A program made the translations under genes and the position numbers. Positions 1 to 56,407 of a stretch of 56,407 nucleotides of DNA are shown here, piece after piece. Under the pieces are notes generated by a model. That model made no database searches. It had not been told where the DNA came from and worked only from the letters and a program-made list of their open reading frames with translations. The first letter of the stretch is position 1. Every line of letters starts with the position of its first letter. Origin of the DNA: Deltaproteobacteria bacterium HGW-Deltaproteobacteria-3 (GTDB taxonomy: Bacteria; Desulfobacterota; Desulfobulbia; Desulfobulbales; Desulfurivibrionaceae); NCBI GenBank assembly GCA_002841785.1, contig PHAW01000010.1, positions 1 to 56,407 of the forward strand. Reading direction: 5' to 3'.

Positions 1-1
1 G

Positions 2-601
2 AGCGGCTGCCCCAACCGCATCGACACCGGGGAGAACCTGAGCAAACGGCTGGAATCCCTGCTGCGCGCGCACAACCTCAAGGAATTCATGCAAGGCCGA
101 GTGTCCGGACCCCTCAAGCTACACCACGAATTCCGTGTTACCCTGGCCGACTGCCCCAACGGTTGCTCCCGCCCGCAGATTGTCGATATCGGCCTGATCA
201 GCGCCGCCCTCCCCGCACGCAGCGAATCCCCCTGCTCGGAGTGCGGGGCCTGCCTTGACGCCTGCCGGGAAAAAGCCATCACCCTCGCCGGGACGGAACC
301 CGGACCGCAGTTCGACTGGCAGCGCTGCCTGGCCTGCGGCCAATGCGCCCGGAGTTGCCCGACCGGCGCCATCGCCCAGGGCCTCAGCGGCTACCGCATT
401 CTACTGGGCGGCAAACTGGGCCGCCACCCGCAGCTTGGCCGGGAACTTTCCGGGATCTTTTCCGCGGAAACCACCCTGGCGATCATCGATTCCTGCCTCA
501 CCCACTTCAAGGCGGAGAACAGGCATGGAGAGCGGTTCGGCGAAGTGCTCAACCGCACCAGCCTCGGTTTTCTGGCCCCCTATGCCCAGAGGACCGCTTG
601 A
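2..601 (+). CDS. Sulfite/nitrite reductase-like protein with ferredoxin domain (5' truncated by window)
   Basis: The reading frame is open from the window edge, so only the C-terminal ~199 residues are seen. They contain a CPNGC motif, the second Cys cluster of the siroheme-coupled 4Fe-4S site in the nitrite/sulfite reductase family. This is followed by a two-cluster ferredoxin insert (CSECGACLDAC and CLACGQCARSCP), then the tail of the reductase domain. In anaerobic, dissimilatory-like sulfite reductases this arrangement passes electrons from ferredoxin clusters to siroheme to reduce sulfite. The short length and single-chain architecture suggest a small assimilatory or dissimilatory-like enzyme rather than DsrA or DsrB. 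The first Cys pair and the true start lie outside the window. The gene ends 85 bp before tRNA-Arg. The family is fairly certain; the exact substrate is not. Confidence 0.75.
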   Translation, partial: SGCPNRIDTGENLSKRLESLLRAHNLKEFMQGRVSGPLKLHHEFRVTLADCPNGCSRPQIVDIGLISAALPARSESPCSECGACLDACREKAITLAGTEPGPQFDWQRCLACGQCARSCPTGAIAQGLSGYRILLGGKLGRHPQLGRELSGIFSAETTLAIIDSCLTHFKAENRHGERFGEVLNRTSLGFLAPYAQRTA

Positions 602-686
602 ATTTTCGCAAAAAATTCAGCAGGGAGCGGATGATAAACTTGTTGCCGAACAGGACAATGTGCGTTATAAATCCCATCTCATTTAT

Positions 687-763
687 GCGCCCGTAGCTCA
701 GCTGGATAGAGTGTCGGACTACGAATCCGCAGGTCGCACGTTCGAATCGTGCCGGGCGCACCA
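687..763 (+). tRNA. tRNA-Arg (anticodon ACG)
   Basis: A complete cloverleaf folds from 687 to 763. The acceptor arm GCGCCCG pairs with CGGGCGC and the 3' CCA is encoded. The D-stem is GCTC/GAGT, the anticodon loop CTACGAA reads ACG, and the T-loop is TTCGAAT. Its 3' part from 715 is repeated at 15686-15735, so this tRNA is the attachment site of the island. Integration keeps the tRNA intact because the incoming element supplies an identical 3' end. The terminator that probably belonged to this tRNA now lies 15 kb away at 15743-15777. Confidence 0.95.
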
Positions 764-764
764 G
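715..764 (+). repeat. attL core: 50-bp direct repeat inside tRNA-Arg
   Basis: This block starts in the tRNA anticodon stem (CGGACTACG) and ends one base after CCA. It is identical over 50 bp to 15686-15735; the flanking bases (T714 versus A15685, C765 versus A15736) differ. Crossover by the integrase inside this block explains the duplication. Confidence 0.93.
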
Positions 765-786
765 CCTTTTTTTATTTCTTGTTTTT

Positions 787-806
787 TTGCTCCAATTTTG
801 CTCCAC
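787..806 (+). repeat. attL arm-type repeat, probable integrase arm site
   Basis: Two TTGCTCCA boxes lie 11 bp apart. The same 20-bp block, with two mismatches and the same orientation, lies near the other end of the island at 15562-15581. Paired arm boxes close to each att core are the usual binding sites of the integrase N-terminal domain. The repeat is seen directly; its use is inferred. Confidence 0.55.
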
Positions 807-842
807 TTGAAAAAAGATCAAGTTCATAATCGGAGACAGAAA

Positions 843-1835
843 ATGGCAACTATCAGAAAGCGAGGCCCTTACCAATGGGAAGCCCGCATACGAAAAAAAG
901 GCCATCCCACTCAATCAAAAACGCATGAAACAAAAAAGGAAGCCGAGGACTGGGCTCGCGACCTTGAATCGGAAATGAGAAAAGGGATCTTCGTTTGCAG
1001 AAAAGAAGCAGAAAACACCACCTTGGCCGAAGCGCTGGATCGCTACGCCAGGGAAATTACTGCTGGCAAGAAAGGGGCGCCGCAAGAATTGCGACGCATC
1101 GAAGCCTGGAAGCGCCATCCCCTTTCAAATAGATTTCTAGCCACTCTCCGGGGCGTTGATTTCGCGCAATATCGTGATGACCGGCAGACGCAAGGTAAAT
1201 CCCCCAGCACAATCAGGCTTGAGCTCGCCATAATATCCCACCTGTTCAACGTCGCCCACAAGGAATGGGGGATGGAGAGCCTCACAAACCCTGTGCAGGC
1301 GATCCGGTTGCCTCCGGCCGGGAGAGCGAGAGACCGACGGTTGCAAGAAGACGAAGAGACGCGGATACTCGACGCAGCCAAGACATCGAAAAGCAATGAG
1401 ATTGCGAGCATCATTGTTCTTGCCTTGGAAACCGGAGCCCGCCGGTCAGAACTTGTTGATATGCAGTGGGAGCATATCAACTTGGCTACCCGGACATGGC
1501 ATATTCCAGAAACAAAAAACGGGGATACCCGGACAGTACCGTTGTCATCGCGGGCGAAAGCGACTTTGCAAGGACTGCTCCGCCGGATCGACGGGCGGGT
1601 GTGGGCAATGAGACACGCCGACGGTATCACCCAGGCCTTTGATCGAGTGTGCAAGCGGGCCGGGATCGAAGGGCTCCGCTTCCACGATCTGCGCCATGAA
1701 GCCACAAGCCGCTTTTTTGAACTCGGCACCCTGGGAATAATGGAAGTGTCCAGCATCACAGGTCACAAGGATCTCAAAATGTTGAAGCGGTATACCCACC
1801 TCCGGGCCGAGGATCTGGCGGCGAAGCTGGGATAA
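843..1835 (+). CDS. int: Tyrosine recombinase integrase of the island
   Basis: This 330-aa protein has the phage/island integrase architecture: an N-terminal AP2-like arm-binding segment (WEARIRKKG, residues ~10-20), a SAM-like core-binding domain (~60-160), and a catalytic domain. Catalytic residues are visible: R200/R201 in ETGARRSEL, HxxR at H281-R284 (HDLRHEA), H308 in GHKD, and nucleophile Y317 in RYTHL. The frame is open upstream through the tRNA. The ATG at 843 is chosen because it starts the domain and follows GGAGAC at a good distance. It lies 79 bp inside attL and should catalyse recombination between the 50-bp att repeats. All key residues are present, so it is probably active. Confidence 0.93.
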   Translation: MATIRKRGPYQWEARIRKKGHPTQSKTHETKKEAEDWARDLESEMRKGIFVCRKEAENTTLAEALDRYAREITAGKKGAPQELRRIEAWKRHPLSNRFLATLRGVDFAQYRDDRQTQGKSPSTIRLELAIISHLFNVAHKEWGMESLTNPVQAIRLPPAGRARDRRLQEDEETRILDAAKTSKSNEIASIIVLALETGARRSELVDMQWEHINLATRTWHIPETKNGDTRTVPLSSRAKATLQGLLRRIDGRVWAMRHADGITQAFDRVCKRAGIEGLRFHDLRHEATSRFFELGTLGIMEVSSITGHKDLKMLKRYTHLRAEDLAAKLG

Positions 1836-1876
1836 AACTAGACTTGCGTCAGGCGACAGGCTGTGTTATATTTTTG

Positions 1877-1882
1877 TATAAT
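1877..1882 (+). promoter_or_regulatory. Candidate -10 box for the toxin-antitoxin operon
   Basis: A perfect TATAAT lies 19 bp before the antitoxin start. The -35 region is poor (a GACAGG at about 16 bp spacing), as in promoters that the antitoxin itself represses. No clear operator dyad is seen. Confidence 0.4.
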
Positions 1883-1901
1883 TCACGCAAGGAGATGCGC
1901 T

Positions 1902-2156
1902 ATGCACACAACCTGTTTACGTAAAGTTGGCGGCTCGGTGATGTTGGCGGTTCCGCCCGCCATCCTTGAAATACTGCATTTGCAGGCAGGGACCACGGTC
2001 GGAGTTGCTATCGATGACGGTCGCCTGGTGGTTGAACCCCAACGCCATCGCTATACGCTGAAAGAACTTCTAGCCCAATGTGATCCCAAAGCGAAAATCA
2101 GTGACGAAGATCAGCAATGGATTGATGCGAAACTGGTCGGAGGAGAGTTGCTTTGA
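1902..2156 (+). CDS. ChpS/PemI-like antitoxin (AbrB/MazE fold)
   Basis: This is an 84-aa protein. The N-terminal ~50 residues have the AbrB/MazE swapped-hairpin pattern: LRKVGGSVMLAVPPAIL, then a LHLQAGTTVGVAIDDGRLVVEP strand series split by a loop. The acidic and hydrophobic C-terminal tail should wrap around the toxin. The ATG at 1902 is preceded by AAGGAGA with 6-nt spacing and excludes the longer GTG start at 1863. Its stop overlaps the toxin start (TTGA), so the two are translationally coupled. It probably neutralises the toxin and represses the operon, stabilising the island. Confidence 0.88.
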   Translation: MHTTCLRKVGGSVMLAVPPAILEILHLQAGTTVGVAIDDGRLVVEPQRHRYTLKELLAQCDPKAKISDEDQQWIDAKLVGGELL

Positions 2157-2485
2157 AACGAGGGGAAATCTATCTAGTGTCGCTTGACCCCACTTCCGGT
2201 CGCGAGCAACAAGGTACACGGCCTGTTTTGGTCGTTTCACCAACCCCTTTCAATCGGGTGACAAGAATCCCGATAGTGTTGCCGATTACAAGCGGAGGCG
2301 ATTTTGCCAGAACGAAAGGCTTTGCCGTTTCACTGTCGGGAGCTGGCACGGAAACAACAGGCGTTATCCGTTGCGATCAACCCCGTGCCCTTGATCTGAG
2401 CGCACGGCATGCACGCAAACTTGAAAGCGTTCCGGATCCGATCATGAATGAAGTGCTTGCCAAATTGATTCCGATTTTTGAATAA
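2153..2485 (+). CDS. ChpB/PemK/MazF-family endoribonuclease toxin
   Basis: This 110-aa protein has the full MazF/PemK pattern: KRGEIYLVSLDP at the start, GTRPVLVVSPTPFN, and the late RCDQPRALDL motif, with the usual length. Known members cut mRNA at short specific sequences. The start is TTG at 2153, overlapping the antitoxin stop, with a GGAGGAGAG Shine-Dalgarno inside the antitoxin gene. The low-efficiency start and coupling fit the need for antitoxin excess. The pair sits beside the integrase, as addiction modules in islands often do. A terminator follows. Confidence 0.9.
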   Translation: MKRGEIYLVSLDPTSGREQQGTRPVLVVSPTPFNRVTRIPIVLPITSGGDFARTKGFAVSLSGAGTETTGVIRCDQPRALDLSARHARKLESVPDPIMNEVLAKLIPIFE

Positions 2486-2514
2486 TCGAGATACTTCGCG
2501 CTATGCGCGCTTGC

Positions 2515-2548
2515 AAGGCCGGTACAGGTTCGCCTTGCCGGCCTTTTT
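2515..2548 (+). terminator. Rho-independent terminator after the toxin gene
   Basis: AAGGCCGG pairs with CCGGCCTT across a 15-nt loop that itself holds AGG-TTCG-CCT, and a run of five T follows. It ends the TA operon. From here to 2786 no gene is recognisable. Confidence 0.8.
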
Positions 2549-2786
2549 GCTTTTGAAAGGGGAATGCGCCCCAAGCCAAAAATGGGATTGAGAGGCCCTA
2601 AGAGCCATTTTCCTCTTCTAGCCACACTCTCTGTGCCCTCCAACCAGCAGCGGCCTTCACGCGGCCCTGGCGGGCCACGAGCGACCAGCTTTCCTCTTGC
2701 GCCCTTCCCGGCCGGCTATGCCGGGCGCCCGAACCTTCGGTTTAGAGAATAACCTCCTGGATTCTGACAGAGTGGAGGGTTGAGAA

Positions 2787-2879
2787 ATGAAAACAGTAAT
2801 CAATGACGAAGCCTTTCTTATCGAGATCGAGCATGAGGGGCAGGGTCCATGTATGGGCATCAATGTGAGCGAGGAATGA
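2787..2879 (+). CDS. 30-aa acidic small ORF ahead of the J-domain gene
   Basis: ATG at 2787 follows GGAGGG with 6-7 nt spacing and reads 30 codons to TGA, 17 bp before the next gene. The product is acidic (DEAFLIEIEHEGQGPCMGI) with one Cys and no known domain. It may be a leader peptide controlling translation of the J-domain gene, or a small partner. Only the ribosome site and spacing support it; it could be spurious. Confidence 0.4.
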   Translation: MKTVINDEAFLIEIEHEGQGPCMGINVSEE

Positions 2880-2896
2880 GTAGACGGAGATAACAG

Positions 2897-4753
2897 ATGC
2901 GTAGCTTCCTCTCGAAACTGTTCGGAAAGGCAAAGATGACAGCGCCCCAGGAATCCGTGGGACTGGAGATCCTCGCCCCCGATTCGAAGAGAACATCCGG
3001 CAGGCGGGAGCCGCCGACCGAGCTCGACTGGTCGCAGGCCGAGTACATCCCTCTGCCACCGTCTCCTCCGACTTGGGAGGTCGACGGGCGCAACGAGTTC
3101 CACCGCGAGTATAACGACCCGGTGATTGGCCCGGTGATTCAGGCCGGATTCAAGAACCAACACACCAAGGTCGTGAAGCTCGCCGCCGGTCTTTCCCCAG
3201 AGCAGCGGCAGGGACGACAAGTCGGAGAGGTCATCGCCAAGGCATACACTAAGCTCATTATCCAGCGGACGAAGTCTGGACAAATAGCTGCGGCGGCGAA
3301 GCAGTGCGTCGAGATGTTCGAGATGGTACCCGGTCATATCCAGGACGTCGATCATCGGCGCTTCAACCGAATCCTTGCCCAGATGGACAAGGAAGGGAAG
3401 AAGCACGACTACACCCCCGTCGATGCTGCCAGCCCGTCATCACTGCCGCTGTTCACGGCGTCGGATGACGCCCCTTGGTCTCTCGCTGGCGAGGGAAAGC
3501 TGCAGGGCGATGAGCGGCCCGAACTCGCCTTCGACATCGCCGCCGTCGATGTGGCGGGCACTTGGCTACTCGATCGCTCCGGTTCCAGCGTGGGCCGTCC
3601 GGAAGTGAAGAGCGTGCTTCGCCGAATCGACCGGGGTGGTCTCCTCGTCGGCGAGAAAGCTCTGTGCCATGACGCCTATCGTACGGGGGCTGGCACCGTC
3701 GGTTCCAGCATCGCGATCATGGACTCCAGCGGGGTTCTCCACGTCTACGACGCAGGGCTGAACATCTTAGCCGAGACCAATCTTCGCGAGGATACTCGCG
3801 TCGTCGATCACTTCCGGACCATCGACACGAACTACTGGGGGGAATTCAAATCCCAGGTGCGAGCCGTAGATGTTGCTCCCGAGGGGGACCAGTACCTCTT
3901 CACGCTCGCCGACGAGGCATGGTGCTGCACAACCTCTGGCCACGCGGTGTGGGGCGTCGTGATGCCCCTTAAAGAAGGTTGGACGCGTGTCGTAGGCCGT
4001 AGCGAGCGCTTCGGAGTTGGTCAAGAGGTCGAGGAAGCGCTTCGGCTTTTCGGTCTGTCCCTGCCCGTCAACCCTGCAGACATCAAGCGGAAGTACCGTG
4101 CATTGGCGTTCGCCCACCACCCCGACCGTAACGTCGGCGATGCGTCCGCTGCCGAGAAGATGAAGGCTCTGAACAAAGCGTTCGAGGTTCTGACCGGTGT
4201 CGATCCGAACACGCTCGGGTTCGAGGAGTCCGATGTCACGTATTTTGCCCGGACGACTCCCGACCACGTCATCGAGGCGGGGGGCTTCCGGCTGGAGATC
4301 ACGATAACCGGGGGGACGCCTCAAGATTGGGTCTACGCGGCCAGCTTTGCTACCGCTAACCGTGGGGCCTACCTGGCAACTTACTCCGGCAAGGTTATTC
4401 TAGTCTCACAGGAGGGGCGGCCCGTGGTTGTGTACGACATTGGGACATGCCCGAACGAAATCGTCAACGTCGGTCGGTACACGTACTTCCTTACGCCCAC
4501 ACGACTCTACGTCGTCGAAGATAAGGTGAAACTCGCGGCATTCCTTGACGTCTTCCAGCAGGGCCGACTGCTCGTCTCGCAGACCGGGTTTGGGTTGCTC
4601 ACGAGCAAGCGACTCCAGTGGTTCACGGAGGCCGGTGTGAAGGTCGGTGAGCTAACGGCGAGGGACCCAATCCGGGCGATTTACGCAGCCGATGGCGGTG
4701 CAGTCGTGCAGACCCGACAGCATCGAGTCGAAGTGCGGGGGCTCGCGATGTGA
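2897..4753 (+). CDS. J-domain (DnaJ-like) protein with predicted beta-rich flanks, island cargo
   Basis: This is a 618-aa protein of unknown overall family. The N-terminal ~180 residues are largely helical (EQRQGRQVGEVIAKAYTKLI). Residues ~195-375 and ~440-618 look like repeated beta strands of propeller type (SSGVLHVYDAGLN, GRPVVVYDIGT, TRLYVVEDKV). Between them sits a compact J domain at ~380-435 with the diagnostic HPD at 408-410 (AHHPDRN). J domains recruit and stimulate DnaK-type Hsp70. A J domain inserted between two propeller-like regions is unusual. There is no signal peptide, so it should be cytosolic. The gene stands alone between the TA pair and the mobilisation block on the opposite strand, a cargo position. 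It may be an anti-phage or conflict protein, but nothing in the sequence proves this. Confidence 0.75.
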   Translation: MRSFLSKLFGKAKMTAPQESVGLEILAPDSKRTSGRREPPTELDWSQAEYIPLPPSPPTWEVDGRNEFHREYNDPVIGPVIQAGFKNQHTKVVKLAAGLSPEQRQGRQVGEVIAKAYTKLIIQRTKSGQIAAAAKQCVEMFEMVPGHIQDVDHRRFNRILAQMDKEGKKHDYTPVDAASPSSLPLFTASDDAPWSLAGEGKLQGDERPELAFDIAAVDVAGTWLLDRSGSSVGRPEVKSVLRRIDRGGLLVGEKALCHDAYRTGAGTVGSSIAIMDSSGVLHVYDAGLNILAETNLREDTRVVDHFRTIDTNYWGEFKSQVRAVDVAPEGDQYLFTLADEAWCCTTSGHAVWGVVMPLKEGWTRVVGRSERFGVGQEVEEALRLFGLSLPVNPADIKRKYRALAFAHHPDRNVGDASAAEKMKALNKAFEVLTGVDPNTLGFEESDVTYFARTTPDHVIEAGGFRLEITITGGTPQDWVYAASFATANRGAYLATYSGKVILVSQEGRPVVVYDIGTCPNEIVNVGRYTYFLTPTRLYVVEDKVKLAAFLDVFQQGRLLVSQTGFGLLTSKRLQWFTEAGVKVGELTARDPIRAIYAADGGAVVQTRQHRVEVRGLAM

Positions 4754-4811
4754 AGCTTCATCAGCACAAAGGTGGGATGAAGAGTGAGCTAACAAGAGAT
4801 TCGGAATGAGC

Positions 4812-4928
4812 GTGATATTGGGCTTAAAAATCGATCGCAATCCCTTGCAGGGCAGGGGTGTCGTTTGTTTTTGGAATAGAAAAAGCCCGGTGTGATATCG
4901 GGATTAAAAATAGACCGAAATCCCTTGC
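4812..4928 (+). repeat. Two imperfect 37-bp direct repeats, 80 bp apart
   Basis: Blocks at 4812-4848 and 4892-4928 match at 32 of 37 positions; both begin GTGATAT and end ATCCCTTGC. They lie in the non-coding stretch (4754-5041) between the J-domain gene and the 3' end of the leftward operon. They could be binding sites, iterons or remnants of a duplicated 80-bp unit. No gene is seen here. Confidence 0.6.
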
Positions 4929-5002
4929 CATATAAGGACGTTAACAAAAAACAAGAATCTCTGCCCCTGGGAGATATTGTGGGGCAAAATTAAGAAAAAG
5001 TA

Positions 5003-5033
5003 AAAAAGGGGGGCCTGGGCTCCCAAACCGCCC
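5003..5033 (-). terminator. Possible terminator of the leftward operon
   Basis: Reading leftward, GGGC ... GCCC and further G/C blocks can pair and are followed by CCCCCC and six T. The stem is imperfect, but it lies just past the last stop codon of the leftward operon. Confidence 0.35.
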
Positions 5034-5041
5034 TTTGAATT

Positions 5042-5374
5042 TCAGGACTTCCGCCCCGCCGGACCAGCCTCGGCACAGTGCAATGCTTCGTGCAAGCTCT
5101 CGAAACGCCCCCACAATGTTGGCCGATCCCAGGCACCACCATCCAGACAATATACACGATAGAACACGCCATCAGGCCATTGTTCGAGATCTTCAATTTC
5201 GAGCTGAAGGTAAGGCCTCCCCCACCACTTGCTCAGTTGCTCCGCCGAGCGTTTTTGGTTATCCGTACACCCAAAATTTTCCGGTAATTCAGGATCGATC
5301 AGCACATTACCGAAACGGTTTTCAGCCAAAAACTTGGTTTTGCTTTTGCCTTTGCCGATGACGAAAGTCTTCAT
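5042..5374 (-). CDS. Island hypothetical protein, 110 aa
   Basis: This soluble protein is not recognised. It has a basic N-terminus (MKTFVIGKGKSKTK) and a Trp/Tyr-rich centre (KWWGRPYLQLEIEDLEQWPDG), with no signal peptide or membrane segment. The ATG at 5374 overlaps the stop of the preceding 47-aa gene as ATGA, which fixes this start over the longer frame. It is the last gene of the leftward island operon. Its function is unknown; the coupling suggests it is made together with the small membrane protein before it. Confidence 0.6.
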   Translation of the reverse strand: MKTFVIGKGKSKTKFLAENRFGNVLIDPELPENFGCTDNQKRSAEQLSKWWGRPYLQLEIEDLEQWPDGVFYRVYCLDGGAWDRPTLWGRFESLHEALHCAEAGPAGRKS

Positions 5375-5514
5375 GGCCGAGATTCCACCAGAGGCCGGCA
5401 GCCAAAGGACCAGGGCACCAGAACAGCCAGGAATAACCATTCCAAGATCGCGGCATCCTGGTCGGGATCCCCGGTCACTATCAGCTTCATTTCCTCAAAT
5501 TTTTTCATTTCCAT
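5371..5514 (-). CDS. 47-aa small membrane-associated protein
   Basis: ATG at 5514 has an excellent Shine-Dalgarno (GGGAGGAAG). The protein has a charged N-terminus (MEMKKFEEMK) and one hydrophobic segment, AILEWLFLAVLVPWSF, long enough to dip into or span the membrane. Its stop overlaps the next start (ATGA), and it begins 15 bp after the upstream gene ends. There is no family match. It may be a small T4SS-accessory or exclusion-type peptide, but that is speculation. Confidence 0.6.
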   Translation of the reverse strand: MEMKKFEEMKLIVTGDPDQDAAILEWLFLAVLVPWSFGCRPLVESRP

Positions 5515-5529
5515 GTCGGCTTCCTCCCT

Positions 5530-6744
5530 TTATTTTTTGGAACTGGGCGGCACACTGGTCGCCGCTCGGTATTGGGAATCGATCTGGCCACCATTGGCGC
5601 GGACCCCTTCGGAGAGGATCCCGGCCAGCAACATTTCTTGCCGCTCAAGTCGCAACTCCTGGCGATGCTGCATCTCGAGCATCCTGGCCAGCATGAAGGC
5701 TACTTCCCGGTTCACGGCCGCCGGCGAAGCCGCCAACATCTGCGAATACCACTCGGGGTTGTTGGCTCGACGGTCCACCTCGGCCTGCTGCAGCAGGAAA
5801 TGACTCGCCCGTCCGGATTTGATTGCGTCCTCTACTCCCTGGGGAACAGAGACTCCTCCCATCTTTGCCCAGATATTTTTGATATGCTGGGCGAGTGACA
5901 CGCCGTCCACCTCGGCCGGCGCCCGCCAGGCCATGGCTTCGGTAAAGACCGAGGCAGCAAGGCCCAACTTTGCTTGTTCTGCGAGCCGCATGGCCTCATA
6001 ACCGCGTCCCTGATCGGTATTCTCAAGATTCCCCGGCAAAACCGGCCGGGGCACCGCCTGCGAGACATTGCTGGCATAGGCCCTGGCGGCCTCCGCCTGC
6101 TGCTGGCTGAAAACATAGCTCTGGTTGCCCGGCAGGCCGGCGCCGTGCGTGAGGGATCGTGGATCAATGTCCGCGTCGGGCATCGAGGATGTGGAGCTGC
6201 AGCGCTTCTGCGCCACGTCGGCAGGCCCGCAGTACTTTTCCCGGTGCCGCGAGTAGGTGGTGTAGGTGGCCGAGGCCGGGGAGCTGGTGTTCCGCCCGCG
6301 CATCCGGAACCCGGCATGCTCGGTCGCAGCAGTCCGGGCCGCGCTTCTGGCCGCTTCCCCTGAAATCGCGGCAGATGATAGAGAGTCACAGGGATTCGGG
6401 GGCAAAATGCCATAATCCTGCTGCGCCCGGGCAGCGTTTTCCGAGCCAGCCAGGGCCACGCGCTTTTTGTCGCGGTTGTCGGCTACTTCTCCCGCAACAC
6501 GGGTCGCCTCCCCTTTGATAATATCCGCGCTGGTAGCAATTGCAACGGAAACACTTTGCTGCATATCCGTTATTCTCCCGCCAATCGCATCTCCCATTTT
6601 AGAGGCATTATCAATGATATATTCTTTTGCCATGGTCAGCGCAGGGATAATAATCGCGGCATCTCCAGCGGCCATGGCGCTATTCGATGGAGACAACATA
6701 GCGAGAAGCGCTATGCCCGCAGAGTATTTTCTGAAACTTTTCAT
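5530..6744 (-). CDS. Exported protein of the mobilisation region, 404 aa
   Basis: The protein starts with a clear Sec signal peptide (MKSFRKYSAGIALLAML, cleavage near SAMAAG). The mature part is long and helical, rich in Ala, Gln and Arg, with heptad-like stretches (REVAFMLARMLEMQHRQELRLERQ near the C-terminus). It has a few Cys (NPCDSL, KYCGP, KRCSS) that could form disulfides. The ATG at 6744 overlaps the previous stop as ATGA, which sets the start over a longer frame. Size, export and position suggest a periplasmic T4SS-associated factor, but no named family is recognised. Confidence 0.65.
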   Translation of the reverse strand: MKSFRKYSAGIALLAMLSPSNSAMAAGDAAIIIPALTMAKEYIIDNASKMGDAIGGRITDMQQSVSVAIATSADIIKGEATRVAGEVADNRDKKRVALAGSENAARAQQDYGILPPNPCDSLSSAAISGEAARSAARTAATEHAGFRMRGRNTSSPASATYTTYSRHREKYCGPADVAQKRCSSTSSMPDADIDPRSLTHGAGLPGNQSYVFSQQQAEAARAYASNVSQAVPRPVLPGNLENTDQGRGYEAMRLAEQAKLGLAASVFTEAMAWRAPAEVDGVSLAQHIKNIWAKMGGVSVPQGVEDAIKSGRASHFLLQQAEVDRRANNPEWYSQMLAASPAAVNREVAFMLARMLEMQHRQELRLERQEMLLAGILSEGVRANGGQIDSQYRAATSVPPSSKK

Positions 6745-7034
6745 TTTTTGGGCCTCTTCAATGTGATCATTTTTTCTTCGAATTTCGCCCCAGGCTGCCC
6801 ATTGCTCAAGAAACACTCACATTGGCATGTGCGAGAAAACGAGTCAGCAGTAAGCGGCGCGAGTTCCTCCGGAAAACATTTGCAGTCACATTCGGTAACG
6901 CCCGCCTGGTCGGTAACAAAAATGGTCATTTCATCATCGGCTTTGAGCTGTCCGGCCATAACCTGGCTACCGGATCCCAAGAGCATCATTCCCGCCACCG
7001 CCATCGCCATCATTGCAACGATTGCCTTTTTCAT
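6741..7034 (-). CDS. Exported 97-aa Cys-rich protein
   Basis: A signal peptide (MKKAIVAMMAMAVAGMMLL, then SQVMAG) precedes a short mature protein of about 70 residues. It has six Cys in two similar triplets, CDCKC and CQCEC, about 25 residues apart. In the periplasm these could bind metal or form a disulfide knot. The basic tail ends KRPKK. It overlaps both neighbours by ATGA, so it belongs to one operon with the 190-aa and 404-aa exported proteins. The family is unknown. Confidence 0.7.
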   Translation of the reverse strand: MKKAIVAMMAMAVAGMMLLGSGSQVMAGQLKADDEMTIFVTDQAGVTECDCKCFPEELAPLTADSFSRTCQCECFLSNGQPGAKFEEKMITLKRPKK

Positions 7035-7603
7035 TGGAAAATTCCCCGGATGTAGTTTGGAATAGCGTTCAGAACGCCGTCACCGCTTGATTTCTTCACG
7101 GTCACGTCCGCCGCCGGCGTACTGACCGTGTTCGGCGACTGATAAAGATTGCCGAGCCGGTTGGCGCCGGGCAATCCGACCTGCGCACCACCGATGTTGC
7201 CCGGCAGCATGATCGATTGCGACATGGATGCACCGGCCTGGTTATAGATTGAGTCGATGCCGGTACATGCCACCTTCGAAACGCGATCCAGCGCCTGTTT
7301 TGTAAGATCGCTGATCGATGGGACGCCAATCATGGACCCGACTTTCACGTCCTTGTACTTCTCCAGGCAGTTGGAAGAGCTGGAATTGGAAGCGCCGGGC
7401 TGGCCCGACTGTCCAGGGGAGCCCCCTTCAAGGGTCGCAGCCGATGATTCGGAAAAATCTTTTATGGTCCGATCTCGGGAGTTTTGGGCCATCTGTTGCG
7501 CCCGGGCCATCAGGTCCGGCCGGACCGACTCACAATCAGCAGCCAGAGCCGGGCCGCCGGCAAAGAGTGCCGCCGTGGTTATGGTGAGTATGGTTTTTTT
7601 CAT
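7031..7603 (-). CDS. Exported protein, 190 aa, conjugation-associated hypothetical
   Basis: The Sec signal peptide is MKKTILTITTAALFAGGPALA, and cleavage leaves ADCESV. The mature protein has a helical N-terminus, a Gly/Ser/Gln-rich linker (GGSPGQSGQPGASNSSSS) and a C-terminal helical region with Cys residues that could pair (C24, C79, C113 region). AGGAGCGGC gives a ribosome site before ATG 7603, and ATGA overlaps exist on both sides. It is probably periplasmic and part of the same assembly as its two exported neighbours. No function is assigned. Confidence 0.65.
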   Translation of the reverse strand: MKKTILTITTAALFAGGPALAADCESVRPDLMARAQQMAQNSRDRTIKDFSESSAATLEGGSPGQSGQPGASNSSSSNCLEKYKDVKVGSMIGVPSISDLTKQALDRVSKVACTGIDSIYNQAGASMSQSIMLPGNIGGAQVGLPGANRLGNLYQSPNTVSTPAADVTVKKSSGDGVLNAIPNYIRGIFQ

Positions 7604-7779
7604 GCCGCTCCTCCTATGATTTTGCGGCAGCGGGCGCAGGTTACCGCCGCCTTATCCGTGGTGCCCTGGTAATCCATTCGCCTTTTGGTGCTGCCGATGC
7701 AGCCGATGGCGCAAGCAGGCAGCACGCCTTTTTCCGGGTGCAGCGCCGCGTTGTAATGCATCTTTTTTGGCTTTTTCAT
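7600..7779 (-). CDS. 59-aa zinc-ribbon-like small protein
   Basis: This basic protein starts MKKPKKMHYN. It has CAIGC and CARC motifs about 25 residues apart, a likely zinc ribbon. Short proteins with a similar CxxC near a VTC-x-x-C end are common in phage and plasmid DNA, but their job is unknown. It is cytosolic. The start at 7779 is set by the ATGA overlap with the preceding gene; its own stop overlaps the next start. Confidence 0.6.
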   Translation of the reverse strand: MKKPKKMHYNAALHPEKGVLPACAIGCIGSTKRRMDYQGTTDKAAVTCARCRKIIGGAA

Positions 7780-8213
7780 ACTGCTCCCTCCCTGGCACGG
7801 ACAAATTGCAGCTCTGCCTTGGCAAGCAGATATTTGCGCGAGATCCAGGCCACCAGGCCGGCGGTCATAAGCAACATTACCGGCCCAGGGAAAACCCAGG
7901 CATTGGCAAAGAGTACGCAACAGCCGATCAGGATAAACTTGAGTCTTTGAGCACGAAGGGCGAGGATTGGCCGACTTAGGCACAGGGAATCAGAATCAGG
8001 ATCCAGCAAATCAAGCTGTTTTGCTTTTTTCCATCCTCGCCACCCGGCCCAGGCCAGGGCAGCCCCTGCCAGCGTCACGGAGAAGTAGAAAAATGGGTTT
8101 ACCTCCCGGCCGGCAGCCGTCCGGACCACAAAATTCCAGGGGGCGGTGATGAAGAAATTGGCGCCGGTGATGATCGCCGGCAAAGAAAAGAAATAGAGGG
8201 TTTCGGGTTTCAT
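7776..8213 (-). CDS. Island membrane protein, 145 aa
   Basis: About four hydrophobic segments are visible: TLYFFSLPAIITGANFFI; FYFSVTLAGAALAWAGW; LKFILIGCCVLFANAWVF; and GPVMLLMTAGLVAWI. A charged cytosolic loop (RGWKKAKQLDLLDPDSD) lies between the second and third. It overlaps the previous and next genes by ATGA. This small inner-membrane protein in a mobilisation operon could support channel assembly or entry exclusion. No family is recognised. Confidence 0.6.
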   Translation of the reverse strand: MKPETLYFFSLPAIITGANFFITAPWNFVVRTAAGREVNPFFYFSVTLAGAALAWAGWRGWKKAKQLDLLDPDSDSLCLSRPILALRAQRLKFILIGCCVLFANAWVFPGPVMLLMTAGLVAWISRKYLLAKAELQFVRAREGAV

Positions 8214-8518
8214 GCTTCGATCTCCTTTCCGGCGGACTGTTTTTTGTAAGCAGCCCAGAGACTTTTGGACTTGTCACGAGAAATTCGTGCTTTTTCGGCC
8301 ATGCTATCTAAAATCACGATTTCAATGATTCTGGGAAACTCTGCAATTTCCCGGTCAGGAAAACCAACATAAAAAGCTCCGCAGTCGTAGCAGGTAAACA
8401 GGTCCGTGGATGTACCCGCGACGTCAAACCCGTTTTCCATAGCCTGAACGTGCTGTTTTTTACACTCCGGGCAAGTTTTCCAATCGCTTCCTTTCACCGC
8501 CCACACTTTTTTCGTCAT
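8210..8518 (-). CDS. Zinc-ribbon protein, 102 aa
   Basis: Two CxxC pairs (CPEC near residue 17, CYDC near 44) frame a short beta region, a classic zinc ribbon. A helical, charged C-terminal half (ILDSMAEKARISRDKSKSLWAAYKKQ) follows. ATG at 8518 follows GGAGGC with good spacing and starts MTKKVWAVKGSDW; the longer frame is less likely. It heads the coupled chain of small genes, with the next gene overlapping by ATGA. It is probably a nucleic-acid or protein-binding adaptor; the role is unknown. Confidence 0.65.
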   Translation of the reverse strand: MTKKVWAVKGSDWKTCPECKKQHVQAMENGFDVAGTSTDLFTCYDCGAFYVGFPDREIAEFPRIIEIVILDSMAEKARISRDKSKSLWAAYKKQSAGKEIEA

Positions 8519-8533
8519 GCCGATTGCCTCCAT

Positions 8534-8830
8534 TTTCAGGTTTTTGGTGGTTCTTTCTCAGAAAAACATCTTTTTCCTCCCTCCCCTCACCCCCACGGGG
8601 GAGGGGGGAAAAAGATACGAAATCGGCTTGCCGACTTCCGCTGCAGTCCCAGACTCCCAGATCGGCACTGATTTGCCCCGGCAGGGCGAGGGAGCGGGAG
8701 GCATGACACCGGCGGCTTTTGGCCGGTGGCGTGACTCTCGCCGCCCTGGTCGGCCAAAGTCCCAAAATCTGGGTAGGGTCGGGGGGCCAGGGGGCGGGGA
8801 GGGCCTGCCCTCCCCGGCTCCCCCTGAAAA
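8534..8830. other. Non-coding stretch with inverted repeats downstream of the relaxase gene
   Basis: No convincing gene is seen. The segment is GC-rich and holds a strong hairpin at 8718-8758: TTTGGCCG pairs with CGGCCAAA, with inner GGTGGCG/CGCC-type pairing. A second C-run/G-run hairpin lies near 8583-8608. They may stop or slow transcription between the relaxase gene and the small-protein chain. Confidence 0.5.
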
Positions 8831-10969
8831 TCACATCCCGTGCGACGAACCTTTCCTCTTCTGCTGCTGTGGCCAGTTTTTTTCGACCTCCGGCGGCTCG
8901 GCCTCCGGCGTCGGTGGATGATCGCTTATCGCTACCGCTGCACCTGGGGCCGGGGGAGCGGTCGGGTTATGATCTCCTCGATCTGCCGCCGCTCCTTCGC
9001 CGATGCTCTCTCCCACATCCCGCGAAACGTCTCCCCCGCCTGGAGCGTCATCGGGTCCGGCCTGCTCCGCTGCCAGGCAAGCCCGAAAAGACCGCCCGAA
9101 ATCGCCGAGCTCAACAATACTGACAGGAGGCACATGACGAAGTACCGGCGATACGTCGGGATCTGCGACAGATTCCGACGTATCGCTGCCCGCTCGCTGG
9201 CCACGGCTTCCGACATCTGCGTCGCCGACTGCCGCAGGAATTTCTCGCCCTCCCGCCGCAAGTCCTTCGCGGCGGCCGTCATCTGTGCTGCCGCCGCTCT
9301 GGATTCCTCTGTCCCGGCCCGCAACCGCTCCACCAGGGCCGCCAGGGACTCCATGGCTTTGCGGGTGATCATCGCGTGATCCGTCGCCTTCCCGAGTCGC
9401 TGCCGCAGCGGCTCGGTCTGCGTCACGATTTCCCGGGCCGCCTGGGTCGGCAGAGCCCGCAGCAACCGCAATATTTCTTCCCCCTGCTCCGCCGTCAGCG
9501 GCATGGGCGGCAGTGTCTCCGCCGGCGGCCGGAGCATCTCTTCGACCGGCTCCACCAATTTCAGGGGTTGCTGTGGCTGCTCGACTATCCCCTGGGGTTC
9601 CGGATCTATCAGGAACTCGATTTCCTCTTTCATGTTCTGAATCAGGCTCATGTGTTACCTCCTTCTTTGCTGGCAACGTATAACTGGGTTGTATCTCGTT
9701 TTGCTCGACCGGCTGGGCCGGCCCGATGGAATCCGGTACCGGCACACCGCCATGCTTTTCTCGCCAGGCAGTCAGCTCGGCCAGGTCCTCGGTGGTCGGC
9801 TCATACCCCTTGATTTCCAGGCCCATCTTAGAGCCGGCCAGCCATGCCTTCTGCCGGAACTCATCTTCTCCATGGACCTGCAGGGGAGAACCGAAACTTT
9901 CCGCCGCTGTCAGGAGCGCCGCCCTGATCGCTACATCCCGCCGCGCGAGCACGGTGATTTGGTCACCTTCCAGTCGAAAAGCGGTTCGTTCCGGGCGATT
10001 TTTCCAGCACCAAGTGCCATCTTCCTGGCGGATAAAATACCGGTCACGTTCTTTGGCCGGGTCAATCTGGCCCCGGCCGCGATGGATCTTCGGGGTATCT
10101 GTGGCCTCCGGCCCGCCAGGGCCGATGCTGCCTGCCTCCCGCGACGCGGCGGCCTCTTCGCGCAGCTTGGCGATCAGCTCGGCGTCACGGTCGGGATCAA
10201 AGGAGGTATCCTCGGCGATCCGCTGCCACTTATAGGCTTTCCCAAGGCTGGAACCGGAAAAAGGGTCTCCACCTCTCAATCGAAAAGAGATGCCCCCCAC
10301 CTGGCCGGATTTGCCGTTGGGGATGATCTCTATCCCGTTCCTGTGGCATCTGGCCACGAACGTGGCAAAATCAGGGCAGTCTTTCCTGGCGGCCGTGATT
10401 TTCGTTTGTAGAACCAAACGATCCGGCACCTTACCCGTGCGCCGGCGCCGGCCCACTTCGGCTTTTGTCAGTGATTTTTGCTCGCCGCCTTCATCGAATC
10501 CGGGGGTGAGTTTGAGGCCGAACGCCTTTTCCATGTCTTGTGTGACCTGGATGGCTTGGCGGACATCATTTTTCCCATGCCAAACCGATGCATCCAGGGC
10601 CACCCGGGAAACAACCAGGTGGATGTGATCATGCTCTGTGTCAATGTGGCGCGCGCAGTGCCACTGCCGGGCATCAGGATCGAGCCCCATGCGGGTCAGA
10701 AAGTCCCGCGCGATCTCCGCCCAACGCTCGTCAGACAGCTTCTCTCCCGGCGGCAGGGACAGAGAGCAATGCCAGACCGGCTTTTTGATGTCGGGCCGTA
10801 GTTTGCGGCTGACGGCGAACTCCCGTGCCAAGGCACGCGGATCGTTACCCAGGACATTTCCGGCGCCGATGACCGGCACGGCACGGCCCGGATGATTATC
10901 TTCACCAGGACCATGCACATATTTCAGCAGCCCATAAAATCCGCCACCACGGCTAATTTTGGCTTTCAT
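8831..10969 (-). CDS. MobP-type relaxase with LPD7-like domain, 712 aa
   Basis: The N-terminal relaxase domain starts KAKISRGGGFYGLLKYV, where Y12 or Y17 is the candidate nicking Tyr. It has motif II-like WHCSLSLPPGE and the metal-binding motif III HIDTEHDHIHLVV at ~108-120. Residues ~300-390 (YFIRQEDGTWCW ... AAESFGSPLQVHG) resemble the LPD7 domain found in large plasmid relaxases. It should nick oriT and lead the DNA strand into a recipient. From about residue 440 the protein becomes Gly/Ala/Asp/Arg-rich and disordered, exactly where a second gene (8932-9651) is encoded in the +1 frame. ATG 10969 is preferred over 10987 because GAGGA lies before it; it overlaps mobC by 17 bp. Confidence 0.9.
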   Translation of the reverse strand: MKAKISRGGGFYGLLKYVHGPGEDNHPGRAVPVIGAGNVLGNDPRALAREFAVSRKLRPDIKKPVWHCSLSLPPGEKLSDERWAEIARDFLTRMGLDPDARQWHCARHIDTEHDHIHLVVSRVALDASVWHGKNDVRQAIQVTQDMEKAFGLKLTPGFDEGGEQKSLTKAEVGRRRRTGKVPDRLVLQTKITAARKDCPDFATFVARCHRNGIEIIPNGKSGQVGGISFRLRGGDPFSGSSLGKAYKWQRIAEDTSFDPDRDAELIAKLREEAAASREAGSIGPGGPEATDTPKIHRGRGQIDPAKERDRYFIRQEDGTWCWKNRPERTAFRLEGDQITVLARRDVAIRAALLTAAESFGSPLQVHGEDEFRQKAWLAGSKMGLEIKGYEPTTEDLAELTAWREKHGGVPVPDSIGPAQPVEQNEIQPSYTLPAKKEVTHEPDSEHERGNRVPDRSGTPGDSRAATATPEIGGAGRRDAPAAGGDTAAHAADGGAGGRNIAVAAGSADPGGPGNRDADRAAAAATREGDGSRDDHPQSHGVPGGPGGAVAGRDRGIQSGGSTDDGRREGLAAGGREIPAAVGDADVGSRGQRAGSDTSESVADPDVSPVLRHVPPVSIVELGDFGRSFRACLAAEQAGPDDAPGGGDVSRDVGESIGEGAAADRGDHNPTAPPAPGAAVAISDHPPTPEAEPPEVEKNWPQQQKRKGSSHGM
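8932..9651 (-). CDS. MobB/MbeB-like coiled-coil membrane protein overprinted on the relaxase gene
   Basis: This 239-aa gene lies wholly within the relaxase gene in the +1 frame. ATG 9651 has a perfect AAGGAGGT Shine-Dalgarno with 6-nt spacing. The protein is well formed. It has an acidic, Pro-rich N-terminus, long amphipathic helices (~55-165, for example ESLAALVERLRAGTEESRAA), one transmembrane segment at ~171-193 (FVMCLLSVLLSSAISGGLFG), and a basic tail. ColE1 mbeB and RSF1010 mobB also overlap their relaxase genes and encode helical, membrane-linked relaxosome proteins. The relaxase reading of this DNA is low-complexity, so this frame is likely the constrained one. It probably tethers or stabilises the relaxosome at the membrane. 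Confidence 0.8.
   Translation of the reverse strand: MSLIQNMKEEIEFLIDPEPQGIVEQPQQPLKLVEPVEEMLRPPAETLPPMPLTAEQGEEILRLLRALPTQAAREIVTQTEPLRQRLGKATDHAMITRKAMESLAALVERLRAGTEESRAAAAQMTAAAKDLRREGEKFLRQSATQMSEAVASERAAIRRNLSQIPTYRRYFVMCLLSVLLSSAISGGLFGLAWQRSRPDPMTLQAGETFRGMWERASAKERRQIEEIITRPLPRPQVQR
9672..9686 (-). promoter_or_regulatory. Repeat CAGTTATACGTTGCC upstream of mobB
   Basis: This 15-bp word sits just before the mobB ribosome site, inside the relaxase gene. It is identical to 11430-11444 upstream of mobC; a shorter copy, GTTATACGTTCC, lies at 11386-11397. Recurrence before two mob genes suggests a binding site for a mob-region regulator or relaxosome protein. Confidence 0.4.
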
Positions 10970-11366
10970 CGACGTCCTCGGAATCATAAAGGGATGGCAT
11001 AAAAAGATTCTGTCCCAACAGACGACGCCGAAACTCGGCCAGGGCTTGGGATACTTCCTCGATTTCCGGCGCTAATTCCGCCCCTTTCTCGACCAAATTC
11101 AGGCGATGGGCGATTTGGTTCAAATTTCCGGCCGTCCGAGCGAAATCCGCCCAAACCTCGCGGTTAAGCGGCGGCACCACTATCCGCCGAGGAGCTGATT
11201 TGCCGAGAGCTGCAGCCCTTAGAAAAGAAGGGATCAATTCGGTGCCGCCGGCGCGATCGGCGAGCTTATCCAGCTCTTGATCGCGCACAAAAACGGTAAT
11301 CCTGTGAGACCGTTTTACTGCTGGGGCCAAGGGCGCCGGGCCTCTTTTTCTCTTTTCTGTTTTCAT
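10953..11366 (-). CDS. mobC: MobC/NikA-like relaxosome accessory protein, 137 aa
   Basis: A basic start (MKTEKRKRGPAP) leads to a ribbon-helix-helix-like region (HRITVFVRDQELDKLADRAG). Next comes the signature GNLNQIAHRLN of the MobC family, then a helical C-terminus. MobC-type proteins bind oriT and help open the nick site for the relaxase. ATG 11366 has AGGAGG at good spacing. The stop lies inside the relaxase start region, so the two are coupled. Placement right after the oriT-like hairpin is the usual mob order. Confidence 0.85.
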   Translation of the reverse strand: MKTEKRKRGPAPLAPAVKRSHRITVFVRDQELDKLADRAGGTELIPSFLRAAALGKSAPRRIVVPPLNREVWADFARTAGNLNQIAHRLNLVEKGAELAPEIEEVSQALAEFRRRLLGQNLFMPSLYDSEDVDESQN

Positions 11367-11429
11367 GATTTTCCTCCTTTCCACAGGAACGTATAACAGG
11401 CTGCAAGCATGTTGATCACCACCAAGACC

Positions 11430-11444
11430 GGCAACGTATAACTG
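11430..11444 (-). promoter_or_regulatory. Repeat CAGTTATACGTTGCC upstream of mobC
   Basis: Identical to 9672-9686, with a partial copy 33 bp nearer mobC (GTTATACGTTCC, 11386-11397). The two copies straddle the likely mobC promoter, fitting an operator or an accessory oriT site. Confidence 0.4.
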
Positions 11445-11503
11445 AATGCAACCTGATTTAGAGGGGCAAGCGAAGCGCCGCCCCTGCCTTTCTCCCCCTG
11501 TCC

Positions 11504-11558
11504 AGGGCAGGGGGCAAGGGAACTCGGTGCAACCGAGTTATACCTTGCTCCCTGCCCT
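11504..11558. other. 55-bp near-perfect inverted repeat: oriT candidate or terminator
   Basis: The left arm (11504-11528) and right arm (11532-11558) pair as 16 bp with one G-T, a small 1x3 internal loop, then 8 bp (AACTCGGT/ACCGAGTT) closing a GCA triloop. The hairpin lies between the traY stop and mobC, where relaxases of this type usually have oriT. It is followed by no T run in either direction, which argues against a simple terminator. The exact nick site is not identifiable by eye. Confidence 0.5.
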
Positions 11559-11573
11559 AACTATGCGATCAGG

Positions 11574-13613
11574 TCATCGCGAGCGATGAATTGTGTCACC
11601 ACCTGGGCCACCGACAGCTTTGATCGCATTTTTTGCCTGCGCGGCTCCTCCAACTTCCATGCCGTGTCCCATTTGATCGCCGCCATGGTAAAGAGTATTG
11701 ATCGTGCGTTCATCCTCCCCGCCGCCAATTTTGGCTACGTGACCCCCAGCCCATGCCAGAACCTCATTGGGCAAATGATGGATCAACGAGAAACACTTGG
11801 AAATTAGCAAATAAGACAGATAGCAAAAGATGATCAAGGTGACGAAGAACATCCCGATTGAGGCCCACCCGGAAAAGGAAAAGGAGGAAGATCCATACAA
11901 AACGGATAAGGAATATTTAAGGAATTCTCCCAGGATATTCATGAGCAACCAGCCGGAGACCAGGCCGAATACCATCAAAACCGGACGAAACAGGACATTC
12001 AGGAAAAACATATAGCCATGAGCGGTTTTTTGCCCCAATCCTTCCCCTTCGGTCTCCAGATGGGCCAACATCCACAGCGACGCACCTACCACGGCCTCTA
12101 TACACACGATAAAATAGCTGATGACCCCGGAAAACCAGAGGATGTAGGGCAAAAAAGGCAGCAGGTAAGCCATGGCTAGGCCGATTATCAGTAAAATTTT
12201 AAAAATCGCGGGCAATCCCAATACCTGCAGGACACCACCCCCGCCAGCGGCCGTCAGGCCGCCAGCAACACCCAAGCCTATCCCCCCTGCACCGCTCAAG
12301 GCATAGCCTAACCGGGTAATCCCGATCATCAAATCACCTTCACCGCCTGTCATGAAATCCATCGCGGATCTGACTCCAGCAGATTGCATGCTATCGCCAA
12401 AAATTTTAGGAAAATCAAAAGTCACAATATTTTTGACTGTTTTTAACCAGCCAGACATCACCCCGGCTCCTACAGAAATACCCTGCTCAATCAGTCCTCC
12501 CTCCCGAGGAGAAAGGGGTAATATCTCCGCAGATGCGGCATCCATGATATCTCGATTGACGGAAGCTATTTTAACGAAAATGACCCCAGAATATAGCCAC
12601 GACGAACCCTCCTTTTTCATGAAATCAGCAAAACCATGTTTGCTTTTCATGCTGGCGTCGGCCAGTGCTGTACTTATTTGTTGAGTGTATCGATTTTTGA
12701 TATCTGCTAAATCTACCGGGTCTGGGGTCAGGCCCTCCAGCGCGAGAGCCTGGGAATGAGGATGGAGGGAAGCACTCATGGCCACCAGGGCCTGAGCTTG
12801 GGCTTTGTTTACTGCCTGATGATCGAACGGCGGCAGCGCTGCCATGCCCTGTGGCCCATCGAAAATGCCGGGGGAATTGGACTTTGGATATATTTGCACC
12901 CCCCCGCAAGAATCTGGAAAATACCCTCCCTCGGTGGCTCCAAAAACCAACTTTGAAATGTTGCCCTGTTGGATTAAAGTCCCTTTCTCTGGGAACAAAA
13001 TTGATGTTTTCCCGCTTTGCTCAGCATCTTGTTTTTGCTGAATATTATTTACGATTGAGCATACTTGAGCGGCAACCAAGGCCTCCAAAGCATCATCCCT
13101 GCTTGCAGCTTCAGGTGTGACAAGAACGGCACTTTCTACATGGTCTAGCATGTGCTTCCACCCGGCATCCCAGGTAATGTTGCCTATCCCTATCCCCACA
13201 ACCATCCCTAGGATCATCAAAGCTTGGGGAAAAGACCACCCGGCAAAGATGGGGACCAGGCCGAAAATGCCATAGATTGTCCTGATGGGGTACCAGATAG
13301 AGGAATGCCGCTGGCCAAGGAACTTCCCTTCGACTGCGGTATGCAGGACCCCAGAAACAACGCCATACAGCACCATCAACACGGCCACAGAGAAGACGGC
13401 CATATTGAAAATTACGAACATTTCAGAAAGAGGAGAAGCTGTGCCAGTGAGGATGCCAGGTATGGGGCCGAAAATCTTCCCGAGCATCTCGAAAGTCGGG
13501 TCGCCTTCTGCCTTGCTCAGATAATCGCTGATGGCCGCCTGGGCGGAGCCAGGGCGCAGCAGGACAAGCAACGCGGCCAAATTGATTCGAAACATTTTTT
13601 TGTTAAAAAGCAT
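11574..13613 (-). CDS. traY: DotA/TraY-family inner-membrane protein, 679 aa
   Basis: A signal-like N-terminus (FRINLAALLVLLRPGSAQA) is followed by several transmembrane segments around 55-150 (FVIFNMAVFSVAVLMVLYGVV; FPQALMILGMVVGIGIGN). A long periplasmic region comes next, then a cluster of four to five membrane helices at ~440-620. The C-terminal motif IHHLPNEVLAWAGGHV is typical of DotA and TraY. In IncI plasmids TraY is part of the transfer channel and is the target of entry exclusion; in Legionella DotA is a core Dot/Icm component. ATG 13613 is chosen over TTG 13655 because of AGGTGG and the signal peptide. It is the only recognisable channel gene on the island. Confidence 0.85.
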   Translation of the reverse strand: MLFNKKMFRINLAALLVLLRPGSAQAAISDYLSKAEGDPTFEMLGKIFGPIPGILTGTASPLSEMFVIFNMAVFSVAVLMVLYGVVSGVLHTAVEGKFLGQRHSSIWYPIRTIYGIFGLVPIFAGWSFPQALMILGMVVGIGIGNITWDAGWKHMLDHVESAVLVTPEAASRDDALEALVAAQVCSIVNNIQQKQDAEQSGKTSILFPEKGTLIQQGNISKLVFGATEGGYFPDSCGGVQIYPKSNSPGIFDGPQGMAALPPFDHQAVNKAQAQALVAMSASLHPHSQALALEGLTPDPVDLADIKNRYTQQISTALADASMKSKHGFADFMKKEGSSWLYSGVIFVKIASVNRDIMDAASAEILPLSPREGGLIEQGISVGAGVMSGWLKTVKNIVTFDFPKIFGDSMQSAGVRSAMDFMTGGEGDLMIGITRLGYALSGAGGIGLGVAGGLTAAGGGGVLQVLGLPAIFKILLIIGLAMAYLLPFLPYILWFSGVISYFIVCIEAVVGASLWMLAHLETEGEGLGQKTAHGYMFFLNVLFRPVLMVFGLVSGWLLMNILGEFLKYSLSVLYGSSSFSFSGWASIGMFFVTLIIFCYLSYLLISKCFSLIHHLPNEVLAWAGGHVAKIGGGEDERTINTLYHGGDQMGHGMEVGGAAQAKNAIKAVGGPGGDTIHRSR

Positions 13614-13651
13614 CGGCACCACCTCTGAATTGATAGCTGTCGCAGGCCGGC

Positions 13652-14392
13652 TCAACGCCGACCCCTGTGACTTTCCCAGTCAAAGTTGACCAATATCCCA
13701 TCGTTTTCACGGAGACGATCATATGCTGCACCCCCGAGATAGGTGCTTATTTCCGCGGGGAGCAGGTTGGATATGATGATCGTAGGCCGCATCGCCCGGT
13801 ATCGAGCATCGATCACTTGGAATTGCGTAATTTTTTCAGCCTCAGAGCCATATTGGCGGCCCACCTCATCCAAGATCAGCAAGTTTACTTCGGCGAAACG
13901 CTCGATGACTTCCGCCTCTGTTTCCTGCGATTGGCGGTCCCAGGTAGCCCGAATACGCTGGATTATCTCTGCCACAGTGAGTAATAGGGAGGAATATCCT
14001 TGTGCGCTGACCTGCCGGGCTATGGCGCATGCCAAGTGGTTTTTGCCGGTGCCTATATTTCCTCTTAGAACCATGCATACACCCCTGGTGTGCATCTGCT
14101 GGAAATCATCGGCATAGCTTCTACAGGCATCTAAGGCTGTCTGTTGCTTTGCTGATTCCACTGCAAAGTTGTCGAAGCTGCAATTTGCAAAACGCGGCGG
14201 GATTGCCATGCGTTTCAATAGTGTCTGCAGTTGCGCGTCGCGGCGGCAAGCCGGGCAACCTATCGGCACCACCCCCTGCCACTCCTGCTGCTCCTGGTTG
14301 TACACGGACCGCAACCATGGACCGTGGGCCGGGCAGTCCTCGTAATATTTTTCCTCTGGGAGTTCATGGGGGTCAGATTCGCTCGACGACAT
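13652..14392 (-). CDS. DnaC/IstB-like helicase-loader ATPase, 246 aa
   Basis: The N-terminus has a zinc-binding pattern (DCPAHGPW ... GCPACRRD). An AAA+ core follows, with Walker A GNIGTGKNHLA, the GKNHL form used by DnaC, and Walker B NLLILDEVG. It continues with a sensor-like IIISNL and an arginine-rich end (AAYDRLREN). Such proteins load the replicative helicase at an origin. ATG 14392 has GGAGGAACC before it and overlaps the end of the preceding O-like gene by 20 bp. With that gene it forms a phage lambda O/P-like replication pair. Confidence 0.88.
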   Translation of the reverse strand: MSSSESDPHELPEEKYYEDCPAHGPWLRSVYNQEQQEWQGVVPIGCPACRRDAQLQTLLKRMAIPPRFANCSFDNFAVESAKQQTALDACRSYADDFQQMHTRGVCMVLRGNIGTGKNHLACAIARQVSAQGYSSLLLTVAEIIQRIRATWDRQSQETEAEVIERFAEVNLLILDEVGRQYGSEAEKITQFQVIDARYRAMRPTIIISNLLPAEISTYLGGAAYDRLRENDGILVNFDWESHRGRR

Positions 14393-14882
14393 TTTTGGTT
14401 CCTCCGTTTTTATGCATGAGGTCAGAAGTATTTTTTGATGTAGTCTTTGATGTAGTCTTTGATATAGTTTGCCGGATTACGGCAAACTTGCCTGCCGGGT
14501 TACGGCAAACTTGTTTGCTGGAATTTCTTGTTTGCGGGATACCGGCATTCTGTTGATATTCTTGTAATTTTTTTTCCAAAACATTCAGGTCGAGGTGGTA
14601 CCACATCCGGGCCGGGACTCCACGTCTCTCCATTTTCAACAACCCACCTGTTGTTAAAATTTTCCGAGCAGTTTCTTGTTCTGAGCGATTTAAACCAAGT
14701 TCTTCATTCCAATCTGCCCCAGATTTGTACCACCATCCCACTTTTCCTCCCTTTCCCTTATCCACAATGCGCTGCCAGTAAAGCGCCTGCGACAACATAA
14801 TTGCCGCCACCGTGTTGCCAGTGATGGCCCGAAAAACGCGGTGATAGGCAATAGGAGGGGCCAGAAGATCGCTCAGCGCCAT
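14373..14882 (-). CDS. Phage/plasmid-type replication initiator-like wHTH protein, 169 aa
   Basis: The N-terminal ~120 residues form a winged-helix-like DNA-binding domain of the kind found in phage replication proteins (GNTVAAIMLSQALYWQRIVDKG, WWYKSGADWNEELGLNRSEQETARKIL, GGLLKMERRGVPARMWYHLD). The C-terminal ~50 residues are Lys/Thr/Ser/Asn-rich and low in structure because they are encoded by iteron-like repeats (14435-14513). Like lambda O, it is followed by a helicase loader and carries the repeats within its own gene. It starts at ATG 14882, 6 bp after the AlpA-like gene. Confidence 0.75.
   Translation of the reverse strand: MALSDLLAPPIAYHRVFRAITGNTVAAIMLSQALYWQRIVDKGKGGKVGWWYKSGADWNEELGLNRSEQETARKILTTGGLLKMERRGVPARMWYHLDLNVLEKKLQEYQQNAGIPQTRNSSKQVCRNPAGKFAVIRQTISKTTSKTTSKNTSDLMHKNGGTKNVVERI
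14435..14513 (-). repeat. Iteron-like repeats inside the initiator gene: candidate replication origin
   Basis: Two 23-bp repeats at 14468-14490 and 14491-14513 share TACGGCAAACTTG; the first contains a perfect dyad GTTTGCCG-gatta-CGGCAAAC (14467-14487). Next to them are three copies of a 12-bp AT-rich unit, TTGATGTAGTCT (14435-14470). Iterons beside an AT-rich stretch inside an initiator gene match the layout of ori-lambda. Confidence 0.6.
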
Positions 14883-14888
14883 TTTTTT

Positions 14889-15164
14889 TTAGCCCTGCCT
14901 CAGTGGCTGGCGACTAGCTATCTGCTTGGCCTTGGGTGGCCGGCCAAGGAGACTGGTCGCTTCTTTTTTTATTGGTTTCCCTGCTAGGGTGGCCAACCAT
15001 TCCTCTACGTCCTGCTTCCTCCAGGCCCAGCGTCGCCCCAGGCGCAGCGGCGGCGGGATAGAAACAGGCCAATGACGCCTTTGGAGATGACTCCTGATAG
15101 ATGCCTCCGAGACAGCCAGAGCCCGCGCCAAATCCGAGATGTAAATCAATAATTGCTGTTGCAT
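14889..15164 (-). CDS. AlpA/excisionase-like HTH protein, 91 aa
   Basis: Residues ~8-60 form a MerR/AlpA-type winged helix: ISDLARALAVSEASIRSHLQ, then RLGRRWAWRKQDVEEWLATL. The last 30 residues form a basic tail. ATG 15164 has AGGAGG with proper spacing. Proteins of this type act as recombination-directionality factors or activators of island excision genes. Its place next to attR, and the inverted-repeat array upstream (15329-15369), fit that role. It heads the leftward replication/mobilisation operon. Confidence 0.8.
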   Translation of the reverse strand: MQQQLLIYISDLARALAVSEASIRSHLQRRHWPVSIPPPLRLGRRWAWRKQDVEEWLATLAGKPIKKEATSLLGRPPKAKQIASRQPLRQG

Positions 15165-15328
15165 ATTCTCAACCTCCTGACATATTGAGCATTAATCATT
15201 TTCAGTAGTTTGATGACTTCCCTTCCAGATTCATCATGACCAACCTTGATCACAAGGATAAGGCCAACGATAGGTCAGTCAATATTTTTTTTCGATTGAT
15301 TTCAGTGTATTAGCTTAGGACAAGGTGA

Positions 15329-15369
15329 CACGTTAGGCTAGCCTACGCCTAACGTGGTATTAGGCGTAG
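15329..15369. promoter_or_regulatory. Overlapping inverted repeats upstream of the AlpA-like gene
   Basis: CACGTTAGGC (15329) pairs with GCCTAACGTG (15347). The same DNA, CTACGCCTAA (15343), also pairs with TTAGGCGTAG (15360). The TTAGGC/GCCTAA core occurs several times in 45 bp. This is a likely operator or excisionase-binding array in the 500-bp non-coding stretch between the AlpA-like gene and attR. Confidence 0.55.
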
Positions 15370-15480
15370 CCCTAACCTAAGAAATGTGAAAAAGGCGGAT
15401 TTTTTTTACGTTCTAATATGCAGACACGAAATAACAGGTCATCAACAGGACAGGCAAAAAAGAAAAGGGACAGATAACTT

Positions 15481-15494
15481 GTAAGCGCGCTTAC
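15481..15494. repeat. 14-bp perfect palindrome near attR
   Basis: GTAAGCGCGCTTAC is self-complementary throughout. It lies between the operator array and the arm repeat. Possible binding site of a dimeric regulator. Confidence 0.35.
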
Positions 15495-15561
15495 GCAAAA
15501 TAAAAATTTCTCGCAAGTAGACGCAGAGAAAAACCACGACATTGAGCTCAAGGCGGAATGC

Positions 15562-15581
15562 TTGCCCCAAATTTGCTCCAC
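15562..15581 (+). repeat. attR arm-type repeat
   Basis: Matches 787-806 at 18 of 20 positions, with TTGCCCCA and TTGCTCCA boxes 11 bp apart. It lies 104 bp inside attR and is a probable integrase arm site. Confidence 0.55.
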
Positions 15582-15685
15582 CGAAAGTGAAAAAATCTGA
15601 TTAGTCGTGAGGAATCGTGATTATTTAATTTGTTGAATTTACGAGACAAATTGTGACTGGCAGTGATTAACATTGATGAAAAAAA

Positions 15686-15735
15686 CGGACTACGAATCCG
15701 CAGGTCGCACGTTCGAATCGTGCCGGGCGCACCAG
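15686..15735 (+). repeat. attR core: displaced 3' fragment of tRNA-Arg
   Basis: These 50 bp are identical to 715-764. They represent the original chromosomal 3' end of tRNA-Arg left behind after integration. The fragment lacks the 5' half, so it is not a tRNA gene. Confidence 0.93.
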
Positions 15736-15742
15736 AAACAGC

Positions 15743-15777
15743 AAGGGCTTGGAGGAGATCCTCTAAGCCCTTTTTTT
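15743..15777 (+). terminator. Terminator, originally of tRNA-Arg
   Basis: AAGGGCTT-g-GAGGA pairs with TCCTC-t-AAGCCCTT and is followed by seven T. It directly follows the displaced tRNA 3' end, which fits its having terminated the tRNA before island insertion. Confidence 0.8.
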
Positions 15778-15900
15778 CATCCCCAGGGCCACCGCCCGGC
15801 TTGAGATTCTTGACTTTCAGCTCCATTCCGATGACAATTATACAATACCCGTAGCGGCAAAACAGCGGACTACCTCATCACACAGCATGGAGATCGTATC

Positions 15901-17024
15901 GTGCCTGGAAAACGTGGCTTGAGCCACAAAAACTACACATTCCTGGTTGTCGAGGACAATATTTCCACGCTCACCATGATCGTCAACATGCTGGCCAATC
16001 TTGGCTACAAAAACGTTATCACGGCCAGAAACGGCAAGGATGCATGGGAAAAAACCCAGGCCCCGGAATCCCAGGTCAAAATCGTTCTCTCGGACATGCT
16101 CATGCCCGAGGAGGATGGCCTCCAGCTCCTCCAGCGGATCAGGAATTCGGAGAAACACTGGCATCTGCCCTTCATCATCTGGTCAAACCGGTCACCGAAA
16201 CAGTCCTCCGCCAAAAGATCTACTCGGCGATAAAAAAGACATACGATCCCGACCCGTACCACCGCGCCCTGTTCGCCGGCAAAAAATACCTGCGCGAGGG
16301 CCAGCACGAGAGCGCCATCCGATCCCTCACGGAAGCCAGAATTCTGCAACCACGGCAATCCGCCACCTATTTCCATCTTGCCCAGGCATTGGAAAAGGTC
16401 GGCAGAATGGAAGAGGCCGAAGAAAACTACAAGCTTTGCAAGGATTCCAGCAACGACCTCTATGTCCGGTCGCTGGACGGGCTGGCCCGGATCTATCAAC
16501 GCAAGGGCGATCACGTCAATGCCCTGGAAGTACTCAAAAAAGCGATCGCGATCTCGCCCAACACCCCGGATCGCCACCTGGATCTTTCCGGGCAATTCAA
16601 AGCCGTGGGCAACACGGGCGAAGCAAAAGCCTCCCTGGCAACGGCGCTGAAGCTCTCCAAAAAGACGGTGAAGCTGCCCCCCAGATATATCGAGGCCTGC
16701 CTGGACTTCGGCATGGACACCGAAGCCGAGGCGATCATGCACCGGAGCATGGGCGGGGACATGGAGGACATTGCCCTCTTGAACCAGATGGGCATTGTCT
16801 GCCGGCATCGCAGGGAGTATGAACGGGCCCAAAAATACTATAAACGCGCCTTACAGATTGCCCCGGACGACGAATCGCTCAACTATAACTATGCGGTACT
16901 GCTTGTCGACCTGAAGGATTACAAGGGCGCACGCAGCTATCTCTACCATGTTCTCCGGCAAAACCCAGAATCCGAGAATGCCCTGGCCCTCATCATCACG
17001 CTGGATAAGCGCGAGGCATACTGA
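15901..17024 (+). pseudogene. Response regulator-TPR protein, broken by an internal deletion/frameshift
   Basis: The first frame (GTG 15901, GGAGATC before it) gives a CheY-like receiver: acidic VVEDN, phospho-acceptor Asp in VLSDMLMPEEDG, then HLPFII. The frame then becomes meaningless and stops at 16233. The receiver end (HHLVKPVTE with its conserved Lys) and a long TPR region continue in another frame to 17024 (LREGQHESAIRSL, RALQIAPDDESLNYNYA). About 20-25 residues of the usual alpha4 region are missing at ~16174-16190, so this looks like a short out-of-frame deletion rather than one lost base. Intact relatives are single proteins that pass a phosphorylation signal to TPR partners. Confidence 0.8.
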
Positions 17025-17181
17025 TGAGGGTGCCGCGGCTATCCGTATTTTTAACGTATTGACTCGGCTTCCAGCCTTTTGTTATGGTGTTGTCCAAGCC
17101 GCCTCACCCCCATTTCTGTTCAGTTGGAAAAGACGATGAGAGTTTGGCCACGAATCGACCCCGTTCCCAGGGAGGAGCGCC

Positions 17182-17403
17182 ATGCAGTGCTGGGATTTTC
17201 ACAACTGCGGAGAAAAGAAAAAAAACTGCCCGGCCTTCCCGGTTTCGGGGAAAAACTGCGCCTTGCTGGCCGGCACCATCGGCTCCGGCCAGCCCCTGTT
17301 TACCTTTACCCAAAAAAGTGAACGGTGTCTGCGCTGCTCCTTCTTCCACAGCGAACACTACGCCGAAAAGTTCGACGGCAGGATCGATTTTGAGCCGTTT
17401 TAG
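17182..17403 (+). CDS. Two-CW domain protein, 73 aa
   Basis: The Cys pattern is CWDFHNCG, CPAF, CALL, CLRC, followed by FFHSEHY. This matches small two-CW-type proteins of anaerobic bacteria, thought to bind metal. ATG 17182 follows GGGAGGAGC. Cytosolic, with no signal peptide. Related modules are often fused to sensor proteins; here it stands alone. The function is unknown. Confidence 0.7.
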   Translation: MQCWDFHNCGEKKKNCPAFPVSGKNCALLAGTIGSGQPLFTFTQKSERCLRCSFFHSEHYAEKFDGRIDFEPF

Positions 17404-17636
17404 CAAGAAAACCGCAATTCGTGCCGGGGAGAGCGGAAACATCATGGTTTCAGCAGGGCGGCGTACACCATATTTTTTTGTTTTCGACCCCTCCGGATCA
17501 TTTTTATAAAAAAATGTGCAAATCCAGGCAAATACGGTTACAGTAGTAATCATTAACGATAATTGACTCATACTCGTACCTCTCTGCAGCCGCACGCACC
17601 GCCCCATCTGCCCCGATACACCAGGAGACTCTTTCC

Positions 17637-18142
17637 ATGCGCCTTCCCTCCAGCAGACGCTCATTCCTCAAGGCCTCGCTGCTGACCACCCTTGCTTTGC
17701 TCCACCCTGAAAAGGCATGGGCCAATTTTTCTCCCGCGAATCAGCCTTCGGGCCGGCTGAACCTCTACAACCTCCATACCGGCGAAAAAATCAACACCAC
17801 CTATCGCGACCCGGACGGCCAGTACAATCCGCAAGCCATCCAGGAACTGAACCGGCTGTTGCGCTGCCACCATACAAACGAACAGCATCGGGGCGCAACA
17901 ACGAGATCCACATCATCTCGGGCTACCGTTCGCCGAAATACAACGACATCCTCATCAGCCGGGGCCACAAGGTGGCGAAACACAGCCTGCATCTCGAAGG
18001 CCGCGCCCTGGACATCCGCATCCCCGGCACCCCCCTGGCCAACCTCCAGCGCACCGCCCTCTCGCTCCGCATCGGCGGGGTGGGCTATTACCCCAGCGGA
18101 GACTTCGTCCATATCGATTCAGGAACCTTCCGCACTTGGTAA
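17637..18142 (+). pseudogene. YcbK-like DUF882/peptidase M15 protein, frameshifted
   Basis: The N-terminus is a twin-arginine signal (SRRSFLKASLLTTLALL), then LNLYNLHTGEKINTTY and LNRLLRCHHTNE, as in DUF882 proteins. The frame is lost near 17883. The rest (NNEIHIISGYRSPKYN, KHSLHLEGRALDIRIPG, DFVHID), with the zinc and catalytic His/Asp residues, reads in another frame to 18142. Some 15-18 residues normally between the two parts are missing, again a short out-of-frame deletion. Intact members are exported murein-associated enzymes. It precedes an L,D-transpeptidase, mirroring ycbB-ycbK in E. coli. Confidence 0.8.
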
Positions 18143-18168
18143 TCAGGGCGAAAAACCCATCTGCTCCC

Positions 18169-19338
18169 ATGTCTCCGGCCCCGCACCTCTTCCGCTTTTT
18201 CTGCTGCGTCCTTATCATTGCCCTGTTTCCGGTTTCGGCAATGGCAGCGCCCGAAGCGCCCTCGGCAAGGGGAGAGCTGTGCTTGTTGCCCGGGCTGGAG
18301 AAGGCCCTTGCCCGGTATCACCACCTTGCCGCGCAAGGCGGCTGGCCGCAGGTTCCGGCCGGTCCCACCCTGCGCGAAGGCGACATGGATGTCCGCATCC
18401 CCCTCCTGCGGAAACGCCTTACCGCAAGCGGAGATCTGCCTGCGCCAACGGAAGAGGAATATTTTTTCCTTTTCGACGAAACCCTCAGGGAGGCGGTGCA
18501 GAGGTTTCAAATCCGCCATGGTCTCATTGCCGATGGCGTTGTCGGAACCAAAACCCTGACCGAACTCAATGTCCCGGTCAGCGAACGCATCCGGCAACTC
18601 GCCGCAAGCCTCGAACGCTGCCAGCCATTGCCGTCCCTGCTGGAGCCGCGCCATATTCTGGTCAATATCGCCGATTTCACCCTCAAGCTGTACGAGGATG
18701 GCGAACTCCGGCTCTCCATGCCCGTGATTGTCGGCAAGACCTACCGGCAAACCCCGGTGTTCAACGGGCGCATCTCTTCCCTGGTGCTCAATCCGACCTG
18801 GGAGGTGCCGCACAGCATCGCCACCAAGGATCTTCTGCCGAAGATCAAAAAAAATCCAGGCTATCTCCGCAAGTCCGATATCCGGGTGTTTCTCGGCTGG
18901 AACCCCGGCACGGAGATCGACTCGGCCGGGGTCGACTGGACCAGCCTTTCCCCTTCGCGCTTTCCCTACCGGCTGCGCCAGGAACCCGGACCGGCCAATG
19001 CCCTTGGCCGGGTGAAGTTCCTCTTTCCCAATCCCTACGATGTCTACCTGCACGACACCCCTTCCCAGGAGCTGTTCCAGAAGGACGCCCGCACCTTCAG
19101 CTCCGGCTGCATCCGTTTGGCAAACCCTCTGGAATTGGCGGTCTATCTCCTCCAGGACACCCCCCTGGGTTCCATGGAAGCCCTGACTGCGGCGATCGCC
19201 GGCGAAAAGACGCAGAGCATACCCATCCCCTCGCCCATCGCCGTATATATGGCCTACATGACCGCCTGGGTTGATCGTGACGGCACGGTTCAGTTTCGGC
19301 GGGATATCTACAACCGCGATCCGGCTCCGCAGCAATAA
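18169..19338 (+). CDS. L,D-transpeptidase (YcbB/LdtD-like), 389 aa
   Basis: A signal peptide (FFCCVLIIALFPVSAMAA) leads to a peptidoglycan-binding helical domain (TLREAVQRFQIRHGLIADGVVGTKTLTELN, ~115-150). The YkuD catalytic domain follows, with the LVNIADFTLKLYEDG start, LHDTPSQELF, and catalytic Cys in SSGCIRLANP. It links diaminopimelate residues of neighbouring murein stems (3-3 cross-links) in the periplasm. ATG 18169 is chosen for its signal peptide; an upstream TTG at 18136 would overlap the broken DUF882 gene. The length fits short YcbB relatives. Confidence 0.9.
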   Translation: MSPAPHLFRFFCCVLIIALFPVSAMAAPEAPSARGELCLLPGLEKALARYHHLAAQGGWPQVPAGPTLREGDMDVRIPLLRKRLTASGDLPAPTEEEYFFLFDETLREAVQRFQIRHGLIADGVVGTKTLTELNVPVSERIRQLAASLERCQPLPSLLEPRHILVNIADFTLKLYEDGELRLSMPVIVGKTYRQTPVFNGRISSLVLNPTWEVPHSIATKDLLPKIKKNPGYLRKSDIRVFLGWNPGTEIDSAGVDWTSLSPSRFPYRLRQEPGPANALGRVKFLFPNPYDVYLHDTPSQELFQKDARTFSSGCIRLANPLELAVYLLQDTPLGSMEALTAAIAGEKTQSIPIPSPIAVYMAYMTAWVDRDGTVQFRRDIYNRDPAPQQ

Positions 19339-19380
19339 GGGTGGAGAAAAAATTACGGGAAGGCGGGGTGGAGGGGGAAA

Positions 19381-19721
19381 TCAGCCCCTGCTTGAGAGGA
19401 CGATTCCCAGCACGATGAGGGTCAGGCCGGCCACCTTGTACAGGGTGACCTGTTCGTTGAGCAGGATCGCCGAGGCCAGAAACACCAGGACAAAATTGAG
19501 GCCCATGAAGGGATAGGCATAGCTGAGATCAAAGGCGGTCATGGCGGCCATCCAGCAGAGCGAGGCCAGAAAGGCCGCGACAAAGCCGCTCATGTGAGCA
19601 GAAAGATCAGCTTGGGGAGCAGCTCGCCGGGCAGGTTTCCATGAAACGGCACCCGCCACTTGATGATCAACTGGCCGTAAACCGTAAAGAGTATGGTGCC
19701 GAAGATGTACAGATGCGCCAT
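19381..19721 (-). pseudogene. SMR/ArnE-F-like small flippase, frameshifted
   Basis: The start (ATG 19721, overlapping the wecE stop) reads MAHLYIFGTILFTVYGQLIIKW and reaches a stop just after LPKLIFLLT. The remaining three membrane segments (SGFVAAFLASLCWMAAMTA; YPFMGLNFVLVFLASAILL; YKVAGLTLIVLGIVL) continue in another frame to 19381. About 10 residues seem lost near 19593. Intact relatives flip lipid-linked sugars or export small cations. Its position behind GT2, wecE and a GT-C-like gene suggests a sugar flippase. Confidence 0.78.
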
Positions 19722-20857
19722 CAGTTTTTCCCGCTCCATTGCGTGATTTTCTCGCAGACCGTGTCGATCTCTTCCCCGGTAATCCCATAATACAGGGGCA
19801 GTCGGATGAGCCGCTCGCTCTGGCTGGTGGTGTAGATGTCCCTGCCGGAAAAACGCCCGTATTTCAGGCCCGCCGGCGCGCTGTGCAGCGGCACATAGTG
19901 GAACACCGCCCAGATCACAGACTGCTTGAAAAGATCGAGCAGCGCGGTGCGCTCCTCCAGATCCTTGACCTTGAGATAAAACATGTGCGCATTGTGCTGG
20001 CAGGTTTCCGGAATCACCGGGAGTTCGATGACTCCGGCGGCAGCCAGGGGGCCCAGCGTGTCGCGGTAGGCCCGCCAGCTCTTGAGCCGCTCACCGTTGA
20101 TCTCCTCCGCCTTCTCCAACTGCCCCCAGAGATAGGCGGCCTGGAGCTCGGAGGGCAGGTAGCTGCTGCCGATGTCCACCCAACTGTATTTGTCCACCAT
20201 GCCGCGGAAAAACTGGCTGCGGTTGGTGCCTTTCTCGCGGATGATCTCGGCCCGCTCGGTAAAACGCCCGTCGTTGATGATCAGCAGCCCGCCCTCGCCG
20301 CCGCTGGTGTAATTCTTGGTCTCGTGGAAGCTGTAGGCGCCGAGATGGCCGATGGTTCCCAGCGGCCTGCCCTTGTAGCGGCTCATCATCCCCTGGGCCG
20401 CATCCTCGATGACAAAGAGGCCATACTTCTCGGCCAGGGTCATGATGGTGTCCATCTCGCAGCCCACCCCGGCATAATGGACCGGGACAATGGCCTTGGT
20501 CTGCGGGGTGATCGCCGCCTCGATGCGGGTCTCGTCGATGTTCATGGTGTCGGGGCGGATGTCGACGAAGACGATGCGCGCCCCGCGCAGGGCAAAAGCA
20601 TTGGCGGTGCTGACAAAGGTATAGCTCGGCATGATCACCTCATCCCCGGGCTCGATGCCGATGAGAATGGCGGCCATCTCCAGGGCATGGGTGCAGGAGG
20701 GGGTGAGCAGGGTTTTCCGGCAGCCGAGCTGCTCTTCAAACCACCGCTGGCAGCGCTTGCCGAACGGGCCATCGCCGGAAATCTGCGGGCTCTTCATCGC
20801 CTCAAGGACGTACTGCTCTTCGTTGCCTGTGTGCGGGGGCCTGTTGAAGGGGATCAT
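19721..20857 (-). CDS. wecE: dTDP-4-amino-4,6-dideoxygalactose transaminase
   Basis: This 378-aa protein closely follows E. coli WecE: MIPFNRPP, GDEVIMPSYTFVSTANAFALRGA, DIRPDTMNIDETRIEAAIT, and the PLP lysine in SFHETKNY. It also has EKGTNRSQFFRG and HYVPLHSAPAG. It transfers an amino group from Glu to TDP-4-keto-6-deoxyglucose, giving TDP-Fuc4N. It overlaps the WbqC gene by ATGA and the flippase gene by TGATG, so it is one operon. It supplies the aminosugar for the envelope modification encoded around it. Confidence 0.92.
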   Translation of the reverse strand: MIPFNRPPHTGNEEQYVLEAMKSPQISGDGPFGKRCQRWFEEQLGCRKTLLTPSCTHALEMAAILIGIEPGDEVIMPSYTFVSTANAFALRGARIVFVDIRPDTMNIDETRIEAAITPQTKAIVPVHYAGVGCEMDTIMTLAEKYGLFVIEDAAQGMMSRYKGRPLGTIGHLGAYSFHETKNYTSGGEGGLLIINDGRFTERAEIIREKGTNRSQFFRGMVDKYSWVDIGSSYLPSELQAAYLWGQLEKAEEINGERLKSWRAYRDTLGPLAAAGVIELPVIPETCQHNAHMFYLKVKDLEERTALLDLFKQSVIWAVFHYVPLHSAPAGLKYGRFSGRDIYTTSQSERLIRLPLYYGITGEEIDTVCEKITQWSGKN

Positions 20858-21546
20858 CGTTGCACGCCTTTCATGAATTTCGGGGCATTGACGCCCTCGT
20901 TGAACAGCAGGTCCACAATGCTCACCCCGTGCTCAAAGGGCGGGAAGAGCTGGGTGTATTCGGGGTAGCCGCTGTAGTCCATCCATTCGACCCCGATCCC
21001 CGCCTCGGCGAAAATCGCGGCGTCGAGATATGTGGCCGCAGCGGGACCGCTCAGGTAGGTGGTGGCGCCCAGGGTTTTGCATAACTCCAGCAGGCGCTCG
21101 CTTTTGCCCGGCGCCAGGGTGAATTCGCTGGAGCAGCGAATGGTGGTGGTGATCCCCAGCAGTCCGTTGATGGCCAGGATGAATTTCCGGTTTATCTCGC
21201 TGAGCCAGGTCTCGGTTGCGCCCAGGTACAGCTCCGCGAAAAACTCCTTGTACTCTTTGAAATGCGCGGCCTTGGCATAGTTCTGGGCGAGCATCTTCCA
21301 GTGCTGTTTGTGCCAGGCCGGATTGGCGATCCTGGTCTCCAGAATCGTCTGGGACAATGATTCCACCCGCACCGGAATAGTGATCCACTCCAGGCCCTTT
21401 TGGGTCTTGATCTTGTTGCGGTTGCGCCAGTCGTTCTTGGTGTACTGCATGTCGTCGTAGAGCACGAACTCGTCGACGCTGCCGATGATGTCGAAATATC
21501 CCTTCCAGGGGATATAATTGGATTGGAGAATGGCGACCTTCTTCAT
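20854..21546 (-). CDS. WbqC-family protein, 230 aa
   Basis: The family start KKVAILQSNYIPWKGYFDII is followed by EFVLYDDMQYTKNDWRNRN, then SGPAAATYLD and GVEWMDYSGYPEYTQLFPPFEHGVSIVDLLFN. All are hallmark WbqC segments. Members occur in O-antigen and glycan loci and are thought to acylate or otherwise modify amino sugars. ATG 21546 overlaps the GT2 stop (ATGA), and its own stop overlaps wecE. It likely modifies the 4-amino group made by WecE. Confidence 0.88.
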   Translation of the reverse strand: MKKVAILQSNYIPWKGYFDIIGSVDEFVLYDDMQYTKNDWRNRNKIKTQKGLEWITIPVRVESLSQTILETRIANPAWHKQHWKMLAQNYAKAAHFKEYKEFFAELYLGATETWLSEINRKFILAINGLLGITTTIRCSSEFTLAPGKSERLLELCKTLGATTYLSGPAAATYLDAAIFAEAGIGVEWMDYSGYPEYTQLFPPFEHGVSIVDLLFNEGVNAPKFMKGVQR

Positions 21547-22487
21547 GACCCGGGCTCGAGATTGACAACTTCCTGGATGATGTACAGCGGCCTCCCCTTG
21601 ACCTCGTCGAAGATCTTGCCGATGTACAGGCCCAGAATCCCCAAAATGCCGAAAAGAAGGCCGAACATGAAAAACATCGAAACCATCAGGCTGGTCCACC
21701 CCTCGGCGATGTCGCCGTAGAGAAAATAGCTCAAAACCAGCCACAAGGCGTAGAGCATGCTGCCCAGGGCAATGAAGAAACCGAACTGGATGAAGAGCCG
21801 CAGCGGCTTGTTGGAGTGGGCCACGATGGAGTCGATGGCCAGATTGACCAGCTTGCTGAAGTTGTAGGAGGATTTGCCGTACAACCGGTCATCGTGCTCC
21901 ACCGGAATCTGGGTTCTCTTGAAGCCGGCGATCTTGACAAACAGCGGAAAAGAACGGTTCTGCTCCCGGAAGCGGTTGACGGTTTCGATCACCTGGCGAG
22001 AAAAGATGCCGAAATTGGCAATGGTCTTGTCATGCTCCGTGTCGGTGAAATACTCCAGGACCCGGTAAAACAGCCGGGAGGAGAGCCTCTTGAAAAAGCT
22101 GTCCTGCCGCTCCACCCTCTGCCCGAAAACGACGTCGTAGCCCTCCCTTGCCTTGGCGTAGAGCTTAGCGATCTCCTCGGGCTTGTCCTGCAGGTCGCAG
22201 TCCATCACCACCACCCAGTCGCCCCGGGCATGATCGAGCCCGGCGGTGATGGCGTAGTGCTGGCCGAAATTGCGGGAAAGGTTGATCCCCTTGATTCTGT
22301 GGTCCTGGCGGGCAAGTGTCTGGATATGCTCCCACGAACCCTGCGGGCAGGCGTCGTTGACCAGAATGATCTCAAAATCGTCGGCAATGGGGGCAAGGGT
22401 TGCGGCAACCCTTTCGCAGAGCGCGCCCAGACAGTCGCGGCAGCCATAGACCGGGGATACCACACTGATCTTTACCGGCTTGGGCAC
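21543..22487 (-). CDS. Polyprenyl-phosphate glycosyltransferase (GT2, GtrB/ArnC-like), 314 aa
   Basis: The N-terminal GT-A fold has SVVSPVYGC, a DxD-like VMDCDLQDKPEE and the GKSSYNFSKL loop. Two C-terminal membrane helices follow (LFIQFGFFIALGSMLYALWLV; SLMVSMFFMFGLLFGILGILGLYI). This is the GtrB/ArnC/DPM1 layout. It should move a sugar from its nucleotide onto undecaprenyl phosphate at the inner face of the membrane. It lies 52 bp after the GT-C-like gene and overlaps wbqC. Confidence 0.9.
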   Translation of the reverse strand: MPKPVKISVVSPVYGCRDCLGALCERVAATLAPIADDFEIILVNDACPQGSWEHIQTLARQDHRIKGINLSRNFGQHYAITAGLDHARGDWVVVMDCDLQDKPEEIAKLYAKAREGYDVVFGQRVERQDSFFKRLSSRLFYRVLEYFTDTEHDKTIANFGIFSRQVIETVNRFREQNRSFPLFVKIAGFKRTQIPVEHDDRLYGKSSYNFSKLVNLAIDSIVAHSNKPLRLFIQFGFFIALGSMLYALWLVLSYFLYGDIAEGWTSLMVSMFFMFGLLFGILGILGLYIGKIFDEVKGRPLYIIQEVVNLEPGS

Positions 22488-22539
22488 GGGACTCCCCCTT
22501 TGTCGTTAACGGTTGCGGTTCGTTCAACAAAAAACACGC

Positions 22540-24288
22540 TCATTCGCCCTCCCCCTCGCCCTCTCTGCAGGCGCGCCCTTTCTCGGCGATGCCGGGAAGG
22601 GGATTCTCGGCAAAGACAAATACCGTGTAGTTGCCCTGCGGAAAGGATTCGGCGGGCTGGGGCAGGGAAAGGGTTTCACACCCATCCTTCCAGTTCTCAA
22701 GCTTTTCATTGGGCACCAGAAAGAAAACCTTGCCGTCGGCATAGCCCTTTTCGTACCAGCGGTCGCTGGAGAGCCAGAGGCACAGGCCGACCCCGCGCGT
22801 GTCGATATCAAGGGGCCGGATGCTCACCTCGCCCTTGCTCAGCACGGTATAGACGTGCGAATCCCAGTACGGGGCATACCCGGAGACCAGCCCGCGTTTT
22901 TTGAGAGCCGTGATCAGATCGGCGCGGGATTGGGCCGTCTCCTGCCAGCCCTCGGGGGAGATGTTTTTCCAGGTGGAAGCAATTGCGAGCACCAAGGCCG
23001 CGACCAGCGCCGCCTTGGCGATCTGGGGAAAAAACCGCCACACCACCACCGGGCAGACCAGAACCATCATCAGATAGGGGATGATATACCTGATGTTGTT
23101 GCGGGCGGCGTACGCATTTTCGTGCAGGGTGCTCACCGAGTATAAAAAGAAGATCAGGGCAAAGCCGAGGTAGGAAAGGGCCACGAAAAATCTTTGCCCC
23201 TGCTCCAGACGGGAAAAATTTTTCGTGGCATAGTAGGCGGGAAGCACGAGGGCCAGAGGGTAGAACGCCAACCGCAACAGGGAAACCACCCCTTCCACGG
23301 AGGCCAGCTCCACTTTGTCCTGCCACTCCGCGCCGATGAAATGCAACAGCCCCAGCACCGAATAGGCGGCATGGAAAGGCAGCTCCTGGAGCGGGACCAG
23401 CAGCGCGCGGTTGGCGCCTTCGGCATGGAGAACCTCGGCAAGCAACAGCTTGTAGCAGAAGACGCCCAGCAAGAAGACGCCGGCAATGGCTCCCGCCGGA
23501 ATACTCTTGGCAGAAAGCGCTGCCCGCCAATCACCCTTTTCGCCCCCGGGCAACACCTCCCGCTCCGCATACAGAAGCAGCAGGAAAGCGCCACAAAACG
23601 GCGCGACGTAGTAAATCATAAACCGCACCGGATTTTCGAGCACCACGAGATAGACAAGAACGAGCAGGAGAACAAACAGGGCTCGCCTCGCACTCTTTCC
23701 GGAATCCGGTCGATCGGCGCGGAGCCACAGGAGCAGAAAGGAGATGATAAAGGCAAAGTACCAGGTGTAGGCGGCCTCGCCGTAAACCTCCCGCAGGTAC
23801 AGGGGCGAATACCCAAGGCCGATGATGACGCAGCCCATCAGCGCCGCTGTTTTCGACAGCCCCAGTGCCCTCAGGAGCAAGGCAAGCACCGCCATGGTAG
23901 TCAGGACCACGATGGCAACGGAAACGCCATGGGCAAAAAAGCTGTTTTCCCCGGCCATGACCCACGGGATCAGCAGCAGATGCTTGTAGAACACCCAGAG
24001 ATCTTCGTTGACATACCACCAGTTTTTTGGAAAAAGCTCTCCGGCCCGGACAATTTCTTCCGCCAGAATATTGGCAATGGCGGCGTCGGAGTTGAAGAAC
24101 GCCCGGTACGAGCAGAAGATATACACGCCAAGGGCGGCAAGGGTGGCGGCGAGCAGAAGTACCGCTCCGCGAAAAAACCATTTCTGCATGGGGATGGTCG
24201 GCACGATAGTCACTGCGCTCTTTGGGTCCGTAGTCGGCAGGAGGAAAACAGGGACGCGCCCATTGGAAGATTCCGGGGGAACAGACAC
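22540..24288 (-). CDS. Polytopic membrane protein, GT-C/ArnT-like candidate, 582 aa
   Basis: About ten to twelve hydrophobic helices run from ~35 to ~445, for example FRGAVLLLAATLAALGVYIF, AALMGCVIIGLGYSPLYL and AALVAALVLAIAS. The first periplasmic loop carries YRAFFNSDAAIANILAEE, an acidic site like that of GT-C sugar transferases. A ~120-residue soluble C-terminal domain follows. Such enzymes take sugars from polyprenyl phosphate in the periplasm. The GTG at 24288 has AGGTGA before it; ATG 24189 is an alternative. First gene of the sugar operon. The GT-C assignment is inferred from topology and neighbours. Confidence 0.7.
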   Translation of the reverse strand: MSVPPESSNGRVPVFLLPTTDPKSAVTIVPTIPMQKWFFRGAVLLLAATLAALGVYIFCSYRAFFNSDAAIANILAEEIVRAGELFPKNWWYVNEDLWVFYKHLLLIPWVMAGENSFFAHGVSVAIVVLTTMAVLALLLRALGLSKTAALMGCVIIGLGYSPLYLREVYGEAAYTWYFAFIISFLLLWLRADRPDSGKSARRALFVLLLVLVYLVVLENPVRFMIYYVAPFCGAFLLLLYAEREVLPGGEKGDWRAALSAKSIPAGAIAGVFLLGVFCYKLLLAEVLHAEGANRALLVPLQELPFHAAYSVLGLLHFIGAEWQDKVELASVEGVVSLLRLAFYPLALVLPAYYATKNFSRLEQGQRFFVALSYLGFALIFFLYSVSTLHENAYAARNNIRYIIPYLMMVLVCPVVVWRFFPQIAKAALVAALVLAIASTWKNISPEGWQETAQSRADLITALKKRGLVSGYAPYWDSHVYTVLSKGEVSIRPLDIDTRGVGLCLWLSSDRWYEKGYADGKVFFLVPNEKLENWKDGCETLSLPQPAESFPQGNYTVFVFAENPLPGIAEKGRACREGEGEGE

Positions 24289-24609
24289 CGACCGTCACCT
24301 GCTTTGGCAGCGGCGTCGCGCCCCTTGAAAACACACCTGCCCCAGGCTGGATCGTCGCGAAATAATACAAAAAATCCCCCGGCACTGTCAAGGGGAATCA
24401 GCGGTCGGCCCTGCGTCTGCCCACCCCAATCGATTGCCAGGGCAAAACACCATCCCCCCATCCTCGAAATCACCCGTATTCGCCTGATCCCGAGGGCCAC
24501 TTGACGCCGTGACCGCCCTGGTGTTAGGGTATAGGGCAGCCCGCAAACAACCGTACCCACGCTCGGAGCCCAGTCGCTCCAAGCCTTATCATCTTTTCGC
24601 AGGCAGACT
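24289..24609 (+). other. Non-coding region with candidate promoter for the HD-GYP gene
   Basis: No gene is seen between the divergent sugar operon and the HD-GYP gene. TTGACG at 24501-24506 with TAGGGT at 24525-24530 (18-bp spacing) is a plausible sigma70-type promoter for the rightward gene, leaving a leader of about 75 nt. Confidence 0.4.
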
Positions 24610-27324
24610 ATGACTGTGCTTTTCCGGACGACCTGCTTGCTTGTCTTTCTCCTGGCCCAGCCGCACCTGCTGTGGGCGGCTCCCCAGACCATCTCCATAG
24701 GCGTCCTTGCCAAAAGCGGAGAGGATATCGCCGTGGAAAAATGGTCCGCAACAGCGGACTACCTTTCCGCAACACTCCCCGGTTTCCATTTCACCATAAC
24801 CCCGCTGGGATTTAAAGAGATCCATCAGGCCGTGCAACAGGGGAGGGTCGATTTTGTGCTGACCAATCCCGCTTTCTATGTGGAACTGGAGAAACTCTAC
24901 GGAGTGAGCCGGATTGCCACCCTGATCAACCAGAATCTCCCCGGTCAGCAGACGACAACCTTTGGCGGCGTGATTTTCACCAAGGCCGGCCGCCACGACA
25001 TCAACACCCTCGCTGATCTCAAGGGAAAATCCTTCATGGCTGTGGATTCCCTCTCTTTCGGAGGCTGGATCGTGGCCTGGCGGGAATTTCACAAACAGGC
25101 CATGGATCCGTTCACCGATTTTTCGGCTCTGCGCTATGCCGGCACCCACGAAGGCGCGGTCCATGCCGTTCTTGCGGGGACGGTTGACGCCGGAACAGCC
25201 CGCACCGACACCCTTGAGCGAATGGCGGAAAACGGAGCTATCCGCCTGCAGGATCTGAAGATTCTTCATCAGCAAACCGAACAGGGCTTTCCCTTTCTGC
25301 TCAGCACCGCGCTCTACCCGGAATGGCCCATGGCAGCGATCAAAACAACCCCGGACAGAGTTGCCCGCCTGGTGGCCGGCGCGCTGATGAGCATGGAAAG
25401 CACCCATCCGGCGGCCCTGGCCAGTCAATCGGCGGGCTGGACCATTCCCCTCAATTATCAACCCGTGCATGACTGCCTTTTCGACCTGAAGATCGGCCCC
25501 TATCAAGACTATGGCGCGTTCTCCCTCACGGATGTCCTCACCCGGTATTGGCGGCAACTTGCCCTTCTTGGCGCGGTTGTCTTCCTGGTTTTCTCCGTCG
25601 CCTGGTACATTCTTCTCCTGAACCGGAGCCTGCACAAGAAAAAACGTGAGGTGGACCGGCTCAATGTCAGCCTGGAAAGCAAGGTGGCGCAACGAACGGA
25701 AAAGATCAACGCCCTTCTCGATCAGCAGATCTATCTCAAGGGCATCCTGCAGACCGTGGCCGACATCAACAAATTATTGATCACCTCTCCCGGCCTGGAA
25801 GTCCTGCTGAAAAAGTCCTGCGAACGATTCGTCCAGCATGGGCATTACTGCTTCTGCTGGATCGGCCTGCTGAAGGATGACAGGATTCAGACCATATACA
25901 GCTCGGACGATGTCGAAAAATACCTGGCCGATCCCCCCTATGCTGTCGCCGTCCCGGAAGTTTCATTTTTTCACAGCCCGACAGCCAGATGTATCCGCGA
26001 AGACACCACGGTGATCAACGACCGCCAGCAAGACCAGGATTTTACCCCCTGGCGCGATCAGCTCGAAATGAAAGGATTTCAATCGGTGATCGCTCTGCCC
26101 CTGCGGGCCAGGCAATCCGCGCAACCGCTTGGTGCCCTCACGGTCTACACCTGGCTGCAGGAAGGGTTTGAACAGGAAGAAATCGCCATGCTCGAAGAAC
26201 TTGCCGGGGATCTTGGCTTCGCCATCAGCTCCTTTCGCCACCGGGAGGAAGTAGCCAGACTTACGATCGAACGCACCGCCAACTATGAAGAAACGATCTT
26301 CACCTTTGTGGACATGATCGAACAACGGGATACCTATACGGCGGGACATACCGAACGCGTGGCCAGGTATTGCCAGCAGATCGCCAGGGAAATGGGCGTA
26401 CCGCAGCAGGAGACGGCGAAACTTTACAAGGCGGCCATCCTCCATGATATCGGCAAGATAGCCACCCCGGACTCGGTTCTTCTCAAACCGGGAAAACTCA
26501 GCAACCTGGACTATGACCTGATCAAGCTCCATGCCGCTGCCGGCCACGAAATGCTCTCCAACATCGAAATGTACAAGGAACTGGCCGAGATCATCCTCCA
26601 CCACCATGAACGGTATGACGGCCACGGCTACCCCGACGGACTGCAAGGCAACGACATCCCCTCGCTCTCCAGCATCCTGACCGTTGCCGATGCCTTTGAC
26701 GCCATGACCACCAACCGCATCTATAAACCGCGAAAAAAAATCCAGGAAGCCCTGGACGAGCTTACATCTCTCAGCGGCAGCCAGTTTCATCCCAAAGTTG
26801 TCGCGGCGGCCATCACCGCGCTCAAAGAGACGGCGAGTCCCGTGGCCATCACCCAGGCACCGGTCACGGATATTGAGAAAAAAAGATTTTCGTACTTCTT
26901 CAATGACAAACTGACCGGATTGTACAACGAGGACTACCTGCGCATCTTTTTGCAGAATAACCGGAATCTCCAGGAATACAGTTGCCTCCATGTTCTGCAT
27001 CTGACGAATGTCCTGGAATACAACAAGCAACAGGGATGGGAGCGCGGTAATCGATTTTTCCAGGAATTCGCGGCCGAGCTCCAGGCACAGTATCCCGAGG
27101 CCCTGCTTTTCAGGGCGTACGGCAGTGATTTCGCCGTCCTCGCCAAATACCATTTTGACATGGAAGGCACCGCCTTCGCCGGCTTTGCCAGCCTGGCAGG
27201 CTCAGGAATAACGGTTGACCCCCAACATATCGATCTGCGGCAAGACACGACCTACACTTTTGACAAACTTGAAAAAATGGTGATTTCCTCCCCACCCCCC
27301 AATGGCACGGGGATTGCCGGGTAG
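24610..27324 (+). CDS. PhnD-like sensor-GAF-HD-GYP-degenerate GGDEF signalling protein, 904 aa
   Basis: A signal peptide precedes a PhnD-type substrate-binding domain (~25-285: VLAKSGEDIAVEKW, DFVLTNPAFYVELE, TLADLKGKSFMAVD). A membrane helix lies near ~320-340 (LALLGAVVFLVFSVAWYILLL), then a coiled coil and a GAF domain (~375-545). The HD-GYP domain (~560-740) has HDIGK and HHHERYDGHGYPDG. The tail resembles a GGDEF domain (DKLTGLYNEDYLRIFL) whose active motif is altered to YGSDF. HD-GYP domains hydrolyse cyclic-di-GMP. The protein should couple a periplasmic ligand, perhaps an oxyanion or phosphonate, to c-di-GMP breakdown. It is not near any PhnCE transporter. Confidence 0.9.
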   Translation: MTVLFRTTCLLVFLLAQPHLLWAAPQTISIGVLAKSGEDIAVEKWSATADYLSATLPGFHFTITPLGFKEIHQAVQQGRVDFVLTNPAFYVELEKLYGVSRIATLINQNLPGQQTTTFGGVIFTKAGRHDINTLADLKGKSFMAVDSLSFGGWIVAWREFHKQAMDPFTDFSALRYAGTHEGAVHAVLAGTVDAGTARTDTLERMAENGAIRLQDLKILHQQTEQGFPFLLSTALYPEWPMAAIKTTPDRVARLVAGALMSMESTHPAALASQSAGWTIPLNYQPVHDCLFDLKIGPYQDYGAFSLTDVLTRYWRQLALLGAVVFLVFSVAWYILLLNRSLHKKKREVDRLNVSLESKVAQRTEKINALLDQQIYLKGILQTVADINKLLITSPGLEVLLKKSCERFVQHGHYCFCWIGLLKDDRIQTIYSSDDVEKYLADPPYAVAVPEVSFFHSPTARCIREDTTVINDRQQDQDFTPWRDQLEMKGFQSVIALPLRARQSAQPLGALTVYTWLQEGFEQEEIAMLEELAGDLGFAISSFRHREEVARLTIERTANYEETIFTFVDMIEQRDTYTAGHTERVARYCQQIAREMGVPQQETAKLYKAAILHDIGKIATPDSVLLKPGKLSNLDYDLIKLHAAAGHEMLSNIEMYKELAEIILHHHERYDGHGYPDGLQGNDIPSLSSILTVADAFDAMTTNRIYKPRKKIQEALDELTSLSGSQFHPKVVAAAITALKETASPVAITQAPVTDIEKKRFSYFFNDKLTGLYNEDYLRIFLQNNRNLQEYSCLHVLHLTNVLEYNKQQGWERGNRFFQEFAAELQAQYPEALLFRAYGSDFAVLAKYHFDMEGTAFAGFASLAGSGITVDPQHIDLRQDTTYTFDKLEKMVISSPPPNGTGIAG

Positions 27325-27538
27325 TCCCAACCTGCAAGCGATTTCCAGAGGGGCTTCACAACATGCGGCATCGGTTGCCCGGCCCGTCCCCTTTCCTCCG
27401 CGCCAGGAAAAAACGTCCCCGCCGTTGTTATTTCCACCCATCTACAGTATAATACGCGGTTTACGCCAGCCGACGCCCCTCATCCCCGCCGAGGGTCCCG
27501 GAATCACCCATGCCTATTCATCGCACCCAAGGAACCAT

Positions 27539-29176
27539 ATGATCACCGCAGTCAATATCGCCCTCTCCTACGGGAAAAGGATTATCTTCAAGGACGTCAA
27601 CATCAAGTTCGCCCCCGGCAACTGCTACGGGCTCATCGGCGCCAACGGCTCCGGCAAATCCACCTTCCTCAAGATCCTTGCCGGAGAAAAAGAGGCGGAC
27701 AAGGGAGAGATCGTGGTCGGCCCCAAGGAGCGGATCGCCATGCTGCGCCAGGACCACTTCGCCTTTGACGAGGAAACCGTGTTCAACACGGTGGTTATGG
27801 GCCACAAAAGGCTGTATGAGCTGATGCACGAGCGGGAGGCGCTCTACGCCAAGCCGGAGCTCACCGAGGCGGACGGCATCCGGGCCGGGGATCTGGAGGC
27901 GGAGTTTGCCGAGATGAACGGCTACGAGGTGGAGTCCGAGGCGGCCGTCCTGCTCAAGGGCCTCGGCATCCCCGAGGAATTCCGCGAAAAAAAGATGAAG
28001 GAGCTGGAGGGCGGCGACAAGGTGCGGGTGCTCCTCGCCCAGGCCCTGTTCGGCAACCCCGACGTGCTGCTGCTGGACGAACCCACCAACCATCTGGACC
28101 TCAAGTCCATCGCCTGGCTGGAGGATTTTCTCTTCCGCTTCCAGAACACAGTGATCATCGTCTCCCATGACCGCCACTTCCTTAATCAGGCCTGCACCCA
28201 TATCGCGGACATCGACTTCGGCGAGATCCGCGTTTACGTGGGCAACTACGATTTCTGGTACCAGGCCAGCCAGCTCTTCGTGAAGCAAAAACAGGACGAA
28301 AACAAGAAGACCACGGCCAAGGCCAAGGAACTCACCGATTTCATCCAGCGCTTCTCCTCCAACGCCTCCAAGGCCAAGCAGGCCACCTCGCGCAAAAAGC
28401 TGCTGGACAAACTCACCATCGAAGACATGCCCTCCTCGTCGCGCAAATACCCCTTTGTGGTTTTCAAACCCGAACGGCCCTGCGGCGACATCATTCTGGA
28501 GGTTATCGGGCTGGGCAAGGAATTCGACGGGGTCACGGTCCTGAACGACTTCAACCTCACGGTCCACAAGGGCGACAAAATCGCCTTCATCGGCGCCAAC
28601 TCCGTGCCCAAGACCGCCCTTTTTGAGATTCTCACCGAGGGGATGGCCCCGGATCGCGGCAGCTTCCGCTGGGGGATCACCATGTCCACTTCTTACTTCC
28701 CCAAGGAAAACAGTGCATTCTTCGACAAGGAGATGACCCTGGTGGAGTGGCTGAGCCAGTACACCCCGCCCAGCGAAGGGGAAAACTTCGCCCGGGGTTT
28801 CCTGGGCAAGATGCTGTTCTCCGGGGAAGAGGCCCTGAAAAAAACCAGCGTGCTCTCGGGCGGCGAGAAGGTGCGCTGCATGCTCTCCCGGATGATGCTC
28901 ACCGGGGCCAACGCCCTGATCCTGGACGAGCCCACCAACCATCTGGACTTGGAATCGATCACCGCCCTGAACAACGGCCTCATCGCCTTTCCGGAGGTGA
29001 TCCTTTTCGCCACCCACGACCACCAGATGGTGTCCTCCACCGCAAACCGGATCATCGAGATTCTCCCCAACGGGATCATCGACAAGAGAATGGATTTTGA
29101 TGATTATCTGGAAAGTGCGGAAGTAGCGGAGCTGCGGGAATCGCTGAGCAACGGAGAGGTGTCGTTGAGTCTGTAA
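27539..29176 (+). CDS. ABC-F family ATPase (YbiT-like), 545 aa, altered second P-loop
   Basis: Two ABC modules on one chain, joined by a charged linker (KQDENKKTTAKAKELTDFIQ) and without membrane helices, identify ABC-F. The first module has intact Walker A GANGSGKST (from residue 34) and LLLDEPTNHLD; its signature is LEGGDK. The second has LSGGEKVR and LILDEPTNHLD, but its Walker A reads GANSVPKTA (352-360) with Pro in place of the glycine before Lys. ABC-F proteins act on ribosomes. AAGGA precedes ATG 27539. The altered P-loop may make site 2 inactive. Confidence 0.9.
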   Translation: MITAVNIALSYGKRIIFKDVNIKFAPGNCYGLIGANGSGKSTFLKILAGEKEADKGEIVVGPKERIAMLRQDHFAFDEETVFNTVVMGHKRLYELMHEREALYAKPELTEADGIRAGDLEAEFAEMNGYEVESEAAVLLKGLGIPEEFREKKMKELEGGDKVRVLLAQALFGNPDVLLLDEPTNHLDLKSIAWLEDFLFRFQNTVIIVSHDRHFLNQACTHIADIDFGEIRVYVGNYDFWYQASQLFVKQKQDENKKTTAKAKELTDFIQRFSSNASKAKQATSRKKLLDKLTIEDMPSSSRKYPFVVFKPERPCGDIILEVIGLGKEFDGVTVLNDFNLTVHKGDKIAFIGANSVPKTALFEILTEGMAPDRGSFRWGITMSTSYFPKENSAFFDKEMTLVEWLSQYTPPSEGENFARGFLGKMLFSGEEALKKTSVLSGGEKVRCMLSRMMLTGANALILDEPTNHLDLESITALNNGLIAFPEVILFATHDHQMVSSTANRIIEILPNGIIDKRMDFDDYLESAEVAELRESLSNGEVSLSL

Positions 29177-29202
29177 CGGGGAAAAAGAAAATCTTGTTGG
29201 TG

Positions 29203-29302
29203 GTTCGACAGGGCTCTCCTGAACTTGACGAAGGGCTCACCGCGAGCGGAAAAAGGGCTCTGATTTAAACGTAACTACCGCTCGCCCTGAGCTTGTCGAA
29301 GG
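29203..29302. repeat. REP-like palindromic doublet A
   Basis: It holds diverged copies of the TTCGACAGGCTCAG ... GAACGG element: TTCGACAGGGCTC and CTTGACGAAGGGCTCA on one side, CGCTCGCCCTGAGCTTGTCG inverted on the other. It lies between convergent genes. Related doublets are at 31991 and 34798. Confidence 0.65.
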
Positions 29303-29313
29303 GTGCCTTTTTG

Positions 29314-29335
29314 TTTTTTTGGGCAAGCGAAAAAA
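29314..29335. repeat. T-run/A-run hairpin with GGGCAAGC loop
   Basis: TTTTTTT and AAAAAA arms flank GGGCAAGCG. The same loop and the same preceding word, GTGCCTTTTT, recur at 50824-50853. It may act as a bidirectional terminator between the ABC-F gene and eda. Confidence 0.5.
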
Positions 29336-29345
29336 TGAACGAAGC

Positions 29346-29996
29346 CTATTTCCCAGCGCCCGCAACCGCCTCCCGAGCCAGTTGAGTAATGCGCCCCCAA
29401 TCGCCCTGGGCCACCGCCTCGGCGGGCGCGACCCAGGAGCCGCCCACGCAGGCCACATTGGCCAACGCCAGATAGTCGCGGTAATTTCCCAGGCCAATCC
29501 CGCCGGTGGGGCAAAAAACCACCTTGGGAAACGGCCCTCCAATGGCCTTGAGCATGGGGATGCCCCCCGCCGCCTCGGCGGGAAAAAACTTAAAATGGTC
29601 ATAGCCCCGCTGCAACCCGGCCATCAGTTCGGAAACCGTGGCAATCCCTGGGATCAGGGCAATATCCCCCTGGTTGGCAGCGTCCAGCAGCTCCGGGGTA
29701 AGCCCAGGGCTGATGGCAAAAACCGCCCCCGCAGCGCTCACCGCCGCAAGGTTATCGACAGAGGTCACAGTCCCGGCCCCCACCACCGCCTCCGGCACCG
29801 CACGGGCAATCTCCCGGATAGCCTCAACCGCAACAGGGGTCCGCAGGGTGATCTCCAGCACCCTGATCCCGCCAGCCACCAGAGCGCGGGCCAAGTCCAC
29901 CGCCCGGTCAAAATCCTTGATCACCATGACCGGCACCACCGGACCGTGGGCAAAAACCTCACCAGGCTCCATCTTCCATTTTCTTATCAACGCCAT
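29346..29996 (-). CDS. eda: 2-keto-3-deoxy-6-phosphogluconate aldolase
   Basis: This is a 216-aa class I aldolase of the KDPG/KHG family. It has [14 protein letters not shown] (catalytic Glu), [17 protein letters not shown], and [11 protein letters not shown] with the Schiff-base Lys, ending in CPTGGIG. It splits KDPG into pyruvate and glyceraldehyde-3-P, the last Entner-Doudoroff step. The other three enzymes lie 2-7 kb away on the same strand. GGGGAAA precedes ATG 29996; a second Met (residue 9) is possible. Confidence 0.93.
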
Positions 29997-30062
29997 TCTC
30001 GATTTCCCCGCAACATGTCGTCACACCGGTGAAATGTTAAATACGTCTCCGTAATGTTCCCC

Positions 30063-30305
30063 TCAGCCGAGGATAGAGAGAACGACAACCGGCACCAGAT
30101 TGAATAAAATGACTCCTATTTTGAAGACGCTCATCCCTGCGTAGTGAACGGCATCGAACTGGTCACGGGAGAGATGAAACCATTTGCCATGGATGCGCTG
30201 AATCCAATCATGCGCGAACACGAAGACCAGGAACCACACCAGCAATATTCCGTAGTTGATGGCCGTACACCATAAAAGAAAATTTCGGATGAACTCGATA
30301 TTCAT
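30063..30305 (-). CDS. DUF6868-type small membrane protein, 80 aa
   Basis: Two membrane helices: FIRNFLLWCTAINYGILLVWFL and FKIGVILFNLVPVVVLSIL. Between them is a conserved-looking loop, AHDWIQRIHGKWFHLSRDQFDAVHYAGM. The pattern matches a widespread small family (DUF6868) of unknown role. It is monocistronic between eda and mrr. Confidence 0.7.
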   Translation of the reverse strand: MNIEFIRNFLLWCTAINYGILLVWFLVFVFAHDWIQRIHGKWFHLSRDQFDAVHYAGMSVFKIGVILFNLVPVVVLSILG

Positions 30306-30360
30306 TTTCTTCTCCCTTCAGGGAAACCAAGAAATCAGGGGAGTGTTCCTTGATTCTTAC

Positions 30361-31248
30361 TTACTTGAAATCACTGAAGAAAACAGGGTCGATATCGTAG
30401 GTTATTCTTGATTTTAACCCAAGCTCTAATTGCTCGAACATATTGAGCAACATTTCTCCATCTACCAATTCAATTGGTGGCACACCATCACGGACAGCTT
30501 CACGTTTTGCATCTGCCGTAAAGGTTCCAATTGTTATAATGATTCCTTTGTCAGCCCTTCCCATCATAGCCCCTCGAAAGTCTCTGACTTGGGGAGAACT
30601 GACAGAACCAGAATAACGCTTGCTTTGAAATAAGGCCTTGAAGCTGACGAATGGATTAATTTGTAAAATTCCAATACCGTCTATTCCTCCGTCGCCACTT
30701 CTGCCGGTTACTGTGACCTCTTGGAAGCCTGATTCCCTCAAAAGCCTTTGGCAAAGTCGCTCAAAACCGTCAGGCGGTAAGGCCATGATTATGTCTAACA
30801 ACTGCCCCCTGTAATTTAATTCTTCAGGCGGTGGAGGCTCCTCGGCTTGTTCCTCTCCGGGTTCAGTAGTTCTTTTTCTTACTATTACTGTTGGGGAGGG
30901 TTGGGTTGGCCGTAAGGTTGGAAGAGATTGTGCTTGTACTTCTCTGATAAGTTCTTGTATTTCTTTGTCGTTTAATTTTGTTATTTTCCGACCCTTGTCA
31001 GTTAGCGACCAAACGCCATGGCGAGAAGAATCAATTATGCCTGCTTTGGCCAGATAGAATCTCGCCCAAGCAACCTGATTTTCAAACTTTGAGCCTCCGC
31101 TTTTCTTTTCTTCATTCAATACTTGATCTGGGAGATTCAACGTACCGGCAATGTGCTTATAAACTTCTTGGGGACGAGCCGACCCACCTAAGGCGTTAGT
31201 TGCTTCAATCACTGGATTGATATAATTCGCAAATCTTGTGTCAGCCAA
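30361..31248 (-). CDS. mrr: Mrr-type type IV restriction endonuclease, 295 aa
   Basis: An N-terminal winged-helix Mrr_N domain (~5-90: EATNALGGSARPQEVYKHIA, HGVWSLTDKG) is joined by an acidic Pro-rich linker to the catalytic domain. The latter shows the PD-(D/E)xK-like set GFERLCQRLLRESGF, RSGDGGIDGIG and ALFQSKRY. Mrr enzymes cut modified foreign DNA. The gene is visibly more AT-rich than its neighbours and lies next to a toxin-antitoxin pair, which points to horizontal acquisition between eda and edd. Confidence 0.9.
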   Translation of the reverse strand: MADTRFANYINPVIEATNALGGSARPQEVYKHIAGTLNLPDQVLNEEKKSGGSKFENQVAWARFYLAKAGIIDSSRHGVWSLTDKGRKITKLNDKEIQELIREVQAQSLPTLRPTQPSPTVIVRKRTTEPGEEQAEEPPPPEELNYRGQLLDIIMALPPDGFERLCQRLLRESGFQEVTVTGRSGDGGIDGIGILQINPFVSFKALFQSKRYSGSVSSPQVRDFRGAMMGRADKGIIITIGTFTADAKREAVRDGVPPIELVDGEMLLNMFEQLELGLKSRITYDIDPVFFSDFK

Positions 31249-31288
31249 CTCGATGCTCCTTTGGTTTTATTGCAGCACAACGCCAAAT

Positions 31289-31597
31289 TTACGCTGCGGC
31301 GGCCCTTTTTTCCGGCTGGATGGTTATTTTCAGCCCCATGCCGTGCAGGATGGCCAGAAGATTGGACAAGGCAGGATTGCCCCGGAGCGAAAGCGCCCGG
31401 TAGAGGCTTTCCCGCGGCACCTGGGCTTTTTCCGCAACCGAGGCCATCCCTCCCTGGGCTTGGGCTATCCGGCGCAAGGCCAGCAGCATGGCGTCTTTAT
31501 CCCCCTCCTCAATGGAGGCCGTAAGGTACTCGGCGGCATTATCGGGGTCTTTCAGCCATTCACTCAGGTCTTTTTCATAATGCGTCATTTCTCTCAT
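31289..31597 (-). CDS. Addiction-module antidote protein (HigA-like HTH), 102 aa
   Basis: A typical antidote start, MTHYEKDLSEWLKDPDNAAEYL, leads into an HTH of the Cro/HigA type (GGMASVAEKAQVPRESLYRALSLRGNPALSNLLAIL). GGGAG precedes ATG 31597. The start overlaps the toxin stop as ATGA when the toxin is read in its proper frame. It should bind and silence the RelE-like toxin and repress the operon. The antidote is intact although the toxin gene is not. Confidence 0.87.
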   Translation of the reverse strand: MREMTHYEKDLSEWLKDPDNAAEYLTASIEEGDKDAMLLALRRIAQAQGGMASVAEKAQVPRESLYRALSLRGNPALSNLLAILHGMGLKITIQPEKRAAAA

Positions 31598-31928
31598 GAT
31601 ATTTTCTCCCTGTGGCTGGCCCAGTACGATTTTGCCGTTTCAATATCCTTGGCCTGGGTTGACTTGTCACCACCAAGGAGCAACAGGACAACGGTCTTGC
31701 CGCTGATGGCGTAGTAAACGCGATACCAGGGCCATAATCGATCTTCAACTCGAACACGCCATTGCCGACGCTTTTACAGAAACCACAATTCCCGAGCTCC
31801 ACCCGGTCAAGACGGACGGTAATCCGGGCAAAGGCTGCACGATCACGAAGCCCGTAAAGCCAGTCCCGGAAAGGTTCTTTTCCCTTCTCGTCGGCATAGT
31901 ATTCAAGATAGTATGTCGTTTCCGGCAT
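31594..31928 (-). pseudogene. RelE/ParE-like toxin with a 1-nt frameshift
   Basis: The first two thirds (TTYYLEYYADEKGKEPFRDWLYGL, GVFELKIDYGPG) match antidote-linked RelE-type toxins. After DYGPG near 31725 one base is missing. In the shifted frame the normal end appears (YRVYYAISGKTVVLLLLGG ... DIETAKSYW) and stops exactly at the ATGA overlap with the antidote. The loss of one T next to GGTATC is enough. It is either an inactivating mutation or a sequencing error. Confidence 0.82.
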
Positions 31929-31990
31929 GGCTCATTGTAGATTATATGTTACATTGTGTCAATCTGAGCTTCTTGCAAAAGGAAAAACCA

Positions 31991-32072
31991 CCCTTCGACA
32001 CGCTCAGGGCGAACGGTAGCCATCTTGAAATCAGTATAGTTTCTTCCGTTCATGCTGAGCCTGTCGAAGCAC
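31991..32072. repeat. REP-like palindromic doublet B
   Basis: CCCTTCGACACGCTCAGGGC-GAACGG (31991-32016) faces its inverse (CCGTTC ... CTGAGCCTGTCGAAGCAC, 32046-32072), separated by 29 bp. It lies between the toxin gene promoter side and the edd 3' end. Confidence 0.75.
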
Positions 32073-32143
32073 AATAAAGTTTTTTGCAAAAGCCTCAATC
32101 TTATACAAATTATCAAAAACACGGAAACATCAGCCCCCCCCTA

Positions 32144-33997
32144 CTATTCCACCGCAAAATTCACCGTACATTTCTCCCGCACATAGGTGAACAACGAACT
32201 CGCGCCTTCCTCGGCCCCCAGCATATCGCTGCGAAGAGCGGCAAATATCTGCCTGCCCACGCCGCAGCGCTGTTCGCCAAGCTCGGCCTCGGCATACTCC
32301 CGTTTGGCAAGCTCCACAGCATTCACCAGCAACTCCAGACTCCCGGCTCCCACATCGATCCGGATCAGGTCCCCGTCCCGCACCTTGGCCAGCAAGCCGC
32401 CGCACAACGCCTCCGGGGTCACATGGATGGCGGCCGGCACCTTGCCGGAGGCCCCGGAAAGCCTGCCGTCGGTGAGCATGGCCACCCGAAAGCCCCGGCC
32501 CATGACCACGGCCAGCGGGGTGATCAGCTTGTGCAGCTCTGGCATGCCCGTGGCCTGCGGGCCTTGAAAACGAATGACCGCCACGAGATCCCGGTCCAGC
32601 TTGCCTGCCCGGAAGGCCTCTTCCAACGCGGCCTGGGTGTGGAAGACCATGGCCGGGGCCTCGATTGTGGTATCCGCCCCGTCCGCCAGGGCCGAGACCT
32701 TGATCACCGCCCTCCCGAGATTGCCGTCCAGCACCTTGAGTCCGCCGGTGGGGGAAAACGGCTGGGCCAGCGAGGCAATGACCTCTTTTTCCCGCGATTG
32801 CCTCGGCTCCTCGGACCATTGGATCTTGCCGTCCACCAGAGTGGGGGTCCGGGTGTATCGCTCCAACCCCTCCCCGGCCACGGTCATCACCTCATTGTGC
32901 AGGAAGCCTCCCTCCAGCAGCTCGCCGATCAGCACCGCCATGCCGCCCGCGGCCTGGAAGCTGTTGATGTCGCCGGGGCCGTTGGGGTAGATCCGCACCA
33001 ACAGGGGCACCGCATCGGAGATCTCGGAAAAATCGTCCCAGTTGATCCGGATGCCTGCAGCCCTGGCAATGGCCACCAGATGCATGGTCTGGTTGGTGGA
33101 GCCGCCGGTGGCCACGAGCCCGACGATGCCGTTGACCACGGCCCGTTCGCTGACCACCTGGCCGATGGGGGTATAATTGCCGCCCAGATGGGTCAGCTCG
33201 CACACCCTCGCCGCTGCGGCACTGGTCAGGGGTCCGCGCAGCGGGTCGTCCGGGTTGACAAAGGAAGCGCCGGGCAGGTGCAGCCCCATGATCTCGGCGA
33301 TCAACTGGTTGCTGTTGGCAGTGCCGTAAAAGGTGCAGGTTCCGGCCCCGTGGTAGGAGGCGCACTCCACCGCCAGCATCTCCTCCTTGCTGATCTTGCC
33401 CTGGGCGAACTGTTCCCGGGCTGAAGCCTTTTCCCGGTTGGGGAGCCCGGTGCGCATGGGCCCGCCCGGCACCAGAATCATGGGCAGGTGGCCGAACTGC
33501 AACCCCCCCATCAGCAGGCCCGGCATGATCTTGTCGCAGATCCCCAGGAGCAGGGCGCCGTCAAAGACGTTATGGGACAAGCCGATCACCGTGGACATGG
33601 CGATGACGTCCCGGCTGATCAGGCTGAGGTCCATGCCCGGCTCGCCCTGCGTAACCCCGTCGCACATGGCCGGCACCCCTGCGGCCACCTGGGCCGTGCC
33701 GCCCGCCGCAGCCACCGCCTTCTTGATCATGGCCGGGTAATGCTCGTAGGTGTGGTGGGCCGAAAGCATGTCGTTGTATGAGGTGACGATGCCGATATTG
33801 GGGCCCTGACCGACGCGCAAGGCCTGGCATTCGCCGCCCTGGCAGACCGCCAGGCCATGGGCCAGATTGCTGCCGGGCAGCCGGTGGCGAAACGGCCCGG
33901 TCACCCTGGCCGCCTCCATATTGCGCAGATATCCCTCACGATTGGTCCGGCTGCGCTCGATGATCCGCTGGGTGACTTTTGCTACAACGCTGTTCAT
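32144..33997 (-). CDS. edd: 6-phosphogluconate dehydratase
   Basis: This 617-aa IlvD/Edd family protein has a GIVTSYNDMLSAH start region, the Cys ligands GVPAMCDG, GICDKI and a late Cys of the 4Fe-4S cluster. ATGGSTNQTMHL and MLTDGRLSGASGK are also present. Length and GLSHNVFDGALLLG mark Edd rather than IlvD. It dehydrates 6-phosphogluconate to KDPG. ATG 33997 has AAGGAG at good spacing. It lies 11 bp after pgl in a zwf-pgl-edd order. Confidence 0.94.
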   Translation of the reverse strand: MNSVVAKVTQRIIERSRTNREGYLRNMEAARVTGPFRHRLPGSNLAHGLAVCQGGECQALRVGQGPNIGIVTSYNDMLSAHHTYEHYPAMIKKAVAAAGGTAQVAAGVPAMCDGVTQGEPGMDLSLISRDVIAMSTVIGLSHNVFDGALLLGICDKIMPGLLMGGLQFGHLPMILVPGGPMRTGLPNREKASAREQFAQGKISKEEMLAVECASYHGAGTCTFYGTANSNQLIAEIMGLHLPGASFVNPDDPLRGPLTSAAAARVCELTHLGGNYTPIGQVVSERAVVNGIVGLVATGGSTNQTMHLVAIARAAGIRINWDDFSEISDAVPLLVRIYPNGPGDINSFQAAGGMAVLIGELLEGGFLHNEVMTVAGEGLERYTRTPTLVDGKIQWSEEPRQSREKEVIASLAQPFSPTGGLKVLDGNLGRAVIKVSALADGADTTIEAPAMVFHTQAALEEAFRAGKLDRDLVAVIRFQGPQATGMPELHKLITPLAVVMGRGFRVAMLTDGRLSGASGKVPAAIHVTPEALCGGLLAKVRDGDLIRIDVGAGSLELLVNAVELAKREYAEAELGEQRCGVGRQIFAALRSDMLGAEEGASSLFTYVREKCTVNFAVE

Positions 33998-34008
33998 GGC
34001 TGCTCCTT

Positions 34009-34707
34009 TTATGATGGACACCAGAAAACCGTGACCGGAGAAATCGTCTGATTCAGCACCGCCCGGATGGGCATCTGGGCGACCGGCCCTTCGGTGAGCG
34101 CCTTTTCGTACACCGTCCGCTTTTCCGACCCGACGAGATGCAGGATAATCTGCCGGCTTTGCAACAGGGTGGGCAGGGTCAGGGTCATCCGCTCATGGGG
34201 CGCGGCCGGCGGAGTGATCGCCATGCAGAGTTGGCCGGAGTCCAGGGCAAGCGCGCTTTTCAGGCGGATCGCCTCCGGAAACAGCGAGGCGGTATGGCCG
34301 TCGTTGCCCATGCCCAGGATGAGGGCATCAAAAGGCCGCACCACTTCGGCAAGATGGTCGGCACACTCGCTTTCCCCCTCGGCCGCCGTGGCGGCTCCGG
34401 TTTTGAGCCCCACGAAACGGGCCAAGGCCGCCCGGTTCTGCAAAAGATGGTTCCGCACCAGACGTTCATTGCTGGCCGCATCGCTCGGCTCGACCCAGCG
34501 TTCGTCCGCCAGGGTGATTATCACATCTTCCCAGTCAAGCGGCAGATCCGAAAGGGCAACGAAAAACGGCACCGGGGTGGAACCGCCGGACACCACCAGA
34601 CTGGCTCTTTCCCGCGCCCTGATTCCGGCCCGCAGCAGATCGGCAACTTGCGCGGCCAGCGCCGTCACCAGCGCGGCGGAATCCTTAAACTCCTTAAATT
34701 CAGGCAT
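34009..34707 (-). CDS. pgl: 6-phosphogluconolactonase
   Basis: This 232-aa DevB-type lactonase has LVVSGGSTPVPFF, a VIITLADERWVEPSDAASNERLVRNHL block and LGMGNDGHTASLFP. It hydrolyses 6-phosphogluconolactone after Zwf. AAGGGGG precedes ATG 34707. Zwf lies upstream across 304 bp filled by two repeat elements; edd follows at 11 bp. Confidence 0.94.
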   Translation of the reverse strand: MPEFKEFKDSAALVTALAAQVADLLRAGIRARERASLVVSGGSTPVPFFVALSDLPLDWEDVIITLADERWVEPSDAASNERLVRNHLLQNRAALARFVGLKTGAATAAEGESECADHLAEVVRPFDALILGMGNDGHTASLFPEAIRLKSALALDSGQLCMAITPPAAPHERMTLTLPTLLQSRQIILHLVGSEKRTVYEKALTEGPVAQMPIRAVLNQTISPVTVFWCPS

Positions 34708-34797
34708 GATATGCCCCCTTAATTATCATGACCATTCCACCGGCAACCCCAAAAAACTGTTTCATTCTTTAAGGACCTTGCAACGTGCTGCAAACTG

Positions 34798-34875
34798 GTG
34801 CTTCGACAGGCTCAGCACGAACGGAAGGCCACTGTATTACGACGATATCCGTTCGTGCTGAGCCTGTCGAAGCAC
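34798..34875. repeat. REP-like palindromic doublet C, perfect 27-bp arms
   Basis: GTGCTTCGACAGGCTCAG... at 34798-34824 is exactly reverse-complemented at 34849-34875, with 24 bp between. Both arms share the TTCGACAGGCTCAG core with doublets A and B. It lies between zwf and pgl. Confidence 0.85.
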
Positions 34876-34908
34876 TAATCCAGAGAAAAACCAACACACG
34901 CTCGAAAA

Positions 34909-35016
34909 AGTAACCGGTCAACCGTGACACAGATGCTAGGAAGAGGCGTGCGAAGTGTGCTATTGCACATGAGTACGCCGAAGACGACGCAGATGCGTTG
35001 CGGCTGACCGGTTACT
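34909..35016. repeat. 108-bp structured inverted-repeat element at the zwf 3' end
   Basis: Outer arms AGTAACCGGTCA (34909) and TGACCGGTTACT (35005) are perfectly complementary, and a nearby CCG/CGG pair extends the stem. Inside, GGCGT/ACGCC and TGTGC-tatt-GCACA nest as a second hairpin. The right arm contains the zwf stop codon. It may be a MITE-like repeat or an RNA element. Confidence 0.65.
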
Positions 35017-36463
35017 CATCCCAGGCTCTCCCATCGCGCGCCATCAGCGCCACCGAGGCCACCGGCCCCCAGGTTCCTGCCGGATAGGGCATGGGCGCAT
35101 CGTTGCTGGCCTGCCACGCATCCTGAATGGAATCCACCCAGGTCCAGGCCTGCTCCACCTCGTCCCGCCGGACAAAAAGGGACTGGCTCCCCTCCATGGC
35201 CGCCAGAAGCAAGCGCTCGTAGGCATCGGCGACATGGGCCGACTCGAAGGCCTCGGAAAAACTCAAATCGAGGGTGGTCCGCTGCAGCTTGACCCCCGAG
35301 CCGATGCCAGGCACCTTGTTCAGCATCTCGATCTCCACCCCCTCGTTGGGCTGGAGGCGGATGATCAGCTTGTTGGAAGGCAGATTCTTGTAGCTTTCCC
35401 GGAAGATGTTATGGGGCAGCCTTTTAAAATAGATCACCACCTCGGAGAGCTTTTTGGTCATGCGCTTGCCGGTGCGCAGATAGAAAGGCACCCCGGCCCA
35501 GCGCCAGTTGTCGATATCCACCCGGAGGGCGACAAAGGTTTCCGTGAAACTCCGGGGGTTGCCGGCATCCTCCTCGTGGTAGCCCGGCACCGGCGCGCCC
35601 TTGAGAAACCCGGCGGTGTACTGGCCCCGGACGGTTTTTTCCTCGATATTGTCACGGGTAATGGGCCGCAGAGCCTTGAGCACTTTAAGCTTTTCATTGC
35701 GGATGCTCTCGCTGCCCAGGGTAACCGGCGGCTCCATGGCCACCAGGGAAAGGATCTGCAAAAGGTGGTTCTGCACCATGTCGCGGAGCTGGCCGGACTT
35801 GTCGAAATACCCCCAGCGGCCTTCGATCCCCACCTCCTCGGCCACGGTGATCTGCACATGGTCGATGGTGGTGTTGTCCCAGTTGGTGGTGAAGATGGAA
35901 TTGGCGAAACGGAGGGCCACCAGGTTGAGCACCGTTTCCTTGCCCAGGTAATGGTCGATCCGGTAAACCTGTTGCTCCTTGAAAAACTCGGCCACAGCAT
36001 CGTTGATGACCTTTGAGGAGGCAAGATCGGTGCCCAGGGGTTTTTCCAGAACCACCCTGGTCTGATCCGTGATCAGCCCGGCCTGGGCCAAGCCCTTGCA
36101 GATGTCGCCATAGATGGAGGGCGGCACGGCGCAGTAGTTGACCATGACCCGTTTGGCCGGATCGATGATCTCGCAGAGCTTGCGGTACTGGTCGTGGGCG
36201 GCAAGATCGAGCTGCACGTACCGGAGACGCCGGGCAAACCGTTCCCAAACCGCGCCGTCCACCTCTTCCTTCATGAAGGTTGCCAGGCTTTCCCCGGCGA
36301 GGGCGGTATATTCGTCCGCACCCATCTCCCGGCGCGCCACCCCCACAATCCGCAGCTCCGGCTCCAGAAGCCCGGCCTTGTCCAACTGGTAGAGCGCGGG
36401 CACCAGCTTGCGGGTGGCCAGATCGCCATGGGCTCCGAACAAGACAAAATCACATGGTTGCAT
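35012..36463 (-). CDS. zwf: Glucose-6-phosphate 1-dehydrogenase
   Basis: This 483-aa enzyme has the NADP-binding start FVLFGAHGDLATRKLVPALY and active-site RIDHYLGKETV. It also has the EKPLGTDLASS and GVPFYLRTGKRM motifs. It oxidises glucose-6-P to the lactone, feeding Pgl and Edd. GGGAG precedes ATG 36463. The coding end overlaps the repeat element downstream. Confidence 0.96.
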   Translation of the reverse strand: MQPCDFVLFGAHGDLATRKLVPALYQLDKAGLLEPELRIVGVARREMGADEYTALAGESLATFMKEEVDGAVWERFARRLRYVQLDLAAHDQYRKLCEIIDPAKRVMVNYCAVPPSIYGDICKGLAQAGLITDQTRVVLEKPLGTDLASSKVINDAVAEFFKEQQVYRIDHYLGKETVLNLVALRFANSIFTTNWDNTTIDHVQITVAEEVGIEGRWGYFDKSGQLRDMVQNHLLQILSLVAMEPPVTLGSESIRNEKLKVLKALRPITRDNIEEKTVRGQYTAGFLKGAPVPGYHEEDAGNPRSFTETFVALRVDIDNWRWAGVPFYLRTGKRMTKKLSEVVIYFKRLPHNIFRESYKNLPSNKLIIRLQPNEGVEIEMLNKVPGIGSGVKLQRTTLDLSFSEAFESAHVADAYERLLLAAMEGSQSLFVRRDEVEQAWTWVDSIQDAWQASNDAPMPYPAGTWGPVASVALMARDGRAWDE

Positions 36464-36672
36464 TTTTTTCTCCCTGATCTTCCCGGCTCTGTGGTGCGGA
36501 ACATCCCGCTGCTTCTCTTAAAAGGCTACGGCGGTTTCAAAAATGAAGTCAAGAAAAATATGGCCCCCTTCTATCGCCGGCGTCTTTCCGCGTGGCAGAA
36601 GCCGGGGAGCCATTGCAGGCCCGCGCATAAAAAACCTTCCCAAACCGGCAACGGTTCCCGTATATAGACTCC

Positions 36673-37317
36673 ATGCACACCGCCGACCCCCGCCCGGGCT
36701 TTGCCCAGAGGATGACCAAGGAAGAAATCAACGCCTGCCCCATCCGCAGATGGGAGGGGGTGGTTCGCGTGGTTCGCACCAAAGAGGAGTTAAGCCAGGC
36801 GGTCCGAGCCCTGGCGGCGGAAACCATCCTCGGCTTTGACACGGAAACCCGGCCCGCCTACCACAAGGGAGAAAGCTATCTGCCCTCGCTCCTGCAACTG
36901 GCCGGGGAAAAAGAGGTCTACCTCTTTCAGTTGAAGCATCTCGGCCTGCCCGGCCCCTTGCGGGAAATCCTGGCCGACCCAAAGGTGGTCAAGGCCGGGG
37001 TTGCCCTGGCCTATGATCTTCAGGAACTGCACAAACTGGCGCGATTCAAGCCGGCGGGTTTTGTGGATCTCGGCGCCCTCGCCAAGAAAGCCGAAATAAA
37101 AAACCACGGGTTGCGGGGGCTGGCTGCGGTGTTGCTGGGATTTCGCATCGCCAAGGGGGCGCAGACCTCGAACTGGGCCAGGGATGTCCTGGCCCCGGCC
37201 CAGATCCAGTATGCGGCCACCGACGCCTGGGCAGGGCGCAATCAGAAATCGAACAGCTCGCCCAGCAGGCTCTTATGCTTCTGTTTTTTATGGTACCCGT
37301 GGCCATGCTGGTCGTAG
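36673..37317 (+). CDS. 3'-5' exonuclease (RNase D/DnaQ-like), 3' end apparently replaced
   Basis: DEDDy motifs are seen: LGFDTETRPAY (Exo I), GVALAYDLQELHKL (Exo II) and YAATDAW (Exo III with catalytic Tyr/Asp). Family members are about 190-210 aa and end soon after the last motif. Here the frame leaves the family at AGR (~37230) and runs antisense through the end of the neighbouring zinc-ribbon gene to 37317. A short deletion probably removed the true C-terminus and the spacer. All catalytic residues remain. Confidence 0.75.
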   Translation: MHTADPRPGFAQRMTKEEINACPIRRWEGVVRVVRTKEELSQAVRALAAETILGFDTETRPAYHKGESYLPSLLQLAGEKEVYLFQLKHLGLPGPLREILADPKVVKAGVALAYDLQELHKLARFKPAGFVDLGALAKKAEIKNHGLRGLAAVLLGFRIAKGAQTSNWARDVLAPAQIQYAATDAWAGRNQKSNSSPSRLLCFCFLWYPWPCWS

Positions 37318-37499
37318 CCGCCCTGAGGCTGCGGCGCAGCCTGAGGCGGATGCGAGGCCGGCGCCGCGGTGCGCTCGATGATCTTATCCAACTCCCCCCT
37401 GTCCAGCCAGATACCGCGGCATTGCGGGCAATAATCGATCTCCACTCCCTGCCGATCCGTCATCATCAGGTCCACCTGCGTACATACCGGACATTTCAT
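37242..37499 (-). CDS. zf-TFIIB domain protein, 85 aa
   Basis: MKCPVCTQVDLMMTDRQGVEIDYCPQCRGIWLDRGELDKII is the complete zf-TFIIB module with two CxxC pairs. A Pro/Gln/His-rich linker and a basic tail (HKKQKHKSLLGELFDF) follow. GGAGCGAGAGG precedes ATG 37499. It lies 15 bp after a lipoprotein gene. The cellular role of this family is unknown. Confidence 0.88.
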   Translation of the reverse strand: MKCPVCTQVDLMMTDRQGVEIDYCPQCRGIWLDRGELDKIIERTAAPASHPPQAAPQPQGGYDQHGHGYHKKQKHKSLLGELFDF

Positions 37500-37514
37500 C
37501 CTCTCGCTCCTTGG

Positions 37515-37733
37515 TTATTTTTCTTCGTCTTTTTCTGCCTCCGAGTCTTTGCTCGACCCGGCGTCTTTCTTGGTGTCCTGCTCCCCGCCGTTGATCGCCT
37601 CAGCAATCCCGGAAACCACATCCTGCTTCGCTTTTTCCGCCGTCTCGGTGGCCAGGTCCTTGACCTGATCGCAACCGCTCAGCCCCACGGCCGAGAGAAG
37701 CAACAGAACGATGATTGTTTGAAGCTGCTTCAC
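37515..37733 (-). CDS. Small lipoprotein, 72 aa
   Basis: The lipobox LSAVGLSGC follows a hydrophobic signal. The mature chain is a short, highly charged helix ending in Lys/Glu/Asp repeats (KDSEAEKDEEK). It is probably outer- or inner-membrane anchored in the periplasm. In an operon with the zf-TFIIB gene. Confidence 0.75.
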   Translation of the reverse strand: MKQLQTIIVLLLLSAVGLSGCDQVKDLATETAEKAKQDVVSGIAEAINGGEQDTKKDAGSSKDSEAEKDEEK

Positions 37734-37836
37734 TGTAGGACTCCTTTTTTGTTGTCGCGTAATGATTCATCAGACACGAATCGGTTTCTTTTTGTGCTCC
37801 AGCAACTCTTTTCGATCCCGACCAGCACAAAAACAC

Positions 37837-37862
37837 CCCCCCTCCAGACGTCTGGAGGGGGG
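37837..37862. terminator. 26-bp perfect palindrome, probable terminator
   Basis: CCCCCCTCCAGAC and its exact reverse complement meet at 37849/37850. Read leftward it is followed by GTGTTTTTG, so it may end transcription from the DedA/67-aa operon. Confidence 0.55.
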
Positions 37863-37999
37863 AAAAAGAGTTGTGCCTGAAGGGAAGGGGTCGTTACACA
37901 ATTCTAGCCAGTTACGACCTCAACCCCTCCGCCGTTTTCAGCGGCAGGCGTCACCTGGCCCCCTGACCGACGATTGCGTTTGCCTGTGACCCGCCAGCC

Positions 38000-38203
38000 C
38001 TACTCACGGACCCTCTTGAGGGTTCCATTGTTGAGCATTGCATGGAACTGGGCAAGCAGAACCTGTTCTTCTTTGTCTATATGGCCATCGTCGTGTGCGT
38101 GGTCCATGATCTGCTGATATTCGCTCGGCGTGATCTCAAGATCGCTGATGGCGTGGTTGATGAGTTCTTTCAGGCTGGTTGCGGAGCTGCTTGGCTTTTT
38201 CAT
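38000..38203 (-). CDS. 67-aa TerB/EF-hand-like helical protein
   Basis: A helical small protein with an acidic loop, DHAHDDGHIDKEEQVLL, resembling an EF-hand or TerB-type segment. AGGAGAACA precedes ATG 38203, which overlaps the dedA stop as ATGA, so the two are coupled. Cytosolic. The function is unknown; the family match is weak. Confidence 0.6.
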   Translation of the reverse strand: MKKPSSSATSLKELINHAISDLEITPSEYQQIMDHAHDDGHIDKEEQVLLAQFHAMLNNGTLKRVRE

Positions 38204-38886
38204 TGTTGTTCTCCTTGGTGTGGTGTGATTGGTTGTTTGTGCAAGGTCTCGGTTCCATCTGCCGCGGGCATCTCACCCCATGGTTTTGCGCGCCTCTTTT
38301 TCTGCCAATACAGATAACAGGCCAGCAACAGCACACAGCCACCGATCATCCAGACGCTTGCCTGCCGCGACAGGCTCATGATCAATTGCTGGTTGTTGCC
38401 GATGGCATACCCTATCCAGGCAAGTACAGCGCACCAGATGGTAGCGCCCAGGCTGGTATACAAAGCAAACCTGAAGGGATTCATCCGGCCAAGTCCTGCG
38501 GGGATGGAAATCAGTTGCCGGATGACCGGCAGCAGCCTGCCGATGAAGGTGGAAATTTCGCCATGCTGCCGGAAAAAATCCTCGGTTTTTTCGAGTTTTC
38601 CCTCGGCAAGGCCGACAAACTTGCCATACTGGAGCAACAGGGGCCGTCCCAGATACAGGGCGCCATAGTAGTTTGCATAGGCGCCTGCCAGCGAACCGAG
38701 ACCGCCCGCCAGCACCACCAGCCAGGGATTCATCCGGCCTTGGAAGACCAGATACCCGGCAGGGGGCATGACCAATTCGCTGGGAAAAGGGAGTGCTGAA
38801 CTTTCAACCATCATCAATAGAAAGATGCCTGGGTACCCCAAGACACCTATGGTTTCCACCAGCCAAACGGTTATGCTTTCAAGCAT
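38200..38886 (-). CDS. DedA/VTT-family membrane protein, 228 aa
   Basis: The family motifs GYPGIFLLMMVESSALPFPSE and FIGRLLPVIRQLISIPAGLGRM are present, with four to five membrane helices and re-entrant loops. DedA proteins recycle undecaprenyl phosphate or other lipids across the membrane and need the conserved Glu and Arg seen here. The C-terminus is basic and cytosolic. Confidence 0.92.
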   Translation of the reverse strand: MLESITVWLVETIGVLGYPGIFLLMMVESSALPFPSELVMPPAGYLVFQGRMNPWLVVLAGGLGSLAGAYANYYGALYLGRPLLLQYGKFVGLAEGKLEKTEDFFRQHGEISTFIGRLLPVIRQLISIPAGLGRMNPFRFALYTSLGATIWCAVLAWIGYAIGNNQQLIMSLSRQASVWMIGGCVLLLACYLYWQKKRRAKPWGEMPAADGTETLHKQPITPHQGEQQ

Positions 38887-39061
38887 GCCTTTTCTCCCTC
38901 TTGGCCAACTGCGAACATGACTTCATGGAACGGGGCTGAAACCACCGCTCATCCAAGACCAGAAGCGGTCCTTGCCGTTTCTTGCCGAAAACGATCCGGA
39001 ATGCTCGGCAGAGGGCTTTTTTTCATACCCAACTGTATCTTCCTCTCCGTGACCGGAACAA

Positions 39062-41705
39062 TCACGCCCGCCCGGTTCCTGCTTTTCTCCACAACCTTTT
39101 TTCGATTTCAATAATCACGAAAATCACCAACCCCGCCGCCACTGTTCGCCCCCAAACACCCGGACCAACCGGTGCGCTCTGAAAGAGCCGGTTCATCACC
39201 GGCAGATAGGTGTAGGCAATCTGCACCAAGGACATGGCGACCACGCCGCCAAGCACCCAGAGGTTGGAGAAAAAACCGAGCTGAAAAACGGACTTGTCCA
39301 GGGAGCGACAGTTGAACAGGTAGAACAGCTCCACCATGACAAAGGCGTTGACCGCGGCGGTGCGCGCCTGGGCAAGGGTGGCGCCGCCGGAAAGTTCCCA
39401 GGAAAAAATCCCGAAGGCCGCGCCCAGCATCAAAAAGCTCACCAGGGTAATCCGGAAAATCATGCTGCGGCTGAGGATCGGCGCGTTGGGTTGCCGGGGG
39501 GGCCGCAGCATGATGCCCGGCTCCTTGGGTTCAAAGGCCAGGGCCAGACCGAGAAACCCGGCGGTGGTCATGTTGATCCAAAGAATCTGCACCGGCAGGA
39601 TGGGCAGGGTGACACCGAGGAAGATGGCGGTCAGGATGACCAGCCCTTCGCCCAGGTTGGTGGGCAGGGTCCAGGTAATGAACTTGACCAGGTTGTCGAA
39701 CACCCCGCGCCCCTCTTCCACCGCCGCCTCGATGGAGCTGAAATTATCATCGGTGAGGACCATGTCCGCCGCTTCCTTGGCCACCTCGGTGCCGGTGATG
39801 CCCATGGCCACGCCGATATCCGCCCGCTTCAGGGCCGGGGCGTCGTTGACCCCGTCGCCGGTCATGGCCACCACCTGGCCCGGGCAAAGACCACGGTGTC
39901 TTCGGCCCGGTCGATGAATTCGCTGTCCGAGAGCTTTTCCAGTTCCGCGCCGGTGAGCACCGGAACCCCATTCCCCTTGGTTGAGCCCAGGTTGTAGAGC
40001 CCGACCTGTTTGGCAATGGCCGCGGCGGTAACGGGATGATCGCCGGTAATCATCTTGACCCGGATCCCGGCGCCCTGGCAGATCTTGACCGCGGCCACCG
40101 CTTCCGGCCGCGGCGGATCGATCATCCCCTGCAACCCGAGAAAGACCAGGCCGGTGGTCAGATCTTCATGGTGAATCTCCGAGGTTTCCGGCCCCACCTC
40201 CTTGCTGGCCATGGCCAGCACCCGCAGTCCCTTGGCAGCCATAGCCTCCACCGCCCCCTGAATCTCGGAGCTTTGCAGGGAAACCGGGTTGCCCAGCGCG
40301 TCAAGCTGGCTGTCGCATCGAGCCAGAACCGCCTCCACCGCGCCCTTGAGATAGACCCGGCTGGTCGCCGCACCGGGCCCTGTCCCGTGCAGACTGGCCA
40401 TGTATTGATGTTCCGATTCAAAGGGCACCGTGTCCAAACGGGGGCTTGCGGCCACGGTTTCCGGGCCGAGGCCGCCTTTGCGGGCCGAGGTCAGCAGCGC
40501 CCCCTCGGTGGGATCGCCATGCACCTGCCAGACCCCCCGGCCCGCAGACATTCCAGCAACGCCGGCGAGGTGCTGCCGGAAACAGCTTCCGGCGCCTCGA
40601 TCCTGCCCTGCGTGGGGTTGTACCCGGTGCCGGTCACCGCGTACGCCAGGCCGCCGGCCACGATCTCCTGCACGGTCATCTGGTTTTCGGTGAGGGTGCC
40701 GGTTTTATCGGTGCAGATCACCGTGGTGGAGCCCAGGGTCTCCACTGCGGGCAGCTTGCGGATAATGGCCCGTTTTTGCGCCATGCGCGACACACCTATG
40801 GCCAGGGTGATGGTGACCGCGGCAGGCAGACCTTCGGGGATGGCGCCAACGGCAAGGGCCACCGCGGCCATGAAAATCTCGACAAAGGTCTGGCCCCGGA
40901 GAAGCCCGATCATAATGGTCAAGCTGGCCAGCCCCAGGATCACGTAGAGCAGGACATTGCTGAATTCGCTGATCTTGCGGGTGAGCGGGGTGGCCAGCGC
41001 CTCGGCCGTTGAAATCAACTGGGAGATCCGCCCCACCTCGGTTGCATCCCCGGTGGCCGTGACAATACCCCTGCCCTGACCGTAAGTGACCAGGGTCGAG
41101 GCATAGGCCATGTTCCGCCGGTCGGCCAGGACGGTGTCGCGGCCATGGAGCCCATGATCCTTGACCACGGGGGCCGACTCGCCGGTAAGCGCCGCTTCGG
41201 CGACCTGCAGGTCGCGCACCTGAAAGAGCCGCAGGTCGGCGGGAACCTTGTCGCCGCTTTGCAGAAAAACGATGTCGCCTGGCACCAGCTCCGTGGCCGG
41301 GATGCGCCTCTTCTCCCCTTGTCGCAGGACCGTGGCCTCGGTGGTCATGGTCCGGGCCAGGGCGGCCAGGGCGTTGACCGCCTTGGCCTCCTGAAGGTAG
41401 CCGATAACGGCGTTGACCAGCACCACCCCGAAGATGACCCCGGAATCCACCCACTCCCCGAGAAAAGCGGTGATCAGGCCGGAGGCGATGAGGATATAGA
41501 TCAGGGGCTGATGGAACTGGAGCAGAAACCGGATCAGCGGCCCCTGCCCTTTCTGGGCGGTGATGGCATTGGGGCCGAACGCTTCCAGCCGGTGCTCGAC
41601 CGCGAACCGGTCAAGCCCCCGCTCCCGGTCCGATTCCAGCAGCACCGCAACTTCGTCGATGGGCAGGTGGTGCCAGTGGCGGGCGATCAAATTCACATCT
41701 TCCAT
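39062..41705 (-). pseudogene. P2-type cation-transporting ATPase, broken at two places
   Basis: The start (ATG 41705, AAGGAGAG before it) reads through the A-domain (ALTGESAPVVKDHG) and PEGLPAAVTITLA to DKTGTLTENQM. The frame is lost near 40540 after ALLECLRAG. The N-domain (WQVHGDPTEGALLTSARKGG) and P-domain (VKMITGDHPVTA) then read in a second frame. That is lost near 39868 at VVFAR. The hinge GDGVNDAPALKRADIGVAMG and the last six helices read in the third. About 15 residues seem missing at each break. The PEGL motif suggests a Ca2+/Mn2+-type pump; it is divergent from nhaR. Confidence 0.85.
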
Positions 41706-41796
41706 GGTCTCTCCTTATCTATTGCTACGGTCCGGCCCGATATCCCGGCCGACCTGATCTGCTTCCAATCCAAAAATGATACCACAGGAATATAGT

Positions 41797-41824
41797 TTGA
41801 ACAATTAGAAAATATGGCTACAAT
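41797..41824 (+). promoter_or_regulatory. Promoter of nhaR
   Basis: TTGAAC (41797-41802) and TACAAT (41819-41824) with 16-bp spacing lie 30 bp before nhaR. The 149-bp divergent gap is also where a LysR-type regulator would bind. Confidence 0.55.
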
Positions 41825-41854
41825 AGTTCGAAATAAACGAATCGGAGACTCACC

Positions 41855-42760
41855 ATGGAATGGCTCAACTACCACCATCTTTTCTACTTCTGGACCGTAA
41901 TGCGCGAAGGCAGCCTGACCGCCGCCAGCGCCCGGCTCAGCCTGGCTCCCTCCACGGTCAGCGCCCAGTTGGGGAAACTGGAAGAATCCCTGGGCGGCAA
42001 GCTCTTTCAGCGGGCGGGCCGCAATCTGGAGCCCACCGACCTGGGCCGCCTGGTGTTCCGTTATGCCGACGAGATCTTCTCCCTGGGCCGCGAGATGATG
42101 GACACCATCCGGGGCAGACCCGCGGCAGGCCCCCTGTCCCTCAAGGCCGGAGTGGTGGACGTGCTGCCGAAGCTCATTGTCCGCCGGCTGCTGGAACCGG
42201 CCCTGCAACTGCCGGAGCGGGTGAAGCTGGTCTGTCTGGAAGACAAGGAGGATGCCCTGCTGGCGGAACTGGCCATGCACTCCCTGGATGTGGTGCTGAG
42301 CGATGCGCCCTTGCGGGCGGGATTGAGCGTCAAGGCGTACAGCCATCTGCTCGGCGAGTGCGGTATCACCTTTTTCGCGGTGGAGAAGCTGGCCGGAAAT
42401 CTGCGGGAAAAATTTCCCCTTTCGCTCCACGAAGCACCCATGCTGCTGCCCATGAAGATGACCGCACTCAGGGGCGCGTTGGAGCGGTGGTTTACCACCC
42501 TCTCCATCCGGCCGGCCATTGCCGGGGAATTTGACGACAGCGCCCTGCTCAATGTCTTCGGCCAGGAAGGCGACGGCGTCTTTGTGGCGCCCACGGTCAT
42601 TGAGCCCGAGATGTTGCGCCAGCACAAGGTGCAGGTTGTTGGCCGGACCCAGGCGGTGAAGGAACGCTACTACGCCATCTCGGTGGAACGGATCATCAAG
42701 CATCCGGCCGTAGCGGCAATTTTAGAAGCTGCCCGCCACAACCTCTTCATGACGAAATAA
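41855..42760 (+). CDS. nhaR: LysR-family regulator, NhaR-like
   Basis: The 301-aa chain begins MEWLNYHHLFYFWTVMREGSLTAASARLSLAPSTVSAQLGKLEESLG, which is the NhaR-type DNA-binding domain. The effector domain includes DVVLSDAPL and FVAPTVIE as in NhaR. NhaR activates Na+/H+ antiporter genes in response to Na+. Here it is divergent from a cation pump, so it may control that gene. Its end overlaps the dihydrouridine synthase end by 14 bp (convergent). Confidence 0.9.
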   Translation: MEWLNYHHLFYFWTVMREGSLTAASARLSLAPSTVSAQLGKLEESLGGKLFQRAGRNLEPTDLGRLVFRYADEIFSLGREMMDTIRGRPAAGPLSLKAGVVDVLPKLIVRRLLEPALQLPERVKLVCLEDKEDALLAELAMHSLDVVLSDAPLRAGLSVKAYSHLLGECGITFFAVEKLAGNLREKFPLSLHEAPMLLPMKMTALRGALERWFTTLSIRPAIAGEFDDSALLNVFGQEGDGVFVAPTVIEPEMLRQHKVQVVGRTQAVKERYYAISVERIIKHPAVAAILEAARHNLFMTK

Positions 42761-43718
42761 GCAACTCCCCAAACTGGGCCAGACTTTTACTCCGTTTAAG
42801 CTGCCGCGCCAGGGGCGCCACCTCGGGGTCGTGGACATGGCAGAGCACCTCCTTCATCTTGCAGAGGATCTGGTGCTCGCCGCAGAAAAGGGGCTGATAG
42901 CGACCCAGCAGCTCTTGCAGATAGTCGCGCAGCTCATTAACCTTGGCGGCCGGGGTCGATTCGCTGGGGCATCTGCCCCGCAGCCGTTCAAAAAGCAGGG
43001 GGTCGGCAATGGCGCCCCTCCCCAGCATCAATCCGGCCGCCCCGGTCTCGGCCAAAACCCGCCGGCCAATGGCCGCGCTGAAGATATCTCCGTTGGCGAT
43101 CACCGGCAAGGAGGTCTGCCGCACCACCTCCCCGGTGATCCCATGGTCCGCCGCCCCGCTGTACATCTGCTTCACGGTGCGCGGATGGACCACGAGAAAA
43201 TCGATACCGCTCTCGGCAAAGAGCGTCAGCAGGGAAAAAATCTGGGCCGGGTCGTCAAAGCCGGAGCGCACCTTGACGGAAAAACTGCCCCGGATCTCCC
43301 GGCGCAAGGCTTCGAGCATCCGCGCCAGGGCCAGCGGCTCGCGCAACAGGGCGCCGCCCGCGGTCTGGCTGGTCATCCGGCCATAGGGGCAGCCGAGATT
43401 GATATTGAGATGTTCGGCCCCCAGCTCCTGCACGGTGTTGGCCGCAGCCAGCAACGCCTCGGTGTCGGTGCCGATGAGCTGCACCACCAGCGGCACCCCG
43501 CCGTGAGTGCCGGCCACTTCCTGCCGGTCGTTGGCAGTTATATTCTTCTTGGTGCTGGCCTTGACCCGGACAAATTCGGTAAAAACCACATCAGGGCGGA
43601 CCCGCTCAATGAACAAAGCGCGCAGGGCACGGTTGGTCAACCCCTGCATCGGGGCCAGCATCAGGGGCAGGCTTCCCTCCGCCCACGGCAGTTTGGTATT
43701 GGCATGCATCTCGCCCAT
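42747..43718 (-). CDS. tRNA-dihydrouridine synthase (DusC-like), 323 aa
   Basis: A TIM-barrel flavoenzyme start (LMLAPMQGLTNRALRALF, TEFVRV) leads to catalytic Cys in NINLGCPYGRMTSQTAGGALL. It also has SVKVRSGFDD, VVHPRTVKQMYSG, and FMN-binding VIANGDIFSA and GLMLGRGAI. It reduces uridines in the tRNA D-loop with NADPH. TEFVRV is closest to DusC. ATG 43718 is chosen; ATG 43709 is an alternative. Confidence 0.9.
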   Translation of the reverse strand: MGEMHANTKLPWAEGSLPLMLAPMQGLTNRALRALFIERVRPDVVFTEFVRVKASTKKNITANDRQEVAGTHGGVPLVVQLIGTDTEALLAAANTVQELGAEHLNINLGCPYGRMTSQTAGGALLREPLALARMLEALRREIRGSFSVKVRSGFDDPAQIFSLLTLFAESGIDFLVVHPRTVKQMYSGAADHGITGEVVRQTSLPVIANGDIFSAAIGRRVLAETGAAGLMLGRGAIADPLLFERLRGRCPSESTPAAKVNELRDYLQELLGRYQPLFCGEHQILCKMKEVLCHVHDPEVAPLARQLKRSKSLAQFGELLISS

Positions 43719-43838
43719 CAACAATGACCCCCACAGTGTAAAAATCTCAGAATCTCGGTGCATACCCTGTCGGGGTCTGGCCGTCAAGACCGGCCTTGCC
43801 CTGGGCGCCGCCGAGATCATCCGTGGCAGCATGAATAA

Positions 43839-43875
43839 AAAATCCCTGCCCGGGCATGACCGGACAGGGATTTTC
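43839..43875 (-). terminator. Terminator of the ydbH-ynbE-ydbL operon
   Basis: AAAATCCCTG-CCGG pairs with CCGG-CAGGGATTTT around GCATGA-like loop bases; leftward it is followed by a T-rich run. Confidence 0.75.
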
Positions 43876-43897
43876 GCTATCGCCAAGGTCGTTACTG

Positions 43898-44278
43898 CTA
43901 TTTCTTATACCAGCGCCCGTTTGCATCCTGCAGCCAATGGGTGGGCAGGGCAATCTCCGTAATCTGCTGGGCCCGCCGCCGTCCTACCAGATCGGCGGTG
44001 GTGCCCTGCTGCTTGGCAATGGCCTGGTAAACCTGCAGGCGGTCATCGTTTTCCGCCTGCACCAGCTCCGCCTTTTCCTTGGTTGCCCCAACAAACTGCA
44101 GATAGCCCAGATTGTCTTCGCCGATTACGCCCTTGTCCTTCAGGCCCACGATCTCCGGCAGCCTTGCGGCCATGCGTTCCTTGATGCCGTTGGCAGCGGC
44201 GCTTGCCACAGAGCAGAAAACCAGGAGAAAAATCAAACCTAAGAGCAGGGAAAAAACCCGTTGTCTTTGCATCTTCAT
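43898..44278 (-). CDS. ydbL: YdbL-family (DUF1318) periplasmic protein, 126 aa
   Basis: A signal peptide (VFSLLLGLIFLLVFCSVASA) precedes NGIKERMAARLPEIVGLKDKGVIGEDNLGYLQ, typical of DUF1318. The C-terminus, ITEIALPTHWLQDANGRWYKK, is also characteristic. YdbL in E. coli works with YdbH and YnbE and prevents YnbE misassembly. The same three genes are in order here, YdbL last. Confidence 0.88.
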   Translation of the reverse strand: MKMQRQRVFSLLLGLIFLLVFCSVASAAANGIKERMAARLPEIVGLKDKGVIGEDNLGYLQFVGATKEKAELVQAENDDRLQVYQAIAKQQGTTADLVGRRRAQQITEIALPTHWLQDANGRWYKK

Positions 44279-44297
44279 CACCACTGTGTCTATTTTT

Positions 44298-44501
44298 TTA
44301 TTTCTGCTGCTCCGTGGCAGCCTTGTCCAGATCGCCGAAGAAGTCATCCAGGGCCCGATCCACCTTGATGTTGACATCGATGGTGATGTGGATGGGTTTT
44401 ATCTCGATGGGCGCCACCTGCACCGCATGGCGGGTGCAGCCCGACAGCAGCAAAAGGGCCAACGCCCCCAGCAGTGCCAATCTTCTTTTTCTCTTCATCA
44501 C
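44298..44501 (-). CDS. ynbE: YnbE-like lipoprotein, 67 aa
   Basis: The lipobox LLLLSGC follows a signal. The mature chain is short with beta-type segments VQVAPIEIKPIHITIDVNIKVD, the YnbE hallmark, and a charged tail. In E. coli YnbE sits in the outer membrane and pairs with the YdbH C-terminus to complete a lipid bridge. Placed 13 bp after ydbH. Confidence 0.87.
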   Translation of the reverse strand: MMKRKRRLALLGALALLLLSGCTRHAVQVAPIEIKPIHITIDVNIKVDRALDDFFGDLDKAATEQQK

Positions 44502-44514
44502 TACTCCTCTTTCC

Positions 44515-47109
44515 TCACTGGGTCATTTTATACAACTTCTGCATGCCGCCACCGTACTCCAGGATCTTCTCAAATGGCAACCGCAGGTTCAGATCAAGAC
44601 GAATGGGATGGGTGACTCCCCCGGCTTCCCCCTCCGGCAGACGGGTGAAGCCGCCGAGCTGGCTATTGTACCTGAAAGGTATAGGCTGGGCCGGCTGACC
44701 GTCAAGTTTTATTTGCAGCAGAAGCGCATCACCCTCGCTGTTCAGCCGCACCTTGGCCCAATTGTAACGGAAATTTTTCAGGGCCTCACCGGCAAAATCA
44801 AGCTGGGAAAACTGCGGCGTCTCCTTGGGAATCCCCGCGGTCAACAGACCGCTATCCCTCATTCGGATAGTGCCGCCCTCACCTGGGGGGGAGTTGAGAA
44901 AACCATCGACAAACCGCACCCTGCCGTCGACAACCGAAAGGGGAATCCTGCCGTTCAGGGTGCCTTCCCCCTCCGCCCCCTTCATGCCAAACTGGGCAAG
45001 GAGGCTGGCAAGACTCAGACGGTCACAGAACAAGGTCAGCGCATAATCGTTGCGGGCTGTACTCAATCGCACTCCCCGGGAGGAAACATGGCCGCCGCAC
45101 CAGGCAAAGCGGCCGCTCTCCAGCAGGAGAGCGGTGAGGGATTCTATCTGGAAGGCAAATTTCCCATCGGTAAGGGCAAGATCACCAACCTTGGCTGCGG
45201 CAAAGGTAAGGGGCTGGGCCGGCAGGCTCTTTTTCAGGAAAAGATCAGGCATTACCAGCGAAAGGCTGAGGCCGGAAACCGCAATCCCACGCTTGGGCAG
45301 TTCCAGGCGCGCATTGTCAAGCTGCAGGCGCAGGTTCCCGCTCTGTCCGCCCTTTTTGAAGGATCCCCCAGCCTGCAGTCCGAACTCGCCGGCAAGGGTT
45401 ATCTCCTGCTTTGCCTTGACAAACCTCCCCAGATTAAAGGCCGTGAACTTCTGCCGGGGTGCGGAAAGGCGCAGGGCGCCGTGCAGTCCGCCCACGGTCG
45501 AGATGGACACCTCTCCCGTGATCTTGATGGCAACCCCGTCCAAGGCCTTGCTTGTGTGGCTGCCGACAAAGCCAATACCCTCTGCCCGCTGCTCTGTCGC
45601 AAGCACAAGCCCGCCCAGGTCCTGACCGTTGAGCCTGATCCGGGCAAGCCGCACCTTCCCCGCTTCCGCTCCCCCCTTTTTTCCCCCGGGCAGCGGCAGG
45701 GTTGCGGCAACCCCTGTCAGGCGCAGCTCCGTCTGACCATCCCGCACCGTCACCTCGGGCACATGCAGCTCCGCCTGCCTCCCCTTGCCCAGAGGCCCCC
45801 CCGGCATAACCGCAGCAATGTTGAGCTCCGGCAGCAGCAGTTCCCCCCCTTTATCCTGGCGCAGGACAAGGGAGGAGATGCTTGCCGCGAGCGTAAGCGC
45901 TGCGGACCCCTCCTTTTTCAACTCCAGGCCGAAGGCTTTACAGGCAAGGGGGGGACGGAGGTTTTTGCCTGCCTGCGAAGCTCCCTTGAGCGAAAAATGC
46001 CACCCAGACTGCTTGCTGAATCCTGCCTCAAACGCCCCTTTTGCGCGGATTCCCTCCTCTTTTTGCCCGGCAGGCCGCACGGAAAGAAGCAGGGAACCGG
46101 CGCCACTGCCTCCGTCGCCGGTAAGCACTCCTGCCCCCGCAAGCTCGGCAACGGTCAATTCAACCGGGGAGTGCACCACCAAGCCATTGCTTGTAAAATG
46201 AAATTTGTCCTCGGCAGCGACGAGCGAAAAAACAAAAGGCGGCCCCTCTTCCCCGGCTGCTCCCCCTGCTCCCCCTGCTCCCCCTGCTCCATTGATCCGC
46301 CAGATGTTGCCCTCGCCCCTGAGGAAGAATCGTTCAATCGCGCAATGCAGCGCAAAAAACCTGACTGCCAGCGGCTTCAACCCGAGCCTGCCCTCCGCGG
46401 CAAATTGCAGACTCCCCGCGAGATCCTGTCCCAGAACACCAGCCAGGGAGGCAAGCGGAAAATCCCTGGCTCCCACCTTGAAGCTGAGCACCCCCTCCGC
46501 CACTTCTCCCGTCAGGACGAGGGCAAGCTCCTGGCCTTCCGGATAGAGGGTGAGCGAACCAGCCAGCGGCGCACTGCCATCCCCCATCCCTTGGCGGTTT
46601 CCCTGGACAAACTGCAGTTGAAAAGGCAATTGCGCCATGCGGCCGCGCACCCCGCTGCGGAGCAGGCCGTTCTTGACCGTGAGCTGCCCGATGGTGCCGG
46701 GCAAGGAAAAATCCGTCTCTCCCGATTTCTTCCCGGCCCCCGCTTCGTTTCCGGAAAACCCCTCAAGGACAAAGCGGCCATCCCGCCACTCCCCTTGCAC
46801 CACCACCCCCTCCAGGGCCAGGCGGTCTATGTGGCGGGCAAAAAGGCCTGACAGGGAATAGCTGAGCTGCAGGGAATCGAGGCGCAGTGCCGGCTTGCCG
46901 GGGTTCCCCAGAACAATCGCCTCAAGAGCGGCCCCGGAAATTCCGACCCGGCGCACCGTGCAGGAAAAGGGCTGACCCGGCAGGGATCTGGCCACCAGAT
47001 ACTCCATGCTTTTTTCCACCAGCAAAGGGAGGCTCAGCCACAGCAGAGCCCCAAGGGCCAGCAGCGCCACAGCCCCTCCGCCCAGAGCCCACCCAAGCCG
47101 TTTCACCAT
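44515..47109 (-). CDS. ydbH: YdbH-family AsmA-like intermembrane lipid-transport protein, 864 aa
   Basis: One N-terminal membrane anchor (LGGGAVALLALGALLWLSLPLLV) is followed by a very long periplasmic beta-rich region typical of AsmA/VPS13-like bridges (DSLQLSYSLSGLFARHIDRLALEGVVVQG). The C-terminal part, NGRIPLSVVDGRVRFVDGFLNSPPGEGGTIRM, matches the YdbH end domain. It should carry phospholipid between inner and outer membranes together with YnbE and YdbL. ATG 47109 is preferred because the anchor starts there, with AAGGAGTTG before it. Confidence 0.88.
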   Translation of the reverse strand: MVKRLGWALGGGAVALLALGALLWLSLPLLVEKSMEYLVARSLPGQPFSCTVRRVGISGAALEAIVLGNPGKPALRLDSLQLSYSLSGLFARHIDRLALEGVVVQGEWRDGRFVLEGFSGNEAGAGKKSGETDFSLPGTIGQLTVKNGLLRSGVRGRMAQLPFQLQFVQGNRQGMGDGSAPLAGSLTLYPEGQELALVLTGEVAEGVLSFKVGARDFPLASLAGVLGQDLAGSLQFAAEGRLGLKPLAVRFFALHCAIERFFLRGEGNIWRINGAGGAGGAGGAAGEEGPPFVFSLVAAEDKFHFTSNGLVVHSPVELTVAELAGAGVLTGDGGSGAGSLLLSVRPAGQKEEGIRAKGAFEAGFSKQSGWHFSLKGASQAGKNLRPPLACKAFGLELKKEGSAALTLAASISSLVLRQDKGGELLLPELNIAAVMPGGPLGKGRQAELHVPEVTVRDGQTELRLTGVAATLPLPGGKKGGAEAGKVRLARIRLNGQDLGGLVLATEQRAEGIGFVGSHTSKALDGVAIKITGEVSISTVGGLHGALRLSAPRQKFTAFNLGRFVKAKQEITLAGEFGLQAGGSFKKGGQSGNLRLQLDNARLELPKRGIAVSGLSLSLVMPDLFLKKSLPAQPLTFAAAKVGDLALTDGKFAFQIESLTALLLESGRFAWCGGHVSSRGVRLSTARNDYALTLFCDRLSLASLLAQFGMKGAEGEGTLNGRIPLSVVDGRVRFVDGFLNSPPGEGGTIRMRDSGLLTAGIPKETPQFSQLDFAGEALKNFRYNWAKVRLNSEGDALLLQIKLDGQPAQPIPFRYNSQLGGFTRLPEGEAGGVTHPIRLDLNLRLPFEKILEYGGGMQKLYKMTQ

Positions 47110-47163
47110 GCAACTCCTTTCCGGTTCGCCCAGAGTCAAAAAAACCTTCCTGCCACAAGGCAA

Positions 47164-47655
47164 GTGTAACAGAAAAGGCGGCCTGCTCCCGTCATTTTTT
47201 ACCCCCTCCTCTTTCCCAAGACCCGCACCGGTGAGAGTCGGAGATCATCCCCCACTGCAAGGGAGCAAGGCGGAAATAGCCGCGCGCTCTTTCCGTCTTG
47301 GCAGGCTTTTAGCGAAGAGGAGAGTCCCGACTGTCTCGATTGTTCCGTGTGCCGAGGCACCTGGGTATCATTATCCGCGGCCGGCTCCCCCCGCTTAAAA
47401 GAACTGCGCCGGAAAGCCTGGCCATCCCAATATTTTTCAAGTATTGACAATCTCTTAGACGTATGGGATGTTTTTTATGATTGCTGGGGGATGACCGTGC
47501 TTCCCCGGTTTGGCTGGCAATGGAGTACGCGCTCTCCCCGAAATTTCCGGGAGGCTGGCTTGACTTCTTGATCCTTCCGTCGTGCGCCGCAATTGCAACC
47601 ACGGGTTTGCGCCCATCATTCCCACCTGAATATTCAATACTTGTAAGGAGCTACG
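47164..47655. other. Non-coding region between ydbH and the Yip1 gene
   Basis: About 490 bp between divergent genes. No convincing gene. TTGACA at 47446-47451 is a possible -35, but no good -10 is seen at proper spacing. AAGGAG at 47645 belongs to the Yip1 gene. Confidence 0.4.
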
Positions 47656-48186
47656 ATGAACACTTTTACCAATCGGCTGATTCGCGCGGCAAAACTGGAT
47701 ATCCACCTCTATGAAGAGGTCGAGGCGGACAAAGGCACAATGCGCCAGGCCATGGCGGTGGTGGTTCTTTCCAGCCTCGCCGCCGGGATAGGCAGTATCT
47801 CCAACCTGGGGATCGCCGGGATCTTGCTCGGTACGGTGGGCGCCCTTGGCGGATGGTATGTCTGGGCCTATCTCGCCTATTTCATCGGCACCAAATTCCT
47901 GCCGGAACCGCAAACCGAAGCCGATCTTGGCCAGTTGCTGCGCACCACCGGTTTTTCCAGTTCTCCCGGCCTGATCCGGATATTGGGGCTCATTCCGGGA
48001 CTGGGCACGGTGGTTTTCGTCGTGGCATCCGTCTGGATGCTGGTGGCCATGGTAATCGCGGTCCGGCAAGCCCTTGACTACACCGCCACCTGGCGGGCCG
48101 TGACAGTGTGCGTCATCGGCTGGATCATCCAGACCCTGATCCTGGTGCTGCTGTTTTCCTTGCTGGGCGGGCCACCGGCACTCTGA
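47656..48186 (+). CDS. Yip1-family membrane protein, 176 aa
   Basis: Four to five membrane helices with the YIP1-domain arrangement: an N-terminal amphipathic stretch FTNRLIRAAKLDIHLYEEVEAD, then MAVVVLSSLAAGIG and TEADLGQLLRTTGFSSSPGLIRILGLIPGLG. A last helix, VCVIGWIIQTLILVLLFSL, closes it. AAGGAG precedes ATG 47656. Function unknown. Confidence 0.85.
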   Translation: MNTFTNRLIRAAKLDIHLYEEVEADKGTMRQAMAVVVLSSLAAGIGSISNLGIAGILLGTVGALGGWYVWAYLAYFIGTKFLPEPQTEADLGQLLRTTGFSSSPGLIRILGLIPGLGTVVFVVASVWMLVAMVIAVRQALDYTATWRAVTVCVIGWIIQTLILVLLFSLLGGPPAL

Positions 48187-48286
48187 TGCCGGGCCGGGGA
48201 AACAATCACCCCGGGCAGCGCGAAAATTCACCCAGCCAAAGGGACTTGCGCCAGGAAGCCCCTTTTTCAATACAGGACCAAAACCC

Positions 48287-48661
48287 ATGACGCCACCGGA
48301 CAAAAACGATACCCAAAACCGGCTGCTGTCCGAGGCCCGGCGCGCGCAGGAGAAACGGGCGCAGACCTACCGGGAAAAAGCGCTCAAGATGTATCCCTGG
48401 ATCTGCGGCAGGTGCGGGCGGGAATTCAGCGGCAAAGCATTGCGCGACCTCACGGTCCACCACAAGGACCACAACCACGAAAACAACCCGCCGGACGGCA
48501 GCAACTGGGAGCTGTTGTGCATCTACTGCCATGACAACGAGCATGACCGCCAGAGCGTTGCCGACGCCTATGGCGCACTGCAGCCGGGGGAAAAACAGGA
48601 AGCGATCGCCACCTCGAACCCCTTTGCCGCCCTCGGCGCCTTGCTGAAGGAAAAAAAGTAG
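48287..48661 (+). CDS. YajD-like HNH protein, 124 aa
   Basis: A zinc pair CGRC and CIYC frames the HNH core LTVHHKDHNHENNPPDGSNWELLCIYCHDNEH. The spacing and length match YajD. HNH folds usually cut DNA, but YajD itself has no settled role. Cytosolic, and probably monocistronic. Confidence 0.9.
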   Translation: MTPPDKNDTQNRLLSEARRAQEKRAQTYREKALKMYPWICGRCGREFSGKALRDLTVHHKDHNHENNPPDGSNWELLCIYCHDNEHDRQSVADAYGALQPGEKQEAIATSNPFAALGALLKEKK

Positions 48662-48686
48662 ACCGCCACCCCGCTGCTAGCAGGAT

Positions 48687-48717
48687 GTTGAAAAAAGCCG
48701 TCCTGGCTTTTTTCAAC
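48687..48717. terminator. Bidirectional hairpin terminator
   Basis: GTTGAAAAAAGCC pairs perfectly with GGCTTTTTTCAAC across a 5-nt loop. It lies between the convergent HNH and SprT-like genes. Confidence 0.75.
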
Positions 48718-48778
48718 CACGATCGGCCAGAAGTGAATTCTGTCCGATCTCACAATTTCAACGAGTTAGAACTCGCTG

Positions 48779-49885
48779 TTAGCCCTCGACCAGCAACAAA
48801 CCCCTGCTGGCGCCGGCAGCCTCGGTGCCGACCCCCTTGTGGATGACCAACTGCGTCCCCTCCTGCTGCCCGGCCTGGTAGGGATCTCCATACACCCGGG
48901 GTCCGGCATGCTGCACGGTGCGCAGGCGGGGATAGCGGGCCCGGTAGTAGCGGATCAGCCCCGGATCCGAGGCGCAGACCAGGCTGGAGGAAGTGTTGTC
49001 GCCGGTGGTGTGCATGACCTCTCGATCCTGGCGCGTGAGCTTTTCCCGAAAGCCGCCAAGCACCCCGAGCCGATAGGAATTCTTCTCCCGGCCCGTGGCC
49101 CCCGTGTTTTTCCGATACTCCTGCCAGAGATACTCCAGCCGGTGGATGAGAAAATGATAGACGTGGTCGGCCACGGCCAGGTTTTCCTTGGCTCCGGTCA
49201 GTTCGATCACCCGCAGGGTTTCGCCGCTTTTCGCCTCAAACTGCCGGGCGATGACCACGTTGACGTAAAAAAAATCCTTGAGGATTGCGGCAATGAGCCG
49301 CTGGTGGGCGGCGATCCGCTTGGCACCGGGGTGGATGATCAGATAATCATAATCCGTTGCCGCCTGGCGGTCGAGCCGCTCCAGGTTGTATCGGCGCAGG
49401 ATGGCGTTGGCCTTGGCCATGGCCAGGGCAGCCTCGTGCTCGTTGGCGCTCTGGGCCAGGGCGAAAAGCTTCTCCACCCTGGCCAGCATGGCTCCGGACT
49501 TCTGGCCCTCCCCGCTAAGCAGCCGCGGGATTACCCCTTGGGCGGCGCGGAATTCGGGATGCACCCCCAGCCGGTCGCACGCCTCCTGAAAGGCCGGGCC
49601 GTGCGGCAGCTCATCCCCACGGCCCAGAACCTGCTGGACATACTGGTGGCTCATCTCATGCTTCAACACCTCCAGCACCACATCCCAGGAATAATCCCGG
49701 ATCAGCCAGGAGGCCAGGCTGAGGGTGTCCAGCCCCGGCGACCAGGCGCCGGCCCGGCTCTGGCCCTCCCGGATCTCAAAGAGCGGCGGCCTGAGCTGCA
49801 CCCGGTACAGCCAGCACAAATGGCGGTATTCCTGGGCCAACTGCCTGCGCCAACCCTCCATGAGGCGATTCTCTTTTTCGCTCAC
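48779..49885 (-). CDS. SprT-like metallopeptidase-DUF2786 protein, 368 aa
   Basis: The N-terminal SprT-like zinc domain shows VVLEVLKHEMSHQYV (HExxH-type H76-H80) and a nearby HG. A DUF2786 helical segment follows (~134-170: MLARVEKLFALAQSANEHEAALAMAKANAILRRYNLE). The rest is mixed alpha/beta (DYDYLIIHPG, RLGVLGGFREKL). It may process DNA-protein complexes or act as a standalone peptidase. It lies 4 bp after rnhA. Confidence 0.83.
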   Translation of the reverse strand: MSEKENRLMEGWRRQLAQEYRHLCWLYRVQLRPPLFEIREGQSRAGAWSPGLDTLSLASWLIRDYSWDVVLEVLKHEMSHQYVQQVLGRGDELPHGPAFQEACDRLGVHPEFRAAQGVIPRLLSGEGQKSGAMLARVEKLFALAQSANEHEAALAMAKANAILRRYNLERLDRQAATDYDYLIIHPGAKRIAAHQRLIAAILKDFFYVNVVIARQFEAKSGETLRVIELTGAKENLAVADHVYHFLIHRLEYLWQEYRKNTGATGREKNSYRLGVLGGFREKLTRQDREVMHTTGDNTSSSLVCASDPGLIRYYRARYPRLRTVQHAGPRVYGDPYQAGQQEGTQLVIHKGVGTEAAGASRGLLLVEG

Positions 49886-49889
49886 CGCT

Positions 49890-50591
49890 TCAGCCCTTGT
49901 ACCCGGTATCCACCGGCAGATCCGGCTGGCGGGCCGAGGCCACGGCCAGCTCGTCGCAGCGCTCGTTAAAGGGATTGCCGTTGTGGCCCTTGACCCAGTT
50001 GAAGGTGATGTCCAGCCCCTCGATGAGGTCCAGCAACTGCCCCCAGAGATCGGGATTGACCGCGGGCTGTTTGTCAGCCTTGACCCAATCCCGTTTCCGC
50101 CACCCCTTGGCCCACCCCTTGCTGATCCCGTTCACCACATAGCTGGAATCGGAATAGAGCGCCACCGGCTTGTCGCGGTATTCCAGCTCGCGCAGGGCCA
50201 CGATGCAGCCCATCAGCTCCATCCGGTTATTGGTGGTCAGACGGAAGCCGCCGGACAGCTCCTTGCGCTCACCGTTGTAGACCTGCACAATGCCGTAGCC
50301 GCCCGGCCCGGGATTGTAACGGGCGCCGCCGTCGGTGTAGATGGAGACCACACCGTCCTTGGGGGAGGTATCCCCTGCCTGCGGAGTAGTTTTCGTCGCG
50401 GTTTTGACGCTGCCCGGACCGCCCTGGCCCGAGGTGGGATTCTTCAGCCACGCCTCAGCCTCGGCCCGGGTGGCAAAACCCTTGAATCTGGCGCCCTGAA
50501 AGCCGATGACCTGGGCCTGGGCCTTGGGCCAGTTATCGTAGATGCCAGGCACCCGCCCAGCCAGGATTGCGTAAAATTTCTTTGCTGCCAT
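49890..50591 (-). CDS. rnhA: Ribonuclease HI with hybrid-binding domain, 233 aa
   Basis: The N-terminal hybrid-binding domain (FYAILAGRVPGIYDNWPKAQAQVIGFQGARFKGFAT) is followed by a linker and RNase H. The four acidic/His site residues are in YTDGGA, RMELMG, YSDSSYVVNGI and HNGNPFNERCDELA. It removes RNA from RNA-DNA hybrids. Cotranscribed with the SprT-like gene. Confidence 0.95.
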   Translation of the reverse strand: MAAKKFYAILAGRVPGIYDNWPKAQAQVIGFQGARFKGFATRAEAEAWLKNPTSGQGGPGSVKTATKTTPQAGDTSPKDGVVSIYTDGGARYNPGPGGYGIVQVYNGERKELSGGFRLTTNNRMELMGCIVALRELEYRDKPVALYSDSSYVVNGISKGWAKGWRKRDWVKADKQPAVNPDLWGQLLDLIEGLDITFNWVKGHNGNPFNERCDELAVASARQPDLPVDTGYKG

Positions 50592-51053
50592 TTCTGAGTT
50601 GTCCTTTTTTACTGATTATCAAGCAATCCCAACAGGTTTTTGGTCCTTAAATCCCATTGTCACGCAGCCGAGCACCGGAGAGGCTGCCGAAAAAGGGCTT
50701 TGCACTGTTTGAGGCGCAGCCGAGTTTGCAAAGCCCCGGCAGCATCGAGGAGTACCCCATGCGGGGCATAAACTCCGGGAATCCCGCCAGCGGCGGGACA
50801 AGTGGCGGGGTGCCTTTTTCTTGTTTCTTCTTTTGGGCAAGCAAAAGAAGAAAAAGAACCCGGCAGAAAGGCTATCGTCACTTTCTCCGAAAACCCCATC
50901 ACTCCACTATTTCATCACAATGCGACAGCCAAACCCCGCACTCCCTCTTGCCCCATTCCCCAATTTCAACTATGTTGCCCAAGCAAGAATACACCATCGT
51001 CGCAAAGCCGCAAATGGCGATGCGCCCATTACCTTTGCAACCAGGGGAAAAGA
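50592..51053. other. Non-coding region with hairpin repeat
   Basis: No gene is convincing in these ~460 bp. It contains the hairpin TTTCTTCTTTT-GGGCAAGC-AAAAGAAGAAA (50824-50853), whose loop matches 29314-29335, and GC-rich dyads upstream of it (GCCAGCGGCGGGAC region). Confidence 0.5.
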
Positions 51054-51221
51054 ATGAAACTCTTTGTTACGCCCAAGGGCGACCGTTGGCTTTGCTCCGA
51101 ATGTGAAAAGGAGTTCGCCGAGACCATCACCAACGAGGGGTGGCGGGTGGCCTTTTCAAAAATCGACCCCATGCTCCGCTGCTCCGAATGCAAACATGGC
51201 GATATCGAGATCTTTGATTGA
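51054..51221 (+). CDS. 55-aa zinc-ribbon protein coupled to a radical SAM gene
   Basis: ATG 51054 follows AGGGGAA. The protein has CSEC and CSEC pairs about 27 residues apart, with a Trp/Arg-rich middle. Its stop overlaps the TTG start of the radical SAM gene (TTGA). Possibly a zinc-ribbon accessory or substrate of that enzyme; not a known family. Confidence 0.6.
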   Translation: MKLFVTPKGDRWLCSECEKEFAETITNEGWRVAFSKIDPMLRCSECKHGDIEIFD

Positions 51222-52096
51222 TCCCGCTGTCCTTGAAAAAATTCAAGAAAATATATATCGAGATCACCAACCGCTGCAATCTTGCCTGCAGCTTCTGCCT
51301 TCGAAGCAACCGGGCCAAAGCCTTCATGCGGCCGGAAAATTTCCGCGCCATTCTGGGCAGAATCAAGGATCACACCGATCACCTTGCCCTGCATGTGCTG
51401 GGCGAACCGTTATTGCACCCGGAACTTGACGAGATCCTCGCCCTCTGCCAGGAACACGCCCTCAAGATCAATCTGACCACCAACGGCACTCTGCTGTCCC
51501 AGCGCCGGGAACTTTTACTGGCCAGTCCGGCCCTGCGCCAGGTCAATATCTCCCTGCACAGCTTCAGCGAACAGGATGGTGATCCAGCCCTTTCCGGCTA
51601 TCTCCACGGAATCCTGAGTTTTATCCGGGAAGCCGAGGCAACCGGGCTGCTGATCAGCCTGCGGCTCTGGAATCTGTTCCCAGCGAACACCACCCTTCCC
51701 TCTCCCAACGAAACCATCCTGAAGGCGCTTGAGGATAATTTCGAGCTGCCCGAACCGCTTGCCGACAGACTCACCCCGGGCCACGGCATCACCCTGGCCT
51801 CCAAGGTTTTCCTGAGCCAGAACCCCCGCTTCACCTGGCCCCATGCTCCGGCCCCGGATCTGGGCGACAAGGGAACCTGCCGGGGGCTCAAGAATCATAT
51901 TGCCATTCTGGTGGACGGCACCGTGGTGCCCTGCTGTCTCGATGCCCAGGCGGATATCCCCTTGGGCAACATCCACGCGCAATCCCTTGCCGAGATCCTC
52001 GCCGGTTCCCGCGGCGAGGCCATGCGCACCGGCTTTTCCCAACGCCGCCTTACAGAATCCCTCTGCCGCCGCTGCACCTTCCGGCAATCCTTCTAA
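51218..52096 (+). CDS. Radical SAM protein with SPASM-like tail, 292 aa
   Basis: The radical SAM site CNLACSFC lies near residue 21 with the usual YIEITNRCN context. LHVLGEPLLHPELDEIL and INLTTNGTLL follow. The C-terminal SPASM-like Cys set is C-RGLKNHI..., VPCCLDAQADIPLGNI and LCRRCTF. Such enzymes modify peptides or proteins, or mature metallo-enzymes. It overlaps the 55-aa gene and ends converging on rlmN with a 4-bp overlap. The substrate is unknown. Confidence 0.85.
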   Translation: MIPLSLKKFKKIYIEITNRCNLACSFCLRSNRAKAFMRPENFRAILGRIKDHTDHLALHVLGEPLLHPELDEILALCQEHALKINLTTNGTLLSQRRELLLASPALRQVNISLHSFSEQDGDPALSGYLHGILSFIREAEATGLLISLRLWNLFPANTTLPSPNETILKALEDNFELPEPLADRLTPGHGITLASKVFLSQNPRFTWPHAPAPDLGDKGTCRGLKNHIAILVDGTVVPCCLDAQADIPLGNIHAQSLAEILAGSRGEAMRTGFSQRRLTESLCRRCTFRQSF

Positions 52097-53196
52097 ATCT
52101 TTCCCGCCAACTGCCCGCAGGCCGCGGAGATATCCGCGCCCCGGCTCTGCCGGATAAAGGTGTTGAACCCCGCGTCGCGCAGCACCTTCTGAAAGGCCAG
52201 GGTCTGGGCTCCGTCCGGGCAGGCGAATTCCGTTTCCCCGGAGCCGTTGTAGGGCAGCAGATTGATCCGGCTTGGGATCCCTTGCAGCTTTTCCGCCAGC
52301 AGCCTCGCATCGGCCAGCGAATCGTTGATCCCCTTGAGCATGATGTACTCGAACAAAATCACCTTCTTTTTTCCCAGCGGATACCTGCGGCAGGCCGCGA
52401 GCAACGCTTCCAGCCCGTAAGTTGTATTCACCGGCATCAGACTGCTGCGGACCGCGTCATCGGCACTGTGTAGCGACACGGCCAGATTGACCCGGATATC
52501 CCTGCCCAGATCGTCCATCCTCGGCACGATGCCGCAGGTGGAGACCGTGATCCGCCGCTCGGAAAAGCCGAGGCCATGGTCATCCATGAGGATCGTCAGT
52601 GCGGCCAGGAGATTGTCGTAGTTGGCCAGGGGTTCCCCCATGCCCATGAAAACCAGGTTGTTGAGCAGCTCCCGCGGGGTGGCCCGGTTGATGCCGCCCG
52701 CAACCATGTGGGTCATCACGGCCAGCACCTGGCCCACGATTTCGGCGGGACGCAGGTTGCGGATAAAGCCCAACCCCCCGGTAAGGCAAAAGCGGCAACC
52801 CATGGCACAGCCCGCCTGGGAGGAAACGCACAGGGTATGGCGACCGTCCTCGGGGATGAGCACGCTCTCGACCATGGCGCCGTCTTCGAGCCGAAAGGCG
52901 AATTTCTCGGTGGTGTCCACCGATTTTTCCACGGCAACCGGGGAAAGGCTGCTCATGGCGGCATGCTCGGCCAGCAGCGCTGTCACCTCCCGGCTGATCC
53001 CGAGGTGGGAAAAATCAAGAACCCCGGGACGGTGCAACCGGGCAAAAATCTGCTTGGCCCGCTTGACGGGCAGCCCCAATCCCGCGACAAACCCGGCCAG
53101 TTGCTCCAGGCTGAGATCGCGCAGATCGGTTGGCCCGCCCTGCGGGGAGGCAGTCTCCAGCCTGTGCGCACTCTGTTTTTTGTGCTCCTTATCCAT
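52093..53196 (-). CDS. rlmN: 23S rRNA/tRNA (adenine-C2)-methyltransferase RlmN
   Basis: The RlmN radical SAM motif QAGCAMGCRFCLTG, NLVFMGMGEPLANYD, ITVSTCGIVP and NLLPYNGSG are present. The C-terminal catalytic Cys is in GADISAACGQLAG. It methylates A2503 of 23S rRNA and some tRNAs. ATG 53196 is chosen with AGAGGG before it. Confidence 0.95.
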   Translation of the reverse strand: MDKEHKKQSAHRLETASPQGGPTDLRDLSLEQLAGFVAGLGLPVKRAKQIFARLHRPGVLDFSHLGISREVTALLAEHAAMSSLSPVAVEKSVDTTEKFAFRLEDGAMVESVLIPEDGRHTLCVSSQAGCAMGCRFCLTGGLGFIRNLRPAEIVGQVLAVMTHMVAGGINRATPRELLNNLVFMGMGEPLANYDNLLAALTILMDDHGLGFSERRITVSTCGIVPRMDDLGRDIRVNLAVSLHSADDAVRSSLMPVNTTYGLEALLAACRRYPLGKKKVILFEYIMLKGINDSLADARLLAEKLQGIPSRINLLPYNGSGETEFACPDGAQTLAFQKVLRDAGFNTFIRQSRGADISAACGQLAGKI

Positions 53197-53300
53197 GCAC
53201 CCTCTGTACCATATTTCCCTCCCTGTTTCAAAAAATGATACCCTCGCACACAATGGCGCACGATCACCGGTACGCCACAGCCCCCCCCGCTCGAAAACCC

Positions 53301-53345
53301 TTGACGCAGCCGGACAAATAAATCAAATATACATTTAACTTATTT
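53301..53345 (+). promoter_or_regulatory. Promoter/operator of the TetR-MacAB operon
   Basis: TTGACG (53301) with an AT-rich -10 around 53325-53331 is followed by AAATAT-ACATTT and AACTTATTTC, a symmetric AT-rich stretch that fits a TetR operator. The regulator would repress itself and the efflux genes. Confidence 0.5.
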
Positions 53346-53360
53346 CAAAGGACCTATCCC

Positions 53361-54038
53361 GTGCGAAAACAACGAAGCGACGGCCAGGAAACCCGCCAGA
53401 ATCTGCTGGCGGCCGCAGGCGAAATCTTTGCCGCCAAAGGCTTCCGGGAGACGACCATCGCCGAGATCTGCAAGCAGGCGGAAGCCAACACCGCCGCGGT
53501 CAGCTACCATTTCGGCAGCAAGGAAGCCCTGTATGTGGAGAGCTGGCGCCATGCCTTCACCCGCTCCTTAAGCATCTATCCCCCGGACGGCGGCGTCAAG
53601 GCCGAGGCCCCGGCGGAAGAGCGTCTGCACGGGCGGATCCGCGCAATCATGCGGCGGATCATCGACCCGCAAAGCCATGATTTCGACATCTTCCACAAGG
53701 AGATGGCAAATCCCACCGGGCTCCTGGCCACGGCCATGCAAGAATCGATGGAGCAGATATTCACAGGGCTCAATCGCCTGGTCTGCGAATTGCTGGACCA
53801 AAAGCCCGGCGCACACGAGGTGCAGCTCTGCGCCATGTCCATCCGGGCCCAGTGCTTCGGCCCTTTGCTCCACGCCCGGTGCCGTAAGAGTGTGCAGGGT
53901 TTGCCCACCACCGGCCTTGAACCCCTGCTCGAAGATGTGGAGCAACTGGCGGACCATGTCACCCGCTTCAGCCTGGCAGGAATCCGGGCGCTCCGTCCCC
54001 GGCATCCGCAACAATCCCACAATGAGGTTGGCCCATGA
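53361..54038 (+). CDS. TetR-family regulator (CecR-like), 225 aa
   Basis: The TetR HTH NLLAAAGEIFAAKGFRETTIAEICKQAEANTAAVSYHFGSKEALY is complete. The C-terminal domain (RIIDPQSHDFDIFHKEMANPTGLL) matches the CecR/DUF1956 type. It starts at GTG 53361 with AAAGGA. Its stop overlaps the adaptor gene (ATGA), so it regulates the efflux operon it heads. Confidence 0.9.
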   Translation: MRKQRSDGQETRQNLLAAAGEIFAAKGFRETTIAEICKQAEANTAAVSYHFGSKEALYVESWRHAFTRSLSIYPPDGGVKAEAPAEERLHGRIRAIMRRIIDPQSHDFDIFHKEMANPTGLLATAMQESMEQIFTGLNRLVCELLDQKPGAHEVQLCAMSIRAQCFGPLLHARCRKSVQGLPTTGLEPLLEDVEQLADHVTRFSLAGIRALRPRHPQQSHNEVGP

Positions 54039-55285
54039 AACACCCAGGCAAAAAATCCCTCATCGCCCTCATCGCCGTGCTGTTCCTCGGCAGCCTGGCC
54101 GCCTGGCAGCTTACCCGGAGCCAGGAAAACAGCCTGGCCTACCGGACCGCCGAGCTCAAACGCGGGGATCTGGTGGTTACCATCAACGCCACCGGCACCG
54201 TGGAACCGGAAGAGGTCATCGATGTCGGCGCCCAGGTGGCCGGACGGATCGTCTCCTTCGGCAAGGACGCCAAGGAGAAAACCGTGGACTACGGCTCGCT
54301 GGTTGAGGCTGGCACGGTGCTGGCCCGGATCGACGATTCGCTCTACGCCGCGGACGTGGCCCAGGCCGAGGCCCAGCTCCTCTCCAACAAGGCCGGGTTG
54401 CAAAAGGCCAAGGCGGATCTCTTCAGAACCGAACAGGAGTGGAAGCGGGCGCAACTCCTCGGCCCATCCGAAGCCCTGTCGCAATCGAGTTATGAGGGGT
54501 ACGAATCGGCGCATAAAAACGCACTGGCCCAAGTGGCGGTGAGCGAGGCCTCAATCCGCCAGGCCGAGGCGGCGCTCAAGCGCGCCCAACGCAACCTCGG
54601 CTACTGCACCATCACCTCGCCGGTCAAGGGCATCATCATCGACCGAAGGGTCAACATCGGCCAGACCGTGGTGGCGAGCCTCAATGCGCCGAGCCTCTTT
54701 CTGCTGGCCAAGGATCTTACCCGCATCCAGGTCTGGGTGGCGGTGAACGAGGCGGATATCGGCAAAATCCGCCCGGGCCAGCCGGTGACCTTCACGGTGG
54801 ACGCCTTCCCCAATGAAACCTTCCGGGGCGAGGTGGGCAAGATCCGGCTCAACGCCGCCATGACCCAGAACGTGGTGACCTACACGGTGGAGATCACCAC
54901 CGATAACGCTGACGGCCGGCTCCTGCCCTACCTCACCGCCAATGTCCTGTTCCAATTGCAAAAGCTGGAAAATGTTCTGCAGGCGCCCAACGCGGCCCTG
55001 CGCTGGAGCCCGCCTGTCAAGGAAGGCAAGGGGCCGGCCTCGGCAAAGACTCCGGCCGGCGGCAGCCTCTGGGTGCTGGACGAGAAGCGGACGCCCCGCA
55101 GGATCGAGGTCCAAGCCGGGCCCAGCGACGGGATCAATACCGCGGTGGAGAGCGCGGAGCTGCGCGAGGACATGCAGGTCATCACCGGGATACGGATGTC
55201 CGAGGCCGACAGGAACGGGAGCGGGGGCGGCAACCCCTTCACCCCCAAGTTCGGCGCCGGCAAGAAGGCCAAGGGAGAGAAGTAG
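54035..55285 (+). CDS. MacA-like periplasmic adaptor protein, 416 aa
   Basis: An N-terminal anchor (LIALIAVLFLGSLAAWQL), biotinyl-lipoyl-like halves (GAQVAGRIVSFG ... YCTITSPVKGIIIDRRVNIG), a coiled-coil hairpin (~105-185), and a beta-barrel (VNEADIGKIRPGQPVTFTVDAFPNETFRGEV) define an RND/HlyD-type adaptor of the MacA kind. It links the MacB ATPase-permease to an outer-membrane channel. Confidence 0.92.
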   Translation: MKHPGKKSLIALIAVLFLGSLAAWQLTRSQENSLAYRTAELKRGDLVVTINATGTVEPEEVIDVGAQVAGRIVSFGKDAKEKTVDYGSLVEAGTVLARIDDSLYAADVAQAEAQLLSNKAGLQKAKADLFRTEQEWKRAQLLGPSEALSQSSYEGYESAHKNALAQVAVSEASIRQAEAALKRAQRNLGYCTITSPVKGIIIDRRVNIGQTVVASLNAPSLFLLAKDLTRIQVWVAVNEADIGKIRPGQPVTFTVDAFPNETFRGEVGKIRLNAAMTQNVVTYTVEITTDNADGRLLPYLTANVLFQLQKLENVLQAPNAALRWSPPVKEGKGPASAKTPAGGSLWVLDEKRTPRRIEVQAGPSDGINTAVESAELREDMQVITGIRMSEADRNGSGGGNPFTPKFGAGKKAKGEK

Positions 55286-55292
55286 GGCCGCC

Positions 55293-56021
55293 ATGGAACT
55301 CATCACCCTGCGCTCCATTGAAAAAACCTATCAGATGGGCGACATCGCGGTGCCCGTGCTGAAAGGCATCTCCCTGTCCATCCGGCAGGGGGAGCTGGTC
55401 GCGCTCACCGGCTCGTCCGGATCCGGCAAGTCCACCCTGATGAATATCCTGGGCTGCCTGGACCGACCGAATGCGGGCGAATACTGGCTGGAGGGCCAGG
55501 AGGTCTCCCAGCTCTCCGCCGACGAGCGGGCCCTGCTCCGCAACCGCAAGCTGGGTTTTGTCTTCCAGAGCTTCAACCTGCTGGCCAGAACCAGCGCTCT
55601 CGAAAACGTGGCCATGCCGCTCACCTATTCCGCCGAAAACTTGAGCGAACGGGAGGCCAGGGAACGGGCTGCGGAAATGCTGAGCCGGGTGGGATTGGCC
55701 GACCGGCTGGACCATCATCCCTCCCAGCTTTCCGGCGGCCAGCAGCAGCGGGTGGCCATCGCCCGGGCCCTGATCAACCGCCCGCCGGTGCTTTTTGCCG
55801 ACGAGCCCACCGGCAACCTGGATTCCAAAACCAGCGAAGAGGTGCTGCAGATGTTCGAGCGGCTCAACACCGAGGACCACATCACCATCATCATGGTGAC
55901 CCACGATCCCAAGGTGGCCGGCCATGCCAATCGGGTGATCCGCATGGACGACGGGGTGATCCAGGGCGATGCACCCCCTGCGGCCGAGCCAAACCCGAAA
56001 ACCCCGGAAGGCGCGCCATGA
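55293..56021 (+). CDS. MacB-type ABC ATPase, 242 aa
   Basis: Walker A SSGSGKST, signature LSGGQQQRVAIARA, Walker B VLFADEPTGNLD and H-loop MVTHDP are all intact. This is the LolD/MacB ATPase type, encoded separately from its permease. ATG 55293 follows GGGCCGCC weakly; the end overlaps the permease gene (ATGA). Confidence 0.93.
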   Translation: MELITLRSIEKTYQMGDIAVPVLKGISLSIRQGELVALTGSSGSGKSTLMNILGCLDRPNAGEYWLEGQEVSQLSADERALLRNRKLGFVFQSFNLLARTSALENVAMPLTYSAENLSEREARERAAEMLSRVGLADRLDHHPSQLSGGQQQRVAIARALINRPPVLFADEPTGNLDSKTSEEVLQMFERLNTEDHITIIMVTHDPKVAGHANRVIRMDDGVIQGDAPPAAEPNPKTPEGAP

Positions 56022-56407
56022 TGATCTACACCACCGCCCGCACCGCCTTCCGCACCTTGCGCCGCAATCCCATGCGGGCCATGCTCACCACCCTGGGCAT
56101 TGTCATCGGCGTGGCCGCGGTCATCGCCATGATGGAGATCGGCGCCGGCGCCTCGGGCGCTCTGAAAAAAACCATCGCCAGCATGGGAGCCAACGTCCTG
56201 GTGATCCGGCCCGGCACCGCCTCCAGCGGCGGAGTCTCCTTCGGCGCGGGCACCACCACCACCCTGACCCCGGAAGATTGCCAGGCCATCCTGCGGGAAT
56301 GCCCCTCGGTGCGCAACGCCGCGCCCATGGTCCGGGCCCGCACCCAGGTGGTGTACGGCAACCGCAACTGGGTGCCCAACGCCATCTACGGCACGACCCC
56401 GGCCTAT
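56018..56407 (+). CDS. MacB-like ABC permease (3' truncated by window)
   Basis: The first 130 residues are seen. They hold a MacB_PCD start: TARTAFRTLRRNPMRAMLTTLGIVIGVAAVIAMMEIG and SMGANVLVIRPGTASSGGVSFG. It overlaps the ATPase gene. The remaining helices lie outside. Confidence 0.9.
   Translation, partial: MMIYTTARTAFRTLRRNPMRAMLTTLGIVIGVAAVIAMMEIGAGASGALKKTIASMGANVLVIRPGTASSGGVSFGAGTTTTLTPEDCQAILRECPSVRNAAPMVRARTQVVYGNRNWVPNAIYGTTPAY

Follow-up and report, generated by a model that had tools for sequence, protein, structure and literature searches.

A tRNA-Arg mobilizable element of Desulfurivibrionaceae carrying TraY and TraW homologues, a candidate translocation stalk for a helper T4BSS

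Mobilizable islands that reshape the conjugation channel of a helper have been described for other types of machine. In SGI1, an island-borne VirB6-type subunit (TraG) and its partner subunits substitute for those of the helper. SGI1 swaps out TraN, TraH and TraG of IncC, and its TraG is needed for transfer into IncC-bearing cells; TraG together with TraH also boosts transfer above that of the helper, an effect separable from exclusion (PMC5389848). Two further islands, GISul2 and the IncP island, each supply a TrbJ (VirB5) and a TrbL (VirB6), according to a review (Guedon 2017, PMC5704250). GISul2, of MPF_T type, also carries an exclusion-protein homologue of a helper and has no relaxase of its own. 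The IncP island, found in Burkholderia glumae and its relatives (work of Yoshii et al., covered by that review), is portrayed there as an integrative mobilizable element (IME) that encodes a MOBP relaxase and relaxosome proteins of its own and, of the helper machine, only TrbJ and TrbL; it also has an extra small protein gene, a replication gene and an antitoxin, and its probable helpers are IncP plasmids. On the donor side, exclusion is usually determined by VirB6-type subunits (PMC5389848, PMC5704250). In T4BSSs, TraY is the VirB6 equivalent and TraW the VirB5 equivalent, both forming stalk pentamers (PMC12624023), and the central protochannel of Dot/Icm is built from DotA and IcmX (PMC12857230).

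The window analyzed here is a 56,407-nt stretch, contig PHAW01000010.1, of a 2.85-Mb genome in 388 contigs that is 85% complete. It carries an island unit of 14,971 bp, flanked by perfect 50-bp direct repeats of the tRNA-Arg(ACG) 3' end (Table 1). The unit has its own integrase and att repeats, a relaxase and relaxosome and a putative oriT, and lacks a complete T4SS; judged from its sequence, it is most likely an IME, one that itself encodes integrase, relaxosome and replication functions. The relaxase, mobC and mobB that an earlier note on this DNA had listed are all present, as a MOBP/LPD7 relaxase, a NikA-like/MobC protein and a MobB-like ORF, and the full-size DotA/TraY homologue that it described is indeed an intact full-length gene, with matches to TIGR04346 and to solved DotA. 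The 618-aa DnaJ-domain cargo protein was not found in the sister islands described below, and the 169-aa replication-type protein had no match to any family; two tandem 23-nt repeats (87% identical) lie within its gene, at 14470-14515.

Table 1. Features of the window island, its sister islands and a shared cargo gene
Feature	Position	Strand	Remarks
attL	715..764	.	3' half of tRNA-Arg(ACG), 50-bp perfect direct repeat
Tyrosine integrase	897..1835	+	adjoins attL; same-place homologue 85% identical in G010 island, 55% in G016
mazE-mazF toxin-antitoxin pair	1863..2485	+	PemK/MazF
Cargo, 618-aa protein	2897..4753	+	DnaJ domain
Conserved 132-aa protein	5042..5440	-	after traW; in 4/4 islands
traW homologue	5530..6816	-	IcmX/VirB5-type; NF033888 and hhalign
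97-aa protein	6741..7034	-	exported, Cys-rich
190-aa protein	7031..7603	-	secreted; related to a TraW-neighbour protein of T4BSS plasmids
Conserved 145-aa protein	7776..8213	-	two hydrophobic segments
Relaxase	8831..10987	-	MOBP with LPD7 domain; PF03432 E 1.3e-27, PF18821 E 8.7e-15
MobB-like protein	8932..9651	-	other frame of relaxase 3' end; one hydrophobic segment
Relaxosome accessory protein	10953..11384	-	NikA-like/MobC
Putative oriT	11440..11573	-	nested inverted repeats between traY and nikA
traY	11574..13613	-	DotA/VirB6-type; 679 aa from ATG 13613
Helicase-loader ATPase	13652..14392	-	DnaC/IstB-like
169-aa protein	14373..14882	-	replication-type by position
HTH protein	14889..15164	-	possible excisionase/regulator; HTH_17 E 2e-5, just below cut-off
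attR	15686..15735	.	second copy of 50-bp repeat
G016 island	17,878 bp		between 48-bp repeats; tRNA-Arg(CCG)
G010 island	14,263 bp		between 50-bp repeats; tRNA-Arg(ACG)
G004 copy			split across two contigs
~110-aa protein (MAYLYEHC...)	L075:5237-5782, L009:17514-17849, L012:788-1120

The island TraY scored 306 bits against TIGR04346 DotA_TraY (curated cut-off 100; E 4.5e-91), and its profile matched the solved Legionella DotA chain 9ngy with an E of 1.3e-37, three conserved blocks being aligned; the protein has the conserved blocks of the family at both the N and the C terminus. Against the DotA equivalog model the score was 208, below the cut-off of 500. By these comparisons the protein is a relative and not a DotA of the Legionella type. 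The open frame extends beyond the assigned start, so that TTG at 13655 is a possible alternative to the ATG. A search of viral contigs found no relatives of TraY.

The earlier note had held that the island has no other recognisable channel core. This was wrong: a traW homologue had been overlooked, and so had the TraW-linked secreted protein of 190 aa. The island TraW, whose start is likely at 6744, giving 404 aa with a signal peptide, scored 55 bits (E 5.7e-15) against NF033888 conj_TraW, below the curated cut-off of 100. Profile-profile comparison (hhalign) gave 99.6% and an E of 1e-24 against T4BSS TraW proteins, the targets being TraW of IncI1, Martelella, Desulfosarcina, Nitratidesulfovibrio, Cupriavidus and Kozakia. 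Sequence search against solved structures gave no match to it. The profile-profile comparison supports its assignment as a distant TraW/IcmX homologue. In hhalign the 190-aa protein matched a TraW-neighbour protein of T4BSS plasmids at 94.3% (E 1e-7), with all reversed and shuffled controls below 0.5%. On T4BSS-bearing plasmids the genes of its relatives lie directly before TraW, or just before DotI-TraU; tblastn against plasmids gave no match, and the relation is detectable by profile only. The AlphaFold models of TraW and of the 190-aa protein, with mean pLDDT of 37 and 36, were set aside. TraY and TraW correspond to the VirB6/VirB5 stalk pair, and the island therefore has a stalk and not one wall protein alone.

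Other small proteins are conserved beside these genes. A TraX/IcmV identity was considered for the 145-aa protein and rejected, as the profile comparison was not significant. The 97-aa exported protein has the highest dN/dS in the block, about 0.45-0.55 between clades. It carries CxCxC motifs and evolves much faster than its neighbours, with about 53% identity between clades as compared with 79% for them.

The machine that builds and powers a T4BSS channel is missing. Using IncI1, Martelella and Desulfosarcina T4BSS proteins as core queries, we found no TraU/DotO, TraI, TraJ, TraK, DotG, DotH, DotI, TrbA or TrbC in the window island or its relatives; the same queries recovered most or all of the set in the positive controls G548, G377, Do28_1 and pDsulf-L2-2. 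The search thus upheld the earlier statement that the island has no coupling protein, TraU/DotO-type ATPase or pilus gene. The full set expected of an ICE or IncI-type conjugative element, including TraU, TraI/J and DotG/H/I, is not there, and no exclusion protein was recognised. The island proteins scanned matched T4BSS families and no MPF_T family.

The element differs in type from the known islands. SGI1 has MPF_F TraN/H/G, the trmE site and AcaCD control, whereas the present island has neither IncC TraN/TraH/TraG homologues nor the trmE site, is of T4BSS type and sits at tRNA-Arg; the subunits borne by SGI1 have been shown in experiments to aid transfer and to disable entry exclusion. Nor does it have the MPF_T pair TrbJ and TrbL of GISul2 and of the IncP island. 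Compared with the latter, with its IncP-type MPF_T subunits as described in the review, the island has T4BSS/MPF_I subunits (TraW, TraY), a Desulfurivibrionaceae host and a tRNA-Arg site; among T4BSS-type elements it takes the place that the IncP island has in MPF_T. Desulfosarcina ovata Do28_1 and Nitratidesulfovibrio vulgaris pDsulf-L2-2 likewise encode TraY and TraW, and Do28_1 also a member of the 190-aa family, but these two have the full machine. The known TraYs of complete T4BSSs in the phylum, theirs included, form a separate clade and are 24-27% identical to the island TraYs, and their compatibility with the island is therefore doubtful.

As in the IMEs that reshape a helper channel, only a few channel subunits are carried, a VirB6-type one among them, and they are intact and conserved. 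We consider it probable (roughly 0.6) that the island is an IME that inserts its own T4BSS stalk into a helper T4BSS. The island would supply a translocation-stalk module (TraY/DotA, TraW/IcmX and the TraW-linked secreted protein) but nothing of the machinery needed to assemble and energise the channel. Once a T4BSS conjugative element had arrived in the cell, the stalk pentamers of this helper would be displaced by island TraY and TraW or would face competition from them, and the hybrid channel would export the relaxase-bound DNA of the island. Both the assembly with a helper and a preference for the island's own DNA are what we infer. The identity of TraY and TraW, the complete island ends, the recurring subset, purifying selection, the confinement of traW to the genomes with the traY island, the closeness of traY, traW and the 97-aa protein between the window and G016 islands, the TraY of a second island (G083) and the SGI1, GISul2 and IncP-island precedents count for such remodelling. 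Counting against it are that no helper was found, that the known T4BSS TraYs of the phylum belong to a different clade, that no exclusion protein was recognised and that the G083 island has TraY with no detectable TraW. The earlier note had proposed that a helper receives a VirB6-type subunit from the island; anatomy and evolution support this, with the correction that the subunit is not a lone TraY.

In IncI systems, entry exclusion by ExcA is directed at the TraY of the donor. Because of this, we propose as a further and less certain step, plausible by analogy, that with a foreign TraY the island would gain access to cells already holding the helper as well. The 97-aa exported protein is a candidate specificity or exclusion factor. 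Alternatively, the stalk might be swapped for efficiency or substrate choice, through docking of the island's own relaxosome, and not to escape exclusion. The separable transfer boost by SGI1 TraG and TraH (PMC5389848) is in line with such a role, and a NikA-like/MOBP relaxosome suits an IncI-like partner; as VirB6-type subunits are the usual donor-side determinants of exclusion, we regard this account as somewhat unlikely, and the two functions may act together.

The element was also present in three further same-genus genomes, G016, G010 and G004, the relatives being MAGs labelled Desulfurivibrio, Deltaproteobacteria or Proteobacteria. Three complete islands bounded by att repeats (14.3, 15.0 and 17.9 kb) and one contig-split copy thus lie at two different tRNA-Arg genes, with an identical gene order in 4/4: traY, nikA, relaxase/mobB, 145 aa, 190 aa, 97 aa, traW and 132 aa. 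The traW family occurs in exactly four of the 243 genomes of the order, the same four that bear the traY island. The dN/dS values were 0.12-0.21 for traY, 0.11-0.26 for traW and 0.11-0.15 for the relaxase (the part outside the MobB overlap). The island genes are intact and under purifying selection, traY and traW at relaxase-like levels.

These data bear on the possibility that the island descends from a T4BSS ICE or plasmid stripped of most transfer genes, with traY and traW as functionless leftovers. Partial TraW-TraX-TraY blocks without a core are known, in G583, a Xanthomonas plasmid and Kozakia pKB14400_2. The earlier note had reasoned that remaining T4BSS genes in related islands would mark a degraded ICE; they were looked for, and the relatives that are complete between their att repeats contain only the subset seen in the window island, with no core fragments. 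Because the same subset is conserved, the island ends are complete and the genes are under purifying selection, we reject degradation as the main explanation and regard it as improbable.

Stalk remodelling of a T4BSS predicts a helper. Among the genomes of the order, TraU was found in 0/243 and DotI in 0/243, where the DotI search detects control records and the TraU model was built from its own controls. Metagenome bins often miss conjugative plasmids, and helper absence in the 243 genomes is therefore weak evidence; complete T4BSS plasmids occur elsewhere in the phylum. The same absence of a T4BSS could mean that the stalk belongs with a different class of helper T4SS or with some unknown system of these bacteria. 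The genus is without a detected VirB4-type ATPase too, and the matches of TraW and of the 190-aa protein are to T4BSS proteins, which makes this a long shot. That TraY and TraW are decoys poisoning a helper channel, as anti-conjugation or as host protection from a competing T4BSS plasmid, is very unlikely: pentameric parts could be dominant negative, and no T4BSS plasmid was seen in the 243 genomes, but their conserved grouping in a single block with relaxase, NikA and putative oriT argues for transfer and not for blockade.

The islands are mosaic in make-up. Between the window and G016, identity is close for traY (92%), traW (86%) and the 97-aa protein (94%), whereas genes in between are divergent (relaxase 67%, nikA 36%). 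The G004 traY is itself a mosaic, with a G010-like front joined to a G016-like end. Such mosaicism would fit independent evolution of stalk and relaxosome; the same pattern would arise if the middle segment had been replaced once. The MobB-like ORF and the overlapping relaxase are both kept in 4/4 islands, with MobB 72-86% identical. The putative oriT has outer repeats at 11504-11519/11543-11558 and inner repeats at 11521-11528/11532-11539, followed by a conserved GGGCGGCGCTTCGCTTGCCC; in G016 the inner arms are altered on both sides, and the folding z-score is -6.4. The MOBP nic core YATCCTGY does not occur in the island and no known nic core was recognised in the putative oriT. The nested inverted repeat, which follows traY, might be a terminator instead.

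Stalk remodelling would extend channel-remodelling mobilizable elements to the T4BSS class, which includes IncI plasmids and Legionella Dot/Icm, and to Desulfobacterota, with an element bearing the DotA-IcmX pair, for which a role as gate of the machine has recently been proposed. That islands of different channel types have acquired the same VirB5-VirB6 parts suggests the stalk to be a separable, identity-giving part of T4SSs, and unseen T4BSS helpers are predicted in these bacteria. More tentatively, and with the odds somewhat against it, there may be a T4BSS-specific class of IMEs whose TraY-TraW (DotA-IcmX) cassettes exchange the central protochannel of an IncI/Dot-type helper and so escape its ExcA-type exclusion; the VirB5-VirB6 stalk would then be what conjugation parasites of MPF_F, MPF_T and MPF_I systems have repeatedly targeted. 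The novelty suggested in the earlier note holds for the T4BSS version and not for the strategy, for which there are TrbJ/TrbL in GISul2 and the IncP island (PMC5704250) and TraG in SGI1 (PMC5389848). Our literature search, incomplete in coverage, found no earlier report of a T4BSS version, which is probably new, the stalk-carrying trick having been known for other machine types only.

TraY and TraW also occur elsewhere without a core. In G083, of the same order, an island-like stretch has a different integrase, MobC, a divergent relaxase and TraY; TraW was not detected in it. Its TraY groups with the island TraYs (clade support 100/99), apart from those of the complete T4BSSs of the phylum, and the stretch appears to be a second, unrelated mobilizable island that keeps a TraY of the same clade. 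In Kozakia baliensis DSM 14400 (L072, L078) a 12.6-kb TraW-TraY block lies on two plasmids, 97.8% identical, of which one is a complete T4BSS plasmid and the second, pKB14400_2, is without any T4BSS core; pKB14400_2 was rejected as an independent stalk-only plasmid, the block being a recent copy of the one on the complete plasmid of the same strain. Xanthomonas citri plasmid CP030167 (L032-L034), typed MPF_T, has a TraW-TraX-TraY block and no other T4BSS genes. G583 (L059:16005-19975) has TraY, a TraX-like protein and, by pattern, a TraW-like protein of 380 aa, with no core or mob genes nearby; T4BSS loci occur in its genus. A TraY end adjoins another mobilization-type ORF on contig C152 of G010, and another lies at a contig edge in G115, where it is adjoined by the ~110-aa protein (MAYLYEHC...) that is also cargo in the G016 and G010 islands.
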